Shown: positions 1 through 35,681 of the stretch, piece after piece | How positions within the stretch are numbered: position 1 is the first letter of the stretch | Layout of the letters: every line of letters begins with the position of its first letter | Origin: Clostridia bacterium | GTDB taxonomy: Bacteria; Bacillota; Clostridia; Christensenellales; Aristaeellaceae | DNA length: 35,681 bases | Assembly (NCBI GenBank): GCA_017469265.1 | Contig: JAFUGS010000001.1 | Location: forward strand, 1-35,681 | Reading direction: 5' to 3' | Notes under the pieces: generated by a model | Told to the model about the DNA's origin: nothing | Databases searched by the model: none | The model's input: only the letters and a program-made list of their open reading frames with translations | Position numbers and translations under genes: made by a program

Positions 1-48
1 AATTAGGGGATCCTGCAGCAGACTCTGGAAATTTCCTCACTGAAGGAT

Positions 49-80
49 GCCCAGCGCCGAACGGCGCTGGGCGCTTTTTT
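49..80 (+). terminator. Rho-independent terminator of an upstream gene outside the window
   Basis: A perfect 10-bp stem (GCCCAGCGCC at 49-58, GGCGCTGGGC at 63-72) with a GAAC tetraloop is followed by GC and six T (75-80). It ends a rightward transcript whose gene lies mostly or wholly to the left. One frame closes at TGA 41-43 just before the stem, so bases 2-43 could be the last 13 codons of that gene, but nothing in them is recognisable. On the minus strand there is no U-tract, so it does not serve the toxin-antitoxin pair. Confidence 0.85.
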
Positions 81-111
81 GTCAGGGGAAGAAACTGCGC
101 ATGAACGCATG

Positions 112-141
112 TTGCAAAAAACAGCGGGGGTATGGTAAAAT
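112..141 (+). promoter_or_regulatory. Apparent sigma-A promoter pointing into the 3' end of the toxin gene
   Basis: TTGCAA (112-117), 18 bases, then TAAAAT (136-141) with an upstream TG (TGGTAAAAT), the same style as functional promoters elsewhere in the window. It faces right, but the next gene on this strand is thousands of bases away and the toxin lies antisense to it. It could give an antisense RNA to the toxin mRNA, or be left from a gene displaced when the toxin-antitoxin module arrived. Bases 81-170 hold nothing else recognisable. Confidence 0.45.
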
Positions 142-170
142 ATGATCAGCGTTTTGGATCAGGCAGAGGC

Positions 171-578
171 TTATATGGGCTGAATACAATCCTCCCCATA
201 GTACGCAAAGTTCCGATCGTGGGAAAGCAAGATATACTTCTCCGATTTGGCCTGCGCGATCAGCATTCTGTCAAAGGGATCATGGTTGGTCGGTACTACC
301 CCTGGCTTTGTCCTCAGACCTCGGATTTCCAGAACATGTTTTGCTTTCATTTCCATCACAAGATATCCTGCTTTGACGCAGTAATCAAGGATTTCTTTTT
401 CATGATAAGGGCAAAGACGGGGGGCCTTCTGATTTTTCACGGCGATCTCCCACAGTGAAACAGTGCTGACAGCAACGGTGTTTTCCGGGTCCATAATCAG
501 CGCTTTTGCCTTATCTGTCAGCTGCGGATCATTTGTCAAAGCCCAGATGATGACGTGTGTATCCAACAGAAGATTCAT
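171..578 (-). CDS. PIN-domain ribonuclease toxin (VapC-like)
   Basis: A 135-residue single PIN domain, the normal size for a type II toxin. The family cleaves RNA, often tRNA, with a cluster of acidic residues binding Mg2+ or Mn2+. Those residues are visible: D6 in LLDTHVIIWAL, E44 in SLWEIAVKN, D103 in NHDPFDRMLIAQA and D121 in LLSHDRNF. The TxxWE and DPFDRmLiAQA patterns are typical of the PIN subgroup paired with Phd/YefM antitoxins. Its ATG (576-578) overlaps the antitoxin TGA by four bases (ATGA), so translation is probably coupled. It is the second gene of a two-gene operon and shares the autoregulated promoter upstream of the antitoxin. It appears intact. The cellular target cannot be read from the sequence. 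Confidence 0.9.
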   Translation of the reverse strand: MNLLLDTHVIIWALTNDPQLTDKAKALIMDPENTVAVSTVSLWEIAVKNQKAPRLCPYHEKEILDYCVKAGYLVMEMKAKHVLEIRGLRTKPGVVPTNHDPFDRMLIAQAKSEKYILLSHDRNFAYYGEDCIQPI

Positions 579-826
579 AAGAGACCTCCATTGCCGGAGA
601 AGTCATCCTCGCAGGAGACACTGTTAAAATCTTCCAGAGAAGAAAGATATGGAACAGCCCCTTCAGCCAGGCCAATGCGTCCGGTGGTTTCGCTTCTGTA
701 AGGAACGATTTTCGCCACAGGCTTTCCGCCTCTGGAAATAACAATGAACGATTCTGTACCGTTTTCTACGGATGAAACATATCTGGAGAGGTTTGTTTTT
801 GCTTCAAACATGTTGATCGTTGTCAT
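575..826 (-). CDS. Phd/YefM-family antitoxin
   Basis: An 83-residue antitoxin. In this family the N-terminal half forms a dimer that binds operator DNA, and the flexible C-terminal half wraps the PIN toxin. The N-terminus (MTTINMFEAKTNLSRYV, then ESFIVISRGGKPVAKIVPY) is the standard Phd/YefM fold pattern: an initial strand, an EAK helix and the sRxGkPVAkivP strand. The C-terminal 35 residues are acidic (SSLEDFNSVSCEDDF), as expected for the toxin-neutralising segment. The ATG at 824-826 follows a GGGGGAAGAAGG ribosome binding site. It is the first gene of the operon, four-base-overlapped with the toxin, and most likely represses its own promoter through the paired TTAGCTAA palindromes at 853-869. 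Confidence 0.9.
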   Translation of the reverse strand: MTTINMFEAKTNLSRYVSSVENGTESFIVISRGGKPVAKIVPYRSETTGRIGLAEGAVPYLSSLEDFNSVSCEDDFSGNGGLL

Positions 827-852
827 GGCCTTCTTCCCCCTTTTAACAGCAC

Positions 853-902
853 TTAGCTAACTTAGCTAACTTCAGTATACGGTCTCGGCTGCCCTTTGTC
901 AA
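853..902 (-). promoter_or_regulatory. Toxin-antitoxin promoter with tandem palindromic operator
   Basis: Read on the minus strand: TTGACA (897-902), exactly 17 bases, TATACT (874-879), close to the ideal sigma-A promoter. Two copies of the 8-bp palindrome TTAGCTAA (853-860 and 862-869) sit 9 bp centre to centre over the expected start site near 867. This is where a Phd-type antitoxin dimer, or the toxin-antitoxin complex, would bind to shut the operon off. The promoter lies between the antitoxin and the end of the SNF2 gene. Confidence 0.85.
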
Positions 903-922
903 GTATGTGGCAAAGCGGATGC

Positions 923-3835
923 TCAGGCGAAGAGATCCCGGATGTCCTGCTCCGTGAGGGCGGAAAGGGCGCTTTCCCCAGGGGTGATGAGGCGGTCGAA
1001 GAGGGCCTTTTTCCGCTCGCCCAGCTCCACCACCTTTTCCTCGATGCTGTCGCCCGTGACCAGGCGGATCACATCCACGGTCCGGGTCTGGCCGATGCGG
1101 TGAGCCCGGTCCGTGGCCTGATCCTCGGCGGCGGGATTCCACCAGGGGTCATAATGGATGACCACGTCCGCGCCGGTGAGATTCAGGCCGGAACCGCCGG
1201 CCCGGAGGCTGATGAGAAAGACCTGCCCCTCCCCGGCGTTGAAGCGCTCCGTGAGGGCCAGACGTTCCCCGGCGGGGGTGTGGCCGTCCAGGTAGAGGGT
1301 ATCGTATCCTTCCTGCCGCAGGCGGGGCATCAGGAGCTTCAGCAGGGAGGTGAACTGGCTGAAAATCAGCACCCGGCGGCCGCTGCGGATCATGGCGGGC
1401 AGGAGCTCCATGAGCATCTCCTGCTTGCCGCTGCCGCCCTGATAGCCATCCAGCACCAGGGAGGGATGACAGCAGATCTGCCGCAGCTCCGTGATGGCGG
1501 AGAGGACTTCGATACGGCTGCGGCTGACGCCTTTTTCCGCCATGAGATTCTGAATTTTCGGCCGCAGGCGCTCCATGGAGGCCTGGTACACATTGCGCTG
1601 CTCCGGGGTCATGGCGGCGGTCAGACGGGTTTCCAGCTTCTCCGGCAGCTCGGAGAGCACATCCTGCTTCAGGCGGCGGGTGAGAAAGGGGCGGATCCGC
1701 ATCCGCAGATCCTCGCTGTTCATGCCGTCCTGATAGCGGCGGATGAAGGAGGCGTAGGGCGGGAGATAGCCCGGGAGGACGAAATCGAAGATGCTCCACA
1801 GCTCCCCGATGCCGTTTTCCATGGGGGTGCCGGTGAGGGCCAGGCGGGTGTCCGCCTTCAGCTTTTTAACGGCGGAAGCCACCTGGCTGCCGGCGTTTTT
1901 GATGTTCTGCGCCTCGTCCAGAATGGCGAAGCGGAAGGGATAATCCTCTATCCAGGCAATGTCCCGGCGGATGAGGGGGTAGCTGGTGATGACCACATCC
2001 ACATCCCCGTGCTCGGTCACATGGCGCCAGAGACGCTCCCGCATGGGGACGCCGCCGGAGATGACGACGGCGCTGAGGTCCGGCGCGAAGCGGTTCAGCT
2101 CGCTGAGCCAGTTATAGGTCAGGCTGGTGGGGGCCACCACGAGGCTGCAGCGGTCCGGCAGGCGGGTGGCCCGGAGCAGGGCGATGATCTGGACCGTTTT
2201 GCCCAGGCCCATGTCGTCCGCCAGGACGCCGCCCATGCGCAGCCGGTCCAGGGTATAGAGCCACTGGTAGCCCCGCTGCTGATAATCCCGCAGGGGGATG
2301 CCGGTGGCCGGCGCGGGGGCGGGAAGGCGCTGGCCGGAGATGGGTTCCGCCACCTCCGTGACGGAGGCGTCCGCCTCCACGGGGGCGCCGGTTTCTGCCA
2401 GCAGGCGGAGCAGATAGCCCGCGCGGTAGGTCCGGAGCACCAGGGCGTCCCGCTCCACACGGGCGCCGTCCCGGAGGGCGGCCTCGTACAGGTTTTCCGC
2501 GGGGCCCTGCCAGTCCTTCTCCAGCCCTTCCAGATTCAGGAAGGAGCCGTCCTTCAGCCGGAAATACTTCCGGGAGCGGCTGAGGGCCTCCAGCAGGCCC
2601 AGCACCTCGTCCGAGGGGAAATCATCAATGGTGAGGCTCAGGAGAAGGCTGCCTTCCTCCATCCGCAGGCCGCCGCGGATCCCCGGGTGCTTCACGATCA
2701 TGCGGCGGAAATCCTTGCTGAGAAAGACCTGGCTGACCTCGCTGAGGCGGTTGACCCCCTCGGAGAGGAACTGGAAGAGGGCATCCGGCTGGGAGAGGCG
2801 GATGTTTTCCTTCGTCACCCGGAAGCCGGCGTTGGCCAGGATGTCCAGCACGGCCTGCTCCCGCTCCGCGTCTCGGAGGAGCAGCTTTTCCCCTTTTTCC
2901 AGGGCGATTTTTTCCTTCACCGGGGCGAAGGGATTCAGCTCCGTGTCCCCGTAGCGGAAGAGAACCTGGGCTACGACGCTGCGGCCGTCCCGATCCAGAT
3001 AAACCCGGGACTCCAGGGGCAGACGGACCAGCATGGCCCGGAGCTCGTCGCTCATTTCCACCGCGGTGCGAAGCTTCAGATAGGGCAGGATTTCCCCCAC
3101 CACCTGCTCCGTCGCAGGGAGAGGATAATCCATGAGGACCTGACCGCCATCCTGACGGTCCAGGAGAAAGCGGATCAGGGCCCGCTGGACGGGGGGGATG
3201 TACTGCGCCCTGTCCTCCAGGAGGAGAAAGGCGCAGTCCGCGGTGAGGGGCCGGAGGAAAGGCGGCAGGTGCGCCGCCAGGTGCAGGCCCCGGGGGGTCA
3301 TGCGGCATTCCACCCGCAGGGGGAGGAGCGCCTCCGGAATGGAGGACAGGGAAAGGACGGAGCCGTCTTCCCGAAGGACGCGGAAGGGCTGATCGCGCAG
3401 CAGGGAAAGCAGATCGGCCGCGAAGGCATCCGGCAGGCGCATGAGCCGCACCTCGGCCTGGGAGGGCATCCAGCGGCCCAGCTCCCAGGCGGAGACCAGG
3501 CGGGACAGGAGGGCGAGGACGCGCTGATCCTCCTCCCGAAAGCGCATCCAGGCGGGCTCGTAGGTGAAGCGGCTCTGGAAGGACAGGGGGACGCCCTCCC
3601 GCCAGGCCTGGAGGAAGGCGGGAAGATCCTTGACCACATACCATTTCTGGCTGCCGATCCGGAGACCGACGCGGAGGAAGGCGTCCTTCTCCCGGGGCGG
3701 GACAAGGGTCACCTCCAGGCGGAGATTGGCTTCGCCGGGCATGCTGCCTTCCACCAGGGTCAGGAGCTCCTCCCCGCGGAGGGGCGCCTGGCGCTGCAGC
3801 TGGATGTCGGAAAAGAGGGCGTCGTTTTCGGGCAT
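923..3835 (-). CDS. SNF2-family DEAD/DEAH-box ATPase (helicase-like)
   Basis: A 970-residue Swi2/Snf2-type ATPase. The family translocates on double-stranded DNA and displaces proteins; bacterial members such as RapA act on RNA polymerase, but the role of this type is not settled. The N-terminal ~500 residues resemble the bacterial SNF2-associated region. The motor has Walker A DDMGLGKT near residue 543, motif II DEAQ near 640, motif III TGTPMENGIGELW, then the C-terminal lobe with LIFSQFTSLL, SLRAGGSGLNLTGAD and the HRIGQ motif VI near 912. Many clostridial relatives carry an N-terminal SWIM zinc finger; no CxC...CxH is visible here. The ATG at 3833-3835 follows AGGAGG; an in-frame TTG 33 bases upstream is less likely. 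It is the last gene of the leftward arm, 99 bases after the CotH gene, so it may be co-transcribed with it. Confidence 0.93.
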   Translation of the reverse strand: MPENDALFSDIQLQRQAPLRGEELLTLVEGSMPGEANLRLEVTLVPPREKDAFLRVGLRIGSQKWYVVKDLPAFLQAWREGVPLSFQSRFTYEPAWMRFREEDQRVLALLSRLVSAWELGRWMPSQAEVRLMRLPDAFAADLLSLLRDQPFRVLREDGSVLSLSSIPEALLPLRVECRMTPRGLHLAAHLPPFLRPLTADCAFLLLEDRAQYIPPVQRALIRFLLDRQDGGQVLMDYPLPATEQVVGEILPYLKLRTAVEMSDELRAMLVRLPLESRVYLDRDGRSVVAQVLFRYGDTELNPFAPVKEKIALEKGEKLLLRDAEREQAVLDILANAGFRVTKENIRLSQPDALFQFLSEGVNRLSEVSQVFLSKDFRRMIVKHPGIRGGLRMEEGSLLLSLTIDDFPSDEVLGLLEALSRSRKYFRLKDGSFLNLEGLEKDWQGPAENLYEAALRDGARVERDALVLRTYRAGYLLRLLAETGAPVEADASVTEVAEPISGQRLPAPAPATGIPLRDYQQRGYQWLYTLDRLRMGGVLADDMGLGKTVQIIALLRATRLPDRCSLVVAPTSLTYNWLSELNRFAPDLSAVVISGGVPMRERLWRHVTEHGDVDVVITSYPLIRRDIAWIEDYPFRFAILDEAQNIKNAGSQVASAVKKLKADTRLALTGTPMENGIGELWSIFDFVLPGYLPPYASFIRRYQDGMNSEDLRMRIRPFLTRRLKQDVLSELPEKLETRLTAAMTPEQRNVYQASMERLRPKIQNLMAEKGVSRSRIEVLSAITELRQICCHPSLVLDGYQGGSGKQEMLMELLPAMIRSGRRVLIFSQFTSLLKLLMPRLRQEGYDTLYLDGHTPAGERLALTERFNAGEGQVFLISLRAGGSGLNLTGADVVIHYDPWWNPAAEDQATDRAHRIGQTRTVDVIRLVTGDSIEEKVVELGERKKALFDRLITPGESALSALTEQDIRDLFA

Positions 3836-3934
3836 GGTAACAGGACCTCCTGAAAGGAAGTGTATCAACTTTATAAAATTCGATTTAGATGGGGCATTTT
3901 CCTTTCTGGAAGGAGCGGAAAGAGACAGATAAAA

Positions 3935-6664
3935 TCAAAGGCTGCCGCGGTAAAGATCTCCAAAGAGCGACAGCGCCTCCTGATCGGACAGGTGGAAAAA
4001 GTCCACGGTTTCCCGCACCAGGCGGAGGCGGCGGTCCGTGGCGCCGCTGCCGATAAAGCGCCGGATTTCCTCCGCGTCCGCGAGCCACTTCTGGGAGCTG
4101 GCCTTCCGCGCGGCCCAGGTGGCGGGCATGTCGGGCATGACCTCCGCCAGCAGCTGATCCAGCAGCGCGCTGACCCGGGCCGGATCGAAGGTCACCCGAA
4201 GGTGATAGGCGAGGCGGGAGAGAAAAGCCTGGCGGAAATCCGCGTTTTCCAGAAGGCTGGTCAGAATCAGGTTGTTGTGGGTGGCGGAATCATAGGGGGT
4301 GTACGCGTAGTACGTCAGGGAGATTTTCTCCTCGTTTTTCATCCGGAATGCCCAGTCCAGATCATACATGATCAGGTGCCAGCGGCTGTCCGCCGCGTCC
4401 CGGCAGCGGGTGACGCGAAAATTGGGATAATCCGTGTCCCCGGTGTAGGCGCGCCAGATGTAATAATCGATAAAGCTGTCCGGGTTGACCTGGGAGCAGA
4501 CATAGGCGTAGTTTTCCGCGTCCCGCAGATCATGCTCCCGGCAGAAGCGGTTCAGGGCGGTCCAGTCCTCGCCGGAGCCCTCCTCCACCTCGTAGGCCCG
4601 GTAGATGATGTCCACCTCATCCTCGCTGCCGCCCAGGGTGCTGGCCACGAAACGGGGGTTGATATTCTCCCGGAGATAATAGACGCCGTAAAAGGCCTCA
4701 TTGATCCACAGATTGACGGGCCGGGCATGCTGGCAGAGCACGGCGGGCATTTCCTCCGCGCCCAGGAGGGTGCCCAGCACGTCATGGGTCGGATTGAAAA
4801 CGGAGCCGACCCGGAGATTCAGGGAATCAAAGCGGTTTTGATCGCTGTCGGGGAAGATTTTCGCCGAAGGCATGCCCCCGTACATGCTTTTGAACTTCAG
4901 CTTCCACCCGCAGTATTTCCGTTCCCGGGTGGTCTGGCCGGAGATACCCAGACCGCATCCTGCGGAAAAAAGGAGGGATCCGTCCGGATTGATCATGGTC
5001 GCGACCGCGGGAACCGCGTATCCTTTTTCCAGCGGGTGGGCCAGGAGGGCCCAGGAGCTGCCGCTGAAGGAAGGGGCGGGAAGGGACACGGTCAGGCTCG
5101 GCAGGGCGTAAGCGCTGTCGAACCGGTACAGCGCGGCAGCGGCCTCGGAGGCCAGGGCGTCCGGCGGGAGGCTGACCGCCCGCAGGCAGGTCGTTCCGCT
5201 GACGGAAATGGGGCCTTCGTACAGCAGGCTGGAGGCCGTGGGCACGGAGCCGTCCAGGGTATAATAGATCGGTTCCTCTCCGGTGACGGAAACGGTCAGG
5301 GGCTGAGCATAGCCGCCGGAAGGAACGGAAAAAGCCGGCTTTTCAGCCACGCGGGAAAAGCCAGGACCGTTGCTTTCCCGCGGGGTAAAGGCGGAAAAGT
5401 ACCGATCCTGGCCATGGCTGTCCCGACCATAGGACACGTCCACCGGAAGGGCGGGAATCTTCAGGGAGTCGACCAGGTTTCCCGCCGCGTCCGAAAGGTA
5501 AAGGGTTTCCCCGGCGGAGGAGAGCTTGAAGGGCGCCCGGCCTTTCTGGCCCAGCCCGTCGCAGAACACCAGGGTGTACTGCCCCGGCGCCAGCTTTCCG
5601 GAGGGAAGGGCATAGCGGCCCAGCTTTTTTTTGCTGTCGGAGAGACGGAAGTCCGCCAGCTGTACGGTTTCCGGCCCGGCATTCAGGATTTCCACCACAT
5701 CCAGGCCGCGGGCGCCGTCGGCGGCGCAGCCCTGAAAATTGCCGGTCAGCACCTCGCTGATGATCAGCCCGGACCGGAGAACGGTGGAAACGGCGGGCGC
5801 TTCCTCCGGGAAGGAATCGGCAAAGGGGATATAGGTTCCCGAGAGGAAGGATTCCTTCATGACCTCGTAATGAGGATGCCGGCGCCAGCCTCCCTCCGTG
5901 GGTTCCCCCTGGAAGCAGAGGGAAGCGTCGGGGTACAGGGCCTGCAGCTCCTTCAGATCGCTGCGGCGCAGATTGCGGTGGCCGCTCATGCAGCGGCTGA
6001 CCCAGAGGCGCCGGGCGGCGGGAAAGTGGGTCAGGGTTTCCGGATCCGCCAGATCCAGATAGGCCACGTTGATATCCATCAGGTGGGGCAGATCATACAG
6101 GGGGCTCAGATCCGTAATGGGATTGGAGAAAAGCTCAATGTATTCCAGATTCCGCAGATCCCGCAGGGGGGACAGATCGGAAACCCGGTTGCAGGCGAGG
6201 ATCAGGACACGGAGCTGACGCAGATTCCGCAGGAAGGAAAGATCCTCCACCACGTTGTGGCCCAGATCCAGGGCCCTCAGCTCCGTGCAGTACTTCAGGA
6301 CCTCAAAATCCCCGCTGGTGTGGGTGAAGCAGTTCCCGTGGAGGGTGGAGAAGGCGGTCTGATCCGTCCGGACCGTATGGCCCTCAAAACGGCCGGGGAT
6401 ATGGATGGTCCAGCCGAAGGTGATGCCCGGGTACCGGGCGGACAGATACTCGATCTGCGGCTTTTCCACCGTGGTGGCGAACATATCCACCCGGGTCAGG
6501 GCGGGATGGGCGTCCAGAAGGGCGGTCAGCTCCTCCATGGAGAGGATCCGTTCCCCCAGATCCAGGGCTGTCCCGTCCGGGGAAAAGGCGTATTCGTCCG
6601 CCAGGGCCAGGGACGCGGCGCAGACCAGCATGGACAGCAGGAGCAGAAAAAGGTGTTTCTTCAT
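3935..6664 (-). CDS. Secreted CotH-kinase protein with leucine-rich repeats, lamin-tail and chitobiase-like domains
   Basis: A 909-residue exported protein. A signal peptide (MKKHLFLLLLSMLVCAASLALA) is followed by leucine-rich repeats around residues 115-200 (LRALDLGHN, LRVLILACNRVSDLSPL), a lamin-tail domain from about 296 (LIISEVLTGN...VVEILNAG), a chitobiase/hexosaminidase C-terminal-like domain near 440 (YYTLDGSVPT) and a CotH kinase domain from about 580. The kinase shows VNLWINEAFYGVYYLREN near 650, GDTDYPNFRV and the metal-binding MYDLDWAF near 766. CotH proteins are atypical kinases that phosphorylate secreted proteins (spore coat CotB/CotG in Bacillus). The ATG at 6662-6664 is chosen because it begins the signal peptide; an in-frame GTG at 6685 lacks a binding site. 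It lies 23 bases after a phosphodiester glycosidase gene and mirrors the gene pair on the other strand. Substrate unknown. Confidence 0.9.
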   Translation of the reverse strand: MKKHLFLLLLSMLVCAASLALADEYAFSPDGTALDLGERILSMEELTALLDAHPALTRVDMFATTVEKPQIEYLSARYPGITFGWTIHIPGRFEGHTVRTDQTAFSTLHGNCFTHTSGDFEVLKYCTELRALDLGHNVVEDLSFLRNLRQLRVLILACNRVSDLSPLRDLRNLEYIELFSNPITDLSPLYDLPHLMDINVAYLDLADPETLTHFPAARRLWVSRCMSGHRNLRRSDLKELQALYPDASLCFQGEPTEGGWRRHPHYEVMKESFLSGTYIPFADSFPEEAPAVSTVLRSGLIISEVLTGNFQGCAADGARGLDVVEILNAGPETVQLADFRLSDSKKKLGRYALPSGKLAPGQYTLVFCDGLGQKGRAPFKLSSAGETLYLSDAAGNLVDSLKIPALPVDVSYGRDSHGQDRYFSAFTPRESNGPGFSRVAEKPAFSVPSGGYAQPLTVSVTGEEPIYYTLDGSVPTASSLLYEGPISVSGTTCLRAVSLPPDALASEAAAALYRFDSAYALPSLTVSLPAPSFSGSSWALLAHPLEKGYAVPAVATMINPDGSLLFSAGCGLGISGQTTRERKYCGWKLKFKSMYGGMPSAKIFPDSDQNRFDSLNLRVGSVFNPTHDVLGTLLGAEEMPAVLCQHARPVNLWINEAFYGVYYLRENINPRFVASTLGGSEDEVDIIYRAYEVEEGSGEDWTALNRFCREHDLRDAENYAYVCSQVNPDSFIDYYIWRAYTGDTDYPNFRVTRCRDAADSRWHLIMYDLDWAFRMKNEEKISLTYYAYTPYDSATHNNLILTSLLENADFRQAFLSRLAYHLRVTFDPARVSALLDQLLAEVMPDMPATWAARKASSQKWLADAEEIRRFIGSGATDRRLRLVRETVDFFHLSDQEALSLFGDLYRGSL

Positions 6665-6687
6665 GGTGACAGGGATTCCTTCCACAT

Positions 6688-7629
6688 TTAATCCGCGCCA
6701 CCGGCGTCCGAATCCGGCATGGCGGAAGCAAAATACAGAATGTCGTTCACGGTCCGGTCGCTGGCGGTGGGCTGGCCCTTCAGCACCGTGTCGCCGAAAA
6801 CCAGCTGGGAGGAGTTGCCGCCGTCCAGGTTATAGGCCTGGAGGCAGCCGAGGGCGGCCATATAGTCGGCCAGCTCCTGCATGGTGGCGCCGGAGGAGGC
6901 TCCGCGGCCTTCCGCCACGGCCAGCACATAGGAGAGGGAACCCAGCTGGCCGATGGCGGAGCGGGGATCCTTGCGGTTCGGGGTATAGCTGTAATGAGGA
7001 TTGATGGCCTGCGCCCGGCCGTCCACCACGAGGGCGGGGCCGAAGGTGAAGGCGTTTATCACGTGATGGGCGGAAAACGCGTCCGCCAGAATGTCCAGCT
7101 GCTCCGCGTTCGTCTGGCGGGAGCCGGCCAGGATCAGATGAAAATCCCCCCGGTCGTCAATGAGCAGGACATCCTTCTGGCGGTAGGCCTTGTAACGGAC
7201 CTTCTGCCCCATGCGGTACTCCACGGAGGCCTCTTTGGCGTCATTGTTGTAGAAATCCCCGTTGATGGCCACCACCGCGTGGGCGGCCCGGGCCATTTTG
7301 GACACGCTGGCGGTGCGGCGGGAAAGGAGATTCCCCGGGTCGGCGGTATAGGTCCGCAGCTGGGCGGGGGAGGCGATCCGCACGAAGGCGAGGTGCCAGA
7401 TGACCCCTTCCTCCTCCCGGGTTTCCAGGCGGACCCGGATGGAAGGGTCCGCGTAGGTATCCCCGGCATAACCCGCGGGATCCGGCTCGGGGCCGGGGGA
7501 CAGGTCCCAGGGCAGGGTCAGGGGCGCGGTGAGCGCCGCGTCCTCCGCCCCGGCCGGGGAAAGAGGCAGCAGCGCCAGCGCCGCCAGCAGGCACAGAACC
7601 AGCGAAAGACGGGGAACATGCAAAGTCAT
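6688..7629 (-). CDS. Secreted phosphodiester glycosidase (NAGPA-like family), paralogue A
   Basis: A 313-residue exported protein. After MTLHVPRL comes a hydrophobic signal stretch ending SPAGAEDAAL. The mature part has the marks of the phosphodiester glycosidase family (named after the lysosomal enzyme that removes GlcNAc from mannose-6-phosphate): AINGDFYNND in the centre and YNLDGGNSSQLVFG near the C-terminus. Family members cleave sugar phosphodiesters; in bacteria they are exported, substrates mostly unknown. The ATG at 7627-7629 follows GGAAAGGAAAG and begins the signal peptide; the frame is open for 49 codons upstream but those codons cover the promoter. It is the first gene of the leftward arm, with CotH and SNF2 genes behind it, and is a diverged paralogue of the gene at 7763-8653 on the other strand. 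Confidence 0.88.
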   Translation of the reverse strand: MTLHVPRLSLVLCLLAALALLPLSPAGAEDAALTAPLTLPWDLSPGPEPDPAGYAGDTYADPSIRVRLETREEEGVIWHLAFVRIASPAQLRTYTADPGNLLSRRTASVSKMARAAHAVVAINGDFYNNDAKEASVEYRMGQKVRYKAYRQKDVLLIDDRGDFHLILAGSRQTNAEQLDILADAFSAHHVINAFTFGPALVVDGRAQAINPHYSYTPNRKDPRSAIGQLGSLSYVLAVAEGRGASSGATMQELADYMAALGCLQAYNLDGGNSSQLVFGDTVLKGQPTASDRTVNDILYFASAMPDSDAGGAD

Positions 7630-7663
7630 CACGCGCGCTTTCCTTTCCAAAACATCCGGAGCA

Positions 7664-7731
7664 ATTATATGCAATCCCGGTGGAATGCGCAAGCCGCGGC
7701 GGTTGCTTTTTGGGGGAAAGTGGGGTATCAT
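7664..7731. promoter_or_regulatory. Back-to-back divergent promoters for the two glycosidase-CotH arms
   Basis: Leftward: TTGCGC (7687-7692), 17 bases, TATAAT (7664-7669). Rightward: TTGCTT (7703-7708), 17 bases, TATCAT (7726-7731). Only 10 bases separate the two -35 boxes, so polymerases at the two promoters should compete, or one regulator could control both arms. No palindromic operator is evident. Confidence 0.8.
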
Positions 7732-7762
7732 GGGAGCCGTTCCGTGAGGAGAGGATGAAAGC

Positions 7763-8653
7763 ATGGGTAAGTTCAAAACGCTGATGATCGGCGCATTGCT
7801 CCTGATGACGGCGCTGCCGGCCGCCGGGCGCGGGGACGCGCTGCCGCTGACGGGCGCCGCCCCCTATCCGCCGGTGGAAAGCGCCCTGGGGGAGGACGGG
7901 CTCAGCTACGACGACGGGTCCATTCAGGTCCGGATTGAGCCGGAAGTGGTCAATGACACGAACATCTTCTGGGTTTCCGTGAAGATCACGGATCCCTCCC
8001 AGCTGCGGACCGCGCTGGCCGGCCCCAAAGGGTCCAAGGTGCTGGCCCAGCCCATGACCATCGCGAAGCGGGCGAACGCCGTGCTGGCCATCAACGGGGA
8101 TTTTTTTACCAGCCACAACAGCGGCGTCGTGTACCGGCAGGGGCAGATGATGCGGAATGTGCCGGCCTATACCCGGGACGAGCTGCTGATTGACGAGAAC
8201 GGGGACCTGCATATTCTGGCCTTCCCGCCCCATACGGGCAAGGCGAAGATCGCGGAGGCCATCGCCGCCTTTCAGGAGACCCACGAGATCCGGGAGGCGT
8301 TTGCCTTCGGCCCGGGGCTGATCATCGACGGGAAGGTGCAGGAATTCGACCACCGGGAGAAGGTTTCCTGCGACTATATGAACCGGGCGCAGCGGGCCGT
8401 TTTCTGTCAGACCGGGCCCATGGAGTACCTGTTTCTGGTGACGGAGGGGAAGGAGCAGTTCCAGCCCGGGTTCACGGTGCCGGAATGCACGGAGCTGCTG
8501 GTAAAACGGGGCGGAGTACAGCAGGCCTACAACCTGGACGGGGGCAACTCGGCGCAGATCGTTCTGTGCGGAGAAAAGATCAACGCCGCCCAGTACGAGA
8601 AGGCGAGAAACATCGCGGACATGATCTGCTTCGCGACCACGGTGCGGCCCTGA
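7763..8653 (+). CDS. Secreted phosphodiester glycosidase (NAGPA-like family), paralogue B
   Basis: A 296-residue exported protein of the same family as the gene at 6688-7629. A short signal peptide (MGKFKTLMIGALLLMTALPA) is followed by the conserved core: VLAINGDFFTSHNSG, RDELLIDENGDLH, FAFGPGLIIDGKV and, near the end, AYNLDGGNSAQIVLCG. The two paralogues share the order of motifs but differ widely between them. It has its own ribosome binding site (GAGGAGAGG) before the ATG and starts the rightward arm, 31 bases beyond the promoter. The following CotH gene has its own promoter just past this stop codon but may also be reached by read-through. The family suggests cleavage of a sugar-phosphate diester in wall or capsule polymer; the substrate is unknown. 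Confidence 0.88.
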   Translation: MGKFKTLMIGALLLMTALPAAGRGDALPLTGAAPYPPVESALGEDGLSYDDGSIQVRIEPEVVNDTNIFWVSVKITDPSQLRTALAGPKGSKVLAQPMTIAKRANAVLAINGDFFTSHNSGVVYRQGQMMRNVPAYTRDELLIDENGDLHILAFPPHTGKAKIAEAIAAFQETHEIREAFAFGPGLIIDGKVQEFDHREKVSCDYMNRAQRAVFCQTGPMEYLFLVTEGKEQFQPGFTVPECTELLVKRGGVQQAYNLDGGNSAQIVLCGEKINAAQYEKARNIADMICFATTVRP

Positions 8654-8661
8654 GGGGAAAC

Positions 8662-8690
8662 TTGCATCCATGGGGCAGATGTGGTAAGAT
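8662..8690 (+). promoter_or_regulatory. Promoter of the right-arm CotH gene
   Basis: TTGCAT (8662-8667), 17 bases, TAAGAT (8685-8690), with TG one base before the -10 box (TGGTAAGAT). It lies right after the stop codon of paralogue B and about 35 bases before the ribosome binding site of the CotH gene. Confidence 0.75.
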
Positions 8691-8729
8691 AAGCGGGATT
8701 TTGAGACGCGGGAAAGGAGGGGAGCGGGC

Positions 8730-11700
8730 TTGGAACGGGAGCAGGGAAACAACGGGCTGCACGGGCGCAGGACCGCTTCCCGGGCCACGAAGGCGCGGCG
8801 CAGAAAGCAGCGGATGAACTTCCTGCTGCTGGCGGCCTTCGCGGCGGTGATCGCGCTGATCGTGCTGGTGACGCCGAAGGAGCCGACGCGGCGGGCCCGG
8901 TACACGGTGGGTACGGAGGACGGCAGCACCGGGGAAGGCGCGCGGCTGGTAAGCGAATACGAGGGGCTGGTGATCAGCGAGGTCATGCCCTCGAACCGGA
9001 CGGCCGTGACCGACGAGGACGGAAATTATCCCGACTGGGTGGAGATCTGGAACAGCTCGGATCGGGCGATTTCCCTGAACGGGGTGGGGCTCAGCGACAG
9101 GAGCGACAGCATCCGCTTCCTGTTTCCGGACATTACCCTGCCCGCGGACGGGCGGGTGATCGTGTTCTGCTCCAACAGCAACCAGGCTGTCCCGGGGATG
9201 CCCTTCCACGCGAAATTCAAGCTTTCCAGCGTGGGGGAGACGGTTTATCTGTACGACCCGAACGCCTATCTGATCGACAGCTGCAGATACCCGATTCTCG
9301 GCTCGGACGAGAGCTGGGCCCTGACGGAGGACGGATACAGGGGCGTGAGCTACTTCAGCCCCGGGTATCCCAACACGGAGGAAGGGCATAAGGCGTACCG
9401 GGAGAGCATCATGGTGACCGGCGGGGCGCTGGTGATCAACGAGGTCATGGCGGACGCCCTGACCGGCCTGCGGGATGAGGACGACGAGCTCAGCGACTGG
9501 GTGGAAATCTACAATACCACCTCCAGCGCCGTGAGCCTGGACAATTACGCCCTGAGCGACAACGAGGGCCGGCCGCTGAAATGGCGCTTTCCCAAGGGAG
9601 CCACGGTTCCGGGATACGGATACTACGTGGTTTTCTGCTCCGGGAAGGACAAGGTGGAGGCGGCCACCGGCGTGCCGCACACGAATTTCCGCCTCAGCGC
9701 GGAACAGGAGACGGTGCTGCTGGCGGACAGCCAGGGCCACGTGGTGGACCGGGTCATGATCGACAACCTGGCGGAGGACTGCAGCTACGGCCGGGGGGAG
9801 AACGGCACCATGCAGGTTTTCCAGACGGCGACCCCCGGGCTGCCCAACACCCTGCAGGGCTTCTACCAGATGGACATCAACCTGCGGGCGATGAACAAAA
9901 GCGGGGTTTACATCAGCGAGGTCATGGCCAGCAACGATTCCATTGTGACCTATCCCAGCGCGGGGAACACGGACTGGATCGAGCTGTACAATTCCGGCAC
10001 CCAGAGCGTGGATCTTTCCGGATACGGGCTCAGCGACCGGCTGACCCGGGGGCGGAAATGGCAGTTCCCCTACGGCACGCTGATCGGCCCCGGGGAATAC
10101 AAGATCGTCCTGTGCGACGGCACCCGGGGCTCCACGGACACGGGGACGCTGCACGCCAGCTTCAAGATCAACCGGACTGGGCAGGAGACGCTGGCGCTGA
10201 CTGACCCGGATGGGCGCATCCTGGACAAGATGATTCTACCGGAGCAGCGGACCGACGTTTCCTATGGCAGGACCCTGGGGATGTCGGGCTTTTTTTATTA
10301 TGATACGCCGACGCCCTTCCAGCAGAACGGGGAGGGCTTCACCGGATACACGGCGGCACCGGCCTTTACGGTTTCGCCGGGGCTGTACTACTCCACGGTG
10401 TATGTGGAATTCACCATCCCGGAGGGGACGCAGGTTTTCTACACCACCAACGGAGCGGAGCCCACGCAGAGCGACACCCCCTACAACGGGGAGCGGCTGG
10501 AGCTGAACTTCACCACGGTGCTGCGGGCCCGAGCCTTCGCGGCGGATCCGGGGCTGAAGGCCAGCGACATCCTGACGGGCACCTTCCTGATCAACACCTA
10601 TCACACGCTGCCGGTGTTCTCCCTGACGACGGACCCGGAAAACCTGTGGAACGAGACCACGGGCATGCTGGCGGACGGCAACATCCTGAAGGAGGCGCCG
10701 GGCAAGCTGCCCTTCAAGAACGCCACCTACCGGATCGTGAAGGACAGCGGCGCCCGGTTCCCGGTGCACGTGGAGATGTACGACACGGACGGGACGATGA
10801 TCCTGAACCAGGGGGCCCAGTTCAGCCTCATGGGGGACTACAGCCTGGACATGCCCCAGAAGAGCATGAAATTCCGGGCCAAGAGCCTGTACGGCGCCAA
10901 GACCTTCAACGCCGCGCTGTTCCCGGACCGGGAGTACACGGAGTACAAGAGCTTCGTGCTGCGCAACAGCGGGAACGACTCCATGTGGACCCGGCTGCAG
11001 GACGGCTTCGAGAGCCGGCTGCTGGACGCCTACGGGGCCACGGTGATCCACCAGGCCTGGCGGCCGGTGGCGGTGTACCTGAACGGGGTCTACTGGGGCC
11101 ATATGAACCTGCGGGAGCGGGTGGACAAATTCTTCGTGGCCCAGCATGAGGGGCTCACCTTTGACCAGGCGGACGACTTCGACATCCTGCAGGCCAGCGG
11201 CGCCACCAAGTACGGCAGCAACAAGGAATTCAAGGCCATGCTGAAGAAGATCCGGGAAGGGGATCCGGCGAAAAACCCGGAGGACCTGCAGTACATCCTG
11301 GACAACGTGGACGTGGACAACCTGTTTGAGTACCTGGCCCTGGAGATGTTCGTGGGCAACAGCGACATCGGCAACACCCGGTTCTACCGGCTGAAGGAGC
11401 CCGGCGGCAAGTGGAAATGGATCTGGTACGACGCGGACTACGGGCTGTTCATGTCCAACTTCGACAGCCCCAAGAGCTACACCAAGGCCAAGGGCATGGG
11501 CCAGCAGAACATCGACAACACCATCTTCCGGAAGCTGCTGAGCGTGCCGGAGTATAAGGACAAGTTCCTGTACAAGCTGGGGGACGTGTTCAAGTTTATG
11601 ACGACGGAAACCATGCTGCGGATTCTGGAGCCCCTGGTGGAGCAGATCACCCCGGAGATGGAGCTGCACTGGGCCCGCTGGGGCGAGGAGAACGACCAGA

Positions 11701-11897
11701 TGGTGTTGTCGGAGGTGCCCGTCACGGTGGACGGGGCCTACCGGTACTGGGAGAAGCGCGTGGAGCGGCTGCGGAACGTCTGCCGGAAGCGGCCGACCTA
11801 TCTGTGGGAAATGGTGCAGAACGCCTTCGACCTGACGGACGCGCAGATGGTGGAGTACCTGGGCGAGAAGCCGGAGATGCCGCCGGACGCGGTATAG
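8730..11897 (+). CDS. Membrane-anchored CotH-kinase protein with three lamin-tail domains
   Basis: A 1055-residue protein with a basic cytoplasmic N-terminus (RRTASRATKARRRKQR) and one membrane segment at about 29-48; there is no cleavage site, so it should stay anchored with the rest outside. Three lamin-tail domains start near residues 80 (LVISEVMPSN), 233 (LVINEVMAD) and 393 (VYISEVMASN). A chitobiase-like domain lies near 546 (VFYTTNGAEPT). The CotH kinase domain fills the C-terminal half, with YLNGVYWGHMNLRERVDKF near 782, GNSDIGNTRFYRL and WIWYDADYGLF near 897; the N/D-rich and DxD motifs are the expected ATP-Mg residues. The start is TTG 8730-8732, eight bases after GGAAAGGAGGGG. It precedes DUF4956, VTC and AAA+ genes with which CotH genes are often found. 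It probably phosphorylates an exported target, not identifiable here. Confidence 0.92.
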   Translation: MEREQGNNGLHGRRTASRATKARRRKQRMNFLLLAAFAAVIALIVLVTPKEPTRRARYTVGTEDGSTGEGARLVSEYEGLVISEVMPSNRTAVTDEDGNYPDWVEIWNSSDRAISLNGVGLSDRSDSIRFLFPDITLPADGRVIVFCSNSNQAVPGMPFHAKFKLSSVGETVYLYDPNAYLIDSCRYPILGSDESWALTEDGYRGVSYFSPGYPNTEEGHKAYRESIMVTGGALVINEVMADALTGLRDEDDELSDWVEIYNTTSSAVSLDNYALSDNEGRPLKWRFPKGATVPGYGYYVVFCSGKDKVEAATGVPHTNFRLSAEQETVLLADSQGHVVDRVMIDNLAEDCSYGRGENGTMQVFQTATPGLPNTLQGFYQMDINLRAMNKSGVYISEVMASNDSIVTYPSAGNTDWIELYNSGTQSVDLSGYGLSDRLTRGRKWQFPYGTLIGPGEYKIVLCDGTRGSTDTGTLHASFKINRTGQETLALTDPDGRILDKMILPEQRTDVSYGRTLGMSGFFYYDTPTPFQQNGEGFTGYTAAPAFTVSPGLYYSTVYVEFTIPEGTQVFYTTNGAEPTQSDTPYNGERLELNFTTVLRARAFAADPGLKASDILTGTFLINTYHTLPVFSLTTDPENLWNETTGMLADGNILKEAPGKLPFKNATYRIVKDSGARFPVHVEMYDTDGTMILNQGAQFSLMGDYSLDMPQKSMKFRAKSLYGAKTFNAALFPDREYTEYKSFVLRNSGNDSMWTRLQDGFESRLLDAYGATVIHQAWRPVAVYLNGVYWGHMNLRERVDKFFVAQHEGLTFDQADDFDILQASGATKYGSNKEFKAMLKKIREGDPAKNPEDLQYILDNVDVDNLFEYLALEMFVGNSDIGNTRFYRLKEPGGKWKWIWYDADYGLFMSNFDSPKSYTKAKGMGQQNIDNTIFRKLLSVPEYKDKFLYKLGDVFKFMTTETMLRILEPLVEQITPEMELHWARWGEENDQMVLSEVPVTVDGAYRYWEKRVERLRNVCRKRPTYLWEMVQNAFDLTDAQMVEYLGEKPEMPPDAV

Positions 11898-11922
11898 GGA
11901 AATTTGCCAAAGGCAGGAAAGC

Positions 11923-11951
11923 CGCGCCGTTCCCCCCGGGGGACGGGCGCG
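11923..11951 (+). other. GC-rich hairpin between CotH and DUF4956 genes
   Basis: GCGCCGTTCCCC pairs with GGGGGACGGGCGC with one bulge. No T-tract follows, so it looks like an mRNA stability or pausing element between operon genes, not a terminator. Confidence 0.4.
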
Positions 11952-11989
11952 GGAACGAAAACGCACAGACGCAGGAGGAATGAATCATC

Positions 11990-12694
11990 ATGGAAACCGG
12001 AGCCGGCAGCAGCCTCAGCAGTGTTCTGAAGAATAACGCGAGCCTGAGCGAGTACTTTACCAACCAGTTTGTGAGCCTGACGCCCTGGAAGATCCTGATC
12101 GGGCTGCTGATGGGCTGCCTGGTGGGGCTGATCATCGCCTTCGTTTACAAGCGGTGCTACCGGGGGGTGCTCTACAGCCCCAGCTTTGCCCTGACGCTGA
12201 TGATGCTGACGCTGATCACCACGCCGGTGGTCATGTACATCAAGAGCGACATCGCCCTGAGCATGGGCATGGTGGGCGCCCTGAGCATCGTGCGCTTCCG
12301 CACCGCGGTCAAGGATCCCATGGACACGGCCTACATGTTCTGGGCGCTGACCATGGGCATTCTGCTGGGAGCGGAACTGTACCTGCACGCCCTGATGGTG
12401 GTGCTGGTGATCAGCGTGATCCTGTTCCTGATGAGCTTCCTGAAGCTGGGGAAGGGGAACGCCTACCTGCTGGTGGTGCACTACGACGAGTACGCGGAGC
12501 AGGACATCACCCAGCTGCTGCGGCGCACCGTGAAGCAGCGGAAGCTGCGGTCCAAGACCGTGACCCGCAGCGGCGCGGAGATGACCGTGGAGGTCCGGCT
12601 GGACAGCAAGCAGGACCTGGTGGCCAATGTGCTGAACGTCGAGGGCGTGCACGACGCGACGCTGGTCGCCTGCCAGACGGAAGCGGGGGCGTAA
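11990..12694 (+). CDS. DUF4956 membrane protein
   Basis: A 234-residue integral membrane protein of the DUF4956 family. Hydrophobic segments lie at about 34-53, 65-83, 113-128 and 131-150. The most conserved stretch, GALSIVRFRTAVKDP (96-110), sits just before the third full segment and holds two arginines and a lysine next to the membrane. Residues 155-234 form a soluble C-terminal domain, probably cytoplasmic. The biochemical function is unknown; the family is repeatedly found beside VTC polyphosphate polymerase-domain and CotH genes, as here. The positive motif near the membrane and the coupling to VTC (three bases between the genes) make a polymer-translocating or anchoring partner a reasonable inference, not a demonstrated role. 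The ATG follows AGGAGG 11 bases upstream. Confidence 0.88.
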   Translation: METGAGSSLSSVLKNNASLSEYFTNQFVSLTPWKILIGLLMGCLVGLIIAFVYKRCYRGVLYSPSFALTLMMLTLITTPVVMYIKSDIALSMGMVGALSIVRFRTAVKDPMDTAYMFWALTMGILLGAELYLHALMVVLVISVILFLMSFLKLGKGNAYLLVVHYDEYAEQDITQLLRRTVKQRKLRSKTVTRSGAEMTVEVRLDSKQDLVANVLNVEGVHDATLVACQTEAGA

Positions 12695-12697
12695 GCC

Positions 12698-13408
12698 GTG
12701 GCCATGAACACCCTGCCCCTGCGGCACGAGCTGAAGTACTTCATCAACGAGATGCAGTACTACGTGCTCTCCGGCATCCTGGATCAGGTGCTGCAGCGGG
12801 ATCCCTTCGGGGACGAATACAACGAATACCACATCCGCAGCCTGTACTTTGACACGGCGTTCAATACCGCGCTGTTTGACAAGCTGGACGGAAACCCGAA
12901 CCGGGACAAGTACCGCATCCGGATTTACAACTTCAGCGACCGGACGATCAAAATGGAGTGCAAGACCAAGGTGGGGAGCCTGATCTCCAAGCGGAGCCAG
13001 ACGATTCCCAGGCTGCTGTGCGAGCAGCTGATGGCCGGGGATCCCACCGGGCTGGAAACCACCCGCAGCGGGCTGCTGAACGACGTGTACCGGGAGATGA
13101 CGGTGAACCTGCTGCGGCCGGTGGTGATCGTGGACTACGTGCGGGAGGCGTACCTGCACCCGGCGGAGGAGGTGCGCATCACCTTTGACAAGCAGCTGCG
13201 CACCGGGCTGTGGAGCAGGGATCTGTTCAACCCGGAGCTGCCCACCATTCCGCCCTTTGAGAACAACGAGATCATTCTGGAAGTGAAATACAACCAGTTT
13301 CTGCCGCCCTATATCCGGGATCTGCTGAACACCTACTGCCGGGGGGCCTGCAACAGCGCCATCAGCAAGTACACCTGGTGCCGGCGGTATGAGGAGCTGG
13401 AGGCCTGA
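12698..13408 (+). CDS. VTC-domain polyphosphate polymerase-like protein
   Basis: A 236-residue soluble protein that is essentially one VTC domain, the triphosphate-tunnel fold which in yeast Vtc4 makes polyphosphate from ATP. The basic tunnel residues expected from Vtc4 are visible: K13 in RHELKYF, R73 and R75 in KYRIRIY, K85/E87/K89 in IKMECKTK, K98-R99, R149 in DYVREAY, R160 with D164 in RITFD, and E195/K197 in ILEVKYN. SLYFDT near 49 is also typical. With all of these present, catalysis is likely, but the product (polyphosphate or another phosphate transfer) is inferred. It has no membrane segment of its own and follows DUF4956 by three bases. The start may be GTG 12698 or the ATG two codons later (12704). 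Confidence 0.9.
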   Translation: MAMNTLPLRHELKYFINEMQYYVLSGILDQVLQRDPFGDEYNEYHIRSLYFDTAFNTALFDKLDGNPNRDKYRIRIYNFSDRTIKMECKTKVGSLISKRSQTIPRLLCEQLMAGDPTGLETTRSGLLNDVYREMTVNLLRPVVIVDYVREAYLHPAEEVRITFDKQLRTGLWSRDLFNPELPTIPPFENNEIILEVKYNQFLPPYIRDLLNTYCRGACNSAISKYTWCRRYEELEA

Positions 13409-13429
13409 GCGGCAAGGAGGAGAAAAAGG

Positions 13430-15319
13430 ATGGAGGCCCTGATTTCCAAATGGCACCGGGAGCTGGAGCTTTTCAGCGGGATTAAGCCCCTGCTGATCTT
13501 CGAGGGCAACGTGCTGGACCAGTACCGCTACCCGGTGGCGGGCAGCCTGCGGCAGGACGAGATCGTGCCGCTGAGCCGGTACCTGCAGACCTATTTTCAG
13601 GACGAGGGATATGACCAGATTGTGTTCTACAGCAACCTGGTGGGCTTCGTGAATCCCTACGCGCCGGGGATGCTCCAGCGGTACGCGGAGCTGACGGGCG
13701 CCGCCGTGACCCAGGGGGCCATCCAGGCGGAATTCAAGGGCAACGACGCCAACACCGCGCCCAACGTGATCCGCCGGGCCATGAGCCAGCGGGAGGCCGC
13801 CACGGTGACGGTGCTGGAGATGGCCAGCCACTACATCACCACGCCGGAGCGCATGGACCAGCAGGACGTGAACAGCTTCAATATCCTGCTGCAGAGCGCC
13901 CTCAGCTCCGCCTGGGTGCGGACCCCCAACGGGAAGAAGCAGAATCTGCTGATCCTGCTGGTGAACAAGCTGAACGACCTGCCGGCCTGGTTCTACCTGA
14001 ACAACCCGGTGTGCAAAATCCTGGAGCTGGACGCGCCGGGCCGGGAGGAGCGGAAGCGCATGCTGGAGGGGGAGAACCTGGCGGGGTTTTTCTCCGGGAC
14101 GGTCTACCGCCGGGACATGCCCTACTACCGGGAGCATCCGGAGGAGCTGGAGCGGATCCGGGAGCGGTTCGTGGGCCTGACGGAGGGCCTCAGCTTTACG
14201 GAGCTGGAGGAAATGCGGCTGCTGAGCAAGCAGGAGGAAACCCCCATCCGGGACCTGTGCACGGTGGTGGACCTGTACAAGTACGGCATCAAGGAGAACC
14301 CCTGGAGCAGCCTGAGCATGGAAAGCCTGAAGACGGCGAAGCAGGACTTTGAGAAGCGCATCAAGGGCCAGGACGCGGCGCTGGAGCGGACGCTGGACGT
14401 GGTGAAGCGGGCGGTCACCGGGATGAACGGGGTCAACTCCTCCTCCACGGGCAAGCCCAAGGGCGTCCTGTTCTACGCCGGGCCCACGGGCACCGGCAAG
14501 ACGGAAACCGCCAAGGCCCTGGCGGAAAAGCTCTTCGGCGACGAGCGGGCCTGCGTGCGCTTTGACATGAGCGAATACGGCCAGAGCCACTCGGACCAGA
14601 AGCTGATGGGCGCGCCTCCCGGATACGTGGGATATGAGGCGGGCGGCCAGCTGACCAACGCGGTGAAGGAGAACCCCTTCTGCATCCTGCTGTTTGACGA
14701 GATCGAGAAAGCCCACAGCTCCGTGCTGGACAAGTTCCTGCAGATCCTGGAGGACGGGCGGATGACGGACGGGCAGGGGAAGACGGTGTATTTCTCCGAG
14801 ACCATCATCATCTTTACCAGCAACCTGGGCATCTACGTGAAGGACGCCTTTGGCAACCGGCAGCCCAACGTGACCATGGACATGGATTACAGCGAGGTGC
14901 GGACCCGGGTGCGGGGCGCCATTGAGGACTATTTCAAGCTGGAGCTGGGCCGGCCGGAGATCCTGAACCGCATCGGCGAGAACATCGTGGTCTTTGACTA
15001 CATCCGCAAGGAAGCGGCGCAGCTGATCCTGAAGAGCCAGGTGAACAAGATCATCGGGAACCTGCGGGAGCAGAAGAACATCCGGATCCGGATCGAGGAT
15101 TTCGCGTATCAGAGCCTGGAGGAGGCAGCCACCTTCGACCTGAGCAATGGCGGCCGGGGCATCGGGAACCAGGTGGAAAGCCTGCTGATGAACCCCCTGA
15201 GCCGGTGGATGTTTGACAACGGCGTGATTCAGGACGCGGAGATCGTGATCGAGGGCTTCGATACCAGCGCGAATCCCCCGGCCCTGCGCTGCAGGAAGGA
15301 GGAGGCGGCCCATGAGTGA
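13430..15319 (+). CDS. ClpB/ClpC-like AAA+ ATPase with a degenerate first half
   Basis: A 629-residue AAA+ protein. The C-terminal module is a complete Clp-type ATPase: Walker A GPTGTGKT (351-358), pore loop GYVGYEAGG (399-407), Walker B LLFDE (420-424), sensor 1 TSN (463-465), arginine-finger region GRPEILNRI (507-515) and a D2 small domain with sensor 2 GRGIGNQVE. The first ~290 residues look like another AAA-type fold (LLIFEG, VTVLEMASHY, NLLILLVNKLNDLP) but no Walker A is present, so this half probably does not hydrolyse ATP. There is no ClpN double repeat, ClpB middle coiled coil or IGF/L loop for ClpP, so it is more likely a remodelling factor than a protease partner. It sits 21 bases after the VTC gene and overlaps the next gene, implying a joint function. 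The ATG follows AAGGAGGAG. Confidence 0.9.
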   Translation: MEALISKWHRELELFSGIKPLLIFEGNVLDQYRYPVAGSLRQDEIVPLSRYLQTYFQDEGYDQIVFYSNLVGFVNPYAPGMLQRYAELTGAAVTQGAIQAEFKGNDANTAPNVIRRAMSQREAATVTVLEMASHYITTPERMDQQDVNSFNILLQSALSSAWVRTPNGKKQNLLILLVNKLNDLPAWFYLNNPVCKILELDAPGREERKRMLEGENLAGFFSGTVYRRDMPYYREHPEELERIRERFVGLTEGLSFTELEEMRLLSKQEETPIRDLCTVVDLYKYGIKENPWSSLSMESLKTAKQDFEKRIKGQDAALERTLDVVKRAVTGMNGVNSSSTGKPKGVLFYAGPTGTGKTETAKALAEKLFGDERACVRFDMSEYGQSHSDQKLMGAPPGYVGYEAGGQLTNAVKENPFCILLFDEIEKAHSSVLDKFLQILEDGRMTDGQGKTVYFSETIIIFTSNLGIYVKDAFGNRQPNVTMDMDYSEVRTRVRGAIEDYFKLELGRPEILNRIGENIVVFDYIRKEAAQLILKSQVNKIIGNLREQKNIRIRIEDFAYQSLEEAATFDLSNGGRGIGNQVESLLMNPLSRWMFDNGVIQDAEIVIEGFDTSANPPALRCRKEEAAHE

Positions 15320-16004
15320 GAAGATCGACCTGAACGCCGCCCAGAAAAAGCTGGCGGAGACCCTGAAGGGGATCGGCATGGATCTCTGGGGCACGGAGGA
15401 TCCGGAAAAGTGGGCGGAGCAGGCCTTTGACGAATCCGCCCAGGCCGCCCCGGCGGCGAAGCAGCCCCCGAAGGCGGAAAAGCCGGCCCCCATAGCGGAG
15501 AAAAAGGCGGACCTGTCCAACCTGTGGATCACGGCGGACGAGACCATTGACTGGACGGAAGCGCTGATTTCGGAATGGCCCCGGGACGGGCTGACGTCGC
15601 CGCGGCTGTGGGCTTTCTATCACCGGATGGCGGAAAAGGTGCTGCAGGGGGATCTGGCGGCCTACGTGGAGGTGCTGACCACCCTGAACCCCCTGGGGGA
15701 TCTGGCGGAATACGTTTCCGGCATGGTGCTGCGGACCCCGGCGGCGGAGCGGCTGGAATGCGAGTTTGAGTGCCGGCCGGAGGAGATGGAGAAGGACGCC
15801 CGGGGATACCTGGGGGCCCTGAGCGTCCGGGCGGCCCGGGATCTGCTGGCGGTGCTGCCGGTGGAGGAGGTCCACGTGACGGGCCGGATGGGCCAGGAGC
15901 AAAAGCTGGACGTCACCTTCCGGCGGAGCCAGATGCTGAAGCGGAAGATGGCCTTCCTGAACCCCGCGGATTTCGTGGAGGAATGCGGGGGGCAGATGAT
16001 GTAA
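15312..16004 (+). CDS. Unrecognised protein coupled to the AAA+ ATPase
   Basis: A 230-residue protein I do not recognise. It has an N-terminal helical segment (DLNAAQKKLAETLKGIGMDLWG), then an Ala/Pro/Lys-rich linker at about residues 43-66 (AQAAPAAKQPPKAEKPAP), a helical middle part and a mixed C-terminal region ending NPADFVEECGGQMM. There is no signal peptide or membrane segment, so it should act in the cytoplasm. Its ATG overlaps the end of the AAA+ gene by eight bases, strongly suggesting translational coupling and fixed stoichiometry. An adaptor or substrate-delivery subunit for the AAA+ protein is a reasonable guess from context only. Confidence 0.75.
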   Translation: MSEKIDLNAAQKKLAETLKGIGMDLWGTEDPEKWAEQAFDESAQAAPAAKQPPKAEKPAPIAEKKADLSNLWITADETIDWTEALISEWPRDGLTSPRLWAFYHRMAEKVLQGDLAAYVEVLTTLNPLGDLAEYVSGMVLRTPAAERLECEFECRPEEMEKDARGYLGALSVRAARDLLAVLPVEEVHVTGRMGQEQKLDVTFRRSQMLKRKMAFLNPADFVEECGGQMM

Positions 16005-16008
16005 AAAT

Positions 16009-16066
16009 GAACCGGCTGGGAACAGGATGTGTTTCCAGCCGGTTCGATACCGGCCGCATCGGCCGG
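16009..16066 (+). repeat. Two consecutive hairpins between the 230-residue protein gene and nagA
   Basis: First: GAACCGGCTGGGAAC (16009-16023) against GTTTCCAGCCGGTTC (16031-16045), 15 bp with one G-T pair and a 7-base loop. Second: CCGGCCG, CAT, CGGCCGG (16050-16066). On the plus strand no T-tract follows, so this is not a classic terminator there; on the minus strand the first stem is followed by ATTTTT. It may separate the upstream operon from nagA or stabilise mRNA ends. Confidence 0.6.
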
Positions 16067-16082
16067 AGAAAGGAGCGGCCCC

Positions 16083-17219
16083 ATGCTGCTGATCAACGCG
16101 CGGATCCCCCGGGACGGGGCTTTTATACCGGACCAGCGGGTCCGCCTGGGGGCGGGCGAAATCCGGGAGGTGGGAACGGATCTGACCCCCGCGCCCGGCG
16201 AAAGGACGCTGGACCTGGAGGGGGATTTCCTGCTGCCGGGGTTTGTGGACGTGCATATTCACGCCTTCCAGGGGCATGACACCATGGCGGGCGAGGAGGC
16301 GGTGCGGGCCATGAGCCGGGCCCTGCGGAAGCTGGGGGTGGCGGCCTTCTGCCCCACCACCATGAGCGCCTCCCCGGAGGAAACCCGTCGGGCCGTGGCG
16401 GGGGTGCGGGCCGTGATGGCCCGGCAGGAGCCGGAGGGGGCCCGGGTGCTGGGAGCCCACATGGAAGCGCCCTTCCTGAGCGAGGGGAAGGCCGGGGCCC
16501 AGGTGAAGGCGTATTTCCGGGATCCGGATTATCAGTACTTCCTGGACGTGACGGAGGGGCATCCCGAGGCGGTGCGGCTCATGACCCTGGCGCCGGAAAA
16601 GCCGGGGAGCGAGGCGTTCATCCGGCAGGCCGCGGCCGTGGGGGTTCATCTTTCCGTCGGTCATACCTGCGCTGACGCGGAAACCCTCCACGCCAGCGGG
16701 GACTGGGGGGCGGACCACGTGACCCACCTGTTCAACGCCCAGACGCCCCTGCAGCACCGCGCCCCGGGGGTGCCGGGGGCGGCGCTGGCGGATCCGCGCT
16801 TCTGGTGCGAGATGATCTGCGACGGGGTGCACCTGCACGGGGACATCATCCGGCTGGCGGCGGCGGCGAAAAAGGAAAAGGCCGTGGCCATCACCGACGC
16901 CATGGAGGCGGCGGGCCTGCCGGAGGGCATCTATCACCTGGGGGGCCAGGAGGTCCGGGTCCGGGGCGGGGAAGCCCGCCTGGAGGACGGCACGCTGGCC
17001 GGGTCCGTGCTGACCATGCCGGCGGCGCTGCATAACCTGATTCACCGCTTCGGCATCGACCCCGCGCAGGCCTGCGCCATGTGCACGGAGAACCCGGCCG
17101 CCTCCATCGGCGAAACGGCCTGCGGCCGGATTGTTCCCGGCAGCCCGGCCACGCTGACCCGCTGGGGAAAGACGTGGGAGATGCGGAGCGTGGTGACGGA
17201 AAAGGGCGAGGAGAACTGA
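16083..17219 (+). CDS. nagA: N-acetylglucosamine-6-phosphate deacetylase
   Basis: A 378-residue amidohydrolase that converts GlcNAc-6-phosphate to glucosamine-6-phosphate and acetate in the cytoplasm, the first step in reusing wall or chitin amino sugar. The TIM-barrel signatures are in place: metal-binding HIH (58-60) after PGFVDV, the glutamate in GAHMEAPF (E128), histidines in SVGHTCADA and THLFNA, the conserved HRAPG substrate loop and the catalytic aspartate in ITDAMEAAG (D272). The usual glycines in HIHG and HLEGP are Ala here (HIHA, HMEAP), a mild deviation. The ATG at 16083 follows AAAGGAG; the frame is open 18 codons further upstream across the hairpins, which is less likely. No nagB lies beside it. 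It is followed by a separate RNA gene. Confidence 0.93.
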   Translation: MLLINARIPRDGAFIPDQRVRLGAGEIREVGTDLTPAPGERTLDLEGDFLLPGFVDVHIHAFQGHDTMAGEEAVRAMSRALRKLGVAAFCPTTMSASPEETRRAVAGVRAVMARQEPEGARVLGAHMEAPFLSEGKAGAQVKAYFRDPDYQYFLDVTEGHPEAVRLMTLAPEKPGSEAFIRQAAAVGVHLSVGHTCADAETLHASGDWGADHVTHLFNAQTPLQHRAPGVPGAALADPRFWCEMICDGVHLHGDIIRLAAAAKKEKAVAITDAMEAAGLPEGIYHLGGQEVRVRGGEARLEDGTLAGSVLTMPAALHNLIHRFGIDPAQACAMCTENPAASIGETACGRIVPGSPATLTRWGKTWEMRSVVTEKGEEN

Positions 17220-17233
17220 AATCATGTCCTTTT

Positions 17234-17308
17234 TCTTTCAAAAAAGACGCAAAAATGACAAAAAAGTCATAAAAAGGGGTTGACGGAACCGAGAAAACCC
17301 GTTATAAT
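17234..17308 (+). promoter_or_regulatory. Very strong promoter with A-rich upstream element
   Basis: TTGACG (17280-17285), 17 bases, TATAAT (17303-17308). The 45 bases before it are A/T tracts (CAAAAAAGACGCAAAAATGAC), resembling an UP element of stable-RNA promoters. It includes a small inverted repeat ATGAC/GTCAT (17255-17270). The first protein gene downstream is on the opposite strand, so the promoter serves the non-coding RNA. Confidence 0.85.
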
Positions 17309-17314
17309 GACGTC

Positions 17315-17530
17315 AGTCACCTGGGGTTCGCGACAGTCTTTCGGTTTTCCCCACATTTCGAAAAATGGAGCCCGGGTCCATGGTCGTAATGTCACGCCCC
17401 CGTCCCAGACGCCAGGGGACGGCAGAAACGGCCGGCAGGGCACCAGCCTGCTTCACATAGCGGGTGAAAAAACGAGGACATCGGCTCCCTGGGCCCAAAG
17501 AAAAAGCTTCCGGAAACGGAAGCTTTTTTT
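17315..17530 (+). ncRNA. Structured small RNA of about 216 nt, class not identified
   Basis: A strong promoter and a clean terminator bracket a stretch with no plausible reading frame. The 5' and 3' parts pair: 17323-17352 with 17462-17489, including GTCTTTCG against CGAGGAC and TTTTCCCC against GGGTGAAAA, broken only by small bulges. Inside the closing helix are three separate hairpins: ACATT...AATGT with TGGA...TCCA inside it (17352-17392), CCGTCCC/GGGGACGG (17400-17422) and GCAGG/CCTGC (17435-17451). This multibranched shape does not look like the rod of 6S RNA, and I see no SRP, tmRNA, RNase P or common riboswitch core. The next gene on this strand is over 1.2 kb away behind a terminator, so it is more likely a free-standing RNA than a leader. 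The start is estimated from the promoter. Confidence 0.75.
17501..17530 (+). terminator. Terminator of the small RNA, usable in both directions
   Basis: AAAAAGCTTCCG, GAAA loop, CGGAAGCTTTTTTT. Seven T follow on the plus strand; on the minus strand the stem is followed by a U-rich tract as well, so it can also end the convergent MocR-type gene, whose stop is 44 bases away. Confidence 0.9.
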
Positions 17531-17573
17531 CGTCCCCTTCCGTCCAGCAAGCGGGCTGAACGGATCCGCTTTC

Positions 17574-18668
17574 TTATTCCCGGGCGCCGCGCAGCTTTCG
17601 GCGGACCCGGCGCAGATGACGCTCAAAATCGCCGCCGTCCAGCAGGGCGGCGAGCAGATACTGCTCAAAGGCGGGAACCGTGCAGGAATAGAACCCGGCC
17701 CGCGCCTGAAAGACGGGGAGGAGGGACGGGGGCAGCACCATATAGCCCACCCGCAGGGCGGAGGAGATGGTGCGGGAAAAGGTGTTCAGATAGATCACGT
17801 TCTCCCGGTCCGACTGGGCGAAGAGGGTTTCCATGGGCTTGCGGCGGAGACAGAACTCGCTTTCGTAGTCATCCTCCACGATGAACCGGTCCTCCCGGGC
17901 GGCCCATCGGAGGTACTCCGCCCGCTTGGAGGCGGAGGCGGTGACATCGCTGGGATAGGACCGGTAGGGGGAGACGTGCAGCACGGAGGCGCGGCAGGCC
18001 TGCAGGGCCTCGGAAAGAATGCCGTCCCGGGCCAGGGGCAGCGCTTCCGTCCGGACCTTCCGGGCGGCATACACCTGCTGAATTTTCTCATAGGAGGGGG
18101 ATTCCAGGGCCCAGACCCGCTCCGCCCCCAGGGTTTCCACAATCAGCCCGTACAGATACTCCGCGCCGGCGCCGATGATGATCTGCTCCGGGGCGGCGGC
18201 GATGCCCCGGGCCCGGGCCAGGTAGCGGGAAAGGGCCTGCCGCAGGGCGGGCAGCCCCGCGTTGGGGGATTTGACCAGCACCGCTTCCCCCCGCTCCGAG
18301 AGCACCCGGCGCATGGTCCGGGCCAGGAGGGAAAAGGGGAAGCCGTCCACATCCGCCGAGGAGGGCAGATCCGGCGCCCCGGGGCCCGACCGGGACAGGG
18401 GGAGCGGCAGGGCGGCGCCGCCCGGGGGGCGGGGAAGGGAAAAATCCTCCCCGGCCCGGTAGCAGACATAGAAGCCGCTGCGCTCCCGGGCGGCGAGATA
18501 GCCTTCCGCCTCCAGCAGTTCCAGGGCGTGGGCCGCGGTGATGACGCTGACGCCGTTTTCTTCCGCCAGCGTCCGCTTGCCCGGGAGCCGGTCCCCATAG
18601 GCATAGCCGCCGGAGAGAATTTCCCCCCGGAGCTTTTCGTACAGCCTTTCATATGCCGGATGCTGCAT
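17574..18668 (-). CDS. MocR-type GntR regulator with aminotransferase-like domain lacking the PLP lysine
   Basis: A 364-residue MocR/GabR-like regulator: an N-terminal GntR winged helix (YERLYEKLRGEILSGGY, SVITAAHALELLEAEGYL, residues 3-70) joined to a class I aminotransferase-like domain. Typical motifs are visible (the SYPSDVTAS region, VEDDYESEF, FSRTISSALRVGY). In relatives this last motif is FSKT...LRxGY and its lysine binds pyridoxal phosphate; here the codon at 17772-17774 encodes Arg299. The protein also stops right after FERHLRRVRRKLRGARE, some 80-90 residues short of the usual 450-500, so the C-terminal small lobe is missing. It may be a repurposed sensor that no longer uses PLP chemistry or a decaying gene; the reading frame is otherwise clean. 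The ATG 18666-18668 follows AGGAGG. It shares a double promoter with the patatin operon, a likely target. Confidence 0.9.
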   Translation of the reverse strand: MQHPAYERLYEKLRGEILSGGYAYGDRLPGKRTLAEENGVSVITAAHALELLEAEGYLAARERSGFYVCYRAGEDFSLPRPPGGAALPLPLSRSGPGAPDLPSSADVDGFPFSLLARTMRRVLSERGEAVLVKSPNAGLPALRQALSRYLARARGIAAAPEQIIIGAGAEYLYGLIVETLGAERVWALESPSYEKIQQVYAARKVRTEALPLARDGILSEALQACRASVLHVSPYRSYPSDVTASASKRAEYLRWAAREDRFIVEDDYESEFCLRRKPMETLFAQSDRENVIYLNTFSRTISSALRVGYMVLPPSLLPVFQARAGFYSCTVPAFEQYLLAALLDGGDFERHLRRVRRKLRGARE

Positions 18669-18709
18669 GGAAAACACCTCCTGTGTACCGGAATGGTCAC
18701 GCCAGCCCC

Positions 18710-18772
18710 ATCATAAATGCCCCGGCGGGAAAAAGCAAGCGTATTGCGGGGAGCAGCCGAAAATGATATAAT
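18710..18772. promoter_or_regulatory. Back-to-back promoters of the MocR-type gene and the patatin operon
   Basis: Leftward: TTGCTT (18733-18738), 17 bases, TATGAT (18710-18715). Rightward: TTGCGG (18744-18749), 17 bases, TATAAT (18767-18772). The -35 boxes are only five bases apart, so the two polymerases cannot bind together and a regulator bound here would affect both directions, the usual layout for MocR regulators and their targets. Confidence 0.8.
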
Positions 18773-18812
18773 GCCGGCATACACTCCAGAGACGGCGGAG
18801 GCGGACGGCGGC

Positions 18813-19748
18813 ATGCAGAAAAGGACGTACACGGGCATGGATCGGATTCCCAGGGGGCAGGCGAGTGAAACCCTGACACCGGGCTGCCTCGTGCTGGAAG
18901 GCGGTGCCTTCAAGGGCCTGTATACCCAGGGGCTGCTGGACGCCATGATGCTGGAGGGGGTCAACCTGCAGTGCGTCATCGGCGTTTCCGCCGGCGCGCT
19001 GGCGGGGGTCAACTACGTTTCCGGCCAGATCGGCCGGTCCGCCCGGGTCTCCCTGACCTACCGGCATGACCCGCGGTACGTGGGCATGAAGGCCTTCCGC
19101 CACAGCCGGAGCATCGTGGACGTGGGCTTCCTGACGGAGGAGCGGGGGATCTACGAACCCCTGGACCGGGCGCGCTTTGACCGGCCGGAACAGCGCTTTC
19201 TTGCGGTGGCCACCAGCTGCGAAACCGGCGAGGCGGTGGCCTTTGAGAAGGGGAAGTGCGGCGACATCATGCTGGCGGCCAGGGCTTCCGCCACGCTGCC
19301 CTATCTGGCCCCCATGGTCTATATCGACGGGCATCCCTATCTGGACGGCGGCTGCGCCTGCAAGATGCCCTACGAGTGGGCCCTGAGGGAGGGGTTTGAG
19401 AAGATCATCGTGATCCGGACCCGGGAGATTTCCTTCCGGAAGAAAAACCGGGAGGATCCCCTGGCGGAGAAGGTCTACCGGAAGTATCCCCGGATCATGG
19501 AAAAGATCAGGCGCATGAACCTGGAAGCCAACCGGGAGTTTGAGGAAGTGGAGCGCCTCCACCGGGAGGGACGCCTGCTGCGGCTGGCCCCCAGCCAGCC
19601 TGTGGAGGTCAGCCGGCTGGAGCGGGACATGGAGAAGCTGGGGAAGCTGTACTGGCTGGGATATCAGGATGGGATGGATCATATGGACGAAATCCGGGCC
19701 TACCTGGGGATCCCGCGGGCCGGGGATGAAACGATTTCAGAGGGATAA
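18813..19748 (+). CDS. Patatin-like phospholipase
   Basis: A 311-residue cytoplasmic patatin-family acyl hydrolase (lipid acyl hydrolase/phospholipase A). The full catalytic set is present: oxyanion-hole motif LEGGAFKGLYTQG, nucleophile GVSAGA (Ser59) and the DGG motif LDGGCA (Asp178). The C-terminal third is charged and helical (RKKNREDPLAEKVYRKYP). The frame is open further upstream, but the promoter -10 box overlaps the earlier ATG at 18771, so translation must start later; ATG 18813 with GGAGG before it is chosen and ATG 18837 is possible. It is the first gene of a tight four-gene operon: three bases separate it from the PAP2 gene. Opposite its promoter lies the MocR-type regulator. The lipid substrate cannot be told. 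Confidence 0.9.
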   Translation: MQKRTYTGMDRIPRGQASETLTPGCLVLEGGAFKGLYTQGLLDAMMLEGVNLQCVIGVSAGALAGVNYVSGQIGRSARVSLTYRHDPRYVGMKAFRHSRSIVDVGFLTEERGIYEPLDRARFDRPEQRFLAVATSCETGEAVAFEKGKCGDIMLAARASATLPYLAPMVYIDGHPYLDGGCACKMPYEWALREGFEKIIVIRTREISFRKKNREDPLAEKVYRKYPRIMEKIRRMNLEANREFEEVERLHREGRLLRLAPSQPVEVSRLERDMEKLGKLYWLGYQDGMDHMDEIRAYLGIPRAGDETISEG

Positions 19749-19751
19749 AAG

Positions 19752-20201
19752 ATGCTGCAGGAACTGTTTGCGAACCGGACGCTGGGCTGCTGCATGATCG
19801 CGTGGATTTCCGCGCAGATCGCGAAATGCATCATTGACGGCCTGCGCCACCGGGGCTGGAGCCTCCGGACCATGCTGTTCGGCTCCGGCGGGATGCCTTC
19901 CTCCCACACGGCCTTCGTCACGGCGCTGGCCGTGTCCGCGGGCATCCGGGAGGGCTTTGACTCCACAGCCTTCGCCGTCTGCTTTGTGATGCTCTTCGTG
20001 GTCATGACGGACGCTATCGGCGTCCGGCGGGAAACGGGGCGGCAGGGCAGCGCCATCAATCTGCTGATGGACTGGTTCACCCAGGAGACGGATCCTGAGG
20101 TGGAAAGCAAGGATCTGAAGGAGCGGATGGGTCATTCCCCCCTGGAGGTGCTGGTGGGCTTCCTCTGGGGCGTGGGGTGCGCCATCCTGTTCGCGAGATG
20201 A
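19752..20201 (+). CDS. Divergent PAP2 family membrane protein (YuiD-like)
   Basis: A 149-residue membrane protein of the divergent PAP2 family. It keeps the PAP2-like core GSGGMPSSHTAFVTALA and the following TDAIGVRRETGRQ, which are the conserved features of this group; true PAP2 phosphatases have a further histidine motif that is less evident here. Hydrophobic helices are seen at both ends (LGCCMIAWISAQIAKCII, VLVGFLWGVGCAILFA) and in the middle. A lipid or isoprenoid phosphatase role is inferred from the family and from the company of a patatin and a Gx transporter. Its TGA overlaps the ATG of the next gene (ATGA). Confidence 0.92.
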   Translation: MLQELFANRTLGCCMIAWISAQIAKCIIDGLRHRGWSLRTMLFGSGGMPSSHTAFVTALAVSAGIREGFDSTAFAVCFVMLFVVMTDAIGVRRETGRQGSAINLLMDWFTQETDPEVESKDLKERMGHSPLEVLVGFLWGVGCAILFAR

Positions 20202-20590
20202 AAAAGCGGGATGAGCTGACCTTTCGGAAAGGGGACGGGATCGCCATCGCGGCGGTGATCCTGGCGGCCCTGGCCCTGCTGGCTTTTTCCCTGACCGCCG
20301 CCGGGCGCGGCGGGAAACGGGTGGTCCGGGTGTATCAGGAGGGCGAGCTGCTGCGGGAGATGCCCCTGGACGAAGACGGGGAATTCCTGATTCAGGACAG
20401 GTATGAAAACCTCATCCGCGTGCGGGACGGAAAAGCCGCCATCGTGGAGAGCAGCTGTCCGGGGGAGGACTGCGTCCATTCCGGATGGATCAGCCAGCCG
20501 GTCCGGTCCGTCGTGTGCCTGCCCAACCGGGTGGAGGTACGGGTGGAAGGCGTCTCCGGGGCGGACGATGTGGACGCGGTGGCGCGGTAA
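20198..20590 (+). CDS. NusG domain II-containing protein
   Basis: A 130-residue protein with an N-terminal membrane segment (IAIAAVILAALALLAFSL, about residues 14-31) and an extracytoplasmic NusG-domain-II-like barrel. The family signature is the pair of cysteines in VESSCPGEDCVHSGWIS followed by VCLPNRVEVRVEG. These proteins are usual neighbours of Gx transporter genes in Clostridia; their function is not established, though they are not transcription factors despite the name. The ATG at 20198 overlaps the previous stop codon; a GTG start seven codons earlier would lie inside the PAP2 gene and is less likely. Confidence 0.88.
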   Translation: MKKRDELTFRKGDGIAIAAVILAALALLAFSLTAAGRGGKRVVRVYQEGELLREMPLDEDGEFLIQDRYENLIRVRDGKAAIVESSCPGEDCVHSGWISQPVRSVVCLPNRVEVRVEGVSGADDVDAVAR

Positions 20591-20600
20591 AGGAGAGGCC

Positions 20601-21104
20601 ATGAAGACGAAAGACCTGACCACCATGGCGATCCTGACCGCCCTGGCCATGGCGCTGGGATGGGTGGAGCGGATGATTCCCCTGGAGCTGCTGATTCCCC
20701 TGCCGGGGGTGAAGCTGGGGCTGGCGAACACGGTGACGCTTTTTGCCCTGTACCGGCTGAACTGGCCGGCGGCGCTGCTGATCCTGACGGCCCGATGCCT
20801 GCTGGGGGCCCTGTTCAGCGGGAACGTGACCGCCCTGGCCTTTTCCCTATGCGGGGGGGTGCTTTCCCTGGCCGCCATGGCGGCCGCGAAGCGCTGCCGG
20901 GGGCTGAGCGTCTGGGGCGTCAGCGTGCTGGGGGCCGCGGCCCACAACTGCGGGCAGATCCTGACCGCCATGCTGCTGATGCATTCCCGGGCGATTCTCG
21001 GATATCTGCCCTATCTGCTGCTGATCGGCACCGCCTGCGGCTGCGCCACGGCGGCGGCGGCCAGCGGGGTGCTGCGGGCCCTGCGGAGCGGGGCCGCGGG
21101 ATAA
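20601..21104 (+). CDS. Gx transporter family protein (heptaprenyl diphosphate synthase component I-like)
   Basis: A 167-residue polytopic membrane protein with about five hydrophobic segments, belonging to the family named Gx transporter or heptaprenyl diphosphate synthase component 1. The signature is the N-terminal TALAMALGWVERMIP followed by LPGVKLGLANTVTLFALY, and the LLGALFSGN motif. The fold resembles ECF S-components, which suggests small-molecule uptake, but the substrate is unknown. The ATG at 20601 follows AAAGGAGAGG ten bases after the NusG-II stop. Last gene of the patatin operon; no clear terminator follows, only a short GCCCG/CGGGC stem at 21109-21129 without a T-tract. Confidence 0.88.
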   Translation: MKTKDLTTMAILTALAMALGWVERMIPLELLIPLPGVKLGLANTVTLFALYRLNWPAALLILTARCLLGALFSGNVTALAFSLCGGVLSLAAMAAAKRCRGLSVWGVSVLGAAAHNCGQILTAMLLMHSRAILGYLPYLLLIGTACGCATAAAASGVLRALRSGAAG

Positions 21105-21178
21105 AAGCCCGCTTCGGCCTTCCGGGCGGAAGAGGGGCGGAAAGGGCTTTCCGGCGCGAAAAACCGGCAAAAAAAGCA

Positions 21179-21207
21179 TTGACAGGGGCGGCAAAGCGTG
21201 ATAAGAT
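21179..21207 (+). promoter_or_regulatory. Promoter of the infC-rpmI-rplT operon
   Basis: TTGACA (21179-21184), 17 bases, TAAGAT (21202-21207), preceded by an A-rich tract (CAAAAAAAGCA). Transcription should start near 21214, giving a leader of about 150 bases. Confidence 0.85.
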
Positions 21208-21213
21208 ATCCGC

Positions 21214-21339
21214 TGTTAGAAGCAGAGGCTTGCCCGCCCCTCACCTGGATCGCCTGCGCGGTCGGGTTTCAGTGGCACTCTTTCCCGGTGGAAGATGGAG
21301 TGAACATGAGCGACGGGTCGAAAGCCCGCCGCTTTTTTT
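21214..21339 (+). promoter_or_regulatory. infC leader with transcription attenuator
   Basis: The leader ends in a terminator hairpin, GCGACGGG...CCCGCCGC (21310-21332), followed by seven T (21333-21339), 25 bases before the infC coding region. In Bacillota the operon is controlled by ribosomal protein L20, which binds the leader and favours premature termination; the position and form here fit that scheme. Upstream segments rich in CCCGCCCC (21234-21241) and GGTCGGG (21259-21265) could form a competing antiterminator. Confidence 0.75.
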
Positions 21340-21364
21340 CAACCAGAGGATGATTGGGAGGTGC

Positions 21365-21958
21365 ATGGAAATCGCAACCGAACTGATGATTAATGAGGAG
21401 ATCCGCGACAGAGAGGTCCGGGTGATCGACGAGAACGGCGATCAGCTGGGCGTCATGTCCATCCAGCAGGCGCTGGCCCTGGCGGAGGAGAAGGGGCTTG
21501 ATCTGGCCAAGATTCAGCCTTCGGCCCATCCGCCGGTGTGCAAGCTGCTGGATTACGACAAGTACCGCTATGAGCAGTCCAAGCGGGAGCGGGAGAACCG
21601 GAAGAATCAGCGGGTTGTCGAAATCAAGGAGGTGCAGCTGTCCGCCACCATCGAGGAAAACGATGTGAACACCAAGGCGAAGATGGCGATCCGCTTCCTG
21701 GAGGGCGGCGACAAGGTCAAGGTTTCCATTCGCTTCCGTGGCCGGCAGATCACGCACAGCGAAATCGGCAGGAAGGTCATGGACGACTTTGCGGAACGCT
21801 GCAAGGACGTCAGCATGGTCGAACGCCGCCCTGTGCTGGATGGCCGGAACATGATCATGATCCTGGCCCCCAAGGCCGCCAAGGCCTCCTTCGCCGAAAG
21901 AAAGGCGAAGCAGGAAGCCCAGGCCCGGGAGAACGCTTCGAAAGAAGCAAAGCAGTAA
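21365..21958 (+). CDS. infC: Translation initiation factor IF-3
   Basis: IF-3 keeps ribosomal subunits apart and checks the start codon and initiator tRNA. Both domains are clear: the N-domain MINEEIRDREVRVIDENG...AHPPVCKLLDYDKYRYEQ, the lysine/arginine-rich linker and the C-domain KVKVSIRFRGRQITHSEIG...RNMIMILAP. A short Ala/Lys-rich tail follows. The start is not straightforward. The ATG at 21365 lies only three bases after GGGAGG (21356-21361). Two codons later is ATC (21371), nine bases after the same site and aligned with the rare AUU start of Bacillus IF-3 (I-x-x-x-x-x-INE). A rare AUC start, used for autoregulation, is therefore plausible; the span given includes both. First gene of infC-rpmI-rplT. 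Confidence 0.97.
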   Translation: MEIATELMINEEIRDREVRVIDENGDQLGVMSIQQALALAEEKGLDLAKIQPSAHPPVCKLLDYDKYRYEQSKRERENRKNQRVVEIKEVQLSATIEENDVNTKAKMAIRFLEGGDKVKVSIRFRGRQITHSEIGRKVMDDFAERCKDVSMVERRPVLDGRNMIMILAPKAAKASFAERKAKQEAQARENASKEAKQ

Positions 21959-21984
21959 ACAAGCATCGGAAGGAGGACCCAGTT

Positions 21985-22185
21985 ATGCCTAAGCAAAAAT
22001 CCCATCGCGGAGCTGCCAAGCGCTTTTCCTTTACCAAGTCCGGTATTGTAAAGCATAAGCAGATGAACGCCAACCATCAGGTGCGCCTGAAGACCACGAA
22101 GCGGACCCGCCACCTGCGGAACCCCGGCATTGTGGACAATGCCGCGGAAGCCCGTACGATTCATAAGCTGCTGCCTTACAAATAA
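21985..22185 (+). CDS. rpmI: 50S ribosomal protein L35
   Basis: A 66-residue, very basic protein of standard L35 length and sequence (MPKQKSHRGAAKRFSFTKSG, KRTRHLRN). It binds 23S rRNA in the large subunit. It has a good AAGGAGG site and follows infC by 26 bases in the usual infC-rpmI-rplT order. Confidence 0.97.
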   Translation: MPKQKSHRGAAKRFSFTKSGIVKHKQMNANHQVRLKTTKRTRHLRNPGIVDNAAEARTIHKLLPYK

Positions 22186-22209
22186 GCTCGGCAAGGAGGA
22201 AGATCAATC

Positions 22210-22557
22210 ATGGCACGCATTAAGAGGGCTGTCAATGCCCATAAGAGCCGCCGCAAGGTGATGAAACTGGCGAAGGGCTACTGGGGAGCGAAATCCAAGC
22301 AGTACCGCGCCGCCAAGGAGCAGGTTGCCCGCAGCCTGCGCTACGCGTACATCGGACGGAAGCTGCGCAAGCGTGAGTTCCGCCGCCTGTGGATCACCCG
22401 GATCAACGCCGCGGCCCGGCTGAACGGCATGAGCTATTCCACGTTCATCGCCGGTCTGAAGAAGCAGAACATCGAAGTGAACCGCAAGATGCTGGCCGAC
22501 CTGGCCGTCAACGATGCGGAAGGCTTCGCCAAGCTGGTGGAGCTCGCGAAGCAGTAA
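22210..22557 (+). CDS. rplT: 50S ribosomal protein L20
   Basis: A 115-residue protein of standard L20 length: the basic N-terminal extension ([20 protein letters not shown]), [19 protein letters not shown] and the globular C-terminal part with [16 protein letters not shown] and [10 protein letters not shown]20 is needed early in 50S assembly, and in Bacillota it is also the repressor of its own operon through the infC leader, which here carries an attenuator. The AAGGAGG site lies 25 bases after rpmI. Followed by the operon terminator. Confidence 0.97.
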
Positions 22558-22569
22558 TCACCGCTATCC

Positions 22570-22598
22570 AAACGCCTCCTGTACGGGGGCGTTTTTTT
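22570..22598 (+). terminator. Terminator of the infC-rpmI-rplT operon
   Basis: AAACGCC (22570-22576) pairs with GGGCGTTT (22587-22594) and is followed by T residues to 22598. It lies 13 bases after the rplT stop codon. Confidence 0.88.
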
Positions 22599-22658
22599 CT
22601 GGCATCATGCGCGGGAACGGGAGCCTTCGGCCTCCCGGCGCATCACGGCTTTCCGGAC

Positions 22659-22690
22659 AAAAAAGGCAGCCCCGGTTTTCGGGGCTGCCT
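22659..22690 (-). terminator. Terminator of the M16 protease gene
   Basis: Read on the minus strand: AGGCAGCCCCG, AAAAC loop, CGGGGCTGCCT, then a run of six T (22659-22664). A perfect 11-bp stem 21 bases after the protease stop codon. Confidence 0.92.
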
Positions 22691-22711
22691 TGAATGGTTT
22701 TTTACGGCGGA

Positions 22712-25700
22712 TTACTGGCCGTCATCAAAGATGGTCAGATCCTGCGCCAGCTGGGCCCGGGTCATGACCGCGTCCTCCTGGCCGTCGCCGATGGCGGGGA
22801 ATTCCATCCCCACGAGGGAACCAAAGACGCTCATGACCTGATTCCGCAGGGCAAAGGTCAGGGGCTGATCACCGGTGACGCCTTCGGGCACCAGGCCGTA
22901 CTGGCTGAAGGTCGCCAGGGCCTCCTCCTCCGCGTTGGGGGCCCCGCCGATCAGCAGGTACAGCGCGGCGTAGAGGTTGCCGGCGGTGGCTTCCGCGTCC
23001 GGGGAGAAGGTATCCGCGCCGGTGAGGGCCATGAGGCCGTTTTCGTAGGCGAAGCGGATGGCGGCGTAGGACTCATGATCCGCGGGCACATCCGAAAGGG
23101 TGACTTCACTGGCGTCCACGGCGCCGAAGGGGTTCAGGACCGCTTCGTACAGATCCGCGTTGGCGTTGATGGCGCCCGCGCCGGCCGCGGTGCCCCGGTA
23201 CCCCTTTTCCAGCAGGCGCCGGAAGGTTTCCGCGGCGGCGTGGACGCTTTCGGGGGTAACGGCCTTCAGCTGGCGCATCCATTTCAGCTTCAGTTCCTCG
23301 CGGCCCTCCACGAGACGGGTCAGCTCGGAGACCGCGCCGGTCAGCTCGCCTTCCGGCTTCGCCAGGGAGGAATAAGCGCTGAGAATATAGCCGTCCAGGG
23401 TTTCCTGATCCAGGGCCAGCTGATCCAGCCAGTCGGGAATCCGGGCGTATACGTCAAAGGTTTCCACCACGTTCGGGTCCCGGTAGGAGATCAGATACAG
23501 CCCCTGATCGTCATAGGTGCTGCAGATGGGAGTATAGACGCCCATCTGATCCCGCAGGATCGGAACCAGCAGCTGATCCGCCACGAGGCTGGTGACCACG
23601 GGCATGCCGCCGTCCATCTCCAGGCCCAGGGTCTCGAAGGAGGCGACCAGGGAGTTGAAGCCGGAATTGGTGTCCGCGATGAAGCCCTCCGCCATGGCCG
23701 GGGCGGGCAGATCCAGGGCGGTCCGATCCCGCTTTTCCCGGGGCAGATCCGCCAGGAAGGCGTCCGCCAGGGGACGGTTCAGGGCGCAGCTGTCCGGGCT
23801 GCCCGCGAAGCCGGCGACGGCGCCTTCCCGGTTCAGCAGGAACCGCTGAACCCGCTGCAGCCCGGCCACGACCGGGGCCGGATCTTCCGCCATCTGGGCT
23901 TCCAGCTGCTCCAGGAAGGCGTAGTAGTCCGTGAAATTCAGATAAGCGTAATACCGCATGTTCATCAGGCCCACCCCCAGCCCGCGGTAAAGGCTCACGG
24001 AGTAGGGGCTGCCATTGATCTGGCTGCGGACGGCGGCTTTCTGGGCGGTGATGCGCTCGGAAAGCAGCCGGGTGTCGGTGAACCGGGAGCGCTGCAGCAG
24101 CTCCTTCATCAGGTCATACCCCGCGGCCAGATCCTCATCCAGGGCGGTCCACTGGGCGACCAGCCAGGGCTGCACGCTCCCCGCGTCCGCGCCGGGGCTG
24201 GTCTGGACGCCGATGACACAGGAATTCAGGTACCGCTCCTTCAGCACGGTGAGCTCCTCATAGGAGTGGGTGTCCGTATCCAGCTGACCGAGGAGGCGGG
24301 TGAAGAGCCGCATGTAATGGATATCCTCCAGGGGCAGCGCGCCGGCGTCAAAGAAGAGGTTCACCGTGCCCACGCCATCCACGTCCGCGTAGACATCGAC
24401 GCGGCGGACGCCGTCCTCTCCCGTGACATCCGCGCTTTCATAGGTTTTGATTTCCTCCGGCAGGCTGGAGACGTCCACGGCCTTCAGGGAGGCCATCAGG
24501 GCGCTGTTGTCCTCCTCTTCCGGCTGGGCGGCGGTATCCGCCACGACGCGGGCGATTTCCTCCTCGCTCATGCCGGCCTTGATTTCCGCCAGGCTGGCGG
24601 CCAGGGCGGCCTCTTCCTTCTCCTTTTCGCCGGGAGCCGGATAGGTGGTGGTCAGGGTGTAGAGCGCCGGCTCCAGCAGCCAGTCCCGGATCGCGTCAGT
24701 GTAAAGCCCCTGGGCGTTTTCGGTTTCCAGATTCTGATAGGCTTCCATGCTGTCCACATAGGCAAAGGGATTGCCGGTGGTGGCGTAGCTGTAGGCCAGG
24801 TTCATGATGACGCCTTCGATGGGGTTGGCGCTTTCCCCGGCCAGCTTGTTCTGCAGCTGCAGTTTGGCGGCGATGGCGTCCAGCAGGGCCGCGTCCAGGC
24901 CGTTTTCCATCACGGAGCGGAGGCTGTCGTTGATGGTGGCCTGGAAGATTTCCCCATCCCCCTCATTGACGTTCTCGGCGGTAAAGATGATGGCGTCGTC
25001 CGGCGCGGCCACCTCCCGTCCCACGCTGAATTTCCCGGTGGGCAGCGCCTTTTTCAGCGCCTGCATGAGGGGGGAGCCGTCGCTTCCCAGCAGCGCGCAG
25101 AGATGGTCCATCACCCGCTCGGCTTCCACATTCCCCTTCATGCCGGGGCAGAGAATATAATAGATGATGGAAGACTGATTGGCGGGATCCGTCCCTTCCG
25201 CCACGGGATAGGGAACGCTCGCGACGCCGGGGGCGGTGAGGGGCTGATAGCCGGGATCCTCCGCCGGGAAGTCCCGCTTCTCATACTGGGAGAATTCCCC
25301 GTCGAGCATCGCCAGGAAATCCGCGTAATTGTCCAGGCTGCCATACAGGAAGGCGATGCAGTTGGAGGGATGGTAGTACAGGTCGTGGTAGCTTTTCAGC
25401 TGCTCCCAGGTCATCTCCGGAATGTGCGCCGGGATGCCGCCGTACTGATAGGAAATGGCGGCGCCGGGGAAGGTGGCCCGATTGGCGTTGTAAAGGGCGG
25501 TGGATGACAGGGTCATGGCGCCGACCATTTCGGAATACACGGTTCCCTCCAGGGTCAGGGGGCTGTCGGCGTCCGCCATCTCATAATGCCAGGCCTGGGT
25601 CCTGTAGATGCTTTCATCCGTCATGATGTTCGGATGAAAACAGCTGTTGGTGTACCAGTCCGCGAGGCGCAGCAGCTGGTCCTCGGAGAGGGAGCCCAGG

Positions 25701-26119
25701 GGATAACAGGTCATGGCGTCCGTGGTATAGGCGTTGATGTAGGTGTTGTAGGTCTGATACATGGCGTTGAACAGCAGCGTTTTGGACGGGTATTTTTCGC
25801 TGCCGTACAGGGTGGCGTGCTCGAAGACATGCGGCAGGCCGGTGTCGTCCAGGGGCCGGGTCAGGAAAGACAGCTGGAAGGCCCGATAGGTATCGTCATT
25901 GGCGACATACATGACCTTCGCGCCGGTCTTCTGGTGGCCGAAGAGCACCAGCCGGGCGCCGATCATCGGGAAATCCCGGATTTCACGGACCTCAAAGCCG
26001 TGAATGACCTCACCCACCGCGGGCAGGGCCGCGGCCTCCTCCGCGGCGCCTTCCCCAAAGGCGGGAAGGACGCCCAGCGTCAGGGTCAGCGCCAGCAGCA
26101 GCGCGATCCATCTTGTCAT
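22712..26119 (-). CDS. Secreted M16 metallopeptidase (PreP/insulinase type) with C-terminal SLH-like repeats
   Basis: A 1135-residue exported zinc peptidase. A signal peptide (MTRWIALLLALTLTLGVLPA) precedes an M16C-type double-module protease. The inverted zinc motif HxxEH is H97-V-F-E100-H101 (TGLPHVFEHATLYGS), and the third ligand is E197 in GTVYSEMVG, 96 residues on, as in PreP-like enzymes, which degrade unfolded peptides inside a closed chamber. From about residue 1005 the sequence turns into surface-layer-homology-like repeats (LSDVPADHESYAAIRFAYEN, then GADTFSPDAEAT; a weaker second copy ends with VMTRAQLAQDL). SLH repeats bind pyruvylated wall polymer, so the enzyme is probably tethered to the wall. 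The ATG follows AGGAGG. It is a single-gene transcript with its own promoter and terminator. Most clostridial PreP homologues are cytoplasmic, so the secreted, anchored form is notable. Confidence 0.93.
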   Translation of the reverse strand: MTRWIALLLALTLTLGVLPAFGEGAAEEAAALPAVGEVIHGFEVREIRDFPMIGARLVLFGHQKTGAKVMYVANDDTYRAFQLSFLTRPLDDTGLPHVFEHATLYGSEKYPSKTLLFNAMYQTYNTYINAYTTDAMTCYPLGSLSEDQLLRLADWYTNSCFHPNIMTDESIYRTQAWHYEMADADSPLTLEGTVYSEMVGAMTLSSTALYNANRATFPGAAISYQYGGIPAHIPEMTWEQLKSYHDLYYHPSNCIAFLYGSLDNYADFLAMLDGEFSQYEKRDFPAEDPGYQPLTAPGVASVPYPVAEGTDPANQSSIIYYILCPGMKGNVEAERVMDHLCALLGSDGSPLMQALKKALPTGKFSVGREVAAPDDAIIFTAENVNEGDGEIFQATINDSLRSVMENGLDAALLDAIAAKLQLQNKLAGESANPIEGVIMNLAYSYATTGNPFAYVDSMEAYQNLETENAQGLYTDAIRDWLLEPALYTLTTTYPAPGEKEKEEAALAASLAEIKAGMSEEEIARVVADTAAQPEEEDNSALMASLKAVDVSSLPEEIKTYESADVTGEDGVRRVDVYADVDGVGTVNLFFDAGALPLEDIHYMRLFTRLLGQLDTDTHSYEELTVLKERYLNSCVIGVQTSPGADAGSVQPWLVAQWTALDEDLAAGYDLMKELLQRSRFTDTRLLSERITAQKAAVRSQINGSPYSVSLYRGLGVGLMNMRYYAYLNFTDYYAFLEQLEAQMAEDPAPVVAGLQRVQRFLLNREGAVAGFAGSPDSCALNRPLADAFLADLPREKRDRTALDLPAPAMAEGFIADTNSGFNSLVASFETLGLEMDGGMPVVTSLVADQLLVPILRDQMGVYTPICSTYDDQGLYLISYRDPNVVETFDVYARIPDWLDQLALDQETLDGYILSAYSSLAKPEGELTGAVSELTRLVEGREELKLKWMRQLKAVTPESVHAAAETFRRLLEKGYRGTAAGAGAINANADLYEAVLNPFGAVDASEVTLSDVPADHESYAAIRFAYENGLMALTGADTFSPDAEATAGNLYAALYLLIGGAPNAEEEALATFSQYGLVPEGVTGDQPLTFALRNQVMSVFGSLVGMEFPAIGDGQEDAVMTRAQLAQDLTIFDDGQ

Positions 26120-26138
26120 TTCGTTTATCCTCCTTTAC

Positions 26139-26198
26139 TTCCCTGCTTTAGCAGGGAAAAGCAAATTGTATTATAAGCTTTTACGGATCAAAACACAA
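26139..26198 (-). promoter_or_regulatory. Promoter and 5' hairpin of the M16 protease gene
   Basis: Minus strand: TTGTGT (26193-26198), 17 bases, TATAAT (26170-26175). The short leader contains an 8-bp hairpin, TTCCCTGC-TTTA-GCAGGGAA in the minus reading with loop TAAA (26139-26158), a few bases before the AGGAGG site, which could stabilise the message or tune translation. Confidence 0.75.
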
Positions 26199-26264
26199 TG
26201 TGAGGAGAAAGGAAAAGCAAAAAATACGCAGGATGGGGTGTCCCCTGTTCCGGGTACGCATGCC

Positions 26265-26301
26265 AAAAAAACGAAGCGGCAACCATGCGCGTGGTTGCCG
26301 C
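26265..26301 (-). terminator. Terminator of the 71-residue protein gene
   Basis: Minus strand: GCGGCAACCA, CGCGCA loop, TGGTTGCCGC, then TTCG and seven T (26265-26271). A perfect 10-bp stem about 57 bases after the stop codon of the small gene. Bases 26199-26264 hold nothing further that I recognise. Confidence 0.88.
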
Positions 26302-26357
26302 CTCAGCGGAGAGAATATCGCTGTCAAATGAATACCTTATTGCGCGGGAGGATAATC

Positions 26358-26573
26358 TTAACCAGGCTGCTGCTGAGTTCTCCTCAAATGCTGATTGCGC
26401 ATGGCTACAGCCTGCATTAACGCACTGTACTGAGCGGGAGTCGCAACCGGGTCTATTTCCGGATTTTCTTCATCGTACGCGGCGGGAAGATTACGAGCGG
26501 CCTCTATCATGGAGATTTCTTCGTCTGTCAGTTTTGTACCCGGCTTCAGCTTAAAAACGATTTCCTTTCCCAT
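26358..26573 (-). CDS. Small protein of unknown function
   Basis: A 71-residue protein that is probably real: it has a GGGGGTG site before its ATG, a -10-like TATAAT (26615-26620) some 40 bases upstream and a perfect terminator. The sequence starts MGKEIVFKLKPGTKLTDEEI, then a short helix (SMIEAARNLPAAYDEENPE) and a Gln/Arg-rich tail (MRNQHLRRTQQQPG). Small clostridial proteins with the same pattern, a short strand then LTxEE and an acidic DExxPE segment, often precede toxin-like genes and are suspected antitoxins, but no partner gene is present here. There is no membrane segment. Function not assigned. Confidence 0.65.
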   Translation of the reverse strand: MGKEIVFKLKPGTKLTDEEISMIEAARNLPAAYDEENPEIDPVATPAQYSALMQAVAMRNQHLRRTQQQPG

Positions 26574-26714
26574 TTTTTCACCCCCTATAAAGGTTAACAG
26601 CGTCCAATGATATTGTTATTATAAGCATTTCTCTCCAGGGTGGTCGCAAGGCGAGCAGAGATAATACGAATGTTCTAGCACAACACATTTCAGGAGTCAA
26701 GCAAAAGGAGAAAT

Positions 26715-26755
26715 AAAAAACCCCCGAAGCCATTGAAACAACGTCCTCGAGGGTT
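26715..26755 (-). terminator. Terminator of tRNA-Thr
   Basis: Minus strand: AACCCTCGAGG pairs with CTTCGGGGGTT (11 bp including two G-T pairs), enclosing a second short stem CGTTG/CAATG, followed by a T tract (26715-26720). It begins two bases after the encoded CCA end of the tRNA. Confidence 0.85.
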
Positions 26756-26756
26756 G

Positions 26757-26832
<76 letters not shown>

Positions 26833-26856
26833 GCGCTGTCTTGCGACAACGGTGGT

Positions 26857-26885
26857 ATACTACCACATTCGACATCCAAAATCAA
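26857..26885 (-). promoter_or_regulatory. Promoter of tRNA-Thr
   Basis: Minus strand: TTGATT (26880-26885), 17 bases, TAGTAT (26857-26862) with TG one base before the -10 box. The expected start is about 17-20 bases before the mature tRNA 5' end. Confidence 0.7.
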
Positions 26886-26906
26886 GAGGTATTTTTGTTT
26901 TTCCTG

Positions 26907-26976
26907 AAAAAAAAGCCGGGCCGCTGCATCGTTGGATTCAAAACGCTTTGAATCCCTTATGCAGAAACGAACCCGG
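26907..26976 (-). terminator. Long composite terminator of cysE
   Basis: Minus strand: nested stems CCGGG/CCCGG, CTGCAT/ATGCAG and GGATTCAAA/TTTGAATCC form one long interrupted hairpin, followed by eight T (26907-26914). It starts 13 bases after the cysE stop codon. Confidence 0.88.
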
Positions 26977-26989
26977 TATCTTCCGTTTT

Positions 26990-27961
26990 CTAAATCATGT
27001 AGAACCAGACAGGGTCCTGATTCGGAATATCCGGCTCAATCGTGAAGCCCTGCCCGTTTTTGTACAGCAGCTCCTGGCTCTTGATGCTGACACGGGTTCC
27101 AGGCGCGATGGGATGGGTGATAAACACGATGGAGCCGATCACCGAATCATGGCCGATCACCGTTTCCCCACCCAGGATGGATGCGCCGGCGTAAATGGTC
27201 ACATGATCCTCGATGGTGGGATGGCGGCGTTTTCCGTGCAGCTTTTGCCCACCCCGGGTGGAAAGGGCCCCCAGGGTCACGCCCTGATAAAGCTTCACAT
27301 GATCCCCGATGATGGTCGTTTCCCCCACCACGATGCCAGTGCCATGGTCGATGAAGAAAAACCGGCCGATCTGGGCGCCGGGATGGATATCGATCCCTGT
27401 CTTGCTGTGGGCGTACTCCGTCATGATCCGGGGAATCAGCGGCACTTCCAGCTGATACAGGGCATGGGCCAGCCGGTTTACGGTAATCGCGTAAAACCCC
27501 GGGTACGCGATGATGACTTCCTCCTTGCTGGAGGCGGCAGGATCCCCGTCGTAGGCGGCCTGCAGATCCATCTCCACGTAGGCCCGGATCTCCGGCAGCT
27601 TCTTCAGGAAAGCGGCAGTGATGTCCTCCGCCCGCTTTTCCGCCTCCGCCTCGGGCAGCAGGCTGCTTCCGCGCAGGGCGATGCCGATTTCGCGGATCAG
27701 GTGATACGCTACGTCCTCAATCAGCGCGGCCAGATGAATCTCCGGGTTGATAATATGATAGGTATAATCTCGGTAGTACCCGGGATACACCAGCCGCAGC
27801 AGCTTGCCGATCAGCTCCTCAATCACCTGCCGGTCTGGCTGGGTAAACATTTCCAGCCGGTCAATGACGCGGTCATTGCCGTAATCGGCGATAATATCTC
27901 TGGAAAGATCCTGAATCCGTGCTTTCAGGAGATTCTCATGCCTGTTCATATCCGTATCCAT
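26990..27961 (-). CDS. cysE: Serine O-acetyltransferase
   Basis: A 323-residue enzyme that acetylates L-serine with acetyl-CoA, the step before cysteine synthase. The N-terminal ~190 residues are helical (VIDRLEMFTQPDRQVIEELI, KLPEIRAYVEMDLQAAYDGD). The C-terminal left-handed beta-helix has the acyltransferase hexapeptide pattern and serine acetyltransferase motifs: GIDIHPGAQIGRFFFIDHGT with the catalytic histidine, GIVVGETTIIGDHVKLYQGV and RHPTIEDHVTIYAGASILGG. It is longer than E. coli CysE (273 residues), like the EpsC-type forms of anaerobes. The start is taken as ATG 27959-27961 after GAAAGGGAG; ATGs at 27982 and 27949 are possible. Single gene with promoter and terminator, divergent from topB. 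No T-box or S-box is visible in its short leader. Confidence 0.92.
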   Translation of the reverse strand: MDTDMNRHENLLKARIQDLSRDIIADYGNDRVIDRLEMFTQPDRQVIEELIGKLLRLVYPGYYRDYTYHIINPEIHLAALIEDVAYHLIREIGIALRGSSLLPEAEAEKRAEDITAAFLKKLPEIRAYVEMDLQAAYDGDPAASSKEEVIIAYPGFYAITVNRLAHALYQLEVPLIPRIMTEYAHSKTGIDIHPGAQIGRFFFIDHGTGIVVGETTIIGDHVKLYQGVTLGALSTRGGQKLHGKRRHPTIEDHVTIYAGASILGGETVIGHDSVIGSIVFITHPIAPGTRVSIKSQELLYKNGQGFTIEPDIPNQDPVWFYMI

Positions 27962-27993
27962 GTACTCCCTTTCTCCATCCATTCGATGGCCCA

Positions 27994-28022
27994 AGCATAC
28001 CATATTCCTTTTCCTTTTTCAA
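27994..28022 (-). promoter_or_regulatory. Promoter of cysE
   Basis: Minus strand: TTGAAA (28017-28022), 17 bases, TATGCT (27994-27999) with TG before the -10 box (TGGTATGCT). Confidence 0.78.
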
Positions 28023-28088
28023 TGATTCCGGAGCGAGTATTCCTTTCCCGGGTTCGACTTCTCAGCAGAATCTCCGGGTTCGCCACTT

Positions 28089-28117
28089 TTGCCATTTAAC
28101 GGGATTTGTGATATGCT
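28089..28117 (+). promoter_or_regulatory. Promoter of topB
   Basis: TTGCCA (28089-28094), 17 bases, TATGCT (28112-28117). The transcript would start near 28124, about 18 bases before the GGGAGG ribosome binding site. Confidence 0.75.
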
Positions 28118-28155
28118 CCTGGAGAAGATCGGAAATGTCAGTGGGAGGCTAAACC

Positions 28156-30336
28156 TTGGGAAAGATTGTCGTGGTGGCGGAAAAGCCCAGCGTGGGCCGG
28201 GATATTGCCCGGGTGATCGGGTGCCGGGAGCGGGGGGACGGCTGCCTCATGGGGGAGAAATACATCGTCACCTGGGCGGTGGGCCATTTGGTGACCCTGG
28301 TGGAACCGGATGAGCTGGATGAAAAATATAAAAAGTGGAGCTTTGCCACGCTGCCCATTCTGCCGGCGGAGATTCCGCTGAAGGTAATCCGCGGCACCAG
28401 TAAACAGTTTCAGATTATCAAAAAGCTGATCAACGCGCCGGACACGGATTCGCTGATCTGCGCGACGGACGCCGGGCGGGAAGGGGAGCTGATTTTCCGC
28501 TACATCTATGAAAAAGCGGGCTGCAGGAAGCCCTTCGACCGGCTGTGGATCAGCTCCATGACGGACGAGGCGATTTCGGAAGGCTTCCGGAGCATTCAGC
28601 CCGGGCGGAATTATGACGGCCTGTACGCCAGCGCGAGGTGCCGCAGCAAGGCGGACTGGCTGGTGGGGATGAACGCCAGCCGGGCCTTTACGCTGAAGTA
28701 TGACGCGCTGCTGAGCGTGGGGCGGGTGCAGACGCCGACGCTGGCCATCCTGGTGAAAAGACGGAAAGAGATCGAAAACTTTCAGCCGGAAGCGTACTGC
28801 ACCCTGCAGGCCGACTTCGGGGACTACAGCGGCACCTGCTTCAGCGACCGGTGGGAGCCGGACACCCATATCCCCAGGAAGGAAGAAGCGGACGCCATCG
28901 CCGCGGCGGTAAAGGGCAGGGAGGCGGAGGTCATCCGGGCGGAGACCACCCGCAAGACGGAGCCCCCGCCCCAGCTGTATGACCTGACCAGCCTGCAGCG
29001 GGACGCCAACAAGATGCTGGGCTTTACGGCGGACAAGACGCTGAAAACGGCCCAGAGCCTGTACGAAACCCATAAGGCGCTGACCTATCCCCGGACGGAC
29101 AGCCGGTACCTGCCCCCGGACATGATTCCCCGGGTGGTACAGACCATGAAGATGCTGCCGGAAAGCTATCAGCGGTTCGTTCCGGGGGCGCTGCGGGACG
29201 GGAAGCTGCCCGTCAGCCGGCGGACCATCGACGCCAGCAAGGTGACGGATCACCACGCGATCATTCCCACGAACAAGCGGGTGGATCCGGGGAAATTCAG
29301 CGCGGATGAACAGAAGCTGTACGACCTGGTGGCTCGGAGAACGCTGGCGGCCTTCTATCCCGCGTGCGAGTATGACGCCACCCGGGTGATCACCCGGGCG
29401 GAGGGGCATGACTTCCGCACCAACGGGAAGGTGATCGTCGTCAATGGATGGCACGATGTCCCGCCCCTGGCGGAGGCGGCGGGAAAGCCCGCCGCCCGGA
29501 CCAGGAAGAAAAAGGACGACGAGGAAGAAAGCGTCCAGCTGCCACCGCTCCAGCCCGGGGACAGACGGACGGTAAAGGACACAAAGGTCAAGGAGGACAA
29601 GACCAAGCCCCCGGCCCCGCATACGGACGCGAGCCTGCTGCTGGCCATGGAGACGGCGGGAAAAGAGCTGGAGGACGAGGAGCTGTCCCGGCAGATGAAG
29701 GGCAGCGGCATCGGGACCCCGGCGACCCGGGCCGCCATTATTGAGCGGCTGCTGCAGGTGGGGTATGCCCAGCGGAAGGGGAAAACACTGCTGGCGACGG
29801 ACAAGGGCGTCCGGCTGATCGAAATCATGCCGGAGGAGCTGGCCAGCCCGGAGCTGACGGGACGGTGGGAGCTGGCGCTCCACGAAATCACGGACGGAAA
29901 GCAGGACGCGGACCGCTTTCTGGAAGGGATCAACCGGATGTGCGTCTTCCTGGTGGACTACGCCAGGGACCGGGCGGCGCAGGTAACCTTCCCGGAGGAA
30001 GACCGGGGACGGGGAAAAGGCGGCAAAAGAGGCTACAGCGCCAAAGTCCTGGAGGGAACGGTGTGCCCGGTCTGCGGGAAAGGAAAGCTGCGGGAGAGTG
30101 GCCTGGCCTTTGAATGCACGGAAAAAGGATGCAAATGCACCATCTGGAAGGATATGCTGACCCGGGGAGGCGGGCCGCAGCTGAATGAAAAGCTGCTGCG
30201 GCTGATCCTGGAAAAGCGGCAGGTGAAGGGCTCCACCGGGACGATTCAGCTCCAGGAGGGCTGGATCCGGTTCTATCCCAACGGCAGCGAGACGCCCTCC
30301 GTCAGCCGGCCGCTGATCTATGAAAAGAAAAAGTAA
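28156..30336 (+). CDS. topB: DNA topoisomerase III
   Basis: A 726-residue type IA topoisomerase that cuts and passes single strands, mainly decatenating replication or recombination intermediates. The Toprim domain opens with VVAEKPSVGRDIA and has DAGREGE (105-111) for Mg2+. The active-site tyrosine is in LTYPRTDSRYL (about Y311). GRVQTPTLAILV and a region GSGIGTPATRAAIIERL are also standard. Near residue 635 begins a C-terminal four-cysteine module, CPVCGKGKL...CTEKGCKC, then a tail that ends with a strand-rich segment. The middle carries a charged insertion (TRKKKDDEEESVQLP, about 452-466). The start is TTG 28156-28158, seven bases after GGGAGG. Typical of chromosomal Clostridia; plasmid and conjugative elements also carry topB, but no other conjugation genes are near. 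Confidence 0.95.
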   Translation: MGKIVVVAEKPSVGRDIARVIGCRERGDGCLMGEKYIVTWAVGHLVTLVEPDELDEKYKKWSFATLPILPAEIPLKVIRGTSKQFQIIKKLINAPDTDSLICATDAGREGELIFRYIYEKAGCRKPFDRLWISSMTDEAISEGFRSIQPGRNYDGLYASARCRSKADWLVGMNASRAFTLKYDALLSVGRVQTPTLAILVKRRKEIENFQPEAYCTLQADFGDYSGTCFSDRWEPDTHIPRKEEADAIAAAVKGREAEVIRAETTRKTEPPPQLYDLTSLQRDANKMLGFTADKTLKTAQSLYETHKALTYPRTDSRYLPPDMIPRVVQTMKMLPESYQRFVPGALRDGKLPVSRRTIDASKVTDHHAIIPTNKRVDPGKFSADEQKLYDLVARRTLAAFYPACEYDATRVITRAEGHDFRTNGKVIVVNGWHDVPPLAEAAGKPAARTRKKKDDEEESVQLPPLQPGDRRTVKDTKVKEDKTKPPAPHTDASLLLAMETAGKELEDEELSRQMKGSGIGTPATRAAIIERLLQVGYAQRKGKTLLATDKGVRLIEIMPEELASPELTGRWELALHEITDGKQDADRFLEGINRMCVFLVDYARDRAAQVTFPEEDRGRGKGGKRGYSAKVLEGTVCPVCGKGKLRESGLAFECTEKGCKCTIWKDMLTRGGGPQLNEKLLRLILEKRQVKGSTGTIQLQEGWIRFYPNGSETPSVSRPLIYEKKK

Positions 30337-30340
30337 AACG

Positions 30341-30360
30341 GCGCGGGAGACATCCCGCGC
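30341..30360 (+). other. Hairpin between topB and the pyruvyl transferase gene
   Basis: GCGCGGGA, GACA loop, TCCCGCGC: a perfect 8-bp stem five bases after the topB stop codon. No T-tract follows, so it is more likely an mRNA-stabilising element than a terminator; the downstream gene has no promoter of its own that I can see. Confidence 0.55.
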
Positions 30361-30392
30361 GGAAACCGGTCAAAACAGGGAAGGGAAACAGC

Positions 30393-31436
30393 ATGGGCAA
30401 AATCGGCATCATGACCTTTCTGCACAACGGAAACTATGGCAGCAGCCTCCAGGCCTACGCGCTGCAGCGGGTGGTGCGGGAGATGGGGTATGACTGCGAG
30501 CACATGGACTACCGCCCGGACCTTCGGGAGAAGGCGGAAAACCTGATCCGGTGCGGCAACAGCCCGAAGCTGCTGCTGGAAGGGCAGCGGAAGCGCCAGG
30601 TGCAGGGCAGCCAGGAGGGCATGCGGGCCAAGCACCGGGCCATCGATGATTTTTACGCCCGGCGGATGGCGCTGAGCCCGGTGTGCAGGAACCGGAAGGA
30701 GCTTTCCCGGCTGAGCGGGCGGTACGATCAGCTGATGTGCGGGAGCGACCAGATCTGGAATCCGGTCTGGATGAATCCGGCCTACTTCCTGGACTTCGGA
30801 GCGCCGGAAAAAAGACGGATCGCCTACGCCCCGAGCCTGGGCGTCAGCACGGCGCCGGGCCGGCGGAAAAGCCGGATGATCCGGCGGGCGCTGGCGCTGT
30901 TTGACGCGGTTTCCGTACGGGAGGAGGAAGGCGCCAGACTGCTGGTCACCGTGACCGGGGACCGGCCGCCGGTGATGCCGGACCCGGTCTGCCTGCTGCG
31001 GAAGGAGGAATGGCTGGAACTGGCCGCGCCCCTGCCCGGGAGGGAAGGGCGCCTGCTGTGCTATTTTATCGGGGAAAACCCGGAATACTGGCGGCGGGTG
31101 CTGGCCCTCAGCCAGGAGAAGGGCCTGACCCCGCTGGTGATTCCTGTAACCGCGGAAAGCTACGCCCAGCCTTTTGAGAAGCTGGACGGCGCGGGGCCGG
31201 AGGCATTTCTCGGCGCCGTCGCCGGGGCCGGGATGCTGTGCACGGACAGCTTTCACGGGCTGGCCTTCGGGTCCATTTTCGGGAAGCCGGTGGATCTGCT
31301 CCGCCGGTACCGGGACACGGACCGGGAGAGCAAGAACAGCCGGGTGGACCATTTCCTGCGGGAAACGCGGAGCAGGGGACTGGAGCGCATGCGGCAGGAA
31401 GGCCTGGAGTGGCTTTCGCGGAACCTGGAGGGATGA
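30393..31436 (+). CDS. Polysaccharide pyruvyl transferase family protein
   Basis: A 347-residue protein of the PS_pyruv_trans (CsaB/WcaK-like) family, GT-B-like enzymes that transfer pyruvate from PEP to sugars as a ketal. Visible family features are the N-terminal IGIMTFLHNGNYGSSLQAYA, MCGSDQIWNP in the middle and the C-terminal TDSFHGLAFGSIFGKPV. It has no signal or membrane segment, so it acts on cytoplasmic precursors. Pyruvylated wall polymer is what SLH repeats bind, and an SLH-like protein is encoded at 22712-26119, which makes a functional link possible, though many family members act on exopolysaccharides. The ATG follows GGGAAGGGAAA. It lies 56 bases after topB and is probably read from the same transcript. 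Confidence 0.88.
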   Translation: MGKIGIMTFLHNGNYGSSLQAYALQRVVREMGYDCEHMDYRPDLREKAENLIRCGNSPKLLLEGQRKRQVQGSQEGMRAKHRAIDDFYARRMALSPVCRNRKELSRLSGRYDQLMCGSDQIWNPVWMNPAYFLDFGAPEKRRIAYAPSLGVSTAPGRRKSRMIRRALALFDAVSVREEEGARLLVTVTGDRPPVMPDPVCLLRKEEWLELAAPLPGREGRLLCYFIGENPEYWRRVLALSQEKGLTPLVIPVTAESYAQPFEKLDGAGPEAFLGAVAGAGMLCTDSFHGLAFGSIFGKPVDLLRRYRDTDRESKNSRVDHFLRETRSRGLERMRQEGLEWLSRNLEG

Positions 31437-31484
31437 GCGCCCCGCCGGGAAGCCGCGGGGATTCCGGAAAAAACGCATAGGAAA

Positions 31485-31514
31485 AGCCCGCCTGTTCGCA
31501 CTAACAGGCGGGCT
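31485..31514. terminator. Bidirectional terminator between the pyruvyl transferase gene and rpmB
   Basis: AGCCCGCCTGTT, CGCACT loop, AACAGGCGGGCT: a perfect 12-bp stem. The plus strand continues GATTTT; the minus strand continues TTTT. It sits between two converging genes and serves both, best for rpmB. Confidence 0.88.
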
Positions 31515-31533
31515 GATTTTCCCTCTGAGAAAC

Positions 31534-31752
31534 TTACGCTTCCTCGGCGGCCCGAATCTTGGGCAGCGCACGCTGCACGGCCCCACTGCGCAGGCAGCGG
31601 GTGCAGACGTTCATCCGACGGGCGGAACCGTTCACCATAACGCGGACACTCTGCACATTGGGCGCCCAGATGCGATGGCTCTTGCGGTTGGAATGGCTCA
31701 CGTTGTTACCATTCATCGTGCCCTTTTCGCAAATCTCACAAAACTTACCCAT
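31534..31752 (-). CDS. rpmB: 50S ribosomal protein L28
   Basis: A 72-residue ribosomal protein. The start MGKFCEICEKGTMNGNNVSH and NRKSHRIWAPNVQ are standard L28. It is the zinc-ribbon form with two CxxC pairs (C5/C8 and C50/C53), which many bacteria replace by a cysteine-free copy when zinc is scarce; no second copy is seen here. Its AAGGAGGAGG site lies just before the ATG. Single gene with its own promoter and terminator. Confidence 0.96.
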   Translation of the reverse strand: MGKFCEICEKGTMNGNNVSHSNRKSHRIWAPNVQSVRVMVNGSARRMNVCTRCLRSGAVQRALPKIRAAEEA

Positions 31753-31795
31753 GGAAATCCTCCTCCTTGTGGAGTCTTACACATCAAGCTTGACG

Positions 31796-31824
31796 ATGAT
31801 ACCACGTCCCGGCTGAAAATGCAA
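31796..31824 (-). promoter_or_regulatory. Promoter of rpmB
   Basis: Minus strand: TTGCAT (31819-31824), 17 bases, TATCAT (31796-31801) with TG before the -10 box (TGGTATCAT). The region 31825-31921 contains a GC-rich stem (GCGCG...CGCGC on the minus strand) and six T in GGTTTTTTC, a possible weak terminator of the glycosyltransferase operon. Confidence 0.75.
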
Positions 31825-31921
31825 GCATTTTTTTGTGGAAACGCGGGGATTTGCGCCGGCGGTTCGGAATCCGTGAAAAAACCGAATCCGCGCGGGCGGC
31901 CCAACACGCCGAAACGCGCTT

Positions 31922-32854
31922 TCAGCCGAAGAAAAACTGGCCGAGACGGGTGACGGGGCTCTGCATCAGGCAGCCCTGGCGCCGGATGGCGGCCAGGCGG
32001 CGGAGCCTGGGGAGCTTCTCCGTGGCCAGGTAGGCCTGGATGATTTCTGCGGCCTCCGGGGGCAGGGCGTCCCCGAAGGCCGCCTGAAAAGCCCGGGTAT
32101 GGGTATAGGTCAGGGCGATCCGGGCCCGGGCTTTGTCCCGATCCCGGAGGATCCTGAGGGCCCGCAGGGGAAGGGACTCCCGGCTGGCGCCGATCACATT
32201 TTCCCCATGCTGACGGTAGCGGGTCAGCTGTTCCGGGAGGAAAACAATCCGGCCGAAGGCGGCGGCCGTCAGGGCGATGAACCAGTCATGCATGAACATG
32301 CTTTCCGGCCGCCCGTAACGGACGACCAGATCCGCCAGGGGACGGTTCAGGAGCATCATACAGCCGGTGGCGTTGTTCTGCACCAGCAGCCGGTTCAGCC
32401 CGGTGGCTTCGGGATCCCAGCCCTGGAGACGGAAGAAGCTCGGCGCGAGCACCTTCCCCCCGGCGTCGATGACAGCGGCGTCCGCGTGCACCAGCAGGGG
32501 CGTGCCTTCGGGGAGATTCGCCGCGGCGGAGACGCAGGCCGCCCTCATCCGGGCCACTTTTTCCGGCATCCAGAGGTCGTCCTGATCACAGAGCAATAGT
32601 AAATCCCCTTCCGCCTGACGGAGGAGGGAAAGGAAATTCCCGGCGGCGCCCAGATGCCGACCCTGCTGGCCGGCGGGCCGAAAGCGGCTGTCCTCCTGAG
32701 CGTATTCCCGCAGGATTTCCGGCGTCCGGTCCGTGGAGCCGTCGTCCTGATACAGGACGGAAAAATCCCGTGCCGTCTGGCCGGAAAGGGAGGCCAGCTG
32801 CGCGGGAAGAAAGGTTTCGCCCTGATAGGCCGCGAGCAGGATAGTGGTCTTCAC
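31922..32854 (-). CDS. Family 2 glycosyltransferase
   Basis: A 310-residue GT-A fold glycosyltransferase of family 2, likely rhamnosyl- or related sugar transfer in polysaccharide assembly. The N-terminus TTILLAAYQGETFLPAQLAS, nucleotide-binding YQDDGSTDRTPEIL, the DxD region LLLLCDQDDLW and the later MFMHDWFIALTA are family 2 landmarks. The C-terminal ~100 residues are basic and helical. The start is GTG 32852-32854, eight bases after GGGGG and overlapping the TGA of the gene before it; a GTG five codons upstream is less likely. Second gene of a two-gene operon with the other glycosyltransferase. No membrane segments. Donor and acceptor cannot be read. Confidence 0.9.
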   Translation of the reverse strand: MKTTILLAAYQGETFLPAQLASLSGQTARDFSVLYQDDGSTDRTPEILREYAQEDSRFRPAGQQGRHLGAAGNFLSLLRQAEGDLLLLCDQDDLWMPEKVARMRAACVSAAANLPEGTPLLVHADAAVIDAGGKVLAPSFFRLQGWDPEATGLNRLLVQNNATGCMMLLNRPLADLVVRYGRPESMFMHDWFIALTAAAFGRIVFLPEQLTRYRQHGENVIGASRESLPLRALRILRDRDKARARIALTYTHTRAFQAAFGDALPPEAAEIIQAYLATEKLPRLRRLAAIRRQGCLMQSPVTRLGQFFFG

Positions 32855-33621
32855 CAGGTGATCCCCCACTTCATGAAGTATTTACAGGCGGAGCGAACCT
32901 GACGAAGGCACCCCTTCAGGGTGCGGGTATTTTCACGGGCCCACAGATGGGTCACACACATCTCCGGATGATACACAATGCTGCCCAGGCGCTGCTCCAG
33001 GACGCGACGGCTCAGGTCGCTGTCCTCCTGATACAGGAAGAAACGGGGATCAAAACCCTTCAGCTGCTGAAAAACGCCGGTGCGGATCAGCAGGAAGCAT
33101 CCCGTCGCGAACTCAACGGGGACGGGGCTGTGAATGTCCAGATCCGCCAGGGTGAATTCCTCCCGCCAGCGGCGGAAGATCCGGCCGCGATTTTCCAGCA
33201 GGCCACCCAGCAGATAGTGAACCGAAATCCGTTTTTTTGGCAGAAACTGCTCCGTGCCATCCGCATTCAGCACCCGGGGCGTCAGGATGGCGATGTTCGG
33301 ATGCGCGTCCATGTACTGCATCATGCGGAAAAGCAGGGTGGGGTCGAAGGTTACGTCCGGATTCATGCAGAGATGGTACCGGCTTTGCAGATAGGGAAGG
33401 ACGGCGTTATTGGCGCGGCCGAAACCGACGTTGCCCTGCTGGGGGAGAACGGTGATGCCCGGGAACTCCCATTGCAGCTGATCCGCCGCCATTTCCTCCG
33501 GAGAATTGTCACAGAGATAGACCGCGACCTCCACGTTGGACTGCTCCAGGCAGCGAAGCGCGTTCTTGACTTCATCACCGCAGTGATACAGCACGATGCA
33601 GGCGGAAAGTGGTGCGGGCAT
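32851..33621 (-). CDS. Family 2 glycosyltransferase (WbbL-type rhamnosyltransferase-like)
   Basis: A 256-residue family 2 glycosyltransferase. The pattern resembles WbbL/RfbN-type rhamnosyltransferases: SACIVLYHCGDEVKNALRCL at the start, VAVYLCDNSPEEM, NVGFGRANNAVL, CMNPDVTFDP with the DxD-equivalent, ATGCFLLIRTGVF and FFLYQEDSDLSRRV containing the likely catalytic acid. The ATG at 33619-33621 follows AGGAGG. It is the first gene of the pair and overlaps the next by four bases. It is transcribed from 33857-33885, leaving a leader of about 228 bases that holds the structured element described separately. Surface polysaccharide synthesis is the likely pathway. Confidence 0.9.
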   Translation of the reverse strand: MPAPLSACIVLYHCGDEVKNALRCLEQSNVEVAVYLCDNSPEEMAADQLQWEFPGITVLPQQGNVGFGRANNAVLPYLQSRYHLCMNPDVTFDPTLLFRMMQYMDAHPNIAILTPRVLNADGTEQFLPKKRISVHYLLGGLLENRGRIFRRWREEFTLADLDIHSPVPVEFATGCFLLIRTGVFQQLKGFDPRFFLYQEDSDLSRRVLEQRLGSIVYHPEMCVTHLWARENTRTLKGCLRQVRSACKYFMKWGITW

Positions 33622-33670
33622 GCTGAGATATCCTCCTCTCCCAAAAAAGTACTTCCTATATTTGTATCTC

Positions 33671-33844
33671 TTCCGTCGCTCCGCTCTCTGAGGAATTCCA
33701 CTCCGGGGGACGCCTCTCGGCTCCGTTCACTTACGCAGCGGTTCTAAGCTCTGTCTGCGCCTTACGGCTTGCCAATCGCTAAGAACCGGCGAGAATCAAG
33801 GCCCCCGGATTGGAACACCTCAGCGCTCCGCTTGCTGGACGGAA
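33671..33844 (-). promoter_or_regulatory. Large structured element in the leader of the glycosyltransferase operon
   Basis: A 174-bp palindromic element between divergent genes. Outer arms TTCCGTC (33671-33677) and GACGGAA (33838-33844) are inverted. Inside, CTGAGG-nn-TTCCA-nn-CCGGGGG (33688-33709) pairs with CCCCCGG-nn-TGGAA-nn-CCTCAG (33802-33823): 18 bp with two symmetric 2-nt mismatches. Further in, read as minus-strand RNA, GCCT...CTCG pairs with CGAGAGGC, GGTTCT/AGAACC encloses a GCC-GTAA-GGC hairpin. CGCTCCGCT occurs as a direct repeat on both flanks (33677-33685 and 33824-33832). On the minus strand it lies wholly downstream of a promoter and ends about 50 bases before the start codon, so it would be part of the mRNA leader. 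It could be a regulatory RNA or a small mobile palindromic repeat that inserted here. Confidence 0.65.
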
Positions 33845-33856
33845 TAGTTACTCTAT

Positions 33857-33885
33857 ATTTTACCTTTGGCGGCGGGAAATGTCCA
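33857..33885 (-). promoter_or_regulatory. Promoter of the glycosyltransferase operon
   Basis: Minus strand: TGGACA (33880-33885), 17 bases, TAAAAT (33857-33862). It predicts a start near 33850, just before the structured element. Confidence 0.65.
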
Positions 33886-33903
33886 GAAAAAGGTGAAAAA
33901 CAG

Positions 33904-33932
33904 TGGAAATTTCCGGGAAGGGATGGTATACT
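33904..33932 (+). promoter_or_regulatory. Promoter of the NYN/OST-HTH gene
   Basis: TGGAAA (33904-33909), 17 bases, TATACT (33927-33932) with TG before the -10 box (TGGTATACT). The -35 box is 18 bases from that of the divergent glycosyltransferase promoter. The short leader has a GCGGA-GCAA-TCCGC hairpin (33944-33957). Confidence 0.7.
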
Positions 33933-33983
33933 CCTGTTTTAGGGCGGAGCAATCCGCTCCAGGATGATTGATGGAAGAAGGTT

Positions 33984-34982
33984 TTGATTCTGAGTAGATT
34001 TGCGGTATTTGTGGATCTGGAAAACTGCGGCGCGAAGGTGGAAACGCTGAACAGTATTCTGGAAAAAGTCAAAATCCGGGGCGATATCCTGCTGGGCAAG
34101 GTGTACGGATACACGGACAAGTTCAGCGACCTGAAGCCCCTGCTGCTGAGCAACACCTTTACGGTGGTGCCCAGCCTGCGCTATGGCATCAGCCAGAAAA
34201 ACAACGCGGATATCCAGCTGGTGATCGACGCGCTGGAGGTCGCTTATAAGAACGACCTGATCGACAGCTTCTGCATCGTATCCGGCGACAGCGACTATAC
34301 GCCCCTGGTGGGCCGGCTGAAGAGCATGGGCAAGTTTGTGCTGGGCATCAGCCGAAGCGAGGCGGCCAGCACGATCTTTATCAACGCCTGCAATGAGTTC
34401 CAGTTTCTGGAAAGCGTCCGGAAAAACAAGGTGGAAAAGCCCCGCCGGCAGCGGCAGACGGCCAACAATGAGGAGGCCGCCGACGAGAGCGAGCTGAACA
34501 AGCTGCTGACCACCGTGCTGGAGGAGCATGACGACGAGATGTACGCCAGCGAGCTGAAGGGCGTCCTGCTGCGCCTCCGGCCGGACTTCAATGAGAAGAG
34601 CTACGGATGCGCGTCCTTCTACCGGCTGCTGACCAAGCTGGCGAAGCGCTTTGGGGATTTCCAGGTCTTTAATGACAATTTCAATGTCACGGTGAGCCTG
34701 ACCGGCGCGGACAGCGCGGAGAACGGGGACGCGATTCCGCAGCTGACCCGGGAGAACTGGAAGGAAGCCTTCAAGGCCCAACTGCAGGCCTATAAGGAGG
34801 GCGGCTTTGACCGGGTGAACCCGTCCATCCTGAAGGCGGATATCATCACCTCCTATCCGGGGTTCAACGAGCGGAACATCGGCTTCAAACGCTTCAGCGA
34901 CGTGATGAAGCAGCTGGAGAAGGACGGGCTGATCGCTATCGAGATGGATGAGCAGAAGACGATGCTGATCAAGCTGCTGTAA
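33984..34982 (+). CDS. NYN-domain ribonuclease-like protein with two OST-HTH (LOTUS) domains
   Basis: A 332-residue protein. The N-terminal NYN domain (about 5-145) is a PIN-like fold with the acidic residues of a metal-dependent RNase: D11 in FAVFVDLENC, D76 and D82 in NNADIQLVIDAL, D102 and D104 in VSGDSDYTPLV. After a charged linker (KPRRQRQTANNEEAADESE) come an OST-HTH/LOTUS domain at about 168-240 (ELKGVLLRLRPDFNEKSYGC, FYRLLTKL) and a second, similar one at about 258-332 (DIITSYPGFNERNIGFKRF, SDVMKQL), RNA-binding modules best known from animal germline proteins but also found in bacteria. Likely role: RNA processing or decay, target unknown. An in-frame stop at 33969 excludes any ATG start; TTG 33984 is used, six bases after GGAAG. 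First of two genes. Confidence 0.9.
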   Translation: MILSRFAVFVDLENCGAKVETLNSILEKVKIRGDILLGKVYGYTDKFSDLKPLLLSNTFTVVPSLRYGISQKNNADIQLVIDALEVAYKNDLIDSFCIVSGDSDYTPLVGRLKSMGKFVLGISRSEAASTIFINACNEFQFLESVRKNKVEKPRRQRQTANNEEAADESELNKLLTTVLEEHDDEMYASELKGVLLRLRPDFNEKSYGCASFYRLLTKLAKRFGDFQVFNDNFNVTVSLTGADSAENGDAIPQLTRENWKEAFKAQLQAYKEGGFDRVNPSILKADIITSYPGFNERNIGFKRFSDVMKQLEKDGLIAIEMDEQKTMLIKLL

Positions 34983-35011
34983 CCGACTGACGGAAAACGG
35001 AGGGCGAAGGA

Positions 35012-35545
35012 TTGAAGTATCTCCGAAGAGGCATCTGGTACCTGGCCAGCCGTCTGTTTCTGTTCTGCCTGATCCTCGGGATCGCCATTACCGTGTTCTA
35101 CTACGCCATGAACCTGAGCAACATCCAGATTATTCTGAAGGACGGCATGGCGGCCCGGGCCAAGGTGATCATGGGGATCGAGACGGACGAAACCGTCCTG
35201 AACCGGTATTTCCAGGCAGCCTATCTGTCCACGGACGAGGAGCTGACCGCGGCGGTGAACGGCAAATCCGCCTACGCGGATTACAATGTCCGCGGCATCG
35301 ACCACCGGCTGACCATGGGATTCCTCTGGACGTGGCCCTGGGACAACAGCGCCCGGCTGACCATCACGGAGAAGATTCCCAGAATCGACGGCCGCGTGAA
35401 GGGAACCAGGGCGGAGGAGCTGATCGCCCAAAACGGCGCCAGCGCGGTTTATCCGCCCGCCTGGCCGGAGGTTCAGTACCGCGCGAACCTGATCCGGGAA
35501 AACGGGCAATGGAAGATCCGGACCCTGACCAGGATCGGAGAATAG
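35012..35545 (+). CDS. Single-pass membrane protein of unknown function
   Basis: A 177-residue protein I do not recognise. A basic N-terminus (MKYLRRGIWYLASR) leads into one hydrophobic segment at about 13-33 (FLFCLILGIAITVFYYAM), then a soluble domain of about 140 residues, probably outside the cell, with mixed strands and a Trp-rich MGFLWTWPWDN stretch. The C-terminus, NLIRENGQWKIRTLTRIGE, has the look of a small NTF2- or cystatin-like extracytoplasmic domain, but this is not firm. The TTG start follows GGAGGGCGAAGGA. It is 29 bases after the NYN/OST-HTH gene and may be co-transcribed. Confidence 0.75.
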   Translation: MKYLRRGIWYLASRLFLFCLILGIAITVFYYAMNLSNIQIILKDGMAARAKVIMGIETDETVLNRYFQAAYLSTDEELTAAVNGKSAYADYNVRGIDHRLTMGFLWTWPWDNSARLTITEKIPRIDGRVKGTRAEELIAQNGASAVYPPAWPEVQYRANLIRENGQWKIRTLTRIGE

Positions 35546-35606
35546 TGTGAAAACATCGTTTGCCAGTCGAGCAGGCCCAGATCCCAAAGAAGGGTATAGA
35601 AAACAA

Positions 35607-35628
35607 GCCTCTACGAGGCAAGATTTTT
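35607..35628 (+). terminator. Weak terminator-like hairpin near the right edge
   Basis: GCCTC, TAC, GAGGC (35607-35619) followed by AAGATTTTT. A short 5-bp stem with five T; it may end the transcript of the preceding membrane protein gene or be part of the next gene's leader. Confidence 0.35.
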
Positions 35629-35643
35629 GAAGGAGGTGCTAGC

Positions 35644-35681
35644 CTGCGAGCGACAAAGAATCCAGAGAAATCGACCCATCA
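35644..35681 (+). CDS. Possible start of a further gene, cut by the window edge
   Basis: A strong AAGGAGG site (35630-35636) stands seven bases before CTG 35644, and the frame stays open to the end, reading (L/M)RATKNPEKSTH. An ATKNP-like string shortly after the start occurs at the N-terminus of some clostridial serine recombinases as I remember them, but a dozen residues cannot settle this. CTG would be an unusual start; the same frame is open back to 35551, with TTG 35560 as another option. Confidence 0.25.
   Translation, partial: MRATKNPEKSTH

Follow-up and report, generated by a model that had tools for sequence, protein, structure and literature searches.

The five closely spaced genes at 8730..16004 of the window (the whole 35,681-nucleotide stretch of DNA analysed here, from a gut bacterium) are best read as two separate modules that have become neighbours in a single lineage. 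A trio of genes for a CotH protein, a DUF4956 membrane protein and a VTC domain protein probably serves the synthesis and use of phosphate chains at the cell surface. It is followed by an AAA+ gene and its partner, which we regard as a lineage-specific neighbour unrelated to the trio. The tree of AAA+ proteins places the joining of trio and AAA+ at a single event. The whole account, a phosphate-polymer trio and a separate AAA+ pair joined once by one ancestor, is the one we favour, with slightly more confidence than doubt. The features of the locus and the methods that identified them are as follows.

923..3868, minus strand: SNF2 helicase (profile matches)
3935..6685, minus strand: second CotH protein, with LRR and LTD, a neighbour outside the trio (ORF, Pfam, hydropathy)
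6688..7776, minus strand: NAGPA phosphodiester glycosidase, a neighbour (ORF, Pfam)
7763..8653, plus strand: NAGPA phosphodiester glycosidase, a neighbour upstream of CotH (ORF, Pfam)
8730..11897, plus strand: CotH protein, 1055 aa (ORF list, Pfam, hydropathy)
11990..12694, plus strand: DUF4956 membrane protein, 234 aa (Pfam, hydropathy, alignment)
12698..13408, plus strand: VTC domain protein, 236 aa, soluble (Pfam, hydropathy, tunnel residues)
13430..15319, plus strand: AAA+ protein, 629 aa (Pfam, NCBIfam, motifs)
15312..16004, plus strand: 230-aa partner of AAA+, of no known family (ORF, locus comparison)

The first-pass annotation had described a tight run of five genes, and the ORF list bears this out: the intergenic gaps are, from 5' to 3', 92, 3 and 21 bp, and the last pair overlaps by 8 bp. 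The VTC gene starts with GTG at 12698, and an alternative ATG at 12704 is possible. Promoter and terminator scans of the window DNA gave no signal above the shuffled level.

The CotH protein scored 112.2 bits against the Pfam model (cut-off 23.8), with LTD matches in three stretches. Its architecture comprises an N-terminal anchor (27-52), LTD, a chitobiase-C/Fn3-like domain and a CotH kinase-like domain (702-1025); the anchor proposed earlier was recovered by hydropathy as a single N-terminal hydrophobic stretch preceded by a strongly basic tail. Compared with solved structures, the single sequence found no relative, but a profile of 10 CotH domains found Spore coat protein H (5jd9, 2e-5). 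In the motifs NLRER, GNSDIGN and YDADYG the acidic residues did not vary across 10 aligned rows, and in the aligned domain E163, D246, D268 and D270, presumably the catalytic acidic residues, were invariant in 10/10 rows. Both the Pfam score and these active-site residues place the protein in the kinase family, with phosphotransfer as its putative activity.

The VTC protein matched PF09359 at 125.7 bits (cut-off 23) and carries the basic tunnel residues that had been noted before. R73, R75, E87, K89, K98, R149 and R160 align with Vtc4 and show no variation across 14 rows; E195, K197 and K224 are invariant as well but fall beyond the main Vtc4 alignment. We take the aligned tunnel positions to be the catalytic residues of Vtc4. 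Among solved structures the best relative of the VTC profile was Vtc4, ahead of Vtc2 and Vtc3, a relationship that was found by the profile and not by the single sequence. The catalytic domain and its tunnel residues are common to the window protein and the eukaryotic VTC complex (Vtc4, PDB 3g3q and others), in which, according to the part of PMC10657179 available, the membrane part is needed, as would be the case for the window protein. In contrast to that complex, the window protein showed neither an SPX match (only VTC matched in Pfam at E 0.1) nor a hydrophobic stretch by hydropathy, and the membrane part lies in a second protein, from a different family. This second protein matched DUF4956 (PF16316) at 48.2 bits against a cut-off of 30.6, while its match to MgtC (PF02308), at 20.8 bits, was under the cut-off of 31.4. 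It has three hydrophobic stretches (27-57, 64-85 and 119-156), and the arginine motif pointed out in the first-pass annotation, R102, F103 and R104, is conserved in at least 10 of 11 aligned relatives.

That CotH, DUF4956 and VTC belong together was confirmed across genomes. VTC and DUF4956 were confined to the same 27 of the 199 genomes examined in the phylum, in equal copy number (34 vs 34). DUF4956 lay within 3 kb of 33 of the 34 VTC genes and a CotH domain within 3.5 kb of 21 of them. All three families were also matched in a control genome, that of Corynebacterium glutamicum. The gene co-occurrence and neighbourhood support a constant pairing of VTC with DUF4956 as its membrane partner. 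The co-occurrence that was to be sought beyond this genome exists for VTC and DUF4956, where it exceeds chance, and, less completely, for CotH; AAA+ adjoins VTC in one clade only.

The proximity of these three families had been called known, and it is in print beside Pel genes. In the portions of the two papers available, cotH, a poly-phosphate polymerase and DUF4956 adjoin one another, as in the window, as accessory genes of Gram-positive pel loci (PMC7112168), and SIR_1592-1594 of S. intermedius are the same trio at its Pel locus (PMC12345266); from the common gene order, SIR_1592, termed MgtC-like there, would be the DUF4956 gene. The term 'new system' is therefore too strong for the trio, although the addition of AAA+ does appear unusual. 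The available text of PMC12345266 also reports that the trio was not found outside the Pel locus, perhaps with streptococci in mind; in the genomes we examined, the trio was common without Pel genes. The window's genome (assembly 91.75% complete) gave no match to PelF or PelG, and a Pel function for the window locus was rejected for this reason. The window locus further differs from the pel accessory genes in its CotH, a 1055-aa anchored LTD form, and in the AAA+ pair that follows. In C. perfringens NELoc-2, VTC also adjoins CotH, near a chitin-synthase-like gene, but VTC is present in two copies and an AAA+ pair is not named in the part of the source available (PMC2879425).

The AAA+ protein matched AAA_2 at 163.9 bits (cut-off 27) and lacks a hydrophobic stretch. 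It consists of a degenerate AAA domain (1-290) and a ClpB-D2-like domain (approximately 295-610) with ATPase motifs. Walker A occurs solely at 351, and none of 39 N-domains carries one. The N-domain is assigned from its predicted fold, which matches AAA ATPases over the whole domain; its sequence profile found nothing better than E 0.53 among solved structures. With Walker A and B, a GYVG pore loop, sensor 1 and an arginine-finger motif, the second ring resembles that of the double-ring unfoldases ClpB, ClpV and ClpC, whereas a ClpP-loop motif was not found in it by motif search and the first ring lacks Walker A. The protein thus does not have the two ATP-binding rings of the ClpB disaggregase, and its score against the NCBIfam ClpB equivalog was 259.3 bits for a cut-off of 1232.1. 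The 230-aa protein, probably an adaptor of the AAA+ protein, had no Pfam match at E 0.1 and no hydrophobic stretch. Its family profile found nothing better than E 0.37 among solved structures by sequence, and structure comparison of its model (VIA) gave generic matches from which no relative was named. Relatives of it also form the C-terminal portion of DUF4236-like fusions. The pair was considered as a defence system as well, but this idea was dropped, as the matches (PDC-M37B, DolB and weaker ones) were partial and covered parts of the ATPase region.

Among 80 AAA+ loci, 32 adjoin the trio, 29 stand alone, 14 are in a kinase-FHA-radical SAM-AAA+-PP2C cluster and 5 are undecided. The trio-linked AAA+ proteins form one clade. 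The clusters, found in Lachnospiraceae and Ruminococcus, encode an AAA+ protein that shares the N-domain at 47-52% identity and, in 4 of the 13 with room for it, a DUF4236-like protein fused to a member of the 230-aa family; they differ as large signalling clusters with no VTC, DUF4956 or CotH match. A literature search for DUF4236 with AAA or FHA, mostly outside subscription journals, gave nothing on these clusters among the matches listed. In the 28 clade loci, the slot between VTC and AAA+ is empty in 13 and holds CapA in 11 and PIG-L in 4, a distribution that led us to drop a loss of PIG-L in the window genome. In 23 of these 28 loci, the next gene before the trio, in the same orientation, encodes an SNF2 helicase; in the window this gene has the opposite orientation and is more distant.

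We propose that soluble VTC would build a phosphate chain from ATP at the inner face of the membrane, docked on DUF4956, and that its product, or a phosphate state set by it, would serve cell-surface assembly with the exported, membrane-anchored CotH, in whose place other loci have a Cthe_2159-type carbohydrate-binding protein. In the second module, the AAA+ protein, with the 230-aa protein as its partner, would act in the cytosol as an unfoldase that has two rings, one of them inactive; this module is related to the kinase-FHA-radical SAM-AAA+-PP2C cluster. One ancestor would have joined trio and pair, and its descendants kept both together. Speaking against this account, an extracellular CotH has no obvious ATP, and 6 of 40 other VTC regions have neither CotH nor Cthe_2159 nearby. 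Also, deletion of the polymerase gene in S. intermedius had no reported effect in the available part of PMC12345266, whereas loss of the MgtC-like membrane gene or of CotH did have effects; VTC activity may therefore matter less than its conservation suggests.

The single five-gene machine of the first-pass annotation, with the AAA+ pair assembling or clearing a CotH-DUF4956-VTC complex, now appears improbable. CotH, DUF4956 and VTC do lie upstream of AAA+ in all 26 clade loci with at least 6 kb of upstream DNA, with short gaps and on the same strand, and in the window's genus AAA+ and DUF4956 share a contig, approximately 2.5 kb or less apart, in 7 of 7 genomes of the 150-genome sample; the constant upstream position of the trio in the clade may reflect more than neighbourhood. 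However, AAA+ is present in only 26 of 150 genomes of the family, compared with 143 for VTC, its N-domain adjoins none of the 40 other VTC regions, and 34 AAA+ loci (5 with short flanks) have no VTC, DUF4956 or CotH in the flanking DNA examined. Since PIG-L or CapA can occupy the slot and SNF2 belongs to the same conserved neighbourhood, adjacency need not mean one machine. A more ambitious scheme, in which VTC and DUF4956 synthesise and export polyphosphate as the phosphate donor of CotH outside the cell, where ATP is scarce, and the AAA+ pair was recruited in the clade for complex turnover, is unlikely; a literature search, mostly without subscription journals, found no extracellular kinase using polyphosphate as donor.

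Two further readings concern the trio itself, and we consider each possible but doubtful. VTC could be a triphosphate-binding or -hydrolysing subunit that makes no long polyphosphate; together with DUF4956 it would monitor or regulate phosphate or ATP, in many cases controlled by a two-component system. A response regulator and histidine kinase adjoin 14 of 40 VTC-DUF4956 pairs, and the sub-threshold MgtC match and the lack of a reported effect of the polymerase deletion point the same way, against which stand the conserved tunnel residues and the ranking of Vtc4 as best relative. Alternatively, the trio could have an accessory role for an exopolysaccharide, tethering or tuning the matrix polymer, with CotH as scaffold and not kinase. 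The printed Pel association, the LTD and Fn3-like domains of CotH, the PIG-L and CapA genes in the slot next to the trio, and the two glycosyltransferases (in two loci) and one DHHW protein among 10 neighbours of five VTC loci are consistent with this, but PelG scored above cut-off in just 2 of 27 VTC genomes and 5 of 60 family genomes, and the acidic motif residues of CotH are conserved.

The reading of two modules detaches the trio from the Pel loci beside which it was described before, and it makes the window an example of five tightly packed genes that represent modules of different origin. It also relates the AAA+ pair, through common descent, to a signalling cluster with kinase, FHA and PP2C genes, and the one-to-one occurrence of VTC with DUF4956 provides a named membrane-partner candidate for the bacterial proteins akin to the eukaryotic polyphosphate polymerase. 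Were the polyphosphate-donor scheme true, the trio would form a system, powered by polyphosphate, for phosphorylating proteins or glycans outside the cell.

The five-gene run described in the first-pass annotation was recovered exactly by our ORF call: 92, 3 and 21 bp separate successive genes, and the last two overlap by 8 bp. These genes and their neighbours in the window are:

923-3868 (-), SNF2 helicase; its best NCBIfam model, a pilus-expression-regulating Snf2, scores under the cut-off
3935-6685 (-), a further CotH: leucine-rich repeats and LTD by Pfam and, by hydropathy, a hydrophobic stretch near the N-terminus
6688-8653, two divergent NAGPA phosphodiester glycosidase genes, between the two CotH genes
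8730-11897 (+), CotH
11990-12694 (+), DUF4956
12698-13408 (+), VTC
13430-15319 (+), AAA+ protein with a degenerate first ring
15312-16004 (+), 230-aa partner

The first four genes of the run exceed Pfam cut-offs, and the 230-aa protein has no Pfam matches. Hydropathy found no hydrophobic stretches in the VTC, AAA+ or 230-aa proteins. A single N-terminal stretch, preceded by a basic tail, anchors CotH, so by the positive-inside rule its bulk should face the outside. AGGAGG-like sites precede the DUF4956, AAA+ and 230-aa genes, with a less clear site before VTC; from these sites and the spacing, co-transcription is likely. The assembly comprises 2.57 Mb in 103 contigs at 91.75% completeness.

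CotH-DUF4956-VTC is a real and widespread module. Per-genome tallies, complete for a 150-genome sample of the family, placed VTC in 143 genomes and DUF4956 in the identical 143, the other seven being 60-77% complete; CotH was present in 60/60 family genomes. In a phylum sample of 199 genomes, requested at a completeness of at least 90%, VTC and DUF4956 again occurred in the same 27, with equal copy numbers in each (34 and 34 overall), and DUF4956 lay within 3 kb of 33 of the 34 VTC genes. The remaining VTC is close to a contig edge, and its DUF4956 is close to the edge of another contig. The proposal that DUF4956 is the partner of VTC is thereby much strengthened. CotH was found in 24/27 VTC genomes versus 4/172 of the others (one of the four under cut-off), and a CotH domain lay within 3.5 kb of 21/34 VTC genes. 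Chance values for co-occurrence in this sample, ~10^-33 and ~10^-23, overstate independence because the genomes are related. Among 14 control genomes, VTC and DUF4956 matched in the same three (Bacteroides ihuae, Corynebacterium glutamicum and Methanosarcina acetivorans), and CotH in the latter two and Bacillus subtilis.

We then examined 40 VTC regions from other genera and families, 20 from the family and 20 from the phylum, hand-picked from match lists with neighbours unseen and contig ends avoided where possible; neighbours were checked by Pfam for some. DUF4956 adjoined VTC in all 40, two of which (G044 and G100) had been chosen via the DUF4956 list. CotH adjoined VTC in 25 and a Cthe_2159-type protein in 10; one or the other was present in 34, so that a third gene, CotH or Cthe_2159, usually accompanies the pair. 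A response regulator lay beside 14 of the pairs, as did a histidine kinase (3/20 family, 11/20 phylum). The second VTC-DUF4956 pair of the window's genome (L061:5118-11505) is accompanied by a Cthe_2159-type protein, a response regulator and histidine kinase, and an upstream NAGPA gene.

The AAA+ pair is a separate module. Its N-domain and the 230-aa family were each found in 26/150 family genomes, both, adjoining, in 24; G009 and G048 have AAA+ without the partner, and G007 and, weakly, G094 the partner without AAA+. In G007, which lacks an AAA+ N-domain match, the 230-aa relative is part of a fusion protein with a DUF4236-like N-terminus (L013:16735-17757 (+)). Of 104 AAA+ relatives confirmed in the genome_contigs collection by a pattern-based scan, 80 were kept. 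DUF4956 or VTC lay upstream of 32; 14 sat among genes like the kinase-FHA-radical SAM-AAA+-PP2C cluster of L059; 29 had neither setting despite at least 3 kb of upstream sequence, and five had too little upstream DNA to class. The partner lay 3' of AAA+ in 60/60 non-kinase loci with at least 800 bases downstream, and in 4/13 kinase loci AAA+ was followed by its family as a fusion behind an N-terminus that we take, from the look of the sequence, to be DUF4236-like. A quick tree (77 rows) grouped the trio-linked AAA+ proteins in one clade (29/32 loci plus the window, SH-aLRT 99) and the kinase-linked proteins in another (14 rows, SH-aLRT 100); being midpoint-rooted, it is compatible with descent of the pair from the large cluster or with a sister relation.

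The large clusters (L059:2478-13925, L060:568-13855, L127-L136 and L138-L141, in Lachnospiraceae and Ruminococcus) encode a Ser/Thr kinase, a 430-aa unknown protein, FHA with a zinc ribbon, radical SAM, AAA+ with a dead first ring and PP2C; some also contain vWA, DUF6273 or a DUF4236-like fusion protein. Their Pfam reading covers two genomes; PP2C scores under its cut-off in one of them, FHA in the other. No account of these clusters appeared among the literature matches listed.

The suggestion that all five genes form one machine fails beyond a single clade, as the AAA+ N-domain was beside VTC in 0 of the 40 other regions. Within that clade (27 fetched loci plus the window), CotH, DUF4956 and VTC keep this order on one strand in all 28 loci. 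VTC directly precedes AAA+ in 13 (median 18 bp), while CapA intervenes in 11 and PIG-L in 4; among 30 trio-linked loci with at least 2.5 kb upstream, CapA was present in 14, PIG-L in 5 and neither in 11. The clade conserves a longer stretch of gene order than the five genes: an SNF2 gene lies upstream on the same strand in 23/28 loci (median 85 bp; inverted in the window), whereas none was found in the 20 family VTC regions L142-L161. Since SNF2 is also kept, adjacency alone is weaker proof of one machine. A NAGPA-type gene occurs in 6/28 loci including the window, outside which it is located downstream of the block.

The trio has been described next to Pel exopolysaccharide genes (PMC7112168). 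In the accessible part of a Streptococcus intermedius deletion study of the trio genes, loss of an MgtC-like membrane gene increased Pel, loss of CotH decreased it, and both deletions lowered aggregation in sputum medium by more than 50%; that part reports no such effect for deletion of the polymerase gene (PMC12345266). Judged by gene order, the MgtC-like gene is probably the DUF4956 gene. According to the same study, the trio was not detected beyond the Pel locus, a remark that perhaps concerns streptococci (PMC12345266). Whereas the published trio adjoins Pel genes, the family genomes mostly carry it without them: PelG was above cut-off in 5/60 (7/60 at E 0.001), PelF in the same five, and VTC with DUF4956 in 59. 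PelG was found in 2/27 VTC genomes of the phylum.

A profile of 14 VTC rows matched the solved structure of Vtc4 at 7e-21, and those of Vtc2 and Vtc3 at 8e-11 and weaker. As anticipated for a VTC domain with tunnel residues, seven charged positions (R73, R75, E87, K89, K98, R149 and R160), which we take to match the catalytic residues of Vtc4, are invariant and align with it. The arginine motif noted in the membrane protein also holds up, RFR being conserved in DUF4956 relatives, and DUF4956 weakly resembles MgtC, with a score under the Pfam cut-off. We infer roles in polymer synthesis, docking and, for CotH, as a kinase: CotH-DUF4956-VTC would be a phosphate-polymer unit docked at the membrane and linked to surface assembly. 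On a bold reading, polyphosphate may serve as phosphate donor for an extracellular CotH kinase.
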